Below are positions 1 to 44,062 of a stretch of DNA of 44,062 nt, one piece after another. The notes beneath the pieces are model-generated. The model worked only from the letters and a program-made list of their open reading frames with translations, was not told where the DNA came from and did not search any database. The position numbers and the translations under genes are program-made. Source of the stretch: Clostridia bacterium (GTDB lineage Bacteria > Bacillota > Clostridia > Oscillospirales > QAKW01); NCBI GenBank assembly GCA_017436525.1, contig JAFSCX010000059.1:1-44062 (forward strand), given 5' to 3'. How positions within the stretch are numbered: the stretch's first letter is position 1; every line of letters starts with the position of its first letter.

Positions 1-5
1 ATCTG

Positions 6-43
6 CAAGTGGTGCGACGCGTTCCCCGGCGTCGCACCACTTG
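6..43 (+). terminator. Intrinsic terminator of a gene left of the window
   Basis: A perfect 15-bp stem (6-20 with 29-43) has an 8-nt loop and is followed by TATTTTG. The stem is GC-rich in its centre. No coding region precedes it in the window, so it presumably ends a transcript that begins outside. It resembles the terminator after rny (GGTGCGAC core shared). Confidence 0.7.
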
Positions 44-80
44 TATTTTGTGCAAGCGCTTCAGCAACATTGGCCTTCTT

Positions 81-96
81 TGTTTCACGTGAAACA
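81..96. promoter_or_regulatory. parS: parS site 1 (ParB binding site)
   Basis: The 16 bases TGTTTCACGTGAAACA are an exact match to the bacterial parS consensus and form a perfect palindrome. ParB (Spo0J) nucleates here and spreads, loading SMC and interacting with ParA. The site lies 280 bp upstream of parA, where parS is often found. Confidence 0.96.
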
Positions 97-154
97 ATAG
101 AAAGTCTCCGATCTTGTATTAATCTAAAATGTGAGAACGATGCCAGGCCTTTCC

Positions 155-195
155 CTTTCGGGGTCCCCGACGAAACCTTAAGTTTCGTTGGGGTT
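155..195 (+). repeat. Paired-hairpin repeat element, copy 1
   Basis: The stretch contains a self-complementary CGGGGTCCCCG followed by a CGAAAC/GTTTCG stem around 171-187. A diverged inverted copy lies at 44021-44058. The second stem keeps its pairing there although the bases differ (AAAAC with GTTTT), which suggests that the structure rather than the sequence is maintained. Function unknown. Confidence 0.55.
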
Positions 196-223
196 GGCGG
201 AGAAAGAAAGGTCTAAGCGATTT

Positions 224-248
224 GTTTTGCTCTTTATTAGAGCAAAAC
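224..248. other. Perfect 10-bp hairpin between the two parS sites
   Basis: GTTTTGCTCT (224-233) and AGAGCAAAAC (239-248) pair perfectly around a 5-nt loop. Two near-identical GCCAGG(G)CCTTT segments (142-160 and 252-270) flank the region. The sequence between the two parS sites is therefore strongly structured. No open reading frame or obvious U-run is present, so it is not a plain terminator. Confidence 0.5.
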
Positions 249-272
249 GTGGCCAGGGCCTTTCTTTCGACG

Positions 273-288
273 CGTTTCACGTGAAACA
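273..288. promoter_or_regulatory. parS: parS site 2 (one mismatch)
   Basis: CGTTTCACGTGAAACA differs from the parS consensus only at the first base. It lies 192 bp from site 1 and 88 bp upstream of the parA start codon. Two close parS sites should both nucleate ParB. Confidence 0.93.
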
Positions 289-375
289 TGGAAATTATTA
301 ATTTTGGAAAAGCTCTTCCTTTTTCACTTTATTTGTGATACAATCTTTTGGTACTACCAAGAAAGGAGCGGTTTT

Positions 376-1146
376 ATGGGAAAAATCATTTCCATCACCA
401 ACCAAAAAGGCGGCGTGGGCAAGACGACCACCGCCGTCAGCCTCACTTATGCTTTGTCTGAGGAGGGGAAGAAGGTCTTATTTGTTGACATCGACCCGCA
501 GGCCAACGGCACCAGCAGCTTCGGCATCAATAAAAGAACCATCGACCGCTCGGTATATGAGGTCTTGATCGGAGAATGTGGGGTGCGAGACGCCATCGTA
601 ACCTCTCCTTATAAAAATATCGACATTTTGCCTACCAACATGAATCTGGCGGGAGCCGAGATCGAAATGGTAGCCATGGACAATCGGGAAGGGCTTTTGA
701 AGGCCGCCTTGAATCAAGTGCGCCATCTTTATGATTTTATTATCATTGATTGCCCGCCCTCCCTTTCATTGCTCACCTTAAACGCTCTCAACGGATCTAA
801 TAGCGTAATTATTCCTTTGCAGCCGGAATATCTGGCCTTGGAAGGGGTATCCCAATTAGTGAACACCATTAAATTGGTAAAATCCCGCTATAATCCCTCT
901 CTTTTCATCGAGGGAGTGCTGCTGACCATGTATGACGGCAGATTAAATGTAACGGTGCAGGTGGCCAACGAAATCAAAAAATATTTTGGGGACAAGGTCT
1001 ATAAAACCCCCATCTGCCGCAATGTGCGGCTTTCCGAAGCCCCCAGCCACGGCGTACCGGTGCAGATCTACGACCGCTATTCCCGCGGCGCCTTGGCCTA
1101 TCGGGAGATGGCGCGGGAGTTTTTAGAGAAAAATAAGGAGATATAG
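376..1146 (+). CDS. parA: Chromosome-partitioning ATPase ParA/Soj
   Basis: ParA is a Walker-type ATPase that binds DNA as an ATP dimer and, with ParB-parS, drives origin segregation and regulates DnaA. The 256-residue protein starts with MGKIISITNQKGGVGKTTT, which carries the deviant Walker A motif KGGVGKTTT. It continues with a switch region (DIDPQANGTSS) and the DCPPSLSLLTLNAL motif. The start at 376 is chosen because AAAGGAGCGG lies just upstream and the family begins immediately before the P-loop; an upstream in-frame ATG at 304 has no such site. It is first in an operon with parB, with two bases between the genes. The length is normal for the family and nothing is missing. Confidence 0.97.
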   Translation: MGKIISITNQKGGVGKTTTAVSLTYALSEEGKKVLFVDIDPQANGTSSFGINKRTIDRSVYEVLIGECGVRDAIVTSPYKNIDILPTNMNLAGAEIEMVAMDNREGLLKAALNQVRHLYDFIIIDCPPSLSLLTLNALNGSNSVIIPLQPEYLALEGVSQLVNTIKLVKSRYNPSLFIEGVLLTMYDGRLNVTVQVANEIKKYFGDKVYKTPICRNVRLSEAPSHGVPVQIYDRYSRGALAYREMAREFLEKNKEI

Positions 1147-1148
1147 GG

Positions 1149-2012
1149 ATGAAAAAAGGATTAGGAAAAGGGCTGGACGCTCTCTTTTTAGATAATACGG
1201 TGGATTTGGAAGTTCCCACCCAAGAAAAAAGCGTTTTGCGGCTTTCTCAGATCGAGCCCGATAAAAATCAGCCGCGTAAAACCTTTGAAAAGGAAGGCTT
1301 GGAGCAGCTTTGCGCCTCCATCAAGGAGCATGGGCTGATTCAGCCGATCCTTGTGGCGCCCGCAGGAGAAGATCGCTATCGCATCATCGCAGGGGAGCGC
1401 CGTTGGAGAGCCTGCCGCATGGCAGGGCTTGAAGAGGTGCCGGTTGTCATTCGGGAATATACCGAGCAGGAGATTCGAGAGATCAGCTTAATTGAGAATC
1501 TTCAGCGGGAGGATCTGAATCCCATCGAAGAAGCCCTTGGTTATCGCAATTTGATGGAGGAATACGGCCTCACCCAAGAGCAGATTGCAAAAACCATCTC
1601 CAAATCCCGCCCCGCAATCGCCAATACCCTGCGTCTTTTGGCTCTGCCGGAGCAGATTATCGACTTTTTGAAGACAGGGGAGCTCTCCGCAGGCCATGCC
1701 CGCGCCCTGCTCTCTTTGGAAGATAAAGATACCCAGCTGGCCCTTGCCAACCGCATCATTACCGAATCTTTGAGCGTGCGGCAGGCAGAAGAGCTGGTTA
1801 AAAAAGCAAAAAAAGCGCCGGCGGAAAAAGCAAAAGAGGATCCTGCCGTAACCCAAGCCCTCAAAGAGCTGGAGAAAAAGGCTTCTTCGGCTGTGGGCAA
1901 TAAAGTAACCATTCACCACCGCCCGAATAATAAGGGAAAGGTGGAGATTCAATATTATTCTGTTGCAGAATTAGAAAAAATCATCGAGATCTTAGAAGGA
2001 GACGTCAGATGA
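1149..2012 (+). CDS. parB: Chromosome-partitioning protein ParB/Spo0J
   Basis: ParB binds parS, hydrolyses CTP as a sliding clamp and loads condensin near the origin. The protein has 287 residues. It opens with the typical KKGLGKGLDALF segment, then the ParB/Srx CTP-binding domain with the GERRWRA motif, then the NLQREDLNPIEEA motif and a helix-turn-helix (LTQEQIAKTISKSRPAIANTL). The C-terminal third is lysine-rich before a dimerisation segment. The start is two bases after parA, with AAGGAG upstream. Its cognate sites are at 81-96 and 273-288. A noc paralogue is not seen in the window. Confidence 0.97.
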   Translation: MKKGLGKGLDALFLDNTVDLEVPTQEKSVLRLSQIEPDKNQPRKTFEKEGLEQLCASIKEHGLIQPILVAPAGEDRYRIIAGERRWRACRMAGLEEVPVVIREYTEQEIREISLIENLQREDLNPIEEALGYRNLMEEYGLTQEQIAKTISKSRPAIANTLRLLALPEQIIDFLKTGELSAGHARALLSLEDKDTQLALANRIITESLSVRQAEELVKKAKKAPAEKAKEDPAVTQALKELEKKASSAVGNKVTIHHRPNNKGKVEIQYYSVAELEKIIEILEGDVR

Positions 2013-2674
2013 ATAAAGATGAAAAATCTTTGCTGGACGAGCTCTGGCAAGCGATGGGAATGGAGGCGCCCGAGAAGGCTTCACCCAAAAAAGAGCCCCT
2101 CGCGCCCCAAATAAAAAACGAAGAGCTACAGCCCGAAGAGCTGCAGCCGCTTCCCGAGATGCCTTCTGCAGCCGCCGAGGAGCAAACAGAAAAGCCCGAG
2201 AAAATCCCCGCCGAAGGGTTCGCCGCCCAGAAGCCGGAGGAGACCAAAGAAAAGAAAAAGAATATTAAATTTTTGGTGCTCTATACCGTCATCTTTGTCA
2301 TTGTCATTTCCGGATTGATCGGCGGCAGTTATCTGGTCTCTACCCGTATTCATCAAGAGATGGGGCAGGGAAACGAGAACACCGAATCCACCCTTAAAAA
2401 TATTCAGGTGCAAAATAAAGAGCTCAAAAGCAAAAATGCCGAGCTTGAAGCCAAAAATGCTCAATTAACCCAGCAGACCAAGGATGCCGAAGCGCTTTTG
2501 GAAAGCATCGGCGATATGGTGGAGCACGATCAATATCTTGCCGCAGCGCAGAATCGCTATATTGCAGGGCAAGAGGAGACGGCTAAAAGCATTTTCCGCT
2601 CCATCGATCGGGAAAAGCTCTCCAAACCCAATCGGGCCTACTATGACACCTTAAAAGAGAAGTTGGGGCTTTAA
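2009..2674 (+). CDS. Membrane-anchored coiled-coil protein in the parAB operon, unknown function
   Basis: I do not recognise the family. The 221-residue protein has an acidic, Glu/Pro/Lys-rich N-terminal half of about 85 residues. One strong transmembrane segment (around residues 88-112, LVLYTVIFVIVISGLIGGSYL) follows, then a predicted coiled coil of ELK/ELEAKNAQL heptads (about residues 125-165), and a C-terminal helical tail. Its ATG overlaps the parB stop by four bases, so it is translationally coupled to parB. With the long charged segment predicted in the cytosol, it could tether or sense the segregation machinery or the envelope; that is inference from position only. Confidence 0.85.
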   Translation: MNKDEKSLLDELWQAMGMEAPEKASPKKEPLAPQIKNEELQPEELQPLPEMPSAAAEEQTEKPEKIPAEGFAAQKPEETKEKKKNIKFLVLYTVIFVIVISGLIGGSYLVSTRIHQEMGQGNENTESTLKNIQVQNKELKSKNAELEAKNAQLTQQTKDAEALLESIGDMVEHDQYLAAAQNRYIAGQEETAKSIFRSIDREKLSKPNRAYYDTLKEKLGL

Positions 2675-2681
2675 TTTATAT

Positions 2682-3122
2682 ATGAAGAAAGTTGAAATTT
2701 ATTCCGACGGTGCCTGCAGCGGAAATCCCGGCCCCGGCGGCTTTGGGACCATCTTGGTCTATCAAGGCCGCGAGCGGGAGATCAGCGGTGCCGAAAAAGA
2801 AACCACTAATAATCGCATGGAGCTGATGGGTGCTTTGGCGGGCCTTGAGGCCTTAAAAGAGCCCTGCCAAGTAACGCTGATCAGCGATTCCCGCTATCTT
2901 TGCGAGAGCATCAGCCAAAAGTGGGTCTTCCAATGGGAGCAAAACGGCTGGCGAAAAAAAGATAAAAAGCCCGCTCTGAATGTAGATTTATGGGAGCGGA
3001 TCCTTTTGCAGCTTCGGCGGCATCAGGTAGAAATTCAATGGGTGAAAGGCCATGCCGGCCACCCCTATAACGAACGCTGCGATAAGCTCGCTGTTGCAGC
3101 ATATAAGGAGCAGATAGAATGA
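2682..3122 (+). CDS. rnhA: Ribonuclease HI
   Basis: RNase HI cuts the RNA strand of RNA:DNA hybrids, removing R-loops and primers. The 146-residue protein begins with KVEIYSDGACSGNPGPGGFG and has the full D-E-D-D catalytic set: D9, E47 (NNRMEL), D69 (ISDSRYL) and D134 (NERCDKLA). The basic protrusion (KWVFQWEQNGWRKKDKKP) typical of the E. coli-type enzyme is present. The gene follows the membrane protein by 7 bp and overlaps the next gene by four bases, so it is part of the parA operon. Length is normal. Confidence 0.96.
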   Translation: MKKVEIYSDGACSGNPGPGGFGTILVYQGREREISGAEKETTNNRMELMGALAGLEALKEPCQVTLISDSRYLCESISQKWVFQWEQNGWRKKDKKPALNVDLWERILLQLRRHQVEIQWVKGHAGHPYNERCDKLAVAAYKEQIE

Positions 3123-4603
3123 AAAGAATCCTTGCAATTCTACTTTGCGTGGCTTTGATGGCGGTCGTCCCCGCCTGCAAGCCCGATAATATTCAATACC
3201 CTTCCGAGATTATTGATCCCGAGGAGCAGGAAATCCTTTCTCCGGATCTCAAGGAGGAAGAGGAGCAAACCCCTCAAGATCCCCCTTCCGATGAGAATTC
3301 TTCTGAAGAGCAAAAGCCCTCTCAGCAAGAGGAGCCCTCCCAAGAGGAAGACTCCGCTCCGGAAGCAGAAGAGCCCATCGCGCCCTTGAATCCTTTGGCC
3401 GCCGATGGTTTTTCCCCTTCGGCCGATACCGCTTCCGCTTTGCAGGCAAGCGGGCTTATTAAAAAATCCAGCGAGCTTTCTGTATTGAAAAATCGCACCA
3501 TCTCCTTCTATACCGCCGATGATACCCCCGCCTTTTTCTATACAGATTCCAAGGGCAAGCGGCTGAGCGAATGGGATTGGATGAAGGCTTATGCCGATGA
3601 ATCAAGCTTTTTGGTGGAATATAGCATTAAGCCCGCCGCAGTATCGGCAAAGGCGCAGCGTGTCGCCCTTTTTGCAGGCAAGAAGCTCTCTCTGATTCAG
3701 CTTCATAGCAGCGATCTTGCTGCAGGGCTCACCCTTACTCGTCCGGCCACCGCCTATTTGGATCTTGAAAATCAATCCTTCGGCATCAGCAAAACGGTGC
3801 TGGCGCAATCGGCCAATCGGCTGTTTGCCCCTATCGGCAATGTGGATTCCCTTTGGTATAATAAAGCTCTTGTAGGGGAGAGCGATCCCGCCACCCTGCA
3901 GCAGCAGGGGAAATGGACTGTGGCGGCCTTCCAAAGTCTGGCTACAGCCAACGCCGAAAATAAAATCCTGCCCCTGCAGATGGAAAGCGCCCTCCCTTGG
4001 GCTACCTTGAGCGGGAAAAGCCCCATCACCCTGAAAGAGGGCCGATTGGATACCAATATCAATTCCGAAGGTTCAAAAAGCGTATGGGCTGCTTTGCAGA
4101 AAATGAATCAAGAGATTCCCACCTTCTTAAAAGACGAAGATCTCGGCTATTCCCTGAAGGATGGTACCGTCTTCATGCAATATACCACCCTTCCCGAGAA
4201 AGCAGAGGAGATGACCCTCGGCTACGCTCCTCTGCCTGCCCTTTCCGAAGAGAGCGGCTCTACCGTAACCTTCAGCGGCACCTTCTTTGCTCTGCCTAAA
4301 TATGAGGACGGCGAATCCGCTGCTCTCGCCGCGCTGACCTTTGCGGAAAGCTGGTGCAATCGCTATACCGAAGCCCGCGCCGCTCAGCTTCAGCCTTTCG
4401 GCATCCAAGGAGCAGAATATCAAAAATATGCTGATCTTGCCGAGCAAAAAGGAATGTTGATTTTGGGCAGCAAACCCATCGAGGAAATGGTGGAGACCTA
4501 TCTGAAAGGCATCACCGATGAATCCATCAACATGGCAAATGCCTATGGAAATGTCATTACCAAGCTATATGCTTATGTGGCTACCCAGAATCTTTATTAT
4601 TAA
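3119..4603 (+). CDS. Lipoprotein resembling an ABC solute-binding protein (family 1 fold)
   Basis: The 494-residue protein has a lipoprotein signal peptide with the lipobox VPAC (Cys20). A very acidic, Pro/Glu/Gln/Ser-rich linker of about 70 residues follows, suited to spanning the cell wall. The rest resembles type 1 extracellular solute-binding proteins; the segment SLWYNKALVG...GKWTVAAFQSL matches their usual YNK...W-T-x-x-F pattern. No ABC permease or ATPase is nearby, and the gene closes the parAB-rnhA operon (ATGA overlap with rnhA, then a terminator). It may therefore be a stand-alone binding or sensory protein. The ligand cannot be predicted. Confidence 0.75.
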   Translation: MKRILAILLCVALMAVVPACKPDNIQYPSEIIDPEEQEILSPDLKEEEEQTPQDPPSDENSSEEQKPSQQEEPSQEEDSAPEAEEPIAPLNPLAADGFSPSADTASALQASGLIKKSSELSVLKNRTISFYTADDTPAFFYTDSKGKRLSEWDWMKAYADESSFLVEYSIKPAAVSAKAQRVALFAGKKLSLIQLHSSDLAAGLTLTRPATAYLDLENQSFGISKTVLAQSANRLFAPIGNVDSLWYNKALVGESDPATLQQQGKWTVAAFQSLATANAENKILPLQMESALPWATLSGKSPITLKEGRLDTNINSEGSKSVWAALQKMNQEIPTFLKDEDLGYSLKDGTVFMQYTTLPEKAEEMTLGYAPLPALSEESGSTVTFSGTFFALPKYEDGESAALAALTFAESWCNRYTEARAAQLQPFGIQGAEYQKYADLAEQKGMLILGSKPIEEMVETYLKGITDESINMANAYGNVITKLYAYVATQNLYY

Positions 4604-4614
4604 ATAATATAAAT

Positions 4615-4644
4615 AAACGGGACCGGATTTTTCCGGTCCCGTTT
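4615..4644 (+). terminator. Terminator of the parAB operon
   Basis: A perfect 13-bp stem (AAACGGGACCGGA with TCCGGTCCCGTTT) has a TTTT loop. It begins 11 bp after the stop of the lipoprotein gene and is followed by ATCTTTGCTCTTTTTT. Confidence 0.92.
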
Positions 4645-4746
4645 ATCTTTGCTCTTTTTTGGCAATACTGTATTTGATAGGAAAATCCCTTTATTTATAT
4701 ACACTTGGGATATTTCCGATAATTTTATACAGATAGGAGCGAAATT

Positions 4747-5283
4747 ATGGAATTAAAGGGAAGTAAAACCGAAGCAAATTTGATGGCAGCATTTGCAGGG
4801 GAGAGCCAGGCGAGGAATAAATATACCTACTATGCCGCCAAAGCCAAGCAAGATGGTTTTGAGCAAATCAGCGCCATCTTCCAAGAGACCGCCGATAATG
4901 AAAAGGAGCATGCCGAGCTCTGGTTTAATCTGCTGCACGGCAGCGAGAAGATGACCGATATCAATTTGGAGGATGCCGCCGGCGGAGAGCATTTCGAATG
5001 GGAAGAGATGTATCCCACCTTTGCAAAGGAAGCAAGGGAAGAGGGCTTCGCCGAAATTGCTTATCTTTTTGAGGCGGTTGCCGCCATTGAAAAAGAGCAC
5101 GAGGAGCGCTTTTTGAAATTCAAGGGCAATATCGATGATCAGCTTGTCTTCCAAAAGAAGGATAAGGTGGTCTGGATCTGCCGCAACTGCGGCCATGTCT
5201 TGGAAGGACCTCAGGCGCCCCAAAAATGCCCCGTCTGCAAAAAGCCTCAAGCCTATTTCATGATGAAAAACGAAAACTATTGA
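4747..5283 (+). CDS. rbr: Rubrerythrin
   Basis: Rubrerythrin is a cytosolic NADH-dependent peroxidase that protects anaerobes from hydrogen peroxide. The 178-residue protein has an N-terminal four-helix diiron domain with E19, the ETADNEKEH motif (E52, H55) and a second E-x-x-H (EKEHEERF). A C-terminal rubredoxin-like domain has two CxxC knuckles (CRNC and CPVC) near the end. The start is preceded by ATAGGAGCG. The gene stands alone. Upstream (about 4679-4722) the segments GGAAAATCCC and GGGATATTTCC form an imperfect inverted repeat that could be an operator. A perfect 30-bp palindrome starts right after the stop. Confidence 0.96.
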
Positions 5284-5313
5284 TTTTGATATCATGATAT
5301 CATGATATCAAAA
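5284..5313. repeat. Perfect 30-bp palindrome, copy 1
   Basis: The 30 bases equal their own reverse complement. They consist of TTTT, then three direct GATATC units joined by AT, then AAAA, so the 8-bp palindrome TGATATCA occurs three times at 8-bp spacing. An identical copy lies at 19743-19772. It starts directly after the rubrerythrin stop codon. It has no GC-rich stem or long U-run, so it is more likely a protein-binding site than a terminator. Confidence 0.85.
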
Positions 5314-5476
5314 TGCACGTGCATGAAGATAAGATCGGGAAAGTGAAATTATGTCTTCGGCAGTGGAGATCGTGAAATTGTGCCTTTGGCACAGTGAAAG
5401 GTGAAATTGCCCTTCGGGCAGTGAAACGGATGCCGAAAGCATCCGTTAAGGAAAAAATCTGCCAAAAGCAGATTTC
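5314..5476. repeat. Chain of small hairpins with GTGAAATT...CAGTG units
   Basis: Three consecutive units share GTGAAATT, a short TTCG- or TTTG-type hairpin and CAGTG (starting at 5343, 5372 and 5401; hairpins include GTGCC-TTT-GGCAC at 5380-5392 and GCCC-TTC-GGGC at 5409-5419). They are followed by ACGGATGC/GCATCCGT (5426-5446) and AAATCTGC/GCAGATTT (5455-5475). No open reading frame is credible. It looks like tandem structured repeats rather than a gene. Confidence 0.65.
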
Positions 5477-5481
5477 AATTA

Positions 5482-5513
5482 AAAAGCGTCGGTGAAATTT
5501 CACCGACGCTTTT
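5482..5513. terminator. Bidirectional terminator
   Basis: A perfect self-complementary stretch with the core GCGTCGGTGAAA/TTTCACCGACGC flanked by AAAA and TTTT. It can end transcripts arriving from the rubrerythrin side and from the small minus-strand gene at 5518-5712. Confidence 0.85.
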
Positions 5514-5517
5514 ACTA

Positions 5518-5712
5518 TTATTCTTTATGATATTTTTCCCGGGCCCTTATATGCTGCTCCAAAGTTTCTTTTTTTAATTCTTTTAATAAATCCTCTTTGA
5601 TTTTTGCACGCCATGCACTCATGCAATTTCCCATCATATCGATGGTTACCTCTCCCTCATAGGTGCATCTGTTTTCTTTTTGAAATATACAAAGATCATA
5701 CTCACAAATCAT
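5518..5712 (-). CDS. Small four-cysteine protein, unknown function
   Basis: I cannot name this family. The 64-residue protein begins MICEYDLCIF and has cysteines at 3, 8, 16 and 30, then a charged helical tail rich in Lys/Glu. Four cysteines in the first half suggest metal binding. The start at 5712 is chosen because AAAGGGAGGTG lies directly upstream, an excellent ribosome binding site; the longer in-frame reading to 5763 lacks one. It is divergent from the ribbon-helix-helix gene, with about 110 bp between them. Confidence 0.75.
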   Translation of the reverse strand: MICEYDLCIFQKENRCTYEGEVTIDMMGNCMSAWRAKIKEDLLKELKKETLEQHIRAREKYHKE

Positions 5713-5822
5713 TTTTTCACCTCCCTTTTTATTATAAGCCTTCATAACCATATTTGCAACCACTTTTGGTTATTATTATAAAACCGTTTCTGATGCATAA
5801 TATAGTTATAGGAGATGATATC

Positions 5823-6005
5823 ATGTTTAAGATTGATACGGAACTGAAAACCGCAAATGTTGCCAGAACCATTCGATTCACCGAAAAGATGTTTGATGAA
5901 TTGAATGTCTTAGCCAGCAAAAACAACATTTCTTTCAACCATTTGGTATTGCAATGCTGCAAATATGCTCTGGACAATTTGGAAAAGGACGATCATAACA
6001 AATAG
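5823..6005 (+). CDS. Small ribbon-helix-helix-like DNA-binding protein
   Basis: The 60-residue protein contains RTIRFTEKMFDELNVLASKN, which fits a beta strand plus first helix, followed by NISFNHLVLQCCKYALDNL as the second helix, as in Arc/MetJ/CopG-type regulators. These bind DNA as dimers through the N-terminal strand. The start at 5823 is preceded by TAGGAGATGATATC. The start region carries the palindrome ATGATATCAT (5815-5824), the same core as in the 30-bp palindrome at 5284, so self-binding is a testable idea. A toxin partner is not adjacent. Confidence 0.75.
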   Translation: MFKIDTELKTANVARTIRFTEKMFDELNVLASKNNISFNHLVLQCCKYALDNLEKDDHNK

Positions 6006-6034
6006 AAAACGGGATGCAAATTGCATCCCGTTTT
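6006..6034. terminator. Bidirectional terminator
   Basis: AAAACGGGATGCAA (6006-6019) and TTGCATCCCGTTTT (6021-6034) pair around a single A. It sits between the convergent ends of the ribbon-helix-helix gene and the small minus-strand gene at 6038. Confidence 0.9.
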
Positions 6035-6037
6035 CCA

Positions 6038-6283
6038 TTAAGACAGTGCCATATAGTCATAGGTTAAATCTAAAACCTTGACCCCCAGAATATGAAGTTC
6101 ATAGCCGCCGATATAGCTGCCGTTTCCTCTGCCATCGACAGAAACCGATGTTTCCCGATCATAAAGATCATAAAGGAATGCGTCGTAAACGACCGTGCCT
6201 TCATTCTCAACTGATCTTTTAATGGGAACCAGTAGGATTATGGCCGCAACGGCGGCGATTAAAAAAATCCATTTTCTTTTCAT
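6038..6283 (-). CDS. Small exported or membrane-anchored protein, unknown function
   Basis: The 81-residue protein has an N-terminal hydrophobic segment (WIFLIAAVAAIILLVPI, residues 5-21) after a short basic MKRK stretch. This is either a signal peptide or a membrane anchor. About 60 residues of extracytoplasmic sequence follow, rich in Tyr, Gly and Asp. It starts 13 bp after the ftsK stop on the same strand, so it is probably the last gene of uppP-ftsK. The ribosome binding site is weak (GGTAAAAAGAA), suggesting coupling or low expression. No family recognised. Confidence 0.7.
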   Translation of the reverse strand: MKRKWIFLIAAVAAIILLVPIKRSVENEGTVVYDAFLYDLYDRETSVSVDGRGNGSYIGGYELHILGVKVLDLTYDYMALS

Positions 6284-6296
6284 TTCTTTTTACCGC

Positions 6297-8675
6297 TTAT
6301 AAGCCGCGGGAGATGATGATTTCCTGCAACTCATCCTTTGTAACCAAAACTTGACGGGGTTTTGCACCCTCAAAGGGGCCCACCACGCCGATCTCTTGCA
6401 TTTCATCCATGACGCGGGCGGCGCGGGCATAGCCCAACTTTAATTTTCGCTGCAGCATAGAAGTAGAAGCCATTCCTGCTTCGATAACGCACTCGCAAGC
6501 GGCAACCAGATTTTCATCATAACCGCCGCCCTCGCCGCTATCGGCGGAGCTTGCGCTTTTGGAGCCTTGGTTGGCCATATTCTCGATATCGGAGATGGCG
6601 GTTTGATCATATTCCGAGCCGCCGCTATTGCTTTTTACATAGGAGACCACCGCTTCCACCTCACTATCGGAGACAAAGCAACCCTGCACCCGCAGCGGCT
6701 TATTGGCGCCCACCGGCTTATAGAGCATATCGCCGCGGCCCAGCAGCTTCTCGGCGCCGCTCTCATCCATGATGATACGGGAGTTGAGAGCATTATCGAC
6801 CGTAAAAGCGATACGAGAGGGGATATTGGCTTTAATCAGGCCGGTTACCACATCCGCAGAAGGACGCTGCGTTGCCACGATCAGATGAATTCCGGCCGCT
6901 CTTGCTTTAGCGCAGAGGCGGCAGATACAATCCTCCACTTCCTTGGAGGAGACCATCATCAAATCGGCAAGCTCATCAATGATGACCACAATGCGCGGCA
7001 TCTTTTCATAATCATCATGTGTTTCGCAATAGGTGTTATAGGCTTCCAGATTCCTTACCTGGGTATTCTTCATCAAATCATAGCGCCGATCCATCTCGGT
7101 GCAGGCCCATTGCAAGGTGCCTGCCGCCTTTTTCGGATTGGTTACTACAGGGATCATCAAATGGGGAATCCCATTATAGACATCCATCTCCACCGCCTTC
7201 GGGTCGATCAGAATCAGCTTCAGCTCATCGGGAGAAGCCTTATAAAGGAAGGACATCAAAATAGTATTGATACAAACCGATTTACCCGATCCGGTGGTAC
7301 CTGCCACCAGCAGATGGGGCATCTTCGCCACATCGAAGGTAATGAGGTTTCCGGCAATATCCTTTCCCAACGCCGAGGTCAGGCAGCTTTTTCCGTCCCT
7401 GAACCCATCAGAAGAGAGGACTTCTTTAATATAAACGGTGCTGACGGTCTTATTGGGAATTTCAATACCCACCGCCGCCTTACCGGGGATGGGGGCTTCG
7501 ATTCTTACTTGAGTAGCCGCCAGCGCCAATGCCAGATCATCGGAAAGGGCCGCAATTTTACTAACGCGGGTCCCTGCCTTAGGCGCCAGCTCAAAGCGGG
7601 TTACATTGGGGCCGACAGCAATTCCCGTCATAGTGGCCTCAATGCCGAAATCTAAGAGGGTCTGCAAAAGGACGCGCTCTTTTTCCCGCAGCTCTGCCTG
7701 GGTAGTCCCTGCCGCAGAGCGCCCTGCCTTCAAGAGGGAGAGGGGCGGGAAATTATAGAAGGAAAGCTGCTCGCCCTCCATGGGGGTGATCACCTCGGCC
7801 TTCGGCTTGGCAGGCTTTCGGGTACGAGGCACAGCAGGTTTCTTTTCAGCCCCGCGCTCCTCGGTATAATCGGCAATATCCATGGGCTTGATATACCCAT
7901 CCGCCGAGACATCATCATAATAAAATACAGGGACCACCTCGGTGATCTCCTCGGGGGGAGTAACATCCACCGGCCGCGCAGCTTTCGCCGCCTTTTCCCG
8001 CTTTTCATCGGCCTTCAGATCCGCAAAGTGGCGGCGCGCCTTCTCTTCTTCCACATCCTCCACCAAAATCGGCTTCTCCCGTTGCTCCTTGGCAGAGCGG
8101 ATCAGCATTCTGATGGGATAGGCCATCTGATAAAGGGTGAGATCAAAGAAAAAGAGGATGGCAATCACCGTAACTGCCGCAAGAAGGATGCCGAATCCGA
8201 TGCGGGACATCAGCATAATCAAGGGGCAAGCGAAAAGGCCGCCCACAACGCCCCCTTGAAGCTCCATCCCTTGCTTCCAGAAATCGGGAATCCCTTGGCT
8301 GAAGAAATCCAAAAAAGCATAGCTTTCGGGCTTCCAGATCAGATAGCTTGCGCCCGAGATCACGATCGAGATCAAAAAGCCCATCCAAAGCTTCACCGCC
8401 GTACTATATCGTTTTTCTGCTTTGAGGGCATCCACGCCCAGCCAGCAAAGAAGCAGCGGGAAGAGGAAGGATGCAAAGCCGAAAAGGCCGAATAGAAGCT
8501 GATCCACCAAAAGATCCTTCAGAGGCACCTTGATGGGCGTATAAAGATAGACCGCCAGCAACAGCGCTCCTGCAAAAAAGAGCACCGCTTGAATACTGCG
8601 GCGGGTGGCCGCTTTTCTCTCGCGCTCTTTTGCTTTGCGTTCATCTGCTAATTGTTTTTTTGATTTACGGGGCAA
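6297..8675 (-). CDS. ftsK: DNA translocase FtsK/SpoIIIE
   Basis: This septal DNA pump moves chromosomes across the division or sporulation septum. The 792-residue protein has an N-terminal membrane domain with about four transmembrane helices, a charged linker, then the motor with Walker A GTTGSGKSV and Walker B VVIIDELADLMM. A C-terminal winged-helix gamma domain ends it (ASTSMLQRKLKLGYARAARVMDEM). I chose the TTG at 8675, because AAGGAGGGGG precedes it at ideal distance and the protein then starts PRKSKKQLADERK. Reading on to the ATG at 8855 would run deep into uppP and adds junk. It follows uppP by 23 bp. The window alone does not separate SpoIIIE from FtsK. Confidence 0.95.
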   Translation of the reverse strand: MPRKSKKQLADERKAKERERKAATRRSIQAVLFFAGALLLAVYLYTPIKVPLKDLLVDQLLFGLFGFASFLFPLLLCWLGVDALKAEKRYSTAVKLWMGFLISIVISGASYLIWKPESYAFLDFFSQGIPDFWKQGMELQGGVVGGLFACPLIMLMSRIGFGILLAAVTVIAILFFFDLTLYQMAYPIRMLIRSAKEQREKPILVEDVEEEKARRHFADLKADEKREKAAKAARPVDVTPPEEITEVVPVFYYDDVSADGYIKPMDIADYTEERGAEKKPAVPRTRKPAKPKAEVITPMEGEQLSFYNFPPLSLLKAGRSAAGTTQAELREKERVLLQTLLDFGIEATMTGIAVGPNVTRFELAPKAGTRVSKIAALSDDLALALAATQVRIEAPIPGKAAVGIEIPNKTVSTVYIKEVLSSDGFRDGKSCLTSALGKDIAGNLITFDVAKMPHLLVAGTTGSGKSVCINTILMSFLYKASPDELKLILIDPKAVEMDVYNGIPHLMIPVVTNPKKAAGTLQWACTEMDRRYDLMKNTQVRNLEAYNTYCETHDDYEKMPRIVVIIDELADLMMVSSKEVEDCICRLCAKARAAGIHLIVATQRPSADVVTGLIKANIPSRIAFTVDNALNSRIIMDESGAEKLLGRGDMLYKPVGANKPLRVQGCFVSDSEVEAVVSYVKSNSGGSEYDQTAISDIENMANQGSKSASSADSGEGGGYDENLVAACECVIEAGMASTSMLQRKLKLGYARAARVMDEMQEIGVVGPFEGAKPRQVLVTKDELQEIIISRGL

Positions 8676-8698
8676 GAGTTCCCCCTCCTTACTTTTTA

Positions 8699-9532
8699 TT
8701 ATAAAATACCTAATACTACTACAGCAATCCCTGCCGCCGCGCAATAGATCGTCGGCCAGAAAAGCCGATCCTTGGCAACCGCATATTTCATCAAAAGAAT
8801 CGCGCCGATTCCGCTGATTACCGCCGCGGCCGCGGCCACTGCCGCAACGCTCCATTCAAGCGCCCCCAAGGCAGAAAGCGTTTCTGCCCGAAAAAGCTCC
8901 GATCCCAGAAAGGGAAGGCTCATCATAAAGGAAAATTCCAAAGCCGCCTCCCGATCAAAGCCCATATTCATGGCCATGGAAAGGGTAATGCCGCTGCGAG
9001 AGACCCCCGGCAGGGTGGCAAAGGCTTGGAAAAGGCCCAGCTTGATGCTATGGGAAGGCTTCATATCGGCAATCTGCCAATTTTTACATTCACTGTGATC
9101 CCCGATAAAGAGCAGGCCGCCGCTGAGCAGCATCATAAATCCGGTGAAAAGCAGGTTGCCGCTTACCATGGCGGTATAATCCACCTTCTGCCGCAAAAGC
9201 CCTGCCGCCAAAAGGGGAAGGGTCGATAAAAGCAGATAGACGGCCATCCTCTGATAGCGGGTGGCTTTTCTCCATTTGAAGGTCCCCTTGAAAAGCCCTG
9301 CGATCATGGAGCAGAACCCTGCGATCATTCCCCATATAGCCTTATGAAAGACCAAAACCACCGCAAGAAGGGCGCCCAACCGCAGCAAAACCTCAAGGCC
9401 TTCGTTTTCCAAAAAAGCGGCAGGCAGAAGGCCGTATTCCTTCACCGCCTGCAGATGGCCTCTGCCGCAGAGGGGCAAAAGCTCTCCCAAGCCCTCCATC
9501 AAGCCTAAAAGTAGTCCATATAAATAGTTCAT
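8699..9532 (-). CDS. uppP: Undecaprenyl-diphosphatase UppP/BacA family, with altered active-site motif
   Basis: UppP dephosphorylates undecaprenyl pyrophosphate outside the membrane, recycling the cell-wall lipid carrier and giving some bacitracin resistance. The 277-residue protein is hydrophobic, with seven or eight membrane helices, and carries the second signature PGVSRSG. The first signature usually reads E-x-x-x-E-F-x-P-V-S-S-[ST]-G-H. Here it is EGLGELLPLCGRGH, so both glutamates and the histidine remain but the serines are Cys22-Gly23 and Thr/Ser is Arg24. It may be a diverged paralogue with altered activity. A consensus promoter lies at 9576-9604, and ftsK follows. Confidence 0.85.
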   Translation of the reverse strand: MNYLYGLLLGLMEGLGELLPLCGRGHLQAVKEYGLLPAAFLENEGLEVLLRLGALLAVVLVFHKAIWGMIAGFCSMIAGLFKGTFKWRKATRYQRMAVYLLLSTLPLLAAGLLRQKVDYTAMVSGNLLFTGFMMLLSGGLLFIGDHSECKNWQIADMKPSHSIKLGLFQAFATLPGVSRSGITLSMAMNMGFDREAALEFSFMMSLPFLGSELFRAETLSALGALEWSVAAVAAAAAVISGIGAILLMKYAVAKDRLFWPTIYCAAAGIAVVVLGIL

Positions 9533-9575
9533 CCGAAAATCCTCTATAAATTTACATAATAATCCACATTAATTT

Positions 9576-9604
9576 ATTATAGCATCAATGGTTTTTTATT
9601 GCAA
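9576..9604 (-). promoter_or_regulatory. Sigma-A promoter of uppP-ftsK
   Basis: On the minus strand TTGCAA (9599-9604), a 17-bp spacer and TATAAT (9576-9581) are followed 44 bp later by the uppP start. Confidence 0.85.
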
Positions 9605-9618
9605 CCATGTTTTTTTGC

Positions 9619-9647
9619 TTGACAGATTGACATAAAACCTCTATAAT
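9619..9647 (+). promoter_or_regulatory. Consensus sigma-A promoter of rny
   Basis: TTGACA (9619-9624), a 17-bp spacer and TATAAT (9642-9647) match the consensus perfectly. A second overlapping TTGACA lies at 9627. The divergent uppP promoter is only 15 bp away. Confidence 0.9.
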
Positions 9648-9750
9648 TTATTTTGGTGTATTAGTATATTTCTACAAATCCCCGCAGCAAGAGGGGATGG
9701 GTGGAAACACTCTGATATATTTCATACAACAACACAAGGAGGCAAGAAAA

Positions 9751-11304
9751 ATGGAAACATGGCTTGTTGCGCTCATCGTTGGTGTTGTTGCGATTCTTGT
9801 AGGTTTTTTGGCCTTTATCTTCGGCTTTTTATATCGTAAAAAAGTCGGCGAGAAGCAGATCGGTTCTGCAAAAGAAGAGGCAAAACGAATCATTAACGAC
9901 GCTATCAGGACTGCAGACACAAAGAAAAAAGAAACGCTCCTCGAAGCAAGAGAAGAATTGCATCGAGAGAGAAGTGAGCAGGAAAAGGAATTAAAAGAGC
10001 GTCGCGTGGAAGTATCGCGGCAAGAGAAACGATTGCAGCAAAGAGAAGAAATTCTCGATAAGAAGTACGATAATATCGACCGCAAGGAAGAAGCCCTTGC
10101 AGAGAAGACCCAAAAAGTGGAGCTTCTGCAGGAAGAGGTAGAGAAGGTAAAGCAAGCTCAAGTTGCTGTCTTGGAGCGGCTTTCCGGCTATTCTGCCGAG
10201 GCCGCCAAAGCCGAACTTCTGCATATGATGGATTCCGAGTTGGAGCATGAATATGCCCATCGGATCGCCGAATATGAAGACCGCTTTAAGGAAAATCTCG
10301 ATGAGAGAAGCAGAATGCTCCTCTCCCTTGCAATTCAAAAATGCGCCGCCGACCATGTGGTAGAATCCACCGTATCGGTTGTCGCTCTGCCCAGTGATGA
10401 AATGAAGGGCCGCATCATCGGCCGCGAAGGCCGCAACATCCGCGCCCTGGAGACCATCACCGGCGTCGATCTCATCATTGATGATACCCCCGAGGCCATC
10501 ACCCTCTCCAGCTTTGATCCCATCCGCCGCGAGGTGGCTCGGCAGACGCTGGAGAAGCTGATCTCCGACGGCCGCATCCACCCCGCCCGCATTGAGGAGA
10601 CGGTGGAGAAGGTCCGCCGCGATCTGGAGATCGCCATGAAGAAGGAGGGCGAGCGCGCCACCTTTGAGACCGGCGTTCACGGCCTCCATCCCGACCTTGT
10701 CAAGCTGCTGGGTCGGCAAAAATACCGCACCAGCTATGGCCAGAATGTGCTCTGCCATTCCATCGAGGTCTCTCAGCTTTCCGGCTTGCTTGCCGCAGAG
10801 CTGGGCGCCGATGTTACCCTTGCCAAGCGGGCAGGCTTGCTCCATGATATCGGCAAGAGTGTCGATTTCGAAATGGAAGGCTCCCATATTCAGATCGGTG
10901 TGGATATTGCCAAAAAGTATAAGGAAAATGAGATTGTGGTCCATGCCATTGCCGCTCACCACGGCGATGTGGAGACCAAGACGGTCTATGATGCCATTGT
11001 GCAGGCCGCCGATGCCATCTCCGCCGCTCGCCCCGGCGCCCGCAGAGAGAATCTGGAGAATTATATCAAGCGTCTTGAAAAGCTGGAGGAAATCGCCAAT
11101 TCCTTTGCCGGTGTAGAGAAAACCTTTGCCATTCAGGCAGGGCGCGAGATCCGTATCATGGTCAACCCCGAAAAGGTTTCCGATGATGCTCTGACCGTGC
11201 TCTCCCATGATATTGTAAAGAAAATTGAATCCGAGCTGGAATATCCCGGCCAAATTAAGGTTCATCTCATCCGCGAGAGCCGCGCCATTGACTTTGCGAA
11301 ATAA
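9751..11304 (+). CDS. rny: Ribonuclease Y
   Basis: RNase Y is the membrane-bound endoribonuclease that starts mRNA decay in many Firmicutes. The 517-residue protein has an N-terminal transmembrane helix ([20 protein letters not shown]), a long Glu/Lys/Arg coiled coil to about residue 200, a KH domain ([15 protein letters not shown]) and an HD domain with the catalytic HDIGK motif and the AAHHGD motif. The start at 9751 follows AAGGAGGCAAG; the 18 residues upstream in frame are not family-like. It is a single-gene unit with its own consensus promoter and terminator. In many relatives it sits near recA; here recA is 28 kb away. Confidence 0.97.
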
Positions 11305-11312
11305 TCAAATAC

Positions 11313-11346
11313 AGCGGTGCGACAGAACAGTCGCGCCGCTTTTCTT
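11313..11346 (+). terminator. Terminator of rny
   Basis: AGCGGTGCGAC (11313-11323) pairs with GTCGCGCCGCT (11330-11340), with one wobble pair, and is followed by TTTTCTTTTTC. Confidence 0.88.
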
Positions 11347-11456
11347 TTTCAAGAAGGAGTGCGCTCTTCCTCGGCAAAAGAAATAATAGCCGGTTATTTT
11401 GCGCTCCTTTTCAAAAACTAATGTTAAACCTTAAGGAATATAAGCGAGGTATTTTT

Positions 11457-13205
11457 ATGGATTTTTTTGATCTTTTGGCGCTGATCGGCGGCCTTGCCCT
11501 CTTTCTCTTCGGCATGCAGCTGATGGGCAATGCCTTGGAGAAAAAAGCAGGCGGCGGGCTAAAGGCGGTCTTGGAAAAGATGACCGAGCGGCCTGTTACC
11601 GGCTTTTTGCTGGGGCTGATTGTAACCTGCGTGATCCAATCCTCCTCCGCTACTACGGTAATGGTCGTAGGCTTTGTCAATTCCGGCATCATGAAGCTGC
11701 GGCAAGCCATCTATATTATCATGGGCTCCAATATCGGCACCACCATTACCGCCTGGATTTTGAGCCTTACCGGCGTCTCGGGTGAGGCTTGGTATATCCA
11801 AATCTTCAAGCCCCAATCCTTTGTCCCGATCCTTGCGCTGATCGGCGTCATTTTCTTCGCCTTTCTTAAAAGTAACCGCCGCAAGGATACCGGCCTGATC
11901 CTTTTGGGTTTTGCTACTTTGATGACAGGGATGGAAGCGATGTCCGATGCAGTGGCAGGCCTGCGGGAAGTGCCCCAATTCGCCAATATCCTCACCCTCT
12001 TCACCAATCCCATTCTCGGCGTATTGGCAGGAGCGGTGCTGACGGCTATCATCCAGTCCTCCTCGGCTTCGGTAGGTATTCTGCAGGCCCTCTCTTCCAC
12101 CGGCGCCATCTCCTTCGGCGCGGCGGTCCCCATCATCATGGGCCAGAATATCGGCACCTGCGCCACCGCCCTGCTCTCCTGCATGGGCGCCAATAAAAAT
12201 GCAAAGCGCACCGCCTTTGTCCATCTCTATTTCAATGTATTGGGCACGCTGGTTTTGCTTGCTCTCTTTTCGCTGGCAAAGGCCTTTCTGGGCCTTGGAT
12301 TCTTGGATTCTCTGATGATTGATGGCTTTTGGATCGCAGTGGTCCATACCGCCTTCAATGTCCTTTGCACGGTCCTTTGGATCCCCTTCATCGGCTTTTT
12401 GGAAAAGCTTGCCTGCATCACGGTCCGGGATACCGAAGAGAAGGAGCATTATGAGATTCTGGACGAGCGCCTTTTGGCCACCCCCGCCATCGCAGTGGAC
12501 CGCTGCCGCGCAGTGGCCGGCACCATGGCCTCCCTCTCGGCCGATTCCATCAAGGACGCCTTTTTGCTGCTGGATACCTTTGATGAGAAGCGTTATGAGC
12601 AGATTCTTGCCTATGAGGAGAAGGTGGACCGCTATGAGGACCGCTTGGGCTCTTATCTGGTGAAGGTCTCGGCGCAGGAGCTGACCGATCGGGATAGCTT
12701 GGAGGCCGCCATTCTTCTGCATATCATCAGCGATTTTGAGCGCATCAGCGATCACGCGGTCAATATCCTTCAATCGGCAGAAGAAATTCGGGATAAAAAG
12801 CTTCAATTTTCGGGGGAAGCAAAAGCGGAGCTTTCTGTCATGATCCGTGCGGTTGATCGGATCGTGGGCCTTGCCCGCGATGCCTTTCTTCATGCAGATC
12901 TTGAAGCGGCTTCCATGGTCGAGCCCTTAGAACAGGTGGTGGATTCCTTAAAGGATACCATCAAATCCAAGCATATCGAGCGGCTGCAAAAGGGCGGCTG
13001 TACCATTGAGCTTGGCTTTGTCCTGACAGATCTTTTGACCAATCTGGAGCGCATTTCCGACCATTGCTCCAATATCGCAGGCTGTATACTGGAGATGGCC
13101 CATAAGGATCTGGCCATCCACCAATATCTGCGGTCTGTAAAAGGCGGGAAAAGGGAGCAATTCAACCGGCTCTTTGCCAAATTCCAAGAAGAATATCATC
13201 TGTAA
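11457..13205 (+). CDS. Na+/phosphate cotransporter family protein with C-terminal PhoU-like domain
   Basis: The 582-residue protein has the two inverted Na/Pi cotransporter repeats, each with the QSSSA signature (QSSSATTVMVVGFVNSG and QSSSASVGILQALSSTG), spanning about nine membrane helices in the first 330 residues. The C-terminal 230 residues are helical and PhoU-like (ERISDHAVNI and ERISDHCSNI repeats), as in YjbB/NptA-type proteins. It imports or exports phosphate in exchange for sodium. The start at 11457 follows AGCGAGGT at a suitable distance; the 12 residues upstream lack the family pattern. It is monocistronic, with a shared terminator downstream. Confidence 0.93.
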   Translation: MDFFDLLALIGGLALFLFGMQLMGNALEKKAGGGLKAVLEKMTERPVTGFLLGLIVTCVIQSSSATTVMVVGFVNSGIMKLRQAIYIIMGSNIGTTITAWILSLTGVSGEAWYIQIFKPQSFVPILALIGVIFFAFLKSNRRKDTGLILLGFATLMTGMEAMSDAVAGLREVPQFANILTLFTNPILGVLAGAVLTAIIQSSSASVGILQALSSTGAISFGAAVPIIMGQNIGTCATALLSCMGANKNAKRTAFVHLYFNVLGTLVLLALFSLAKAFLGLGFLDSLMIDGFWIAVVHTAFNVLCTVLWIPFIGFLEKLACITVRDTEEKEHYEILDERLLATPAIAVDRCRAVAGTMASLSADSIKDAFLLLDTFDEKRYEQILAYEEKVDRYEDRLGSYLVKVSAQELTDRDSLEAAILLHIISDFERISDHAVNILQSAEEIRDKKLQFSGEAKAELSVMIRAVDRIVGLARDAFLHADLEAASMVEPLEQVVDSLKDTIKSKHIERLQKGGCTIELGFVLTDLLTNLERISDHCSNIAGCILEMAHKDLAIHQYLRSVKGGKREQFNRLFAKFQEEYHL

Positions 13206-13210
13206 AAATC

Positions 13211-13243
13211 AAAAAGCTGTGTGGAAAATCTACACAGCTTTTT
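13211..13243. terminator. Bidirectional terminator between the Na/Pi gene and rsmG
   Basis: AAAAAGCTGTGT (13211-13222) and ACACAGCTTTTT (13232-13243) pair perfectly around a 9-nt loop. Two convergent genes end on either side. Confidence 0.9.
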
Positions 13244-13245
13244 TC

Positions 13246-13962
13246 TTATAATGGTTTATCTTTGATTTGCTTGGGGTTGCGGGGGAATTGCTTGGGTGTC
13301 GGCCTCACCTTGCGAATGATAATGATCCCGCGCTTATCTTCCTCTTCGGGAAGGGTATAAAGATGAAGCTTCTCTACCTTGCCCCCCAGCTGACCGATGG
13401 CGCCTCTTGCCCGCTCCAGCTCCTCTTCGGCGGTAGCGCCTTTATAAGCAATCAGCGCGCCCCCCACCTTCACCAAAGGCAGGCAATATTCGCAAAGCTT
13501 GGAAAGCTCGGCCACCGCGCGGGAGACCGCCTTATCATATTGCTCCCGATGGGCAGGATTCTTGCCGGCGTCCTCGGCCCGCAGATGAAGGGTGCGAATT
13601 TTTTGAAGCTGCAGCGCCTCAATCACCCCATCCAAGAAGGTAAGCCGCTTTTGCAAAGAATCCATCAATGTCATATCCAGATCCTGCTCCATCAGCTTTA
13701 GGGGCATGGAGGGGAATCCGCCCCCGCAGCCCACATCAATCACCTTCTCGCCTTTTTCAAAGCAACCAAGGGAAAGGGGATAGATGCTGTCCCAATAATG
13801 CTTTTTCATCATTTCATAGGGCTCGGTGATGGCCGTCAGATTCATGACCTCATTGGTCTTGAGAAGCATCTGCTCGAAGGTCAAGAGCTTTTGATCAAAA
13901 TCCTCATGCGGGTTGAGCCCTTCCTTTTGCAGCAAGCGCCTGAGTTCATTGATTCTTTCCAT
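13246..13962 (-). CDS. rsmG: 16S rRNA (guanine-527-N7)-methyltransferase
   Basis: RsmG (GidB) methylates G527 of 16S rRNA with S-adenosylmethionine; loss gives low-level streptomycin resistance. The 238-residue protein carries the SAM-binding [17 protein letters not shown] motif and the AVSRAVAEL motif. The start at 13962 ([11 protein letters not shown]) is chosen because AAAGGAGAAG lies just before it; an ATG nine codons upstream has no such site. It overlaps the end of mnmG by 17 bp, the usual mnmG-rsmG order, and ends at the shared terminator. Confidence 0.96.
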
Positions 13963-15838
13963 CGTTTCTTCTCCTTTGCTCCAAGGCAATCATCAATACG
14001 CTGATATCCGCAGGGCTCACGCCGCTGATGCGGCTTGCCTGCCCGATGCTCATGGGCCGCACGCTGCTCAGCTTCTGCCTTGCCTCCAAGCGCAAGCCTT
14101 CAATGCTCTGATAATCCAAATCCTCCGGCAGGCGCCGCTTTTCCAATTTTTTGAATTCTTCTACCTTGGCAAGCTGCTTTTCGATATAGCCCTCATATTT
14201 CAAAGAAATTTCCGCCTGCTTCCATTCCGCACGCTTCAATTCGGGGCGGCCTTGATCAATGGGCGCCAAATCCTGATACCCCACTTGGGGGCGCGCAATC
14301 AGCTCCGCAAGGGATGCGCCGCCCGATAAGGGGGCGGTGCCGCAGCGCTCCAAAATCTCGTTGGCGCCCTTCGCGCCCGATACATAGGTGGTGCGAAGAC
14401 GCTCGATTTCTTGCTCAATATGGGCTTTTTTTTCTAAAAACCGCTGATACCGCTCTTCACTGATCAGCCCCAGCTCATAGCCTAAGGGGGTCAGCCGCAG
14501 ATCTGCATTGTCCTGCCGCAGCAGCAGGCGGTATTCGCTTCGGCTGGTCATCATCCGATAGGGCTCGGGGGTCCCTTTGGTAACCAGATCATCGATCAGC
14601 GTGCCGATATAGGAAGATGCCCGATCTAAGATCAGCGGCTCTTTTCCTTGGATGGCTCTTGCAGCATTGATCCCCGCTATCAGACCTTGGGCCGCCGCCT
14701 CTTCATAGCCAGAAGAGCCGTTGAACTGCCCTGCGCCATAAAGCCCGCCGATGGCCTTGAATTCCAAGGTGGGGTAGAGGGCCTGCGGATCAACACAATC
14801 GTATTGAATGGCATAGGCCACCCGCATGATCTCAGCTTTCTCCAAGCCTTGAATGGAATGGATCAATTCCCGCTGCACATATTCGGGCAAAGAGGAAGAG
14901 AGCCCCTGCAGATACATCTCCTCTGTCTCCAACCCGCATGGCTCTACAAACAGCTGATGGGCATTCTTTTCCTGAAACCGCATCACCTTATCTTCAATGC
15001 TGGGGCAATAGCGAGGGCCGATGCCCTTAATATCGCCGCTATAAATGGGGGAGAGATGGATATTCTCCCGAATAATCTGATGGGTCCGCTCGTTGGTGCC
15101 GGTAAGATAGCAAACCACTTGATTTTCTCCGATTTGCTCATTCTCAAAGGAGAAGGGAATAATCTCTTCGTCCCCCTCCTGCACCTGCATTTTGGAAAAA
15201 TCCAACGACCGCCGATTCACTCTGGCAGGGGTGCCGGTCTTAAACCGCCGCAGAGGCACGCCCATCTTTTCCAAGCAATCGCTCAGCGCGCCCGCGGCAT
15301 ACATGCCGTCGGGCCCGCCGGGGGTATGGCTCTTGCCGATGATAATCTCGCCCTTCAGATAGGTGCCGGTGGCAAGAATCACCGCCTTGGCCGTGTAGCG
15401 GGCGCCCAGATGGGTTACCACTCCGGTTACGCGGCCCCCTTCGCTTTCGATCTCCACAATCTCCCCCTGAATCAGCATGAGATTTTCCTGCTTCTCCAAG
15501 GCATGCTTCATATAAGTCGTATAAGCTCTGCGATCGGATTGCACCCGCAAGGAATGGACCGCCGGCCCTTTTCCTAAGTTGAGCATCCTGCTTTGCAGGA
15601 AGGTGGCATCCGCCGCCTTGCCCATCTCGCCGCCCAAGGCATCAATCTCGCAGACCAAATGCCCCTTGGCGGTGCCGCCGATGGAAGGATTGCAGGGCAG
15701 GTTGCCCACTCCATCCAAGCAGATGGTAAAGATCCCCACCTTGCACCCAAGCCGCGCCGCCGCTAAGGCCGCCTCAATCCCTGCGTGCCCCGCACCGATC
15801 ACCGCAACATCTAAATTTTCAACCAAATATTTTTCCAT
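13946..15838 (-). CDS. mnmG: tRNA U34 carboxymethylaminomethyl synthesis protein MnmG/GidA
   Basis: MnmG is the FAD-dependent partner of MnmE in making cmnm5U34 of tRNAs. The 630-residue protein opens with the dinucleotide-binding [21 protein letters not shown] motif. It includes the conserved [20 protein letters not shown] segment and ends in a helical domain ([18 protein letters not shown]) that contacts MnmE. Length is standard. It lies between rsmG and mnmE as in most Firmicutes, but the mnmE-mnmG gap is enlarged to 386 bp by the repeat array at 15858-16091. Confidence 0.97.
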
Positions 15839-15857
15839 AAATCTGCCTTTTCACCAT

Positions 15858-16091
15858 ATGTATAAATTTTTATAATTATACTTTGCCATTCTTTTTCAGA
15901 GTATAAATATTTATAATTATACTTTATGCGAATTTTCTCCCAGTATAAAAATTTATAATTATACTTTTTGCGGTCTTTCTCAAAGTATAAATATTTATAA
16001 TTATACTTTGACACTCTTTTTCAGAGTATAAAAATTTATAATTATACTTTGACACTCTTTTTTAGAGTATAAAAATTTATAATTATAATTT
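15858..16091. repeat. AT-rich iteron-like array, six units with 41-42 bp period
   Basis: Six units of GTATAAAtATTTATAATTATACTTT-type sequence start at 15860, 15901, 15943, 15985, 16026 and 16067. Each has a conserved AT-only block of about 26 bp, plus a less conserved 15-16 bp spacer (GACACTCTTTTTCAG in two units). Inside the block lie the palindromes ATAAATATTTAT and TATAATTATA. The period is close to four helical turns, so a protein bound to each unit would lie on one face. Between the array and mnmE (16131-16224) the only feature is a GGCGTAT/ATACGCC hairpin around 16163-16180. Confidence 0.85.
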
Positions 16092-16224
16092 CTCTGAATT
16101 TTTATTATCCTGCTGAATAAGCGAGAAATTTTTGAGGTATTTTTTCTTTTCTCCGAGAGAAGGCGTATATGGATACGCCGAAGGAGGAAAAAGGAAAAAG
16201 AGCCAAAAAGATCCGCTTATTCTT

Positions 16225-17577
16225 TTATTTTCCGACGCAAAAGCGGGAGAATATTCGATCGATCATCTCATCGGTTACCTCCTGACCGGTGATCCCGCCC
16301 AGATGGCTTGCAGCTTCAGTAAGATCAATAGAGACCAGATCGGGGGTAAAGCCTTGGGCAAGGCCTGCGGCGGCTGCTTGGACTGCATTTTTTGCCGCAA
16401 GCAAATCTGCAAGCTGGAGGGGATCGGTCAGGACCCCTTCTGCCGCCGCATCCTCTACCGAATACTGGGTGCGAACCCATTCATCAATCAAGGCGCAACC
16501 CGCTCCATTTTGGGCAGAAATCTTTACTATATGTTTATAATGCTTTGAAATATACTCTTCGTCAATCAGCTGAGGAAGATCTGCCTTATTGATGATGGCC
16601 AAGTTTTGCGCATCCGCATAAGATAGGATCAACTGCCGATCATCCTCATTCAAAGGGCGGGAACCATCAAATACCGCAAAGACCACCCTTGCCGCTTCCG
16701 CTTCTTTTCGGGCGATGGAGATGCCCTGCTGCTCTATGGGATCGGCGGTGCTTCTCATGCCTGCCGTATCGGAAAGATGGCAGGTAAGATCCCCTAAGCG
16801 GCAGCCCTCCCGCACCATATCACGGGTGGTGCCGGGGATGGCGGATACAATGCTCCGCTCATAGCCGAGAAGCTGATTCATCAGGGTGCTTTTTCCCACA
16901 TTGGGAGCGCCCACAATGGCGATCGAAAGCCCTTCTCGGATCAACCGCCCTGTTTTGGTCCCCTCGACAAGGGCGCTCAGTTCCTCTGCGATCTCCTCTA
17001 AAGCAGGCAGATATTCTTCGGCCGGCTCGTCTATTTCTTCGGGAAAATCCACATAAGCCATCAGCTCAGTATTCAAATCCACCAGCCGCTCATAAAGCCG
17101 ATTGATTTTTCGGGAAAGCGTTCCTTCCATGCGAGAGAGGGCATTTTTTTGCTGGGCTTTGGAGGTGGCCTCGATCAACTCAATCACCGCCTTCGCGGAA
17201 ACAAGATCTAATTTGCCATTCAAATAGGCCCGCTTGGAAAACTCCCCCGGGCCTGCCGGAGCACAGCCGCGCCGCACCAACAGCTCCATTACACTCTGCA
17301 AGACAAATAAGCCACCATGGCAGCAAAGTTCTGCCGTATCCTCCCCCGTATAAGAGCGAGGGCCGAGAAAGCAGGTAACCATCGCCTCGTCTAAGGGTGC
17401 GCCGTCTTCTTCAATGCGATAAAGAGCGGCTTTTCCGTGGACTACGGTAAAGGGCGCTCCGTTTTTCTTTTTCAAAATTCCTTCCAAGATGGAAAAGGTC
17501 TCCCGCCCGCTGATGCGGATGATCCCCAGCGCCGCAGTGGCGGGGGCGGTGGAGATGGCGCAGATGGTTTGGCTCAT
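16225..17577 (-). CDS. mnmE: tRNA modification GTPase MnmE
   Basis: MnmE is a GTPase that works with MnmG on wobble uridine. The 450-residue protein has the N-terminal tetrahydrofolate-binding domain (ATAALGIIRISG), a helical domain, and an inserted G domain with GAPNVGKSTLMN, GTTRD and DTAGMR motifs. It ends FCVGK, the C-terminal cysteine motif. Start M at 17577 is favoured because GAGG then sits seven bases upstream; the ATG at 17583 is too close to it. A good promoter lies at 17610-17638. The gene is separated from jag by the GH20 gene on the other strand. Confidence 0.96.
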   Translation of the reverse strand: MSQTICAISTAPATAALGIIRISGRETFSILEGILKKKNGAPFTVVHGKAALYRIEEDGAPLDEAMVTCFLGPRSYTGEDTAELCCHGGLFVLQSVMELLVRRGCAPAGPGEFSKRAYLNGKLDLVSAKAVIELIEATSKAQQKNALSRMEGTLSRKINRLYERLVDLNTELMAYVDFPEEIDEPAEEYLPALEEIAEELSALVEGTKTGRLIREGLSIAIVGAPNVGKSTLMNQLLGYERSIVSAIPGTTRDMVREGCRLGDLTCHLSDTAGMRSTADPIEQQGISIARKEAEAARVVFAVFDGSRPLNEDDRQLILSYADAQNLAIINKADLPQLIDEEYISKHYKHIVKISAQNGAGCALIDEWVRTQYSVEDAAAEGVLTDPLQLADLLAAKNAVQAAAAGLAQGFTPDLVSIDLTEAASHLGGITGQEVTDEMIDRIFSRFCVGK

Positions 17578-17609
17578 TTTCATTCCTCATTCAAAATAGT
17601 ATTCATTTT

Positions 17610-17638
17610 ATTTTACAACAACTGCATAAAAGTTGCAA
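17610..17638 (-). promoter_or_regulatory. Promoter of mnmE
   Basis: On the minus strand TTGCAA (17633-17638), a 17-bp spacer and TAAAAT (17610-17615) lie 32 bp before the mnmE start. Confidence 0.75.
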
Positions 17639-17782
17639 TATGATTTCCGTTGCCTTTTGTAAAAAAGAGGAAAAAATAGATAAAAAGAAGGAAGGTGGCC
17701 GAAAACCGTGAAGATTTATAATAAAAAACACTTTTCTGCCGCCCTTCTTAATGGTATAAATCTAATATTTTTCGTTTGTTTA

Positions 17783-17811
17783 TTGAAAATCAAGAGCCCT
17801 TTCGTTATAAT
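17783..17811 (+). promoter_or_regulatory. Promoter of the GH20 hexosaminidase gene
   Basis: TTGAAA (17783-17788), a 17-bp spacer and TATAAT (17806-17811) precede the start codon by 63 bp. Confidence 0.85.
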
Positions 17812-17874
17812 GAGGACAAAGCAAATTTTTCCTGCTTCACCATTAAAATTTTGCTGCTTCAAGGAGGCAAAACC

Positions 17875-19698
17875 ATGAAATTCAATCTGATCCATCTGCC
17901 CGATGAATTAAAGGGTCCCTTAAAAGAGATTGAAGGCCGGCTTTCCTTCTCTATGGGGGAAGAGGGGAGAGCCGTCAAGGTGCAAAAGGGCGAGAAACTC
18001 TCCATTGATGCATCCGGCGAAGAAATCTTGCTCACCTATCATAAAAAGGTAGAATTTTTCCGCCTTCTAACGCTGTTGCCCTCCCATTTGGAAGGGGTTT
18101 ATGAAGAGACGCCCGCCCATGAGGATCTCTGCCTGATGAGCGATTGCTCCCGCAATGCCGTCTTCAATATGAAGGGCGCAAAGAAAATGATCCGCGCTCT
18201 GGCGCTGATGGGTTTTACCTCCTTTATGCTCTATACCGAGGATACCTATGAGATTCCCGAGTATCCTTTCTTTGGATATCAAAGAGGTCGTTTTTCTCAG
18301 GCAGAGCTGAAGGAAATCGACGATTATGCCGCTTCCTTCGGCATCGAGGTGATCCCCTGCATCCAGATGCTGGCCCATCTCAATGGGGCGCTCCGTTGGC
18401 CTGCCTTTGGAGATGTTACCGATGTGGGCGATATTCTCTTGGTAGGGGAGGAGAAAACCTATCAACTGCTGGATGCTATGCTCCGCTCTCTCAGAAAGGT
18501 CTTTCGCACCAAAAAAATCCATATCGGCATGGATGAAGCCCATCTTTTAGGCTCCGGCAAATATCTGGATAAAAACGGCTACCGCCCCCGCTCTGAGATT
18601 CTTTTGGAGCATCTGGAGAAATGCTGCAAAATGTGCGCCGCATATGATTTTGAGCCGATGATGTGGAGCGATATGTTCTTCCGTATCCAATTCGATGGCC
18701 AATATTATGTGGAAGAAGGGGAGATCGAGCAGAAGGTGATGGATCTTGTGCCCGAAAATCTCTCCTTGGTTTATTGGGATTATTATTCCGAAAACGAAAA
18801 AATCTTCCGCCATATGGTCCATTGCCATAAGCAATTCAAAAATCCCATGATCTTTGCAGGGGGCGCTTGGAAATGGCATGGAATGAGCCCTTGTAATTTC
18901 TTCTCCTTAAAGGTCAATGATATCCACTTGAAGGTATCCAGAGAAGAGCGGGTTCCCATGGTCATCGCCACCGCATGGGGAGATAATGGCGCCGAAGCCA
19001 GCCAATTTTCCATCCTGCCCACCCTGCAGCAATATGCGGAATATTGCTATGCAAAAGGGGAGGATCGCTCTTGGGTTGCCAAGCGCTTTGAAGAGACCTT
19101 CCAAATTCCCTTTGATACCTTCCTTTTGCTGGATAGCCCTGCCCTTCTTTCCGATAATAAAGAGCTATCCCGCAGGAAAATCAATAGTAAGCATCTTCTT
19201 TATAATGCTCCTCTTGCCGGCTGGTTGGATTGGTGCATTAAGCCCTTCTACGCTACCGAATATGCCGAAAAAGCAAAAGCCCTCCATGAAATTCCAAAGA
19301 ATGAATATTCTTATCTTTTTGAATCGGCCGCAAAGCTTTGCGATGTATTGGCGCTGAAAGCCACCCTCTCTTTGGATATCCGCGCCGCCTATGAAAAGAA
19401 GGATAAAAAAGCCTTGAAAGAGCTTGCTGAAATCCGCATTCCCGCCACCATCAAAGCCTTGGAAAATTATCTGCCTTTCGCAAGAGCAGAATGGTATATG
19501 GATAATAAAACCTATGGTTTTGATGTAATCGAAATTCGCATCGGCGGCTTGAAAGAGCAGCTCTCTTCCACTGCGCTGATGCTCCATTCCTTCCTCAAAG
19601 GAGAGATAGAAAAGATCGATCAGCTGGAAGAGCCTCTCTTAGAAGGCCCCAATCCAAAAAATAATTGGGCCTTGCTCGTAACCGGCGTTGTCAACTAA
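17875..19698 (+). CDS. Cytosolic beta-N-acetylhexosaminidase / glucosaminidase, GH20 family
   Basis: The 607-residue protein has an (alpha/beta)8 domain with the GH20 catalytic pair Asp-Glu in HIGMDEAH (D220-E221). Around it are FMLYTEDTYEIPEYPFFGYQ and CIQMLAHLNGALRWP. GH20 enzymes remove terminal beta-linked GlcNAc/GalNAc or glucosamine with the substrate acetamido group as nucleophile. No signal peptide is present, so it acts inside the cell, like streptococcal GcnA, perhaps on imported chitooligosaccharides, host glycans or recycled muropeptides. The start at 17875 follows AAGGAGGCAAAACC. It has its own promoter and terminator and interrupts the usual jag-mnmE neighbourhood, on the opposite strand; this looks like an insertion. 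Confidence 0.87.
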   Translation: MKFNLIHLPDELKGPLKEIEGRLSFSMGEEGRAVKVQKGEKLSIDASGEEILLTYHKKVEFFRLLTLLPSHLEGVYEETPAHEDLCLMSDCSRNAVFNMKGAKKMIRALALMGFTSFMLYTEDTYEIPEYPFFGYQRGRFSQAELKEIDDYAASFGIEVIPCIQMLAHLNGALRWPAFGDVTDVGDILLVGEEKTYQLLDAMLRSLRKVFRTKKIHIGMDEAHLLGSGKYLDKNGYRPRSEILLEHLEKCCKMCAAYDFEPMMWSDMFFRIQFDGQYYVEEGEIEQKVMDLVPENLSLVYWDYYSENEKIFRHMVHCHKQFKNPMIFAGGAWKWHGMSPCNFFSLKVNDIHLKVSREERVPMVIATAWGDNGAEASQFSILPTLQQYAEYCYAKGEDRSWVAKRFEETFQIPFDTFLLLDSPALLSDNKELSRRKINSKHLLYNAPLAGWLDWCIKPFYATEYAEKAKALHEIPKNEYSYLFESAAKLCDVLALKATLSLDIRAAYEKKDKKALKELAEIRIPATIKALENYLPFARAEWYMDNKTYGFDVIEIRIGGLKEQLSSTALMLHSFLKGEIEKIDQLEEPLLEGPNPKNNWALLVTGVVN

Positions 19699-19700
19699 AT

Positions 19701-19728
19701 AAAAAAAGAGCCAAATGGCTCTTTTTTT
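19701..19728 (+). terminator. Terminator of the GH20 gene
   Basis: AAAAAAAGAGCC (19701-19712), loop AAAT, and GGCTCTTTTTTT (19717-19728) form a classic intrinsic terminator three bases after the stop. Confidence 0.93.
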
Positions 19729-19742
19729 CTTGCCCTTTTCAC

Positions 19743-19772
19743 TTTTGATATCATGATATCATGATATCAAAA
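19743..19772. repeat. Perfect 30-bp palindrome, copy 2
   Basis: Identical to the copy at 5284-5313, with three GATATC units in TTTT...AAAA flanks. It lies between two convergent terminators, outside any gene. Confidence 0.85.
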
Positions 19773-19786
19773 TCATACTAAAAAAG

Positions 19787-19814
19787 AAGAGGATCGAAAT
19801 ATTTCGGTCCTCTT
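19787..19814 (-). terminator. Terminator of the rpmH-to-jag operon
   Basis: AAGAGGATCGAAAT (19787-19800) and ATTTCGGTCCTCTT (19801-19814) are complementary with one mismatch. The hairpin starts seven bases after the jag stop on the minus strand. Confidence 0.8.
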
Positions 19815-19820
19815 TTGAGA

Positions 19821-20639
19821 TTACTTTTTATAGCCGACGACTACGCGGCGCTTGGGCTCGGAGCCAACCGAGAAGGTGGTGATATTCCCTCTGCCGGTCA
19901 GAGCTGCATGAATAATGCGGCGCTCATAGGGGCTCATGGGCTCCATGGTGATATTTCTCTTATACTTGATAGCCTTTTCGGCATTCTTTTGTGCAAGTGC
20001 TTCTAAGGTACGGATTCTCTTTGCCCGATAATTTTCAGTATCAACGGTAACGCGGATCTTTTCATTGCGGCCTTTATTGATGACCAGATTGCAAAGATAC
20101 TGGACCGCATCCAGCGTCTCGCCCCGTCTGCCGATCAGGATGCCCATCTTAGCGCCGCTGACTTCGGCGTAATAATGGCCGTCGTCGCCCAGCTCAACCT
20201 TGACAGCGCCCTCTTCCTCCGCACCGATATGGGGCAGCAGGCCCAGCAAGAATTCTTCAATCTTTTTGGAATGTTCGTCGTCCACCGGGCTCTTCTGCAC
20301 CTCGGGCAGAAGGGGAGCGGCTGCTTTCTCTGCCTTGGGCGCTTTTTCCTTGGCAGGTTTTTTCTCCTTTTTGGAAAGCTTCTCCGGCTCCCATGCGGGG
20401 ACCTTTACTTCCTTCTTCGGTTCTTCCTTCTTGGGCTCTTCCTTTTGGAGTTGCTCATCGGAAACCTCGATCTCTACCTTAATCTTGGCAGGGGTCGCGC
20501 CGATGCCGAAGATGCCTTTGGTAGGAGTCTCTTCCACAAAATAGCTGAGCAGGTCCTTATCCTCCCCCAGCTCAGAAGCTGCAAGCTCTACAGCCGCTTC
20601 AATGGTTTTTCCTTCAAAAAATAATTCTTTAATTGCCAT
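19821..20639 (-). CDS. jag: RNA-binding protein KhpB/Jag (Jag_N, KH and R3H domains)
   Basis: KhpB/EloR/Jag binds RNA and helps control cell elongation. The 272-residue protein has an N-terminal Jag_N domain (KELFFEGKTIEAAVELAASELG), a long Lys/Glu/Pro-rich linker, a KH-II domain (GILIGRRGETLDAVQYLCNLVINKG) and a C-terminal R3H domain (MSPYERRIIHAAL...TFSVGSEPKRRVVV). It follows yidC by 13 bp and closes the rpmH-rnpA-yidD-yidC-jag operon before the terminator. The length and domain order are standard. Confidence 0.95.
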   Translation of the reverse strand: MAIKELFFEGKTIEAAVELAASELGEDKDLLSYFVEETPTKGIFGIGATPAKIKVEIEVSDEQLQKEEPKKEEPKKEVKVPAWEPEKLSKKEKKPAKEKAPKAEKAAAPLLPEVQKSPVDDEHSKKIEEFLLGLLPHIGAEEEGAVKVELGDDGHYYAEVSGAKMGILIGRRGETLDAVQYLCNLVINKGRNEKIRVTVDTENYRAKRIRTLEALAQKNAEKAIKYKRNITMEPMSPYERRIIHAALTGRGNITTFSVGSEPKRRVVVGYKK

Positions 20640-20652
20640 TTTTTATTGATCC

Positions 20653-21624
20653 TCACTTTTTCTTCTTGGATGCAGCCAAAGCGGCGGCCTTTTTCTGGGC
20701 TGCTGCGCTGCGCTTTTCTTTACGAGCATTCTTTTCCTGCTCCATTTTTTGCTCCACCTCAGCCAATACCTTCTTGGGATCATAGATCTTATTGAGAAGG
20801 AAGGTCTGGGCGATGCTGAAGAGGTTGCCGATGATCCAGTATAAACCTAATGCACAGTTCAGCGAATAGGTAAAGAACAGCGACATTAAAGGCATCATAT
20901 AAAGCATCATCTTATTGCTGCTTTGGGTAGAGGGATCTGCTGCTTGCTGCATGGGGCTGAGTTTCTGAGAAACCCAAGATACCAAAAAGCTGGTTACGCA
21001 AGCGATAATGGGGATCAGAATCATCCAGGACCAGAATTGCTCATTGGGGGTGCGGGAAAGATTGATGATCCCAAAGACCTCATCGCCGGGAAGGGAGGTG
21101 CCGGAAAGATTATAGATCTGCAGCTCATGGTTGCTGATGGTGGTAACGGCGGCTTCTCCTGCCGTGATCTTATCTACGACCTTTTGAAGGCTCTCGGGCA
21201 GATTTTGAATCTTCATGGCCAGCTCATAAACCCGCTGAGCCGTCTTAGAGGTGAAATATTCCCCGTAATATACATAGGTAAGGGGATGCCGCACAATGGA
21301 ATAGATCAAAAAGATCAGCGGCAGCTGAATCAGCATGGGCAGGCAAGAGCTCATGGGATTATAGCCCTCTCGCTGATAAAGCTTTTGCAGCTCCATACTG
21401 TATTTTTCACGATTGCTTCCGTATTTCTTTTGCAGCGCATCCTGATAGGGCTTAAGGCGCACCATATTCAAAGAATTCTTCTGCTGCTTCAAAGAAAAGG
21501 GGAAGGTGATGATCTTGGTAATCAGCGCATAGGCAACCAATGCCCATGCATAGTTATTGAGCAGGTTCATACACTGCTGCATGAGCCATGCAAAGGGAAC
21601 GATTAAATAACTCCAAATACTCAT
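20653..21624 (-). CDS. yidC: Membrane protein insertase YidC/Oxa1
   Basis: YidC inserts and folds membrane proteins alone or with SecYEG. The 323-residue protein has the Gram-positive-type topology. One N-terminal hydrophobic helix is followed by a long cytosolic loop with SLKQQKNSLNMVRLKPYQDALQKKYG and by the conserved membrane segment QLPLIFLIYSIVRHPLTYVYYG. The last helices (LYWIIGNLFSIAQTFLLNKIY) precede a Lys/Ala-rich tail that binds ribosomes. No lipobox is seen at the N-terminus. Its start overlaps the yidD stop by four bases. Confidence 0.96.
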   Translation of the reverse strand: MSIWSYLIVPFAWLMQQCMNLLNNYAWALVAYALITKIITFPFSLKQQKNSLNMVRLKPYQDALQKKYGSNREKYSMELQKLYQREGYNPMSSCLPMLIQLPLIFLIYSIVRHPLTYVYYGEYFTSKTAQRVYELAMKIQNLPESLQKVVDKITAGEAAVTTISNHELQIYNLSGTSLPGDEVFGIINLSRTPNEQFWSWMILIPIIACVTSFLVSWVSQKLSPMQQAADPSTQSSNKMMLYMMPLMSLFFTYSLNCALGLYWIIGNLFSIAQTFLLNKIYDPKKVLAEVEQKMEQEKNARKEKRSAAAQKKAAALAASKKKK

Positions 21625-21875
21625 TTTTTCTTCTCCTTCTTAAATAAATCCGGTACCGGATCGATCCCGCCCTTGGACCATGGATTACAGCGCAGCAAGC
21701 GCCATAAAGCAAGGCCTCCGCCGATCAATATGCCGTAGCGCAAAATCGCCGTGGAGGCGTAGGCGGAGCAGGTGGGATAAAATTTGCACCGCGCAGGAAG
21801 ATAGGGAGAAATCCATTTTTGATATGCCACAATCGGCAGAATCAAAATTTTTCGAATGGTTTTCAGTATGCTCAC
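21621..21875 (-). CDS. yidD: Membrane insertion efficiency factor YidD
   Basis: The 84-residue protein carries the family pattern YQKWISPYLPARCKFYPTCS followed by AYASTAI, and the CNPW-KGG-DPVP ending. YidD is a small amphipathic membrane-associated helper of YidC. It overlaps rnpA by four bases and yidC by four bases, the canonical order. Confidence 0.96.
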   Translation of the reverse strand: MSILKTIRKILILPIVAYQKWISPYLPARCKFYPTCSAYASTAILRYGILIGGGLALWRLLRCNPWSKGGIDPVPDLFKKEKKK

Positions 21876-22189
21876 GCTGAAAAATGCTCCTTTATAATCC
21901 TTGCAAGATCAGTGCTTTTCATAGAAAGGCAGCGGCTTCTTGCCACAATGATAATATCACACCCTTTGGGTAAAATATCCAAGTTTGCGTAAACTGCTTC
22001 CCGAATAATCCGCCTCGCACGATTGCGGGCAGGGGAATTTCCCAGCTTTTTGCTGACGGTAATCCCAAGGCGGGTCTTTCCCATTCGGTTTTTGCGCCAA
22101 TAGACCACCATTTCCTTTTCCACAAAGGACTTTCCCTGATGGTAGGCTCTTTTGAAATTTACATTTTCTTTTACACTCTCGATTCTCAT
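21872..22189 (-). CDS. rnpA: Ribonuclease P protein component
   Basis: The 105-residue basic protein binds the RNase P RNA and helps it cut tRNA 5' leaders. It starts with MRIESVKENVNFKRAYHQGKS and has the RNR signature KLGNSPARNRARRIIREA. The gene lies between rpmH and yidD, as in nearly all bacteria. A hairpin at 22213-22245 lies between rpmH and rnpA and may reduce read-through. Confidence 0.97.
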   Translation of the reverse strand: MRIESVKENVNFKRAYHQGKSFVEKEMVVYWRKNRMGKTRLGITVSKKLGNSPARNRARRIIREAVYANLDILPKGCDIIIVARSRCLSMKSTDLARIIKEHFSA

Positions 22190-22212
22190 TGCGAAGAGGC
22201 CCTCATTTCAAT

Positions 22213-22245
22213 AAAAAAGGCCACAAACATCCATTTGCGGCCTTT
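22213..22245 (-). terminator. Attenuating hairpin between rpmH and rnpA
   Basis: On the minus strand AAAGGCCGCAAA, a 6-nt loop and TTTGTGGCCTTT pair with one wobble, followed by TTTAT. It sits after the rpmH stop and would lower rnpA relative to rpmH expression, a known pattern in this operon. Confidence 0.75.
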
Positions 22246-22253
22246 ATTATCAT

Positions 22254-22388
22254 TTAGTGCGTTAATCTTTTTCTGCCTTTTGCCCTTCTTCTGGCCAAAA
22301 CCTTTTGACCGTTGGCAGTTCTCATTCTCTTTCTGAAGCCATGAACTTTGCTTCTCTGGCGCTTCTTAGGCTGATAAGTCCGAACCAT
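22254..22388 (-). CDS. rpmH: 50S ribosomal protein L34
   Basis: The 44-residue, highly basic protein reads [18 protein letters not shown] in its first part and ends GRKRLTH, the L34 pattern. AGGAGG lies seven bases before the start. A perfect sigma-A promoter lies 57 bp upstream (22446-22474). It is the first gene of the rpmH-rnpA-yidD-yidC-jag operon. Confidence 0.98.
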
Positions 22389-22445
22389 TTTTCAATCCTC
22401 CTTCTATATCTTTTCAAGATAGTAATTCATTTTTGAGCAAAATAC

Positions 22446-22474
22446 ATTATATATAAGTAAACATAATTTGTCAA
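22446..22474 (-). promoter_or_regulatory. Consensus promoter of the rpmH operon
   Basis: On the minus strand TTGACA (22469-22474), a 17-bp spacer and TATAAT (22446-22451) are a perfect consensus. It starts only eight bases after the glyS stop. Confidence 0.92.
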
Positions 22475-22482
22475 TAAAATTT

Positions 22483-23865
22483 TCAAAATTTCAAGCTCTC
22501 GCGGATAAACTCCACCAATTCTTCGATCTTCACCCGCTTTTGCTCCATGGAATCGCGGAACCGAATGGTAACGCATCCATCCTCCTCGCTATCAAAATCA
22601 TAGCAGATGGAGAAGGGGGTTCCGATCTCATCCTGCCGGCGATAACGCTTACCGATGGAGCCTGCATCATCAAATTCCACATTAAATTCCTTGCAAAGGA
22701 CATTATATACCTTTTCCATGGCAGGGCCGGAAAGCTTCTTGGAAAGGGGAAGAACCGCCGCTTTCACAGGAGCAAGAGCCGGATGCAGGCGCAAAACAAC
22801 CCGCACATCGCCTTTTTCCGCATCCAAGACTTCCTCATCATAAGCATCGCAAAGGAAGGCAAGCAAGACACGATCGGCGCCCAAAGAGGGCTCTACCACA
22901 TAGGGAATATAATGCTCATTGGTCTCGGGATCGAAATACTCCAAGGATTTGCCGCTGGCTTCCTGATGGCGGCCCAGATCATAATTGGTCCGATCGGCAA
23001 TGCCCCAAAGCTCACCCCAGCCGAAGGGGAAGAGAAATTCAATATCGGTGGTTGCCTTGGAATAGAAGGAAAGCTCCTCCTTCTCATGATCCCGAAGGCG
23101 CATATTTTCTTCCTTCATGCCAAGGGAGATCAGCCAATTCTTGCAATAATCTTTCCAATAATAGAACCAATCCAGATCGGTATCGGGCTTGCAGAAGAAT
23201 TCACATTCCATCTGCTCAAACTCACGGGTACGGAATACAAAGTTGCCCGGCGTGATCTCATTTCTGAAGGATTTACCGATCTGGCAGACGCCGAAGGGCA
23301 GCTTCTTTCTGGTGGTGCGCTGGATATTGGCATAGTTGACAAAGATACCCTGCGCCGTCTCGGGCCGGAGATATACCTCATTTTTAGCATCCTCCGTAAC
23401 GCCGATATAGGTCTTAAACATCAGATTGAATTTGCGGATATCGGTAAAATTGGCTTTCCCGCAATCGGGGCAGACAATATTATGCTCCTTGATGTATTCC
23501 TCCATCTGCTCGAAGGTCATTCCTTCTGCATGGCCGCCTTCATCCTCGATCAGCTTATCTGCACGATGGCGGGCATGACATTCCTTGCAATCCATCAAAG
23601 GATCGGAAAATCCGCCCACATGGCCGCTGGTAACCCAGGTTTCGGGGTTCATGATGATGGCGGAATCCAAGCCGACGTTATAGGGAGATTCCTGCACAAA
23701 TTTCTGCCACCAGGCACGCTTTACATTATTTTTCAGCTCCACTCCCAAAGGACCGTAATCCCAGGAATTGGAAAGGCCGCCGTAGATCTCGCTTCCGCTA
23801 TATACAAATCCACGGTTTTTGCAGAGTGTTACCACCTGCTCCATTGTCTTATCCGTATTTTTCAT
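22483..23865 (-). CDS. glyS: Glycyl-tRNA synthetase, single-chain (alpha2) type
   Basis: The enzyme charges tRNA-Gly. The 460-residue protein is the eukaryote/archaeon-like homodimeric GlyRS (GlyQS), not the bacterial alpha2-beta2 type. It has [20 protein letters not shown] near the start, a CxxC/CxxC-like pair ([14 protein letters not shown]), motif 2 [10 protein letters not shown] and a C-terminal anticodon-binding domain. The start at 23865 follows GGAGGATGGAGCC. A perfect promoter lies at 23898-23926. Lying directly between rpmH and dnaA is unusual; no T-box leader is visible in the short upstream region. Confidence 0.96.
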
Positions 23866-23897
23866 GGCTCCATCCTCCAATTATTATCTAAATCAGT

Positions 23898-23926
23898 ATT
23901 ATATCTTGAAAAATCCCCCTTGTCAA
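23898..23926 (-). promoter_or_regulatory. Consensus promoter of glyS
   Basis: On the minus strand TTGACA (23921-23926), a 17-bp spacer and TATAAT (23898-23903), divergent from the dnaA promoter 60 bp away. Confidence 0.92.
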
Positions 23927-23984
23927 CCAAAATCCAAATTAAATAATGATACTATATTATAAGTAATTATATATAAATTAGATA

Positions 23985-24013
23985 TTGAAATTATATTATT
24001 TGTATGTTAAAAT
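23985..24013 (+). promoter_or_regulatory. Likely promoter of dnaA
   Basis: TTGAAA (23985-23990), a 17-bp spacer and TAAAAT (24008-24013) lie 52 bp before the dnaA start. Two DnaA-box-like sequences follow at 24031-24050, which would fit autoregulation. Confidence 0.7.
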
Positions 24014-24030
24014 AAAGTGTAATTTTATTG

Positions 24031-24050
24031 TTTTCAACAGATTGTTCACA
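24031..24050. promoter_or_regulatory. DnaA-box-like sites upstream of dnaA
   Basis: TTTTCAACA (24031-24039) and TTGTTCACA (24042-24050) each differ from TTATCCACA at two positions. They lie between the promoter and the start codon in very AT-rich DNA. Weak individually, but clustered. Confidence 0.4.
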
Positions 24051-24065
24051 AAAGGGGGAAAAATC

Positions 24066-25427
24066 ATGCAATCTTTTAAGGATGTTTGGGATAAAGCGTT
24101 GGTTGTCTTGGAGCGGGAATTGAATTCCACCTCCTTTGAAAGCTGGGTCAAGCTTTTGATTCCCATGAAAATGGAAAATGATACCGCTTATTTTTGCGTA
24201 TCCACACTTTTTCAAAAAAACATTATCGATAAAAAATATAAAAAACAAATTGAAGATGCCATTGCCGAGACCATCGGCTTTGAAGTAGAAATCAAGGTGA
24301 TGACAGAAGAGGAAGTTCCTCCCCGTTTCCGAGAGATCGCCCAGAAAAAGCATGAAGAGGTCCATACCGCGCTGCCCATCAATGAAGAGGAATTCAGAGC
24401 CTTTAATGCCAAGACGAATTTGACCTTTGAAAATTTTGTAACCGGCAAGGAGAATGAATTTGCCCATGCAGCCGCCTTGGCCATTGCCAATAATCCTGCA
24501 GGCGCTTATAATCCCTTCTTCCTCTATGGCCATAGCGGCCTTGGGAAAACCCATCTGATCAACGCCATTGCCAATAAGATCGGGGAAAAGAATCCCGAGA
24601 TGAAGATTCTTTATGTAAAGGGGGATGAATTCACCAGCGAGCTGATTGATGCCATCCAGCACAATACCCAGCGGCAGTTCAAAAATAAATACCGCATGGC
24701 AGATGTCCTTTTGATGGACGACGTGCAGTTTATCAGCGGTAAAACCGCCATTCAGGAAGAATTCTTCCATACCTTTGATGCCCTTTATGAAAGCGATAAG
24801 CAGATCATCCTGACCTCCGATCGGCCGCCTAAGGAGCTGATGACCTTGGAGGAGCGGCTTCAATCCCGCTTTTCCATGGGGCTGATCGCCGATGTGCAGC
24901 CGCCCGAATATGAAACCCGCGTTGCGATCATTAAGCGGAAGGCCAAGCTCTATAATTTGAATATTTCCTCGGAAGTAGTCGAGCTGATCGCCTCTAAAAT
25001 CAAAACCAATGTACGGGAGCTGGAGGGCACCATTAAAAAGCTGAAGGCTTATAATTCCCTTTGGGGCCAGACCCCCACCATCGCCCTTGCAAAGGATGCC
25101 ATGGAGGCGGTGATTAAGGAAAATATCGGCTCCATAATTACGCCTGCCTCCATTATCGACCATGTCTCCCGCTATTATAATATCACCATTGATGATATTA
25201 AGAGCGAGAAAAAGCGCAGCGAAATCATTTCTGCCCGCCGCATGGCCATGTATATCATTCGGGAGACCACCGATCTTTCTCTGCCGGAAATCGGCAAGGA
25301 AATGGGCGGCAAGAATCATACAACGGTTCTTTATAACATCCGCAAGATGGAAGATACCATCAAGCAGGATCCCGCAACCGCAAAAATTGCTGCGGAACTG
25401 ATGGAAAATATCAAAAAATCTTATTAA
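24066..25427 (+). CDS. dnaA: Chromosomal replication initiator DnaA
   Basis: DnaA opens the origin and loads the helicase. The 453-residue protein has an N-terminal domain I (VWDKALVVLERELNSTSFESW), a variable linker, the AAA+ domain with Walker A GHSGLGKTHL and Walker B DVLLMDDVQFISG, and a C-terminal DNA-binding domain with the signature GGKNHTTVLYNIRKME. The ATG at 24066 follows AAAGGGGGA; upstream in-frame codons are not family-like. It is divergent from glyS, with dnaN downstream. Normal length. Confidence 0.98.
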   Translation: MQSFKDVWDKALVVLERELNSTSFESWVKLLIPMKMENDTAYFCVSTLFQKNIIDKKYKKQIEDAIAETIGFEVEIKVMTEEEVPPRFREIAQKKHEEVHTALPINEEEFRAFNAKTNLTFENFVTGKENEFAHAAALAIANNPAGAYNPFFLYGHSGLGKTHLINAIANKIGEKNPEMKILYVKGDEFTSELIDAIQHNTQRQFKNKYRMADVLLMDDVQFISGKTAIQEEFFHTFDALYESDKQIILTSDRPPKELMTLEERLQSRFSMGLIADVQPPEYETRVAIIKRKAKLYNLNISSEVVELIASKIKTNVRELEGTIKKLKAYNSLWGQTPTIALAKDAMEAVIKENIGSIITPASIIDHVSRYYNITIDDIKSEKKRSEIISARRMAMYIIRETTDLSLPEIGKEMGGKNHTTVLYNIRKMEDTIKQDPATAKIAAELMENIKKSY

Positions 25428-25650
25428 CAGATTTATTAAAATTAAACAGGGGGTTTTCAACGGTTTCCACAGAATTATGAACAGTTTACATAATAATGTG
25501 AAATACCTTTGATAGATTTCAGCCCCATCAACATGCATTTAACAAGCAATTTTTCCCATTCCCATCGTCAAAAAGCCCCTTTTTAAGGGTTATCAACACT
25601 ACAACAACTACTACTTCATCAAAGAAAGAAAAGAAAGGAATGATTCACCC
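25428..25650. other. dnaA-dnaN spacer, candidate part of oriC
   Basis: The 223-bp spacer holds DnaA-box-like TTATCAACA (25590-25598, one mismatch), TTTTCAACG (25454-25462) and GTTTCCACA (25463-25471), plus AT-rich runs. Genes diverge from this region on both sides, which fits a replication origin here or in the glyS-dnaA gap. The boxes are few and weak, so the assignment is tentative. Confidence 0.5.
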
Positions 25651-26772
25651 ATGAAATTCTGCTGTGAAAGAGCCATTCTGAATGAAGCCATCGGGATTGT
25701 GCAAAAAGCGGCCAGTGCGAAATCCACCATTCCGGCCTTGGAAGGAATTTTAATTGAAATTTCCGAGAGCGGAACGGTTCGCTTCAGCGCCTATGATCAA
25801 AATATTTCGATCTCTTATGAAATTGAAGCAGAGGATACCGAAAAAGGAACCATCATTCTCAATTCCCGCCTGTTTGGTGAGATTATCAGAAAACTTCCTG
25901 CCTGCGAGGTAACGGTAGAGGCCGATAATAAGACGCTTCTCACCACCATCAACGGCGGAAATTCCAATTTTACCATTACCGGTATGAGCGATGAGAATTT
26001 CCCCGAGCTGCCGGATGTATTAAGCGAAAACGGAATTACCCTTACCTATTCCGATTTCAAAACCATGGTGCGGCAGACCATCTTTGCGGTCTCCATTACG
26101 GATCTGAAGCCGATTCTGACGGGTGTTCTTTTTGAACTGAATCCCGAGGAGGGGACCATCTCGGCTGTGGCAGTCGATAATTTCCGCCTTGCCATTCGAA
26201 AGGTTCCGTTTGTGCAGGTGCAGGGGGAATTTAATAAGGTGGTCATCCCCTCAAGAGCCCTCAATGAGCTTTTGAAGATTTTGCCCGATAGCGAAGAGGA
26301 TACCATTGAGATTCGCCATAGCAAGAATTTTGTCTCCTTCCGCTTTGGAAGTGTATGGATGGTTTCCCGCCTTTTGGAGGGTGAATTCCTTGATTATAAG
26401 GCCGCCATTCCCAAAAATTTCAAATTTCAAGTAAAGGTCAATGTCAGAGCATTTGAGCAGGTAATTGAGCGGGCCTCTTTGATGGCCAATGCTTCCATCA
26501 TCAGCCCTATTCGCTGCTGCTTTGATTTTGATCATATTGATATCTCCACCGCCTCCAATATCGGTAAATTTGAAGATTCCATCGAATGTGAAGAATTTTC
26601 CGATAAGATGGTGATCGGCTTCAATTATAAATATATGCTGGCCGCCCTTGCCGCCTGCGATGATGAAGAGATCATGATCGAGCTGCAGAGCAATCTGGCG
26701 CCCATTATTTTGCGGCCGATGGAAAAGGATGATTATCTCTTCTTGGTATTACCCTTGAGAATGAAGGAATAA
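25651..26772 (+). CDS. dnaN: DNA polymerase III beta subunit (sliding clamp)
   Basis: The ring-shaped clamp holds polymerase on DNA. The 373-residue protein matches the three-domain beta clamp: N-terminal MKFCCERAILNEAIGIVQKA, middle GVLFELNPEEG...AVDNFRLAIRK, and the C-terminal end PIILRPMEKDDYLFLVLPLRM. The start follows AAAGGAATGATTCACCC. It is two bases ahead of the S4 gene, within the dnaN-yaaA-recF-remB-gyrB-gyrA cluster. Confidence 0.98.
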   Translation: MKFCCERAILNEAIGIVQKAASAKSTIPALEGILIEISESGTVRFSAYDQNISISYEIEAEDTEKGTIILNSRLFGEIIRKLPACEVTVEADNKTLLTTINGGNSNFTITGMSDENFPELPDVLSENGITLTYSDFKTMVRQTIFAVSITDLKPILTGVLFELNPEEGTISAVAVDNFRLAIRKVPFVQVQGEFNKVVIPSRALNELLKILPDSEEDTIEIRHSKNFVSFRFGSVWMVSRLLEGEFLDYKAAIPKNFKFQVKVNVRAFEQVIERASLMANASIISPIRCCFDFDHIDISTASNIGKFEDSIECEEFSDKMVIGFNYKYMLAALAACDDEEIMIELQSNLAPIILRPMEKDDYLFLVLPLRMKE

Positions 26773-26774
26773 CA

Positions 26775-26984
26775 ATGCAAAAATTAGTAATTAAGGATGA
26801 ATATATCCGCCTTTGCGATGCGCTGAAGCTGATGGGTCTTGCAGAGACCGGCGGAATCGCAAAGCTGATGATCTTAAATGAAGAGGTTGCTGTCAACGGT
26901 GAGATTTGCCTGATGAAGGGAAAAAAGCTCTATGCAGGAGATCAATTTTCCTTTGAGGGTGAAGATTATATCATCGCCAAATGA
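26775..26984 (+). CDS. yaaA: S4-domain RNA-binding protein YaaA/RlbA
   Basis: The 69-residue protein is essentially one S4 domain (YIRLCDALKLMGLAETGGIAK...VAVNGEICLMKGKKLYAGD). In Firmicutes this gene sits between dnaN and recF, as here. Its role is thought to lie in ribosome assembly. It begins two bases after dnaN and overlaps recF by four bases. Confidence 0.94.
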   Translation: MQKLVIKDEYIRLCDALKLMGLAETGGIAKLMILNEEVAVNGEICLMKGKKLYAGDQFSFEGEDYIIAK

Positions 26985-28114
26985 AGATTTTAAGGCTACG
27001 GCTTGAAAATTTCAGAAATTTTGAGGATACCGCCCTTGATTTTACCGATGGGATCAATATTTTGGCAGGAAATAATGCCCAAGGGAAGACCAACTGCATT
27101 GAGGCGATTTATTTTTGCACCTGCTTAAAAAGCTATCGGGTCAAAAGAGAGGAGCAGCTGATTCGCTTCGGCAAAGAAAAGGCTGCCATAACCTTGGATT
27201 TTTCGATAGGGAGCAGGGAAGAGCAGCTGCAGATTCTCTTTACCAAGGATAAGCCGAAGGAATACCGCCATAACGGCTTGGTGATCCCAAGGCTTCGAGA
27301 TCTTTTGGGCTGCTTTCAATCGGTGATCTTTACCCCCGACCATCTGAATCTGATTAAGGAAGGCCCTCAAAAGCGCAGAAGCTTTTTGGATATGGCTTTA
27401 TGCTCCTTGGATCTTCAATATACCGATCAGCTGCTCAATTATCAAAAGATCCTCAAAAATCGCAATGCTCTACTCAATCAATGCAGGGAAGATCCCTCTA
27501 AAAAAGAGATGCTTTTCATTTGGGATGAAAAGCTTGCGGAGGCCGGCTCCTATATTGCCAAAGCAAGGCAGGATTATCTTTTGAGATTGGATGAATATGC
27601 AAAGGATTTTTACCGCTCCATTTCCAAAGGTGCAGAAAAACTAAAGCTTCTTTATCTGAATCAATTTACCAAAGAGCAAGCGGCAAGAGAAGAGTTTCAT
27701 TCTCTTTTCTTAAACCGATTGGAAAAGACCCGGGAGCAGGATATTGCTCTGGGGCAGACCGTCAGCGGCGTTCATAAGGATGATATTTTGATCCTTTTGG
27801 CCGGCAAGAGCATGAAGTATTTCGGCTCCCAAGGGCAGATCCGCTCGGCGGTGCTTTCCATGAAGCTTGCGGAGGCAGAGTGTGTGGCAGAGCGGTGCGG
27901 CCATTATCCGATTTTATTATTGGATGATATTTTATCGGAGCTGGATGCCCACCGCCAAAAATTCATCTTTTCCAAAATGGAAGGGCATCAGACGGTGCTA
28001 TCCACTTGTGAGCTCGGTAAAATCCGCAAAAAAGGCGATAAAGTATTTTTTATTAAAGAAGGAAAGGTGGTAAGAGAGCGTGTATCTTCATCTGGGTCAG
28101 GATGTATTGATTAA
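26981..28114 (+). CDS. recF: DNA recombination/repair ATPase RecF
   Basis: RecF helps load RecA at gaps. The 377-residue protein has the SMC-like N-terminus MKILRLRLENFRNFEDTALDF, Walker A GNNAQGKTNCIE, the signature GSQGQIRSAVLSMKLAE, and Walker B/D-loop LLLDDILSELDAHRQ. It overlaps yaaA by four bases, and its end overlaps the remB start by 35 bp. Confidence 0.97.
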   Translation: MKILRLRLENFRNFEDTALDFTDGINILAGNNAQGKTNCIEAIYFCTCLKSYRVKREEQLIRFGKEKAAITLDFSIGSREEQLQILFTKDKPKEYRHNGLVIPRLRDLLGCFQSVIFTPDHLNLIKEGPQKRRSFLDMALCSLDLQYTDQLLNYQKILKNRNALLNQCREDPSKKEMLFIWDEKLAEAGSYIAKARQDYLLRLDEYAKDFYRSISKGAEKLKLLYLNQFTKEQAAREEFHSLFLNRLEKTREQDIALGQTVSGVHKDDILILLAGKSMKYFGSQGQIRSAVLSMKLAEAECVAERCGHYPILLLDDILSELDAHRQKFIFSKMEGHQTVLSTCELGKIRKKGDKVFFIKEGKVVRERVSSSGSGCID

Positions 28115-28349
28115 AAAAGAGCATATCATCGGCATCTTTGATATGGATAAAGCCACCGTTTCCAAACGAACAAGGGATTTTTTGAAAGAAAAAGAGAAGG
28201 AATTCAAGCTGATCAATGTAGCCACCGATATTCCGAAATCCTTCATTGTCTGCAATTGGGGAATGGACGTGGTGGTCTATATCTCGCAGATCTCTCCTCA
28301 AACCCTCTTAAAACGGTGTAATTACATTAAGAAAATATCTTATATATAA
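28080..28349 (+). CDS. remB: Extracellular matrix regulatory protein RemB family (DUF370, YaaB)
   Basis: The 89-residue protein begins YLHLGQDVLIKKEHIIGIFDMD and matches the DUF370 family by sequence pattern and position between recF and gyrB. In Bacillus, RemB (YaaB) affects biofilm matrix expression. Start is a GTG at 28080 with GGTGG about nine bases upstream. It overlaps recF by 35 bp in a different frame. Confidence 0.88.
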   Translation: MYLHLGQDVLIKKEHIIGIFDMDKATVSKRTRDFLKEKEKEFKLINVATDIPKSFIVCNWGMDVVVYISQISPQTLLKRCNYIKKISYI

Positions 28350-28373
28350 AGATAAGTGAAAGGACAGTTGAAA

Positions 28374-30305
28374 ATGGCTCAAGAAAAAGTAACCAACCAA
28401 TATGATGAATCTTCCATTCAGGTATTGGAAGGCTTAGAGGCAGTCAGAAAGCGCCCCGGTATGTATATCGGCTCCACCTCTGTAAGAGGTCTCCATCATC
28501 TGGTCTATGAGATTGTAGATAATTCGATTGATGAGGCGCTGGCAGGCTATTGCGATACCATAACGGTCAGAATCCTGCCGGATAATATTATCGAAGTGGA
28601 GGATAACGGCCGCGGAATCCCTGTGGGAATCCATCCCAAAATGGGGATTCCTACTGTCGAGGTAGTCTTCACTATCCTCCATGCAGGCGGTAAATTCGGC
28701 GGCGGCGGATATAAGGTATCCGGCGGTCTTCATGGCGTAGGCGCTTCGGTTGTAAACGCCCTTTCCCAATGGCTGGAGGTAGAGGTCCATGACGGCAAGA
28801 AGATTCATGCCCAGCGCTATGAGCGGGGCCATTCCTGCGGCCCGCTGCAGGTGGTAGGGGATACCGATCATACCGGCACCAAGGTGCGCTTTTTGGCGGA
28901 CGATCAAATCTTTGAGACGCTGGAATATGAATATGAGGTCCTCTTGAAACGGTTGCGTGAGCAGGCATTTTTGAATGCAGGCTTGCGGATTGTCTTTGAA
29001 GATCTTCGGGACGAAGAGAAGGTAAGGAGCAAAAATCTTTGCTATGAGGGCGGTATTCGGGAGTTTGTTACTTATCTGAATAAGAGCAAGGAGCCCATTC
29101 ATGAAGAGGTCATCTATGTCAGCGGAATGAAGGGCACTTCTATGGCAGAGATCGCCATGCAGTATACCACCAAATATGATGAGACATTGATCTCCTTTGC
29201 CAACGATATCAATACCACCGAAGGCGGTACCCATGAGACCGGCTTTAAGGCGGCCATGACCAATGTGATCAATAATTATGCCAGAAAGCATAATTATCTG
29301 AAGGAAAAGGATAGCAATCTTTCCAGCGAGGATGTGCGGGAGGGGTTGACGGTCATCATCAGTGTCAAGGTGGAGGAGGCGCAATTTGAGGGCCAGACCA
29401 AGACCAAGCTCGGAAACAGCGAGGTGCGCGGCTTGGTTAGCTCCATTATCACCGAAAAGCTGACGGAATTCTTTGAAGAGAATCCCAAGATCGCCAAAAC
29501 CATCATCGGCAAGGCCGTTTCCGCCTCGCAGGCAAGAGAGGCTGCAAGAAAGGCAAGAGAGAGCGCCAGAAAGAGCGCCCTTTCCACCTCCCTTTCTCTG
29601 CCCGGAAAGCTTGCCGATTGCCAGAGTAAGGATACCAAATATACCGAAATCTATATCGTTGAGGGAGATTCGGCAGGCGGCTCTGCCAAGGATGGCCGCG
29701 ACCGCCGTTTCCAAGCAATCCTTTCCCTTTGGGGCAAGATGCTGAATGTGGAAAAATCCCGCTTGGATAAGGTTTATAATAATGATAAGCTGCAGCCGGT
29801 CATTGCCGCGCTGGGTACCAATATCGGCGCCGATTTTGATCTTGAAAAGCTCCGCTACGGCAAGGTCATCATTATGGCGGATGCGGACGTGGACGGTGCG
29901 CATATCCGCACCCTGCTGCTGACCTTCTTCTTCCGCTTTATGCGGCCTTTGATCGAGGGCGGATATGTCTATACCGCTGTCCCCCCGCTTTATAAGCTGG
30001 TAAAGGGCAAGGAAACCCGCTATGCCTATTCCGATGAAGAGCGGGATAAAATCTCCGCAGAGCTTCGGGGCGAGGATGGCAAGGGCAAGGTAGAAATCAG
30101 CCGGAATAAGGGTCTTGGTGAGATGGATGCCAAGGAGCTTTGGGCCACCACCATGGATCCCGAGACCCGAACCTTGAAGCAATTTACCTTAGGCGATGCC
30201 ATCGCCGCCGATCAGACCTTCTCTGTTCTGATGGGCGAGAAGGTAGAGCCGAGAAAGGCATTTATCGAAGAGAATGCCAAATATGTCATGAATCTGGATG
30301 TATAA
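28374..30305 (+). CDS. gyrB: DNA gyrase subunit B
   Basis: GyrB provides the ATPase of gyrase. The 643-residue protein has the GHKL motifs [28 protein letters not shown] and [15 protein letters not shown], then the TOPRIM motifs [16 protein letters not shown] and [14 protein letters not shown]. The ending matches GyrB (APPLYKL-type segment and [20 protein letters not shown]). Start at 28374 ([11 protein letters not shown]) is chosen because AAAGGACAG lies 6 bases upstream; an earlier ATG at 28356 has no site. Confidence 0.98.
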
Positions 30306-30322
30306 AGGAGGTGCGATGAAAA

Positions 30323-32818
30323 ATGGCAAAATATGATCAATTTGATACCAGCAGTTATGAAAATCAATATATTGTCCCCGTTGATCTGGAAAAAGAGATG
30401 AAAACCTCTTATATCGACTATGCCATGTCGGTAATCGTCGGCCGTGCGCTGCCGGATGTGCGGGATGGATTAAAGCCGGTCCATCGCAGAATCCTTTATG
30501 CGATGTATGAAGATAATCTGACCAGCGATAAGCCCTTCCGCAAATCGGCTACCTGCGTAGGCGATGTATTGGGCCGTTATCATCCCCATGGCGACGCTTC
30601 GGTCTATGATGCGCTGGTTCGCTTGGCCCAGCCCTTCTCTCTGCGTTATCCCTTGGTAGAGGGCCATGGTAACTTCGGTTCGATCGACGGCGACCCTGCC
30701 GCAGCCTATCGTTATACCGAGGCCAGAATGAGCAAAATCTCCAATGAGATGCTCAAGGATATTGAAAAGGATACCATCGATTGGGATCCCAACTTTGATG
30801 AGACCCGCAAAGAGCCGCGCGTATTGCCCGCAAGATACCCCAATCTTTTGGTCAACGGCTCTTCCGGTATCGCCGTCGGTATGGCGACAGATATTCCGCC
30901 CCATAATCTTCGGGAAGTCGTCGATGGCGCCATCGCCCTTCTGGACAACCCGGAGATGGATGTGGATGAGCTTTGCGAATATATCAAGGGCCCCGATTTT
31001 CCCACCGGCGCAATCATCATGGGCAGAAGCGGCATCCGCAATGCCTATCGGACCGGCCGCGGTAAAATCTATGTCCGCGCAAAGGCAGAGATCGAGGAAT
31101 GGAAGGACGGCCGCTTCAAGATCGTCGTCAATGAAATCCCCTATATGGTCCGTAAAGCCGCTCTGATCGAAAAGATCGCCGAGGAGGTCAAGACCGGCCG
31201 AATCGAGGGCATCTCCGATATTCGGGATGAAACCGATAAGGATGGCTTGCGCTTTGTCGTCGAGTTGAAAAAAGAGGCCAATCCGCAGGTGATCCTCAAT
31301 CAGCTTTATAAATATACCGATATGCAGGTTACCTGCTCGGTGATTATGCTTGCCCTTGTCCATGGTGAGCCGAAGGTGCTTACCTTGAAGCAGATGCTGG
31401 AGCAATATCTGCTGCATCAAAAGGAAGTCATCCGCCGCAGGACTGCTTATGAGATTAAAAAGGCAGAGGCCAGAGCCCATATCTTAGAGGGTCTTTTGAA
31501 GGCCATCGATCATATTGACGAGGTAATTTCCATCATCCGCGGCAGTAAGCATATTGCCGATGCCAAAGAAAAGCTGATGAATCGCTTTGATCTGGATGAG
31601 ATTCAAGCGCAGGCGATTGTTGAGATGCGCTTGGGCCAGCTTTCCGGCTTGGAAAGAGAAAAGCTGGAGAATGAATATAAAGAGCTTTCCGCCAAGATCG
31701 AAGATTTGAAGGATATCCTTGCCCATGACCATCGGGTAGTGGAGATTTTGAAAACCGACCTTTCGGAGACTGCCCGTAAATTCGGGGATGCCCGCCGCAC
31801 CGAGATCGGCAACGGCGAGATCGGCTTGGAGGATGAGGATCTGATTCCGGTAGAGGATTGCATCTTTACCCTTACCGAAGCAGGCTATATCAAGCGCCAG
31901 CCGGTGGATACCTATAAGGCCCAGCACCGCGGCGGCCGCGGGATTACGGGGATGAAGACCAAGGAAGAGGATGTGGTTCGCAATCTCTTTGCGGCCTCTA
32001 CCCATGATACCTTGCTCTTCTTTACCACCAAAGGCCGGGTTTATCGGCTGAAGGGGTATGAGATCCCCGAGAGCTCCCGTACCGCAAAGGGCACCAATGT
32101 GGTCAACATTCTGCCGCTGATGAGCGAGGAGCGGGTCAACACCATGCTCCGCATTGAAAGCTTTGAGGGCGAGCATAATCTGCTGATGGCCACCCGCAAC
32201 GGGACGGTGAAAAAGACCTCTTTGAAGGAATATGCCAATATCCGCAAGAGCGGTGTCATTGCCATCCTCCTGGATGAAGAGGATGATCTGATTCAGGTGG
32301 TGCTCACCAATGGGGAGGATCGCATCATGATCGCCTCCCATGAAGGAAAGGCCATCCGCTTCGCAGAAGAGGATGTCCGCAGCATGGGCAGAGTAACCCG
32401 CGGCGTGCGGGGCATTCGCCTGCAGGAGGGGGATTATGTAGTAGGAATGTGTATCCAAGAAGAGGGCAAAAATCTGCTCTCCATTACCGAAAACGGCTAT
32501 GGGAAGCGGACCGATTCAGAGGAATACCGCCTGCAGACCCGCGGCGGCAAGGGCATTACCAACTATAATATCACCGAAAAGACCGGAAAGGTGGCCGCAG
32601 TGAAGATGGTAGAGGATGGCGAGGATCTTTTGGCCATCACCTCCGGCGGCATCATTATCCGCACCCATACGGAAGAAATCCCCACCTTGAGCCGCTCCAC
32701 CCAAGGGGTGCGGGTCGTTAAAATGGCAGAAGGAATCAAGGTGATCGATATCGCCCTTGCTTCCCGCGAGGAAGAAGAGGATTTTTCGGAAGAGGAGCAG
32801 GAGACTGCTGAAGAATAA
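30323..32818 (+). CDS. gyrA: DNA gyrase subunit A
   Basis: GyrA cuts and rejoins DNA in gyrase. The 831-residue protein has the winged-helix segment with [10 protein letters not shown], the catalytic tyrosine in RYTEARMS (Y131), a coiled-coil region and six C-terminal beta-pinwheel blades, including the GyrA box region [11 protein letters not shown]. The tail is strongly acidic. In the quinolone-resistance region the residue equivalent to E. coli Ser83 is alanine (A92) followed by Ser93, as in mycobacteria. It starts after AAAGGAGGTGCG, 17 bp after gyrB. Confidence 0.98.
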
Positions 32819-32933
32819 TCTAAAAGTCGCAAAATGTGGCAAAATAACAACATGAGGGTATATCTATATAAAAACCCGTTTGTTATAATCTATTTATAAT
32901 TAACTTTTCAGAAAGAAAAGGGAGGAAAATGAG

Positions 32934-34808
32934 ATGGCAAAGATTTCCGCAAAAGTTATGAGCATTCTGATGGCAGCAATCCTGCTGGTATCCATGGTAC
33001 CCATGATGGTATCTGCAGAAGCGTCTGCTCCCGAAATTGAATTGAGCCCCGAGATGGTTGTTCTTTCCAATGAGCAAGAAGGCAATACCTTCTCTTATAA
33101 GATCGCCTATCTCCATAATAGCTTTGTATTTAAGCTAAGCTATGCCGCCGGCCTGCAGGCGAAGGTTACCAACAGGCCAGGAACGGTCTTTTCTGCAGAT
33201 TCGGAAGGATTTTACAGCCTTCCCACCATTCAGGAGACAGAATATACCTATAAAATCAATATCTATGAAGCAGATCCCGAAGCAGGCGTTGAATATACGC
33301 TGAAAATCCAGCGGATGAAGAATAATCAAGCGGAGATCAGCGCCATTCTGGGCGAGGGCTTTACTGCCACCTTGCAGGATAAGGTCTGGGCAGTGGAGAC
33401 CAATGAAAATATGGAAGAGCTGGTGATTTGCCCCGTCCTTTCCGATGGCGCTACCATGACGGTTGTAAATCAGATGGGGCAGGCAGTTGTTGCGGAGAAG
33501 GACGGTACCATTAAAATTTATGAAAATACCACCCTTACCGCAACCGTTGAAGATCAGCAAAAGAGCAAAAAAGAAATCTGGACCATTAAGGTCGTGATGG
33601 ATCATGGCAGCAATGCCTGCGCGCTTTTGGGCATTGATGATGCAAAGGATAGCGGCAATGGCTATGTAGCCAATACGTCCAACGAGAAGTTTTTGGTAAA
33701 TGCCACTGTTTCGGAAGGCGCTACCTATAAGCTTTATTCCGATGCGGAATGCACCAAGGAAATAGTCAATAAGGAGCTGACTCTGACCGAGAAGACCACC
33801 ACCATTTATATTAAGGTCCTCGCTTCCAACGGCAAAGATTCAAGCATCTCCTCCCTGACCATTAATACCACCAAGGTGGCTGCCGGCACCGAGGCCCCGA
33901 AAAACGAACTGCCCTATGGCGGCTATCCCTTCTTTGAATTGAGAGGCGGCTTCCCCATGCAGAGCGAAGACCCCGAAAAAATGGTTATTACAGTCCCCTT
34001 AGAGAAGGGCACCACCACCTTCAAATTCGATGCCAGAGTTCCTTTGGGCAGCGAACTGGTTCTTTACGGGGATGAAAATAAGCGCACCTTGGTTAAAAAC
34101 GGCACCACCATCAAGCTGGATGGAGGCGTAACCGTTATGAAGGCGCAGGTACTCCCCCGTATGGGTGAGCCGGAAGAGGTTGAGATTGTAATCGAAGTGC
34201 CGATGGTAGCAACTTATAAGGATCAAATCACTCCCTGGGCGGCTCCCTATGTCAATGGGCTGAATGAGATGGGTCTGGGCCTTCTGAGAGGGGATGAAAA
34301 GGGCAATTTCAATGGCCAAAAGGGCCTTAATCGCTATGAGATGGCTGCATTGATGATTCGCTTGAGCGGCACCAATAAGGATTTCTTCAGCGGCTTCTCC
34401 ACTCCCTTTACCGATAAAATTGCAGATTGGGCAGCAAACTATGTGAAGGCTGCTTATAAGATGGATTTGATCGCAGGAATTGAAGTGGAAGGAAAATTGG
34501 AATTCCAAGGGGCCAAGACTTCTACCCGCAATCAATTCTTCCGCATCTTCATGAATGTAACTTTGGCCAAAGAAGGCACCGATGTCGATCAATTCTATAA
34601 GGCAAATAAAGAAGCCATCGATGAATTTGTCGCTAAGAAGGAATTCAAGGATGCCGAGAAGGTTGCCGATTGGGCCAAGGCAGGTACTTATTCTGCTATT
34701 TATCTTGGCTATATCGTTGGTGATGAGAAGGGTAATATCAATCCCGAAAAAGAGATCACCAGAAATGAAGCGGCCGTCGTTCTTTATAAAGTAATCGGCG
34801 AAGCATAA
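32934..34808 (+). CDS. Secreted S-layer-homology (SLH) protein with cadherin-like repeats
   Basis: The 624-residue protein has a signal peptide (ILMAAILLVSMVPMMVSAEA, cleavage near residue 29). Three or four beta-sandwich segments follow; one looks cadherin-like (YTYKINIYEADPEAGVEYTLKI). The C-terminus has about three SLH motifs (WAAPYVNGLNEMGLGLLRGDEKGNF, WAANYVKAAYKMDLI, IYLGYIVGDEKGNINPEKEITRNE pattern) that bind pyruvylated wall polymers. It is thus a surface structural or adhesive protein. The start follows AAAGGGAGGAAAA. A TATAAT at 32884-32889 may be its -10 element, but no good -35 is visible. It is monocistronic and codon use looks like its neighbours. Confidence 0.9.
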   Translation: MAKISAKVMSILMAAILLVSMVPMMVSAEASAPEIELSPEMVVLSNEQEGNTFSYKIAYLHNSFVFKLSYAAGLQAKVTNRPGTVFSADSEGFYSLPTIQETEYTYKINIYEADPEAGVEYTLKIQRMKNNQAEISAILGEGFTATLQDKVWAVETNENMEELVICPVLSDGATMTVVNQMGQAVVAEKDGTIKIYENTTLTATVEDQQKSKKEIWTIKVVMDHGSNACALLGIDDAKDSGNGYVANTSNEKFLVNATVSEGATYKLYSDAECTKEIVNKELTLTEKTTTIYIKVLASNGKDSSISSLTINTTKVAAGTEAPKNELPYGGYPFFELRGGFPMQSEDPEKMVITVPLEKGTTTFKFDARVPLGSELVLYGDENKRTLVKNGTTIKLDGGVTVMKAQVLPRMGEPEEVEIVIEVPMVATYKDQITPWAAPYVNGLNEMGLGLLRGDEKGNFNGQKGLNRYEMAALMIRLSGTNKDFFSGFSTPFTDKIADWAANYVKAAYKMDLIAGIEVEGKLEFQGAKTSTRNQFFRIFMNVTLAKEGTDVDQFYKANKEAIDEFVAKKEFKDAEKVADWAKAGTYSAIYLGYIVGDEKGNINPEKEITRNEAAVVLYKVIGEA

Positions 34809-34817
34809 GAATAAATT

Positions 34818-34853
34818 AAAAATCGCTATGCACTTTCGTGCATAGCGATTTTT
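34818..34853. terminator. Bidirectional terminator after the SLH gene
   Basis: AAAAATCGCTATGCAC (34818-34833), loop TTTC, GTGCATAGCGATTTTT (34838-34853): 16 perfectly paired bases. It also ends the minus-strand ECF operon, whose stop codon it touches. Confidence 0.92.
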
Positions 34854-35362
34854 TAATGCTTCAGAATTTTTTTAAGGATATTTGCGAGCGGCCGATAAAG
34901 CAGCAGGACCAAGAAAAAATTGCTGATGCAATGGATCAGATCAAAGGGGATCCCGCTGATGATATAGCCAAAGCCTGCCCCAAGGCCCCCGGTAATAAAA
35001 TAGGGGAGGGAGCAAAGGGTGCCGAAAAGCAGGCCGAAAAGACCTGCCACAATCGCCCAAAGAAGGGGATGGCTTCCTTTTCTCAGCAGCAGGACAACCA
35101 CCACCAAAAGAGGCCAGACATAAAGATAATTGATCCACCAGATATGAAATCCATAGATCAACCCTTCCACTAAGACGAAGACCCCCACCGCCAAAAGGCT
35201 TTTTTTGCCGAAGCGGCAGGTCATCAAAATGATCAAGAGGGTTACAAGCTCTATGTTCGGCAGAAAGGAAAGCCCTACCTGCAGGGCGACCAGCAGCGCG
35301 GCAAATACCCCCAGTGCGCATAATTCACGCAGGGAATCAGCCGATGGTATAGGTCGCTTCAT
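34853..35362 (-). CDS. ECF-type transporter substrate-binding (S) component, predicted corrinoid-specific
   Basis: The 169-residue protein has about five or six membrane helices, starting LCALGVFAALLVALQVGLSF, with IPFDLIHCISNFFLVLLLY near the end. This matches small ECF S components, which capture a vitamin and dock to a shared EcfT-EcfA-EcfA' module; no module gene is nearby. Start at 35362 is chosen from GGACGGAGACC upstream. It overlaps the DUF4430 gene end by 26 bp and shares its cobalamin riboswitch, so cobalamin or a precursor is the likely substrate. That is inference; S components for other vitamins look alike in short sequences. Confidence 0.85.
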   Translation of the reverse strand: MKRPIPSADSLRELCALGVFAALLVALQVGLSFLPNIELVTLLIILMTCRFGKKSLLAVGVFVLVEGLIYGFHIWWINYLYVWPLLVVVVLLLRKGSHPLLWAIVAGLFGLLFGTLCSLPYFITGGLGAGFGYIISGIPFDLIHCISNFFLVLLLYRPLANILKKILKH

Positions 35363-35729
35363 AATGGTCTCCGTCCTTGATGGGCAGATCATTCAGCCCA
35401 AGGCTGGTCATCTCTCCGCCTTTGGTGATGCACCACCAGGATTGATCGGCGGCCCAATCGCAGGTGATCTCGCCGATGGTGGTATAATAGCCATCCGATG
35501 CATAGGTGATCAGCTTTTCTTCCACCAAAGCATCGGCCAGATATTCGGCATCGGTAGAAATCTCAAATTCCTCCGATTTTCCTTCCTTATCCACCAATTC
35601 AAATACAATCGATTTGCTTCCTTCTTCCGGCTTGGCAGAGAATCCGTTCCAAAGGAGCAAAGCGCCTGCCGCAAGGGCAACCAAAATAGCGCCGCCGACC
35701 ATTATCAGCAGCTTTTGCTTTTTGCTCAT
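35337..35729 (-). CDS. Membrane-anchored DUF4430 protein, predicted corrinoid-binding partner
   Basis: The 130-residue protein has one N-terminal membrane anchor (LLIMVGGAILVALAAGALLL) and an extracytoplasmic domain of about 95 residues with SIVFELVDKEGKSEEFEIST, the SWWCITKGGE core and the DGDHYEATYTI end, the DUF4430 pattern. The same domain type makes the C-terminal part of animal intrinsic factor and transcobalamin (family knowledge). Here it is the first gene after a cobalamin riboswitch and overlaps an ECF S component, so a role in capturing B12 at the surface is likely. RBS AAAAAAGGAGAAAG precedes the ATG. Confidence 0.87.
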   Translation of the reverse strand: MSKKQKLLIMVGGAILVALAAGALLLWNGFSAKPEEGSKSIVFELVDKEGKSEEFEISTDAEYLADALVEEKLITYASDGYYTTIGEITCDWAADQSWWCITKGGEMTSLGLNDLPIKDGDHYEATYTIG

Positions 35730-35862
35730 TTTCTTTCTCCTTTTTTCTTTATTAAAGCATAAACGAGCAAAAATTTTCGGCTTTTGTTAAAAGAGATGCA
35801 TACTCTGCCTATGCAAATATTACAACAAAAGGCTAAGAACTCGTAGCATTTTGCTCATCTTT

Positions 35863-36011
35863 CTTTTGCACCAAGTATTTCGGCTTAAGGCTGCTAATGG
35901 TTTTTTCCACCTTCCCAAAGGAATCCTTCAGTGGTATCTCGGAAAAAACCTCACCTATCACGGCGACGAGTTCGCGGGGGATTCTCACCCCACTTCCTTG
36001 CAATGCAAAAG
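35863..36011 (-). ncRNA. Cobalamin riboswitch
   Basis: On the minus strand the order of conserved blocks fits a cobalamin riboswitch. The closing stem P1 is CTTTTGCA (36011-36004) with TGCAAAAG (35870-35863). Then come GTGGGGTGAGAATCCCCCGC, a CGCCGTGATAGG segment, ACCACTG, GGGAAGG, and a B12-box-like AAGCCGAAATACTTGGTGC at the 3' end. Between it and the DUF4430 start, CTTTTGTT and AACAAAAG can form a stem with an inner GCATA/TATGC hairpin, followed by AAAATTTTT, a possible terminator-type switch. The aptamer is about 149 nt, short for the class. A TATAAT (36024-36029) just upstream may be the -10 element. Confidence 0.88.
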
Positions 36012-36052
36012 TGCTTTGAAATTATTATAACAGAAGAATGGTAAAAAGAAAA

Positions 36053-36088
36053 GGGGCTGCCAAAAATCTTTCGATTTTTGACAGCCTC
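36053..36088 (-). terminator. Terminator of the recA-recX-rimO-pgsA operon
   Basis: On the minus strand GAGGCTGTCAAAAATC, loop GAAA, and GATTTTTGGCAGCC pair and are followed by CCTTTTCTTTTT, four bases after the pgsA stop. A hairpin of similar sequence lies at 40922-40957. Confidence 0.9.
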
Positions 36089-36092
36089 GATT

Positions 36093-36689
36093 TTATTTGC
36101 GATAGTCTACATATTTCCAATTCTTTACCAAATAATCCACACCGGAGATAATGGTGAGGGCCACTGCCGCATAGAGCAGGATGGTGCCGAAGAAGGCAGT
36201 GGTTTCGGGAGAAGCGCCGCAAAGGAGAGGAATATTCCATTTGAATTCCGCCTCACCCAGCAAGATCGGCTCTACCATCAAGAGAATGGTGGCGATCATT
36301 TGGGTTACCGTCTTGGCCTTTCCCCACCAGCCGGCGGCAATCACTTTGCCTTCGCTGCTGGCAGCAATCAAGCGAATGGAGGTTACCATCAGCTCTCTTG
36401 CGATGATAATGACCGTAAAGATCGGGTGGATCAGCCCCATATGTTGAAGCATGACCAAGGCGGAAATGACCAGCATTTTATCCGCAAGGGGATCGAGAAA
36501 TTTGCCAAAATCCGTAATTTGATTGTTTTTTCGAGCCAGATGGCCGTCCAGCGCGTCGGTAATGGAGGCCAACGCATAGACCGCTGCGCCCACCAACGGC
36601 CCCATGGGATAGGGCAGCGCCATCAGCGCCAGAATGAAAAGAGGGATCATCAAGACCCTTAAGAGTGTCAATTGATTGGGTAGGTTCAT
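36093..36689 (-). CDS. pgsA: CDP-diacylglycerol-glycerol-3-phosphate 3-phosphatidyltransferase
   Basis: PgsA makes phosphatidylglycerophosphate, the first step to phosphatidylglycerol. The 198-residue membrane protein has the CDP-alcohol transferase signature D-x2-DG-x2-AR-x8-G-x3-D-x3-D in DALDGHLARKNNQITDFGKF followed by LDPLADKML. It begins MNLPNQLTLLRVLMIPLFI and has about five membrane helices. It overlaps the rimO stop by four bases and is the last gene of the operon. Confidence 0.95.
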   Translation of the reverse strand: MNLPNQLTLLRVLMIPLFILALMALPYPMGPLVGAAVYALASITDALDGHLARKNNQITDFGKFLDPLADKMLVISALVMLQHMGLIHPIFTVIIIARELMVTSIRLIAASSEGKVIAAGWWGKAKTVTQMIATILLMVEPILLGEAEFKWNIPLLCGASPETTAFFGTILLYAAVALTIISGVDYLVKNWKYVDYRK

Positions 36690-38020
36690 CGTATATCCTC
36701 CTTCATGGTTCCCAAAAGATCAAAATCCATGGTCTCTTCAATGGTAACCGTTACAAAATCACCGCTCTTAACGGCGCTTTGGCAGGTAAAGAAAATTTTC
36801 CCGTCGATATCGGGGGCTTCCATGAAGCTGCGCCCATACCAACATTCCCCGAACCGATCATATCCTTCTACCAAGACGGTAAGATCCTTGCCGATCAGCG
36901 CAGCCTGCTTTTCCTCGGCCACTTCCGCCTGAATCATCTCCAGAATCTCTTGGCGGCGCTCCTTGATCGGCTCTTCGATCTGATGGGGCATCTCATAGGC
37001 GGGGGTTCCTTCTTCGGGAGAGAAGGTGAAGACCCCTAATTTATCAAATTTTGCAGCACGAACAAAGTTGCAAAGAATTTCAAAATCCTCATCGGTCTCT
37101 CCGGGGAAGCCGACAATCAAGGTAGTCCGCAGGGCCACATTGGGCAGCTTTGCGCGGATTTTTTCGATGGTTTCCAGCAGGCTCTCATCATCCCCCGGCC
37201 GATTCATGGCCGAGAGGATTTTGCCGGAAGCGTGCTGGATGGGCATTTCGATATAGGGAATAATTTTTTCTTCCTCCGCCATCAGCTGAATCAGCTCGTC
37301 GCTGACCTTATCGGGGTATAGATATAAAAGCCGCAGCCATTGGAGATCCTTTATCTTGGCAATTTCGCGGATCAGCGCGCAAAGCTTGCGCTCACCATAT
37401 AAATCGATGCCGTAGTTGGTGGTGTCCTGCGCGATCAGGATCAGCTCGCGGGTCCCGTCTTCCACTAATTTTTCGGCCTCTTCCATGATATTTTCCATGG
37501 GGCGGCTTTTGAAATCGCCGCGGATCATGGGGATGCAGCAATAGGCGCAGCGATTGTTGCACCCATCTGCAATTTTAAGATAGGAGGTGGCAGGAGCAGA
37601 GGTTAATACCCGCTCGCCTTCCAGCTGCAGGTTGGCAAGGTCTCCGAAACGAGATACTCGCTCCCCCTTCATTACTGCTTCGACAGCCTCGGCAATCTCC
37701 TGAAAGCTGCCGACGCCCAAAAAGCCATCCACTTCCGGAAGCTCTTTCGCAATCTCCTCTTGATAGCGCTGCACCAAGCAGCCGGCAAGGATGATCTTCT
37801 TCACCTTTCCTTCTGCTTTGAGCTGCGCCACCTCAAAGATGGTCTCCAATGCTTCTGCCTTGGCGCTTTCAATGAAGCCGCAGGTGTTGATGATCGCCAC
37901 ATCCACCTGCTCCAGCTCATCCATGAGCTGAAAGCCGGCGTTTTTGCATTGGCCCATCATTTTTTCGGTATTGATGATATTTTTTTCACAGCCGAGGCCG
38001 ATAAATGCGACTTTTGTCAT
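36686..38020 (-). CDS. rimO: Ribosomal protein S12 methylthiotransferase RimO
   Basis: RimO is a radical-SAM enzyme that methylthiolates Asp of ribosomal protein S12. The 444-residue protein has the N-terminal MTTase domain (KVAFIGLGCEKNIINTEKMMG), the radical SAM CxxxCxxC cluster in DGCNNRCAYCCIP, and a C-terminal TRAM domain (LVEGYDRFGECWYGRSFMEAPDIDG). The short TRAM and the EKN/NTE variant favour RimO over MiaB. It overlaps recX and pgsA by four bases each. Confidence 0.94.
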   Translation of the reverse strand: MTKVAFIGLGCEKNIINTEKMMGQCKNAGFQLMDELEQVDVAIINTCGFIESAKAEALETIFEVAQLKAEGKVKKIILAGCLVQRYQEEIAKELPEVDGFLGVGSFQEIAEAVEAVMKGERVSRFGDLANLQLEGERVLTSAPATSYLKIADGCNNRCAYCCIPMIRGDFKSRPMENIMEEAEKLVEDGTRELILIAQDTTNYGIDLYGERKLCALIREIAKIKDLQWLRLLYLYPDKVSDELIQLMAEEEKIIPYIEMPIQHASGKILSAMNRPGDDESLLETIEKIRAKLPNVALRTTLIVGFPGETDEDFEILCNFVRAAKFDKLGVFTFSPEEGTPAYEMPHQIEEPIKERRQEILEMIQAEVAEEKQAALIGKDLTVLVEGYDRFGECWYGRSFMEAPDIDGKIFFTCQSAVKSGDFVTVTIEETMDFDLLGTMKEDIR

Positions 38021-38655
38021 TCGAACTCCTCTGAAAAATCTAAAAGTATATGATTGATCTGATCAAAGGAAAAGCCATAGCGGCAAAGCCCTTGAAAGAC
38101 CTTCTGCCGCTCCTTGGGATCCCGAAGATCAAAGCGGCGGTATTTTTTCTCCATCCAATAGGCAAGATGGATTTTATCCTCTCGCTCTAATTGCTCGATG
38201 GCTTCTTTTGCAAGCTCTTGGGGGATGCCTTTTTGGCAAAGCTCCGGCAGAATCCGCTTGGGGCCGTAGTGCTTCCCCTCATAAAGGCGCTCCGCCAGAT
38301 GAGCCGCAAGGCGGGCATCGTTGATGAGATCCTGCTCTTCCAAAATCTCGCAGGTCCGCTCCGCCACCTTCGGCTCAATGCCAAAGCGGGTCAGCTTTTC
38401 ATAAAGCTTCTTGCGGGAAAGATCCCCATAGCCTAAATATTGATAGGCTTTTTCCTTGGAGAGGGTCAGCTGAGCGGCCATCAGCAGCCGCTCTTCCTCC
38501 TCTTCCCCGAAGGGATCGCCCACATGGAGATCCTGCTCCAGCAAAAATAGGTATGGAACCGTCAAATAGAATTCTCCATCAATATAGAGATCTCGCTTGG
38601 AGGGATCTTCTCCGTTGGGAAGAAGATCGGTGATGAGAGAATTATTCAAAGTCAT
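38017..38655 (-). CDS. recX: RecA regulatory protein RecX
   Basis: RecX binds RecA filaments and limits recombination. The 212-residue protein has the tandem three-helix RecX repeats ([67 protein letters not shown]). The exact start is uncertain: 38655 is used here, overlapping recA by 14 bp, but an ATG at 38667 is also in frame and neither has a strong site. Placement just after recA, coupled by overlap, is typical. Confidence 0.92.
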
Positions 38656-39748
38656 CAGCCGATACATCCAAGGAGACAGCGGGTTTTACTTCCTCGGCAG
38701 GCGCTTCGGCAACAGCCGCCGCTGCCTTCTTTTTCACCGTCTTTACCTTGCTGTCCATCTCTCTCAAGGTATCAAAATTATCCCGAATTGCTTTCTCCAG
38801 CTCGGCGGCAATATCCAGATTCTCCATCAGGAAATTCTTTGCATTGTCTCTGCCTTGGCCGATGCGGGTCTCTTTATAGGAGAACCAAGCGCCGCTCTTC
38901 TTCACCAGCTTGAGCTTTTCGCCAAGGTCCAGCAGCTCGCCTTCCTTGGAGATCCCCTCTCCATACATAATGTCAAAGGTTGCCACCTTGAAGGGGGGTG
39001 CCACTTTATTTTTCACAATCTTACATTTTGTGGCGCTGCCGATCATCTCGGTGCCTACCTTCAGTGTCTCGGTGCGGCGCACATCAATCCGCACAGAGGA
39101 ATAGAATTTCAGCGCGCGGCCGCCGGTGGTGGTCTCGCTGCTGCCGTAGACAACGCCCACCTTATCACGAAGCTGGTTGATAAAGATCGCAACGCAGTTG
39201 CTCTTTGCCAGCACACCCGTCAGCTTCCGAAGGGCCTGGCTCATCAAGCGCGCCTGCAAACCAACATGGCTGTCGCCCATCTCCCCCTCGATCTCGTGGC
39301 GGGGAACCAATGCCGCAACGGAGTCTACCACCACCAAGTCGATGGCGCCGGAACGCACCAGCTGCTCGGTAATCTCCAAAGCCTGCTCACCATAGTCAGG
39401 CTGAGAAACCAAAAGCTCATCCACATTGACACCCAAAGCAGAGGCATATACAGGATCCAGCGCATGCTCCGCATCAATGAAGGCAACCGTACCGCCGGCT
39501 TTCTGCGCCTCTGCGGCAATATGCAGGGCAACAGTGGTCTTACCGGAGCTCTCCGGTCCATAGATCTCCACAATTCTGCCCTTAGGTACACCGCCGATCC
39601 CCAGCGCCAGATCCAGCGAAAGGGAGCCGGTGGGAATCACGCCTACATTCATATGCTTATTATCGCCAAGTTTCATGACAGCGCCTTCGCCGAATTGCTT
39701 CTCAATCTGCTCCAACGCTTTCGCCAATGCGTCTTTTTTATCAGCCAT
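38642..39748 (-). CDS. recA: Recombinase RecA
   Basis: RecA forms filaments on single-stranded DNA for recombination and SOS induction. The 368-residue protein has Walker [14 protein letters not shown], Walker [16 protein letters not shown]-binding loops with [20 protein letters not shown] and [21 protein letters not shown], and an Ala/Lys/Glu/Pro-rich tail. The start at 39748 ([20 protein letters not shown]) follows AAAGGAG; the long upstream in-frame extension lacks any family match. It leads recA-recX-rimO-pgsA. A consensus-like promoter lies at 39782-39810; no clear LexA box is seen there. Confidence 0.98.
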
Positions 39749-39781
39749 TTTGAAAAATCTCCTTTTTCTACATATATAATA

Positions 39782-39810
39782 ATTATATAATATCCCAGGG
39801 GAGAAATCAA
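39782..39810 (-). promoter_or_regulatory. Promoter of recA
   Basis: On the minus strand TTGATT (39805-39810), a 17-bp spacer and TATAAT (39782-39787) precede the recA start by 33 bp. Confidence 0.8.
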
Positions 39811-39884
39811 GAATAATATCTTCCCATTTCTTCCTTCTGATATTTTGATTATAATAAAAGAGAAGTCCCAAAAACCGTACTTCC

Positions 39885-39917
39885 AAGTGGTTTCAAAGTG
39901 GTTTCGAAGTGTTTTCA
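39885..39917. repeat. Three tandem 11-bp repeats upstream of recA
   Basis: AAGTGGTTTCA (39885-39895), AAGTGGTTTCG (39896-39906) and AAGTGTTTTCA (39907-39917) are consecutive. They lie 75-107 bp upstream of the recA -35 element and just before the 43-bp array. About one helical turn each, so a protein could bind on one face. Confidence 0.75.
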
Positions 39918-39943
39918 AAAAAGCCAACACTGCCAATGTTCTC

Positions 39944-40392
39944 AACACAAATGAATTGTGTCAACAATCATGTAGCCATTGTTCTCAACACAAATGATTT
40001 GTGTCAGCAATCATACTGTCATTGTGCTCAACACAAATGAATTGTGTCAACAATCATGTAGCCATTGTTCTCAGCACAAATGATTTGTGTCAGCGGTCAT
40101 GTTGTCATTGTTATTAACACAAATGATTTGTGTCAGCAATCATGCTATCATTGTTTCCAACACAAATGATTTGTGTCAGCAATCATGCTGCCATTGTTTC
40201 CAACACAAATGATTTGTGTCAGCAATCATGCTATCATTGTTTCCAACATAAATGATTTGTGTCAGCAATCATGTAGCCATTGTTTCCAACACAAATGATT
40301 TGTGTCAGCGGTCATGTTGTCATTACTTTTAACACAAATGAATTGTGTTGAGTGGAAGGTTATGATGAGGGTAACACAAATCATTTGTGTTA
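39944..40392. repeat. Palindrome array, exact 43-bp period (11 sites)
   Basis: Ten units start with an AACACAAATGATTTGTGT-like palindrome at 39944, 39987, 40030, 40073, 40116, 40159, 40202, 40245, 40288 and 40331, every one 43 bp after the last. An eleventh site at 40372-40392 is a perfect 21-bp palindrome (AACACAAAT-C-ATTTGTGTT core). Each unit also carries a conserved 25-bp tail with CAGCAATCATG...CATTGTT. The tails differ slightly between units, so this is not a CRISPR array. The last palindrome lies five bases upstream of the -35 of the following regulator gene. No reading frame spans the array. Confidence 0.95.
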
Positions 40393-40396
40393 TGGG

Positions 40397-40425
40397 TTGA
40401 TTTATGGGGGGAGGGGTGATATATT
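40397..40425 (+). promoter_or_regulatory. Promoter of the small XRE regulator gene
   Basis: TTGATT (40397-40402), a 17-bp G-rich spacer and TATATT (40420-40425) lie 24 bp before the start. The 21-bp palindrome ends five bases before the -35. Confidence 0.75.
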
Positions 40426-40449
40426 ATAAAATGAAAGGAAGTGGAACAT

Positions 40450-40761
40450 ATGGATCAAAAAGTGTTTGCACAAAGATTGAAGCAGCTGAGGGCCGCAAAG
40501 GGAGTGGACCGTCAGACCATGAGCCTGAAATTAAATCTTACCAAAAATTATATTTTTAATATAGAGGCAGGTTATGCCTATCCTTCCATGACCAATTTCT
40601 TTGCAATTTGCGCTTTTCTTGGATGCACACCGGCAGAGTTTTTTGATTTCAATCAATCCGCAGAGATGAGCAAGGAGCAGGAGCTGATTGAAGCAACCCG
40701 CAATTTCTGCACAGAGGATATGGACCATCTGATTGATTATGCCATTAAAATGAAATGGTAA
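40450..40761 (+). CDS. Small XRE-family helix-turn-helix protein
   Basis: The 103-residue protein is mostly one Cro/C1-type domain: VFAQRLKQLRAAKGVDRQTMSLKLNLTKNYIFNIEAGYAYPSMTNF. The second helix reads TMSLKLNLTKNYIFNIE, and a 40-residue helical tail follows (SKEQELIEATRNFCTEDMDHLIDYAIKMKW). The ATG at 40450 follows AAAGGAAGTGG; a GTG at 40441 is also in frame but less well placed. The gene stands immediately after the palindrome array, whose last, most perfect copy is in its promoter region. It is thus the prime candidate to bind the array. No partner gene is in the same transcript. Confidence 0.9.
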   Translation: MDQKVFAQRLKQLRAAKGVDRQTMSLKLNLTKNYIFNIEAGYAYPSMTNFFAICAFLGCTPAEFFDFNQSAEMSKEQELIEATRNFCTEDMDHLIDYAIKMKW

Positions 40762-40777
40762 AAAATAAAAATAGGGG

Positions 40778-40917
40778 CTTTCAAAAAAGAGTGCGGATTT
40801 TTTCTTATAATAAGAAAGCAAGGAAAAAGAGTAGGATTTCTTTTCCCTTGCTGATTTATAGAATATACAGAATTCTTTTATTCTCTTATTTTCTGCGGTC
40901 TGCGCCTTTTTTGAAAG
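40778..40917. mobile_element. MITE-like structured repeat, copy 1
   Basis: The 140-bp segment is bounded by perfect 12-bp terminal inverted repeats CTTTCAAAAAAG (40778-40789) and CTTTTTTGAAAG (40906-40917). It contains an inner imperfect hairpin (AGCAAGG...CCTTGCT). Most of it recurs in inverted orientation at 43757-43887. It encodes no protein. The pair flanks an AT-rich island. No target-site duplication is evident. Confidence 0.7.
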
Positions 40918-40921
40918 TCTG

Positions 40922-40957
40922 GGGGCTGTAAAAAATCTTGCGATTTTTTACAGCCCC
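40922..40957. terminator. Perfect 16-bp hairpin after the XRE membrane-regulator gene
   Basis: GGGGCTGTAAAAAATC (40922-40937) and GATTTTTTACAGCCCC (40942-40957) pair around TTGC. It lies five bases past the stop of the minus-strand gene. There is no U-run on the minus side, and only a short one on the plus side. The sequence is related to the pgsA terminator. Confidence 0.75.
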
Positions 40958-40962
40958 TTTCG

Positions 40963-41475
40963 TTATCTTCTTTTCTTTTGCACCAAAATAATGCAGGCTA
41001 TGGCTGCGAGGAGAAGCAATGGAGAAATTCTGACAAAGAACCATTCAAACACATGCAAGGCAACGCCGACGACGGCATATTCCGGATTGCTGTAGTCCCA
41101 ATGCAGATAGGGGCTATCCAAGACCAGCAGGAGAGCAAAAATGCAAAGGATAAAAACACACAAACAAATGAGGAACCAAAGGGTTCTCTTTAATTTCCGG
41201 TCCTTATTTTGGGCCAGCTGCAGGTTGATGATTTCCAGCTTTTTGGCAAGCTTTGCAAGATCATCGGCAGGAGGATCGGAAACGGGCTCTCCAAGCAAAA
41301 CGCTTACGGGTGTTTCGAGGGCTTCGGAAAGAGAGAGCAACATATTTGCATCGGGAACCGATAAACCTTGCTCCCATTTTGAGATTGTCTGGCGGACGAC
41401 TGACAGGTGAATGGCAAGCTCTTCTTGGGACAAGCCTTTGGATTTTCTGATATTTTTAATATTTTCATTTAGCAT
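40963..41475 (-). CDS. XRE-family regulator with two C-terminal membrane helices
   Basis: The 170-residue protein starts with a helix-turn-helix (NIKNIRKSKGLSQEELAIHLSVVRQTISKWEQGLSVPDANML). It continues through a charged linker and ends with two membrane segments (LWFLICLCVFILCIFALLLVL and WFFVRISPLLLLAAIACIILV) and KKRR. Such HTH-plus-membrane proteins are common in Firmicutes. They may regulate from the membrane, but targets are unknown. It is monocistronic, with good GC content for this genome, and the hairpin at 40922-40957 follows its stop. Confidence 0.88.
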   Translation of the reverse strand: MLNENIKNIRKSKGLSQEELAIHLSVVRQTISKWEQGLSVPDANMLLSLSEALETPVSVLLGEPVSDPPADDLAKLAKKLEIINLQLAQNKDRKLKRTLWFLICLCVFILCIFALLLVLDSPYLHWDYSNPEYAVVGVALHVFEWFFVRISPLLLLAAIACIILVQKKRR

Positions 41476-41570
41476 AAAGCGGCTCCTTTCTTTGGGATAC
41501 TTTCATTATAAAGGAAAATGGCCGTTGCGGCAAGCAATGAAAAATGACATTGCAACCCGATTTGCAAAAA

Positions 41571-41603
41571 AACACTCCGAGATGAGCTTCATCTCGGAGT
41601 GTT
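41571..41603 (-). terminator. Terminator of the lipoprotein gene
   Basis: On the minus strand a 15-bp perfect stem (AACACTCCGAGATGA with TCATCTCGGAGTGTT) has a 3-nt loop and is followed by TTTTTTG. It lies 128 bp after the stop at 41731. The spacer between is AT-rich and empty. Confidence 0.88.
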
Positions 41604-41730
41604 GATCGATGTTGGATAGTCCTGTAATAATTTCCTCAAAACAAAGTGAACATAATATAAGTCTATTCAATAATAAACAGCAAATAAGAATCAAAGACAA
41701 AACGATTTTTTTAATAGCTTAAAAAATTTC

Positions 41731-42297
41731 TTAATAAGAATCATCGAGCAAGTTTTTAATATCGCTTAAATCCAACCCATCTCCTCGTAGTTGACTTTCA
41801 TAAGATGCCGGATCTGGATTATACCAATCAACAATTTTGGGTGAATACAAACAATCTAATGCCACTTGGATGGACTCTGTTAAATGTGAGGTGCTTGGTA
41901 CACCTATGTATTGAAAGTCGATATCAATTGTAATATAACATATCAAATAATTATCGACCGCGATAGAATTAAAAATTGATGTCTTGATTTCATTAACAGT
42001 AATTTCACCATATTCAGTTAAATTACTTAATTCATACTTATATTTATCATTTAGATACGTTAAACAATGATTAGATAGAGGCAAAGGCATATTGGGCAAG
42101 GCCTCTATTTTCGAATATAATGAGTTGTAATATTCATTTACACTATCAATGACATAATGATGATACACCGTTGGATTTTCCTTCCATTCGTGGTGTGTCT
42201 GAATATTATTACTGCTACATGATAAGATATTTATGAGATTGAACAAAATAAATGCAACTACAATACTTGCTTTTTTGAAAGTTAAATTATAAAACAT
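41731..42297 (-). CDS. Predicted lipoprotein, unknown function
   Basis: The 188-residue protein has a lipoprotein signal peptide (FKKASIVVAFILFNLINILSC, Cys at about residue 26) and an extracytoplasmic domain rich in Tyr, Asn, Ser and Ile. No family is recognised. Start at 42297 (MFYNLTFKK) is favoured because GTGAGGAAAAT precedes it; upstream in-frame ATGs would put the membrane segment 45-55 residues in. The coding sequence is far more AT-rich than the core genes, which suggests acquisition from elsewhere. It is divergent from the ECF sigma gene. Confidence 0.75.
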   Translation of the reverse strand: MFYNLTFKKASIVVAFILFNLINILSCSSNNIQTHHEWKENPTVYHHYVIDSVNEYYNSLYSKIEALPNMPLPLSNHCLTYLNDKYKYELSNLTEYGEITVNEIKTSIFNSIAVDNYLICYITIDIDFQYIGVPSTSHLTESIQVALDCLYSPKIVDWYNPDPASYESQLRGDGLDLSDIKNLLDDSY

Positions 42298-42412
42298 ATT
42301 TTCCTCACTGTAACCATAATGGGACATGATTTTAGCCCTCCTATTAATAACTAAATTAAAAATACATTTATGTGACACAAAAATGTGGTTTTTTCAAGAA
42401 GATGTGTAAACA

Positions 42413-42441
42413 TTGCTTTTTTGATATCAAACTGTTATACT
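42413..42441 (+). promoter_or_regulatory. Promoter of the ECF sigma gene
   Basis: TTGCTT (42413-42418), a 17-bp spacer and TATACT (42436-42441) precede the start by 44 bp. The spacer contains the palindrome TTGATATCAA (42421-42430), like the unit of the 30-bp palindrome elsewhere. The rest of the 188-bp divergent gap is AT-rich and unassigned. Confidence 0.65.
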
Positions 42442-42485
42442 ATTGACTACACAATAATATAAAAATTAGTTGGGAGATATCAAAT

Positions 42486-43025
42486 ATGCTTTCTTTTTTG
42501 TTGAGTTTGGCAGATACGCCAGAAGATAAGCAAAAAGTCGAAGCTCTATATTACAAATACAGAACATTAATGAAATATATCGCGATGAAAATGTTGCATA
42601 ATGAAGATATGGCTGAAGATGCTGTCGGAGATGCATTAGTATCGCTAATTGAAAATCTAGATCGAATAGATGAGGTGGACTCTGTTGACACAAAATCTTT
42701 TATCTATATTGTGATTCGTAATGCATCATTAAACAGATTTAATAAGTCTATTAGGCACAAAACGGAAAATATAGAGGATTTTATTGAATATCAAATTGAT
42801 GATACCGACGCTTTTGAAGATGTTTATTTGAATGACTATTTTCGATGTCTTACAAAACTTGCCCCAATCTATAGAGATGTTATGGAATTAAAAACTTATT
42901 ATGATATGTCAACAAAAGACATTGCATCTGTTTTACATATATCTGAAAATTTAGTTCGCAAAAGAATCGAACGAGCAAGAAAGCTTTTAAGAGAGCTTGC
43001 GGAAAGAGGTGAAATCATTGTTTGA
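42486..43025 (+). CDS. ECF-type RNA polymerase sigma factor
   Basis: The 179-residue protein has a region 2 (ALYYKYRTLMKYIAMKMLHNEDMAEDAVGDALVSL, ending in FIYIVIRNASLNRFN) and a region 4 helix-turn-helix (MSTKDIASVLHISENLVRKRIERARKLLRELAERG). The two-domain architecture without region 3 is that of ECF sigma factors. It would direct polymerase to its own promoter set, released by the adjacent anti-sigma. The coding sequence is AT-rich, and the gene runs into the anti-sigma gene (8-bp overlap). RBS GGGAG. Confidence 0.93.
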   Translation: MLSFLLSLADTPEDKQKVEALYYKYRTLMKYIAMKMLHNEDMAEDAVGDALVSLIENLDRIDEVDSVDTKSFIYIVIRNASLNRFNKSIRHKTENIEDFIEYQIDDTDAFEDVYLNDYFRCLTKLAPIYRDVMELKTYYDMSTKDIASVLHISENLVRKRIERARKLLRELAERGEIIV

Positions 43026-43707
43026 AGCCGGGAAAGAAGACATCTCTAAAATGATTTTCAAAGAGTACAACAATAGACTTTGCACCCAACTACCTACCGA
43101 CGAAGAATTAAAAGATATAACATTTAGTAAAAGATTTCTAAAAAATGCTGAGCGCATGATCAATCATTATGATAAATTCTATTATGTATTCATCAACACG
43201 CTTCCCAAACGAATTGCTTGCTTTGTTATGATGTCAATAATACTATTAACCCTGGTTGCTTGCTCTATAAAACCATTACGCGAAGTTTTCACGGAATTTA
43301 TTGTTGAAACATATGAAAACTTTACGGAAATCGTTTTTTCAGAAAAAGATGTTATAGAACGAGAAAATAATTCTTTTTCTTCAAAATTCCCAACATATAT
43401 TCCTAAAGCATTTAGTTTGATTTCAAGTGTTGAAACAGATAGCTTTAACAAACAAATATACAGCACCAACTCAAATGAAATACTCACGTTTATACAAAGC
43501 TTTAAGGATCGTGCAAATTTAAGAATAAATACAGAAAATATTGATTATGAACGGATGGAGTTATCTAATGGATATGAAGCCTTATTCTATACAAATATGG
43601 GCGAAAATTCTTTAATCTATATGGATGATACTTATATATTTACAATTACTATTTCAAATCCATATCCAAAAGAGGAACTTATTCAAATATTCGAATCGAT
43701 AAAATAA
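43018..43707 (+). CDS. DUF4367 membrane protein, predicted anti-sigma factor
   Basis: The protein has about 75 cytosolic residues, one membrane helix (IACFVMMSIILLTLVACSI), and an extracytoplasmic domain ending YERMELSNGYEALFYTNMGE then NSLIYMDDTYIFTITIS, the DUF4367 pattern. Such proteins pair with ECF sigma factors in Firmicutes as anti-sigma or sensor. Start is probably the TTG at 43018 (overlapping the sigma stop at 43025), with AGAGGTG upstream; the TTG at 42997 is also in frame. It ends at a clear terminator. The signal it senses is unknown. Confidence 0.85.
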   Translation: MFEAGKEDISKMIFKEYNNRLCTQLPTDEELKDITFSKRFLKNAERMINHYDKFYYVFINTLPKRIACFVMMSIILLTLVACSIKPLREVFTEFIVETYENFTEIVFSEKDVIERENNSFSSKFPTYIPKAFSLISSVETDSFNKQIYSTNSNEILTFIQSFKDRANLRINTENIDYERMELSNGYEALFYTNMGENSLIYMDDTYIFTITISNPYPKEELIQIFESIK

Positions 43708-43722
43708 CAATAAAGAAAAAAC

Positions 43723-43755
43723 ACTCCAAGATGCGAGGCATCTTGGAGTTTTTTT
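43723..43755 (+). terminator. Terminator of the sigma/anti-sigma operon
   Basis: ACTCCAAGATGC (43723-43734), loop GAG, GCATCTTGGAGT (43738-43749), then TTTTTTT. It resembles the hairpin at 41571-41603 in inverted sequence (CACTCC-AGATG motif). Confidence 0.93.
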
Positions 43756-43756
43756 C

Positions 43757-43887
43757 CAGACTGTCAAAAAAGGCACAGACCGCAGAAAATAAGAGAACTA
43801 AAGAAATCTGCCGATTCTATAAATTAGCAAGAGAAAAGAAAGCCCACTCTTTTTCCTTGCTTTCTTATTATAGGGAAAAAATCCGCA
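43757..43887. mobile_element. MITE-like structured repeat, copy 2 (inverted relative to copy 1)
   Basis: The segment from CAGACTGTCAAAAAAGGC to AAAAAATCCGCA matches the reverse complement of 40793-40922, with scattered differences, including a shared AGCAAG...CTTGCT hairpin core. One terminal repeat is missing on its right side. It directly follows the terminator. Confidence 0.7.
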
Positions 43888-43903
43888 TGATGATGCGGAT
43901 TTT
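43878..43903. terminator. Hairpin after MITE-like copy 2
   Basis: AAAATCCGCAT (43878-43888) and ATGCGGATTTT (43893-43903) pair around GATG. It overlaps the end of the repeat. Whether it ends a transcript cannot be told. Confidence 0.55.
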
Positions 43904-43950
43904 GAATAAAATTTTCTGCTTTCCGCCGATCTGCTCTCTACCGTGCGTCA

Positions 43951-44011
43951 AACCTAATGGTAACCTTTCCAATTTGCATGATGGAAAATTATCCACTTAT
44001 ACCATTAGGTT
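43951..44011. repeat. Long inverted repeat with 11-bp arms
   Basis: AACCTAATGGT (43951-43961) and ACCATTAGGTT (44001-44011) are perfectly complementary. Between them TTTCCA and TGGAAA make an inner stem, and TTATCCACT (one mismatch from a DnaA box) is found near 43990. The remainder of 43904-44062 has no gene. Confidence 0.6.
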
Positions 44012-44020
44012 ATCCTATTC

Positions 44021-44058
44021 CCCACCAAAACTTCAGTTTTATCGGGGACCCCCGAAAA
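44021..44058 (-). repeat. Paired-hairpin repeat element, copy 2
   Basis: Read on the minus strand it is CGGGGGTCCCCG, then AAAACTGAAGTTTT, then GGTGGGG, parallel to 155-195 (CGGGGTCCCCG, CGAAAC...GTTTCG, TTGGGG). The window ends inside or just after it. Confidence 0.55.
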
Positions 44059-44062
44059 AACG

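Follow-up and report, generated by a model that had tools for sequence, protein, structure and literature searches.

What role could eleven palindromes play in front of the gene for a small XRE-type regulator on the chromosomes of a few uncultured Clostridia of the gut? The locus lies close to one end of a 44,062-nucleotide stretch of DNA (the window), beside recA. Ten palindromes of the AACACAAATGATTTGTGT type form a tandem array on the forward strand (39944..40348), in which the palindrome starts (39944, 39987, 40030 ... 40331) make nine consecutive steps of exactly 43 bp, as originally predicted, and the palindromes are separated by 25-bp half-conserved tails; Tandem Repeats Finder gives a period of 43, 9.7 copies and 84% matches. 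The eleventh, AACACAAATCATTTGTGTT (40373..40391, no strand assigned), is one 42-bp step from the tenth and forms a perfect 19-bp dyad just upstream of the predicted -35 box, which bears out the expectation that the most perfect unit sits at the XRE promoter. The 650 bp around the array contain seven perfect dyads whose arms measure 7 bp or more (expectation 0.2), compared with a maximum of two in 500 first-order Markov simulations of this region, and chance is excluded for the array and palindromes of the window. The tails had also been described as conserved, and they are, yet less so than the palindromes, because pairwise identity between array units is 77% in the tails and 95% in the palindromes; units 1 and 3 are identical, and certain other tails recur. 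A CRISPR array was rejected on this account, unique spacers being absent, and a type III toxin-antitoxin system (ToxIN-like) was rejected because the gene after the array encodes an XRE protein and not a ToxN-type endoribonuclease. Between the array and the recA promoter region there is also an 11-bp direct repeat, TTCAAAGTGGT, in 3.5 copies (39881-39919).

Dimers bound at 43-bp intervals had been expected to line up on one face of the helix. At 10.5 bp per turn, however, 43 bp corresponds to 4.1 turns, so that the bound faces would drift round the helix, by about 34 degrees per step and by nearly one full turn across the array; since spacings of 29, 37/38 and 53 bp are found too, alongside 41/42 and 43 bp, we reject helical phasing as a rule.

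The gene that follows (40450..40761, forward strand) encodes a 103-amino-acid protein with a lone XRE/HTH_3 domain (HTH_3 match, E 2e-10), whose recognition helix, TKNYIFNIEAG, is derived. A predicted sigma-70-type promoter, TTGATT-17-TATATT (40397..40425, forward strand; elements at 40397/40420), separates palindrome 11 from the start codon at 40450; it is a consensus match only (9/12). At 8 nt before the ATG there is a ribosome-binding-site-like AAAGGAAG (40434..40441, forward strand). The AlphaFold model has an XRE fold (pLDDT 88), and the solved structures nearest to it are a Clostridioides difficile transposon-related DNA-binding protein, C.AhdI, C.BclI, C.Esp1396I and the N-domain of SinR, among which C.AhdI, C.BclI and SinR are autoregulators. 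The controller (C) proteins C.Esp1396I, C.AhdI and C.BclI, and SinR, thus share a minimal XRE fold with the array's protein; proteins of this kind bind palindromic operators upstream of their own gene and autoregulate, the C proteins using about two operator sites, as against 11-20 here. They differ also in accompanying restriction-modification genes, none of which was found beside the XRE gene within the window; a PADLOC search for anti-phage defence returned generic HTH matches only. The reading that we favor, with a little more than even confidence, is that the XRE protein controls its own gene and that its operator has been amplified into clusters, both at that gene's promoter and at other places. 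Directly downstream, on the opposite strand, is a gene for a second XRE protein, of 170 amino acids and with a likely membrane tail (40963-41475).

The original prediction held that the XRE gene and the array form one unit, and comparison with other genomes supports this. The closest homologs of the protein (48-54% identity) are in two genomes of the same genus: RGIG3140, a goat rectum MAG that is 64% complete (G001), and RGIG4291, a roe deer colon MAG that is 98% complete (G004). Together with the protein of the window genome (G000) they make up a set of four, since G001 has two copies, the second only 69 amino acids long. The four proteins are monophyletic (support 99/95), with all members in this genus, and carry the recognition helix [TA][KN][SN]YI[FY]NIE as against the GQSxxYINNIE common among relatives. 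An array lies directly upstream of the promoter at all four genes, in three species, with 11, 18, 20 and 11 sites and periods of 43, 41, 29 and 43 bp. The array in G004 (contig C12) has 18 units AATCCAATTCAATTGGAT spaced 41 bp apart, and the two in G001 (both on C18) have 20 units TCCAATT(C/T)ATTTGGA, exactly 29 bp apart except for one 132-bp gap, and 11 units AACCAAATGATTTGGTT at 43-44 bp; one diverged unit each in the G004 array and the second G001 array was counted by eye (82- and 85-bp gaps). At about 50 other homologous genes (loci holding the same gene twice counted once), including the two next-best by profile, there was no upstream array. If an ordinary operator had been duplicated in tandem by chance at a single promoter, with no function past autoregulation, this would account for the identity of units 1 and 3 and the recurring tails, as tandem repeats arise readily at palindromes; such an origin is very improbable in view of arrays with differing sites and periods at all four clade genes and of further arrays dispersed elsewhere in these genomes.

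When a profile built from the four proteins was run against 394 genomes of the order, they themselves were the only matches below 1e-39, the next best being 4e-30; in a 391-genome sample of the class nothing outside the genus came nearer than 5e-35, and the matches at 5e-35 and 2e-34 are without arrays. A scan of 84,980 species genomes, which needs exact short peptide matches and is not exhaustive, returned only RGIG3140 and RGIG4291. Clade members are absent from most of the family, including the congener G003, which is listed as 100% complete. The array-XRE modules occupy unrelated chromosomal settings (beside recA, in a sugar-metabolism region and in a cysS/htrA region), and the recA genes of four congeners have no such neighbor. 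The expectation that array and gene would be found together in relatives therefore holds (four of four), but the linkage to recA does not, synteny not being conserved. A phage or plasmid module was also considered and rejected: a profile search of viral contigs found no relative of the clade, and the phage and plasmid matches to the protein are ordinary XREs at 30-45% identity. The tandem-core pattern matches three viral contigs.

All palindrome types share the core CAAWTNAWTTG and differ in their outer bases, which change symmetrically. In the arrays the dyad symmetry reaches 3-4 bp past the core and then fades, giving 17-19 bp. In G001, G002 (a further congener) and G004, the three outer base pairs per side vary yet stay complementary far above the shuffled expectation in de-duplicated sites (for example, 44/67 versus 21 shuffled for the second pair in G001, and 24/28 versus 9 for the third pair in G004), although shuffles overstate the significance because related copies share history; pairing of the outer arms fades after the fourth pair. 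A symmetry of 17-19 bp fits the site of an XRE dimer, and a controller protein was crystallized on a 19-bp duplex (4i8t); by itself it does not separate a protein site from a hairpin. In addition, G004 has one clade XRE protein but several palindrome types (GGC, ACA, CCC and ATC arms), so a correspondence of one protein to one site cannot explain all types. That the site sequence is specific to each species suggests a system of protein and repeats that evolves fast.

The position of the palindromes relative to the predicted start sites is similar in two of the genomes, the last two palindrome centers lying at -51/-93 in the window genome and at -52/-93 in G004; the nearest centers in G001 are at -65 for one gene and at -54 or -69 for the other. 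At each of the four genes the predicted core promoter is free of palindromes, an arrangement that, as far as predicted promoters can tell, fits upstream activation or modulation more readily than it fits simple occlusion. Judged at the level of sequence, five features are established: linkage, a single clade, this promoter geometry, enrichment of the core in the genus and symmetric variation of the outer bases.

Under the autoregulator reading, the protein would be a minimal regulator (a single helix-turn-helix domain and a C-terminal helix it can do without) that acts as a dimer on 17-19-bp palindromes, with AACACAAAT-N-ATTTGTGT as the candidate form of the site. Tandem duplication would have multiplied this operator into a homotypic cluster just upstream of the gene's own -35 box, and in intergenic regions elsewhere the same operator would have given rise to isolated sites and to clusters that are smaller or mixed. 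By occupying the cluster at the promoter, the protein would determine how strongly its gene is expressed while leaving the core promoter free, and the many other sites would form a reservoir that titrates the protein, together with nucleoprotein patches; theory of autoregulation with decoy sites exists (PMC4374843). Operator and protein would have diverged together between species, with the core CAA-N5-TTG kept. The parts of this proposal differ in strength: that the protein binds these palindromes is probable, that it feeds back on its own promoter is somewhat more likely than not, and a reservoir or nucleoprotein role for the dispersed arrays is a tentative suggestion in which our confidence falls somewhat short of even.

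Genome-wide pattern searches found 31, 257 and 74 copies of CAAWTNAWTTG in the three XRE-bearing genomes, compared with 4 and 3 in two congeners without the gene and 0-2 in reversed controls. G000, G001, G002 and G004 all show an enrichment of the core, which is lacking in G003, G005 and most of the sister genomes; G008, from a sister genus, has 20 cores versus 4 in its reversed control. In the window genome, the same palindrome forms two further arrays: seven units at 41/42 bp lie between glgP-like and CPBP-protease-like genes (C39), three units at 37/38 bp lie beside a spoIVB-like gene (C32), these gene names being read from translations, and single copies with long symmetric arms occur at C14:1259 and C32:2591. 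Neither of the two further arrays has an XRE gene, and the notion of one exclusive array per gene is therefore unsupported. Arrays in relatives lacking the XRE gene had been named as evidence against a single unit, and this was found in weak form: in G002, an assembly of 350 contigs that is 80% complete, 55 cores were counted, most of them single or paired, and a clade XRE was not detected. The dispersed clusters are intergenic; of those whose orientation could be resolved by a simple longest-ORF rule, seven lie between converging genes and one between diverging genes, and most are therefore not obvious promoter elements. Some single copies are the center of longer locus-specific inverted repeats, including terminator-like ones, which counts against the autoregulator reading because operators need not be such; we count against it also the several arm types of G004, the G002 cores and the clusters at convergent gene ends. 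One repressor with many binding sites across a genome is known from mycobacteriophage stoperators, where the sites are asymmetric, the genome is that of a phage and the repressor is monomeric (PMC9283540). In G001 there are, besides, very long mixed palindrome chains with several arm types alternating (L058 1-1570 and L059 2005-2870, with 44 and 27 palindromes counted), and no clade XRE gene adjoins them in the sequence read.

Dispersed, extragenic and palindromic copies are the hallmarks of REP/BIME elements, which are partly arrayed and associated with RAYT transposases (PMC2817692), and all three are found here. The palindromes might accordingly be structure-forming elements that spread through intergenic regions, some of them having turned into operators of a nearby XRE gene. 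The bias of the copies to gene ends, the outer arms that are complementary yet vary freely, the copies within terminator-like hairpins and the strong fold of the array RNA (z -5.2) agree with such an origin; an Rfam search of the array gave sub-threshold chance matches only and no known RNA family. We nevertheless think it unlikely: inspection of the flanks found no GTAG or CGTC tag beside the palindromes, a Y1 (RAYT) transposase was found in only one of the four palindrome-bearing genomes (G002, and not in G000, G004 or the 64%-complete G001), and a REP/BIME origin would give no reason to expect arrays at every one of the four clade XRE genes and at no other XRE homolog. A RAYT/REP origin as the whole story was rejected on the distribution of the transposase. 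Among the palindrome-bearing genomes, the one with the RAYT-like Y1 gene (G002; L152, C336) is also the only one in which no clade XRE was detected.

The closest anatomical precedent is that of a centromere, and the locus might accordingly be a centromere or anchor of the chromosome. The small protein would then bind the arrays and, with no motor involved, pair the DNA, condense it or position it, in the way suggested for StbA of plasmid R388 or as ParB does on repeats. The centromere sopC (parS-F) of the F plasmid, bound by SopB/ParB-F, consists of twelve tandem 43-bp repeats, with ten 16-bp inverted repeats in the description of PMC6238139. The StbA protein of R388 is likewise a small DNA-binding protein with sets of repeats (stbDRs) around the promoter of its gene, and other promoters contain additional copies (PMC3098194); this anatomy is present here, and each chromosome has several arrays. 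We consider this reading improbable, however. The 103-amino-acid XRE protein has no ParB, CTPase or oligomerization domain and no adjoining ATPase gene, the genome already carries ParA, ParB and a perfect parS (81-96), most of the family lacks the clade, as does even a congener that is 100% complete, and the second copy in G001 has merely 69 amino acids. Compared with sopC, the array lies upstream of the gene for an XRE protein and not a ParB, there is no ParA partner, and the chromosome has its own ParABS; compared with R388, where plasmid stability was shown, the stbDRs are plasmid-borne 9-bp direct repeats and not palindromes. A ParABS or sopC-type centromere proper was rejected, as a ParB-family protein with its ParA partner is absent beside the array and those of this genome are located, together with parS, at the opposite end of the window. 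A near-perfect parS (273-288) accompanies the perfect one beside the ParA and ParB genes. A genus-specific system for chromosome organization or inheritance that consists solely of a minimal XRE protein and the dispersed arrays of its palindrome, the two co-evolving fast, with its own site in each species and mixed arrays as relics of earlier specificities, is a speculative and rather doubtful extension.

The most that the data allow to be said is that the XRE clade and arrays of CAA-N5-TTG palindromes belong together, with a site that differs from species to species and between paralogs, and that arrays occur in other intergenic places as well. As had been stated, the literature searched yielded no description of a chromosomal system of this form, the closest report on XRE proteins with tandem palindrome arrays concerning an Xre protein of a toxin-antitoxin system that shows higher-order DNA binding. 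If a bacterial regulator has large homotypic operator arrays at its own promoter, with species-specific sites, nature would be offering an example of co-evolution between protein and site, and also of regulator titration by repeats, which the literature found treats mainly by models and synthetic circuits. The four natural protein-array pairs would allow tests of how XRE recognition helices change specificity and of whether a minimal HTH protein on arrays can organize a chromosome.

The window holds a second palindrome array, of six units GTATAAAAATTTATAATTATAC at 41-42 bp, between mnmE- and mnmG-like genes (15860-16088). The same GTATAAAAATTTATAATTATAC palindrome occurs at about seven other places of the genome, partly as arrays (C31, C50 and C54), and hardly in congeners; on C31 the palindromes come after a small XRE-like gene.
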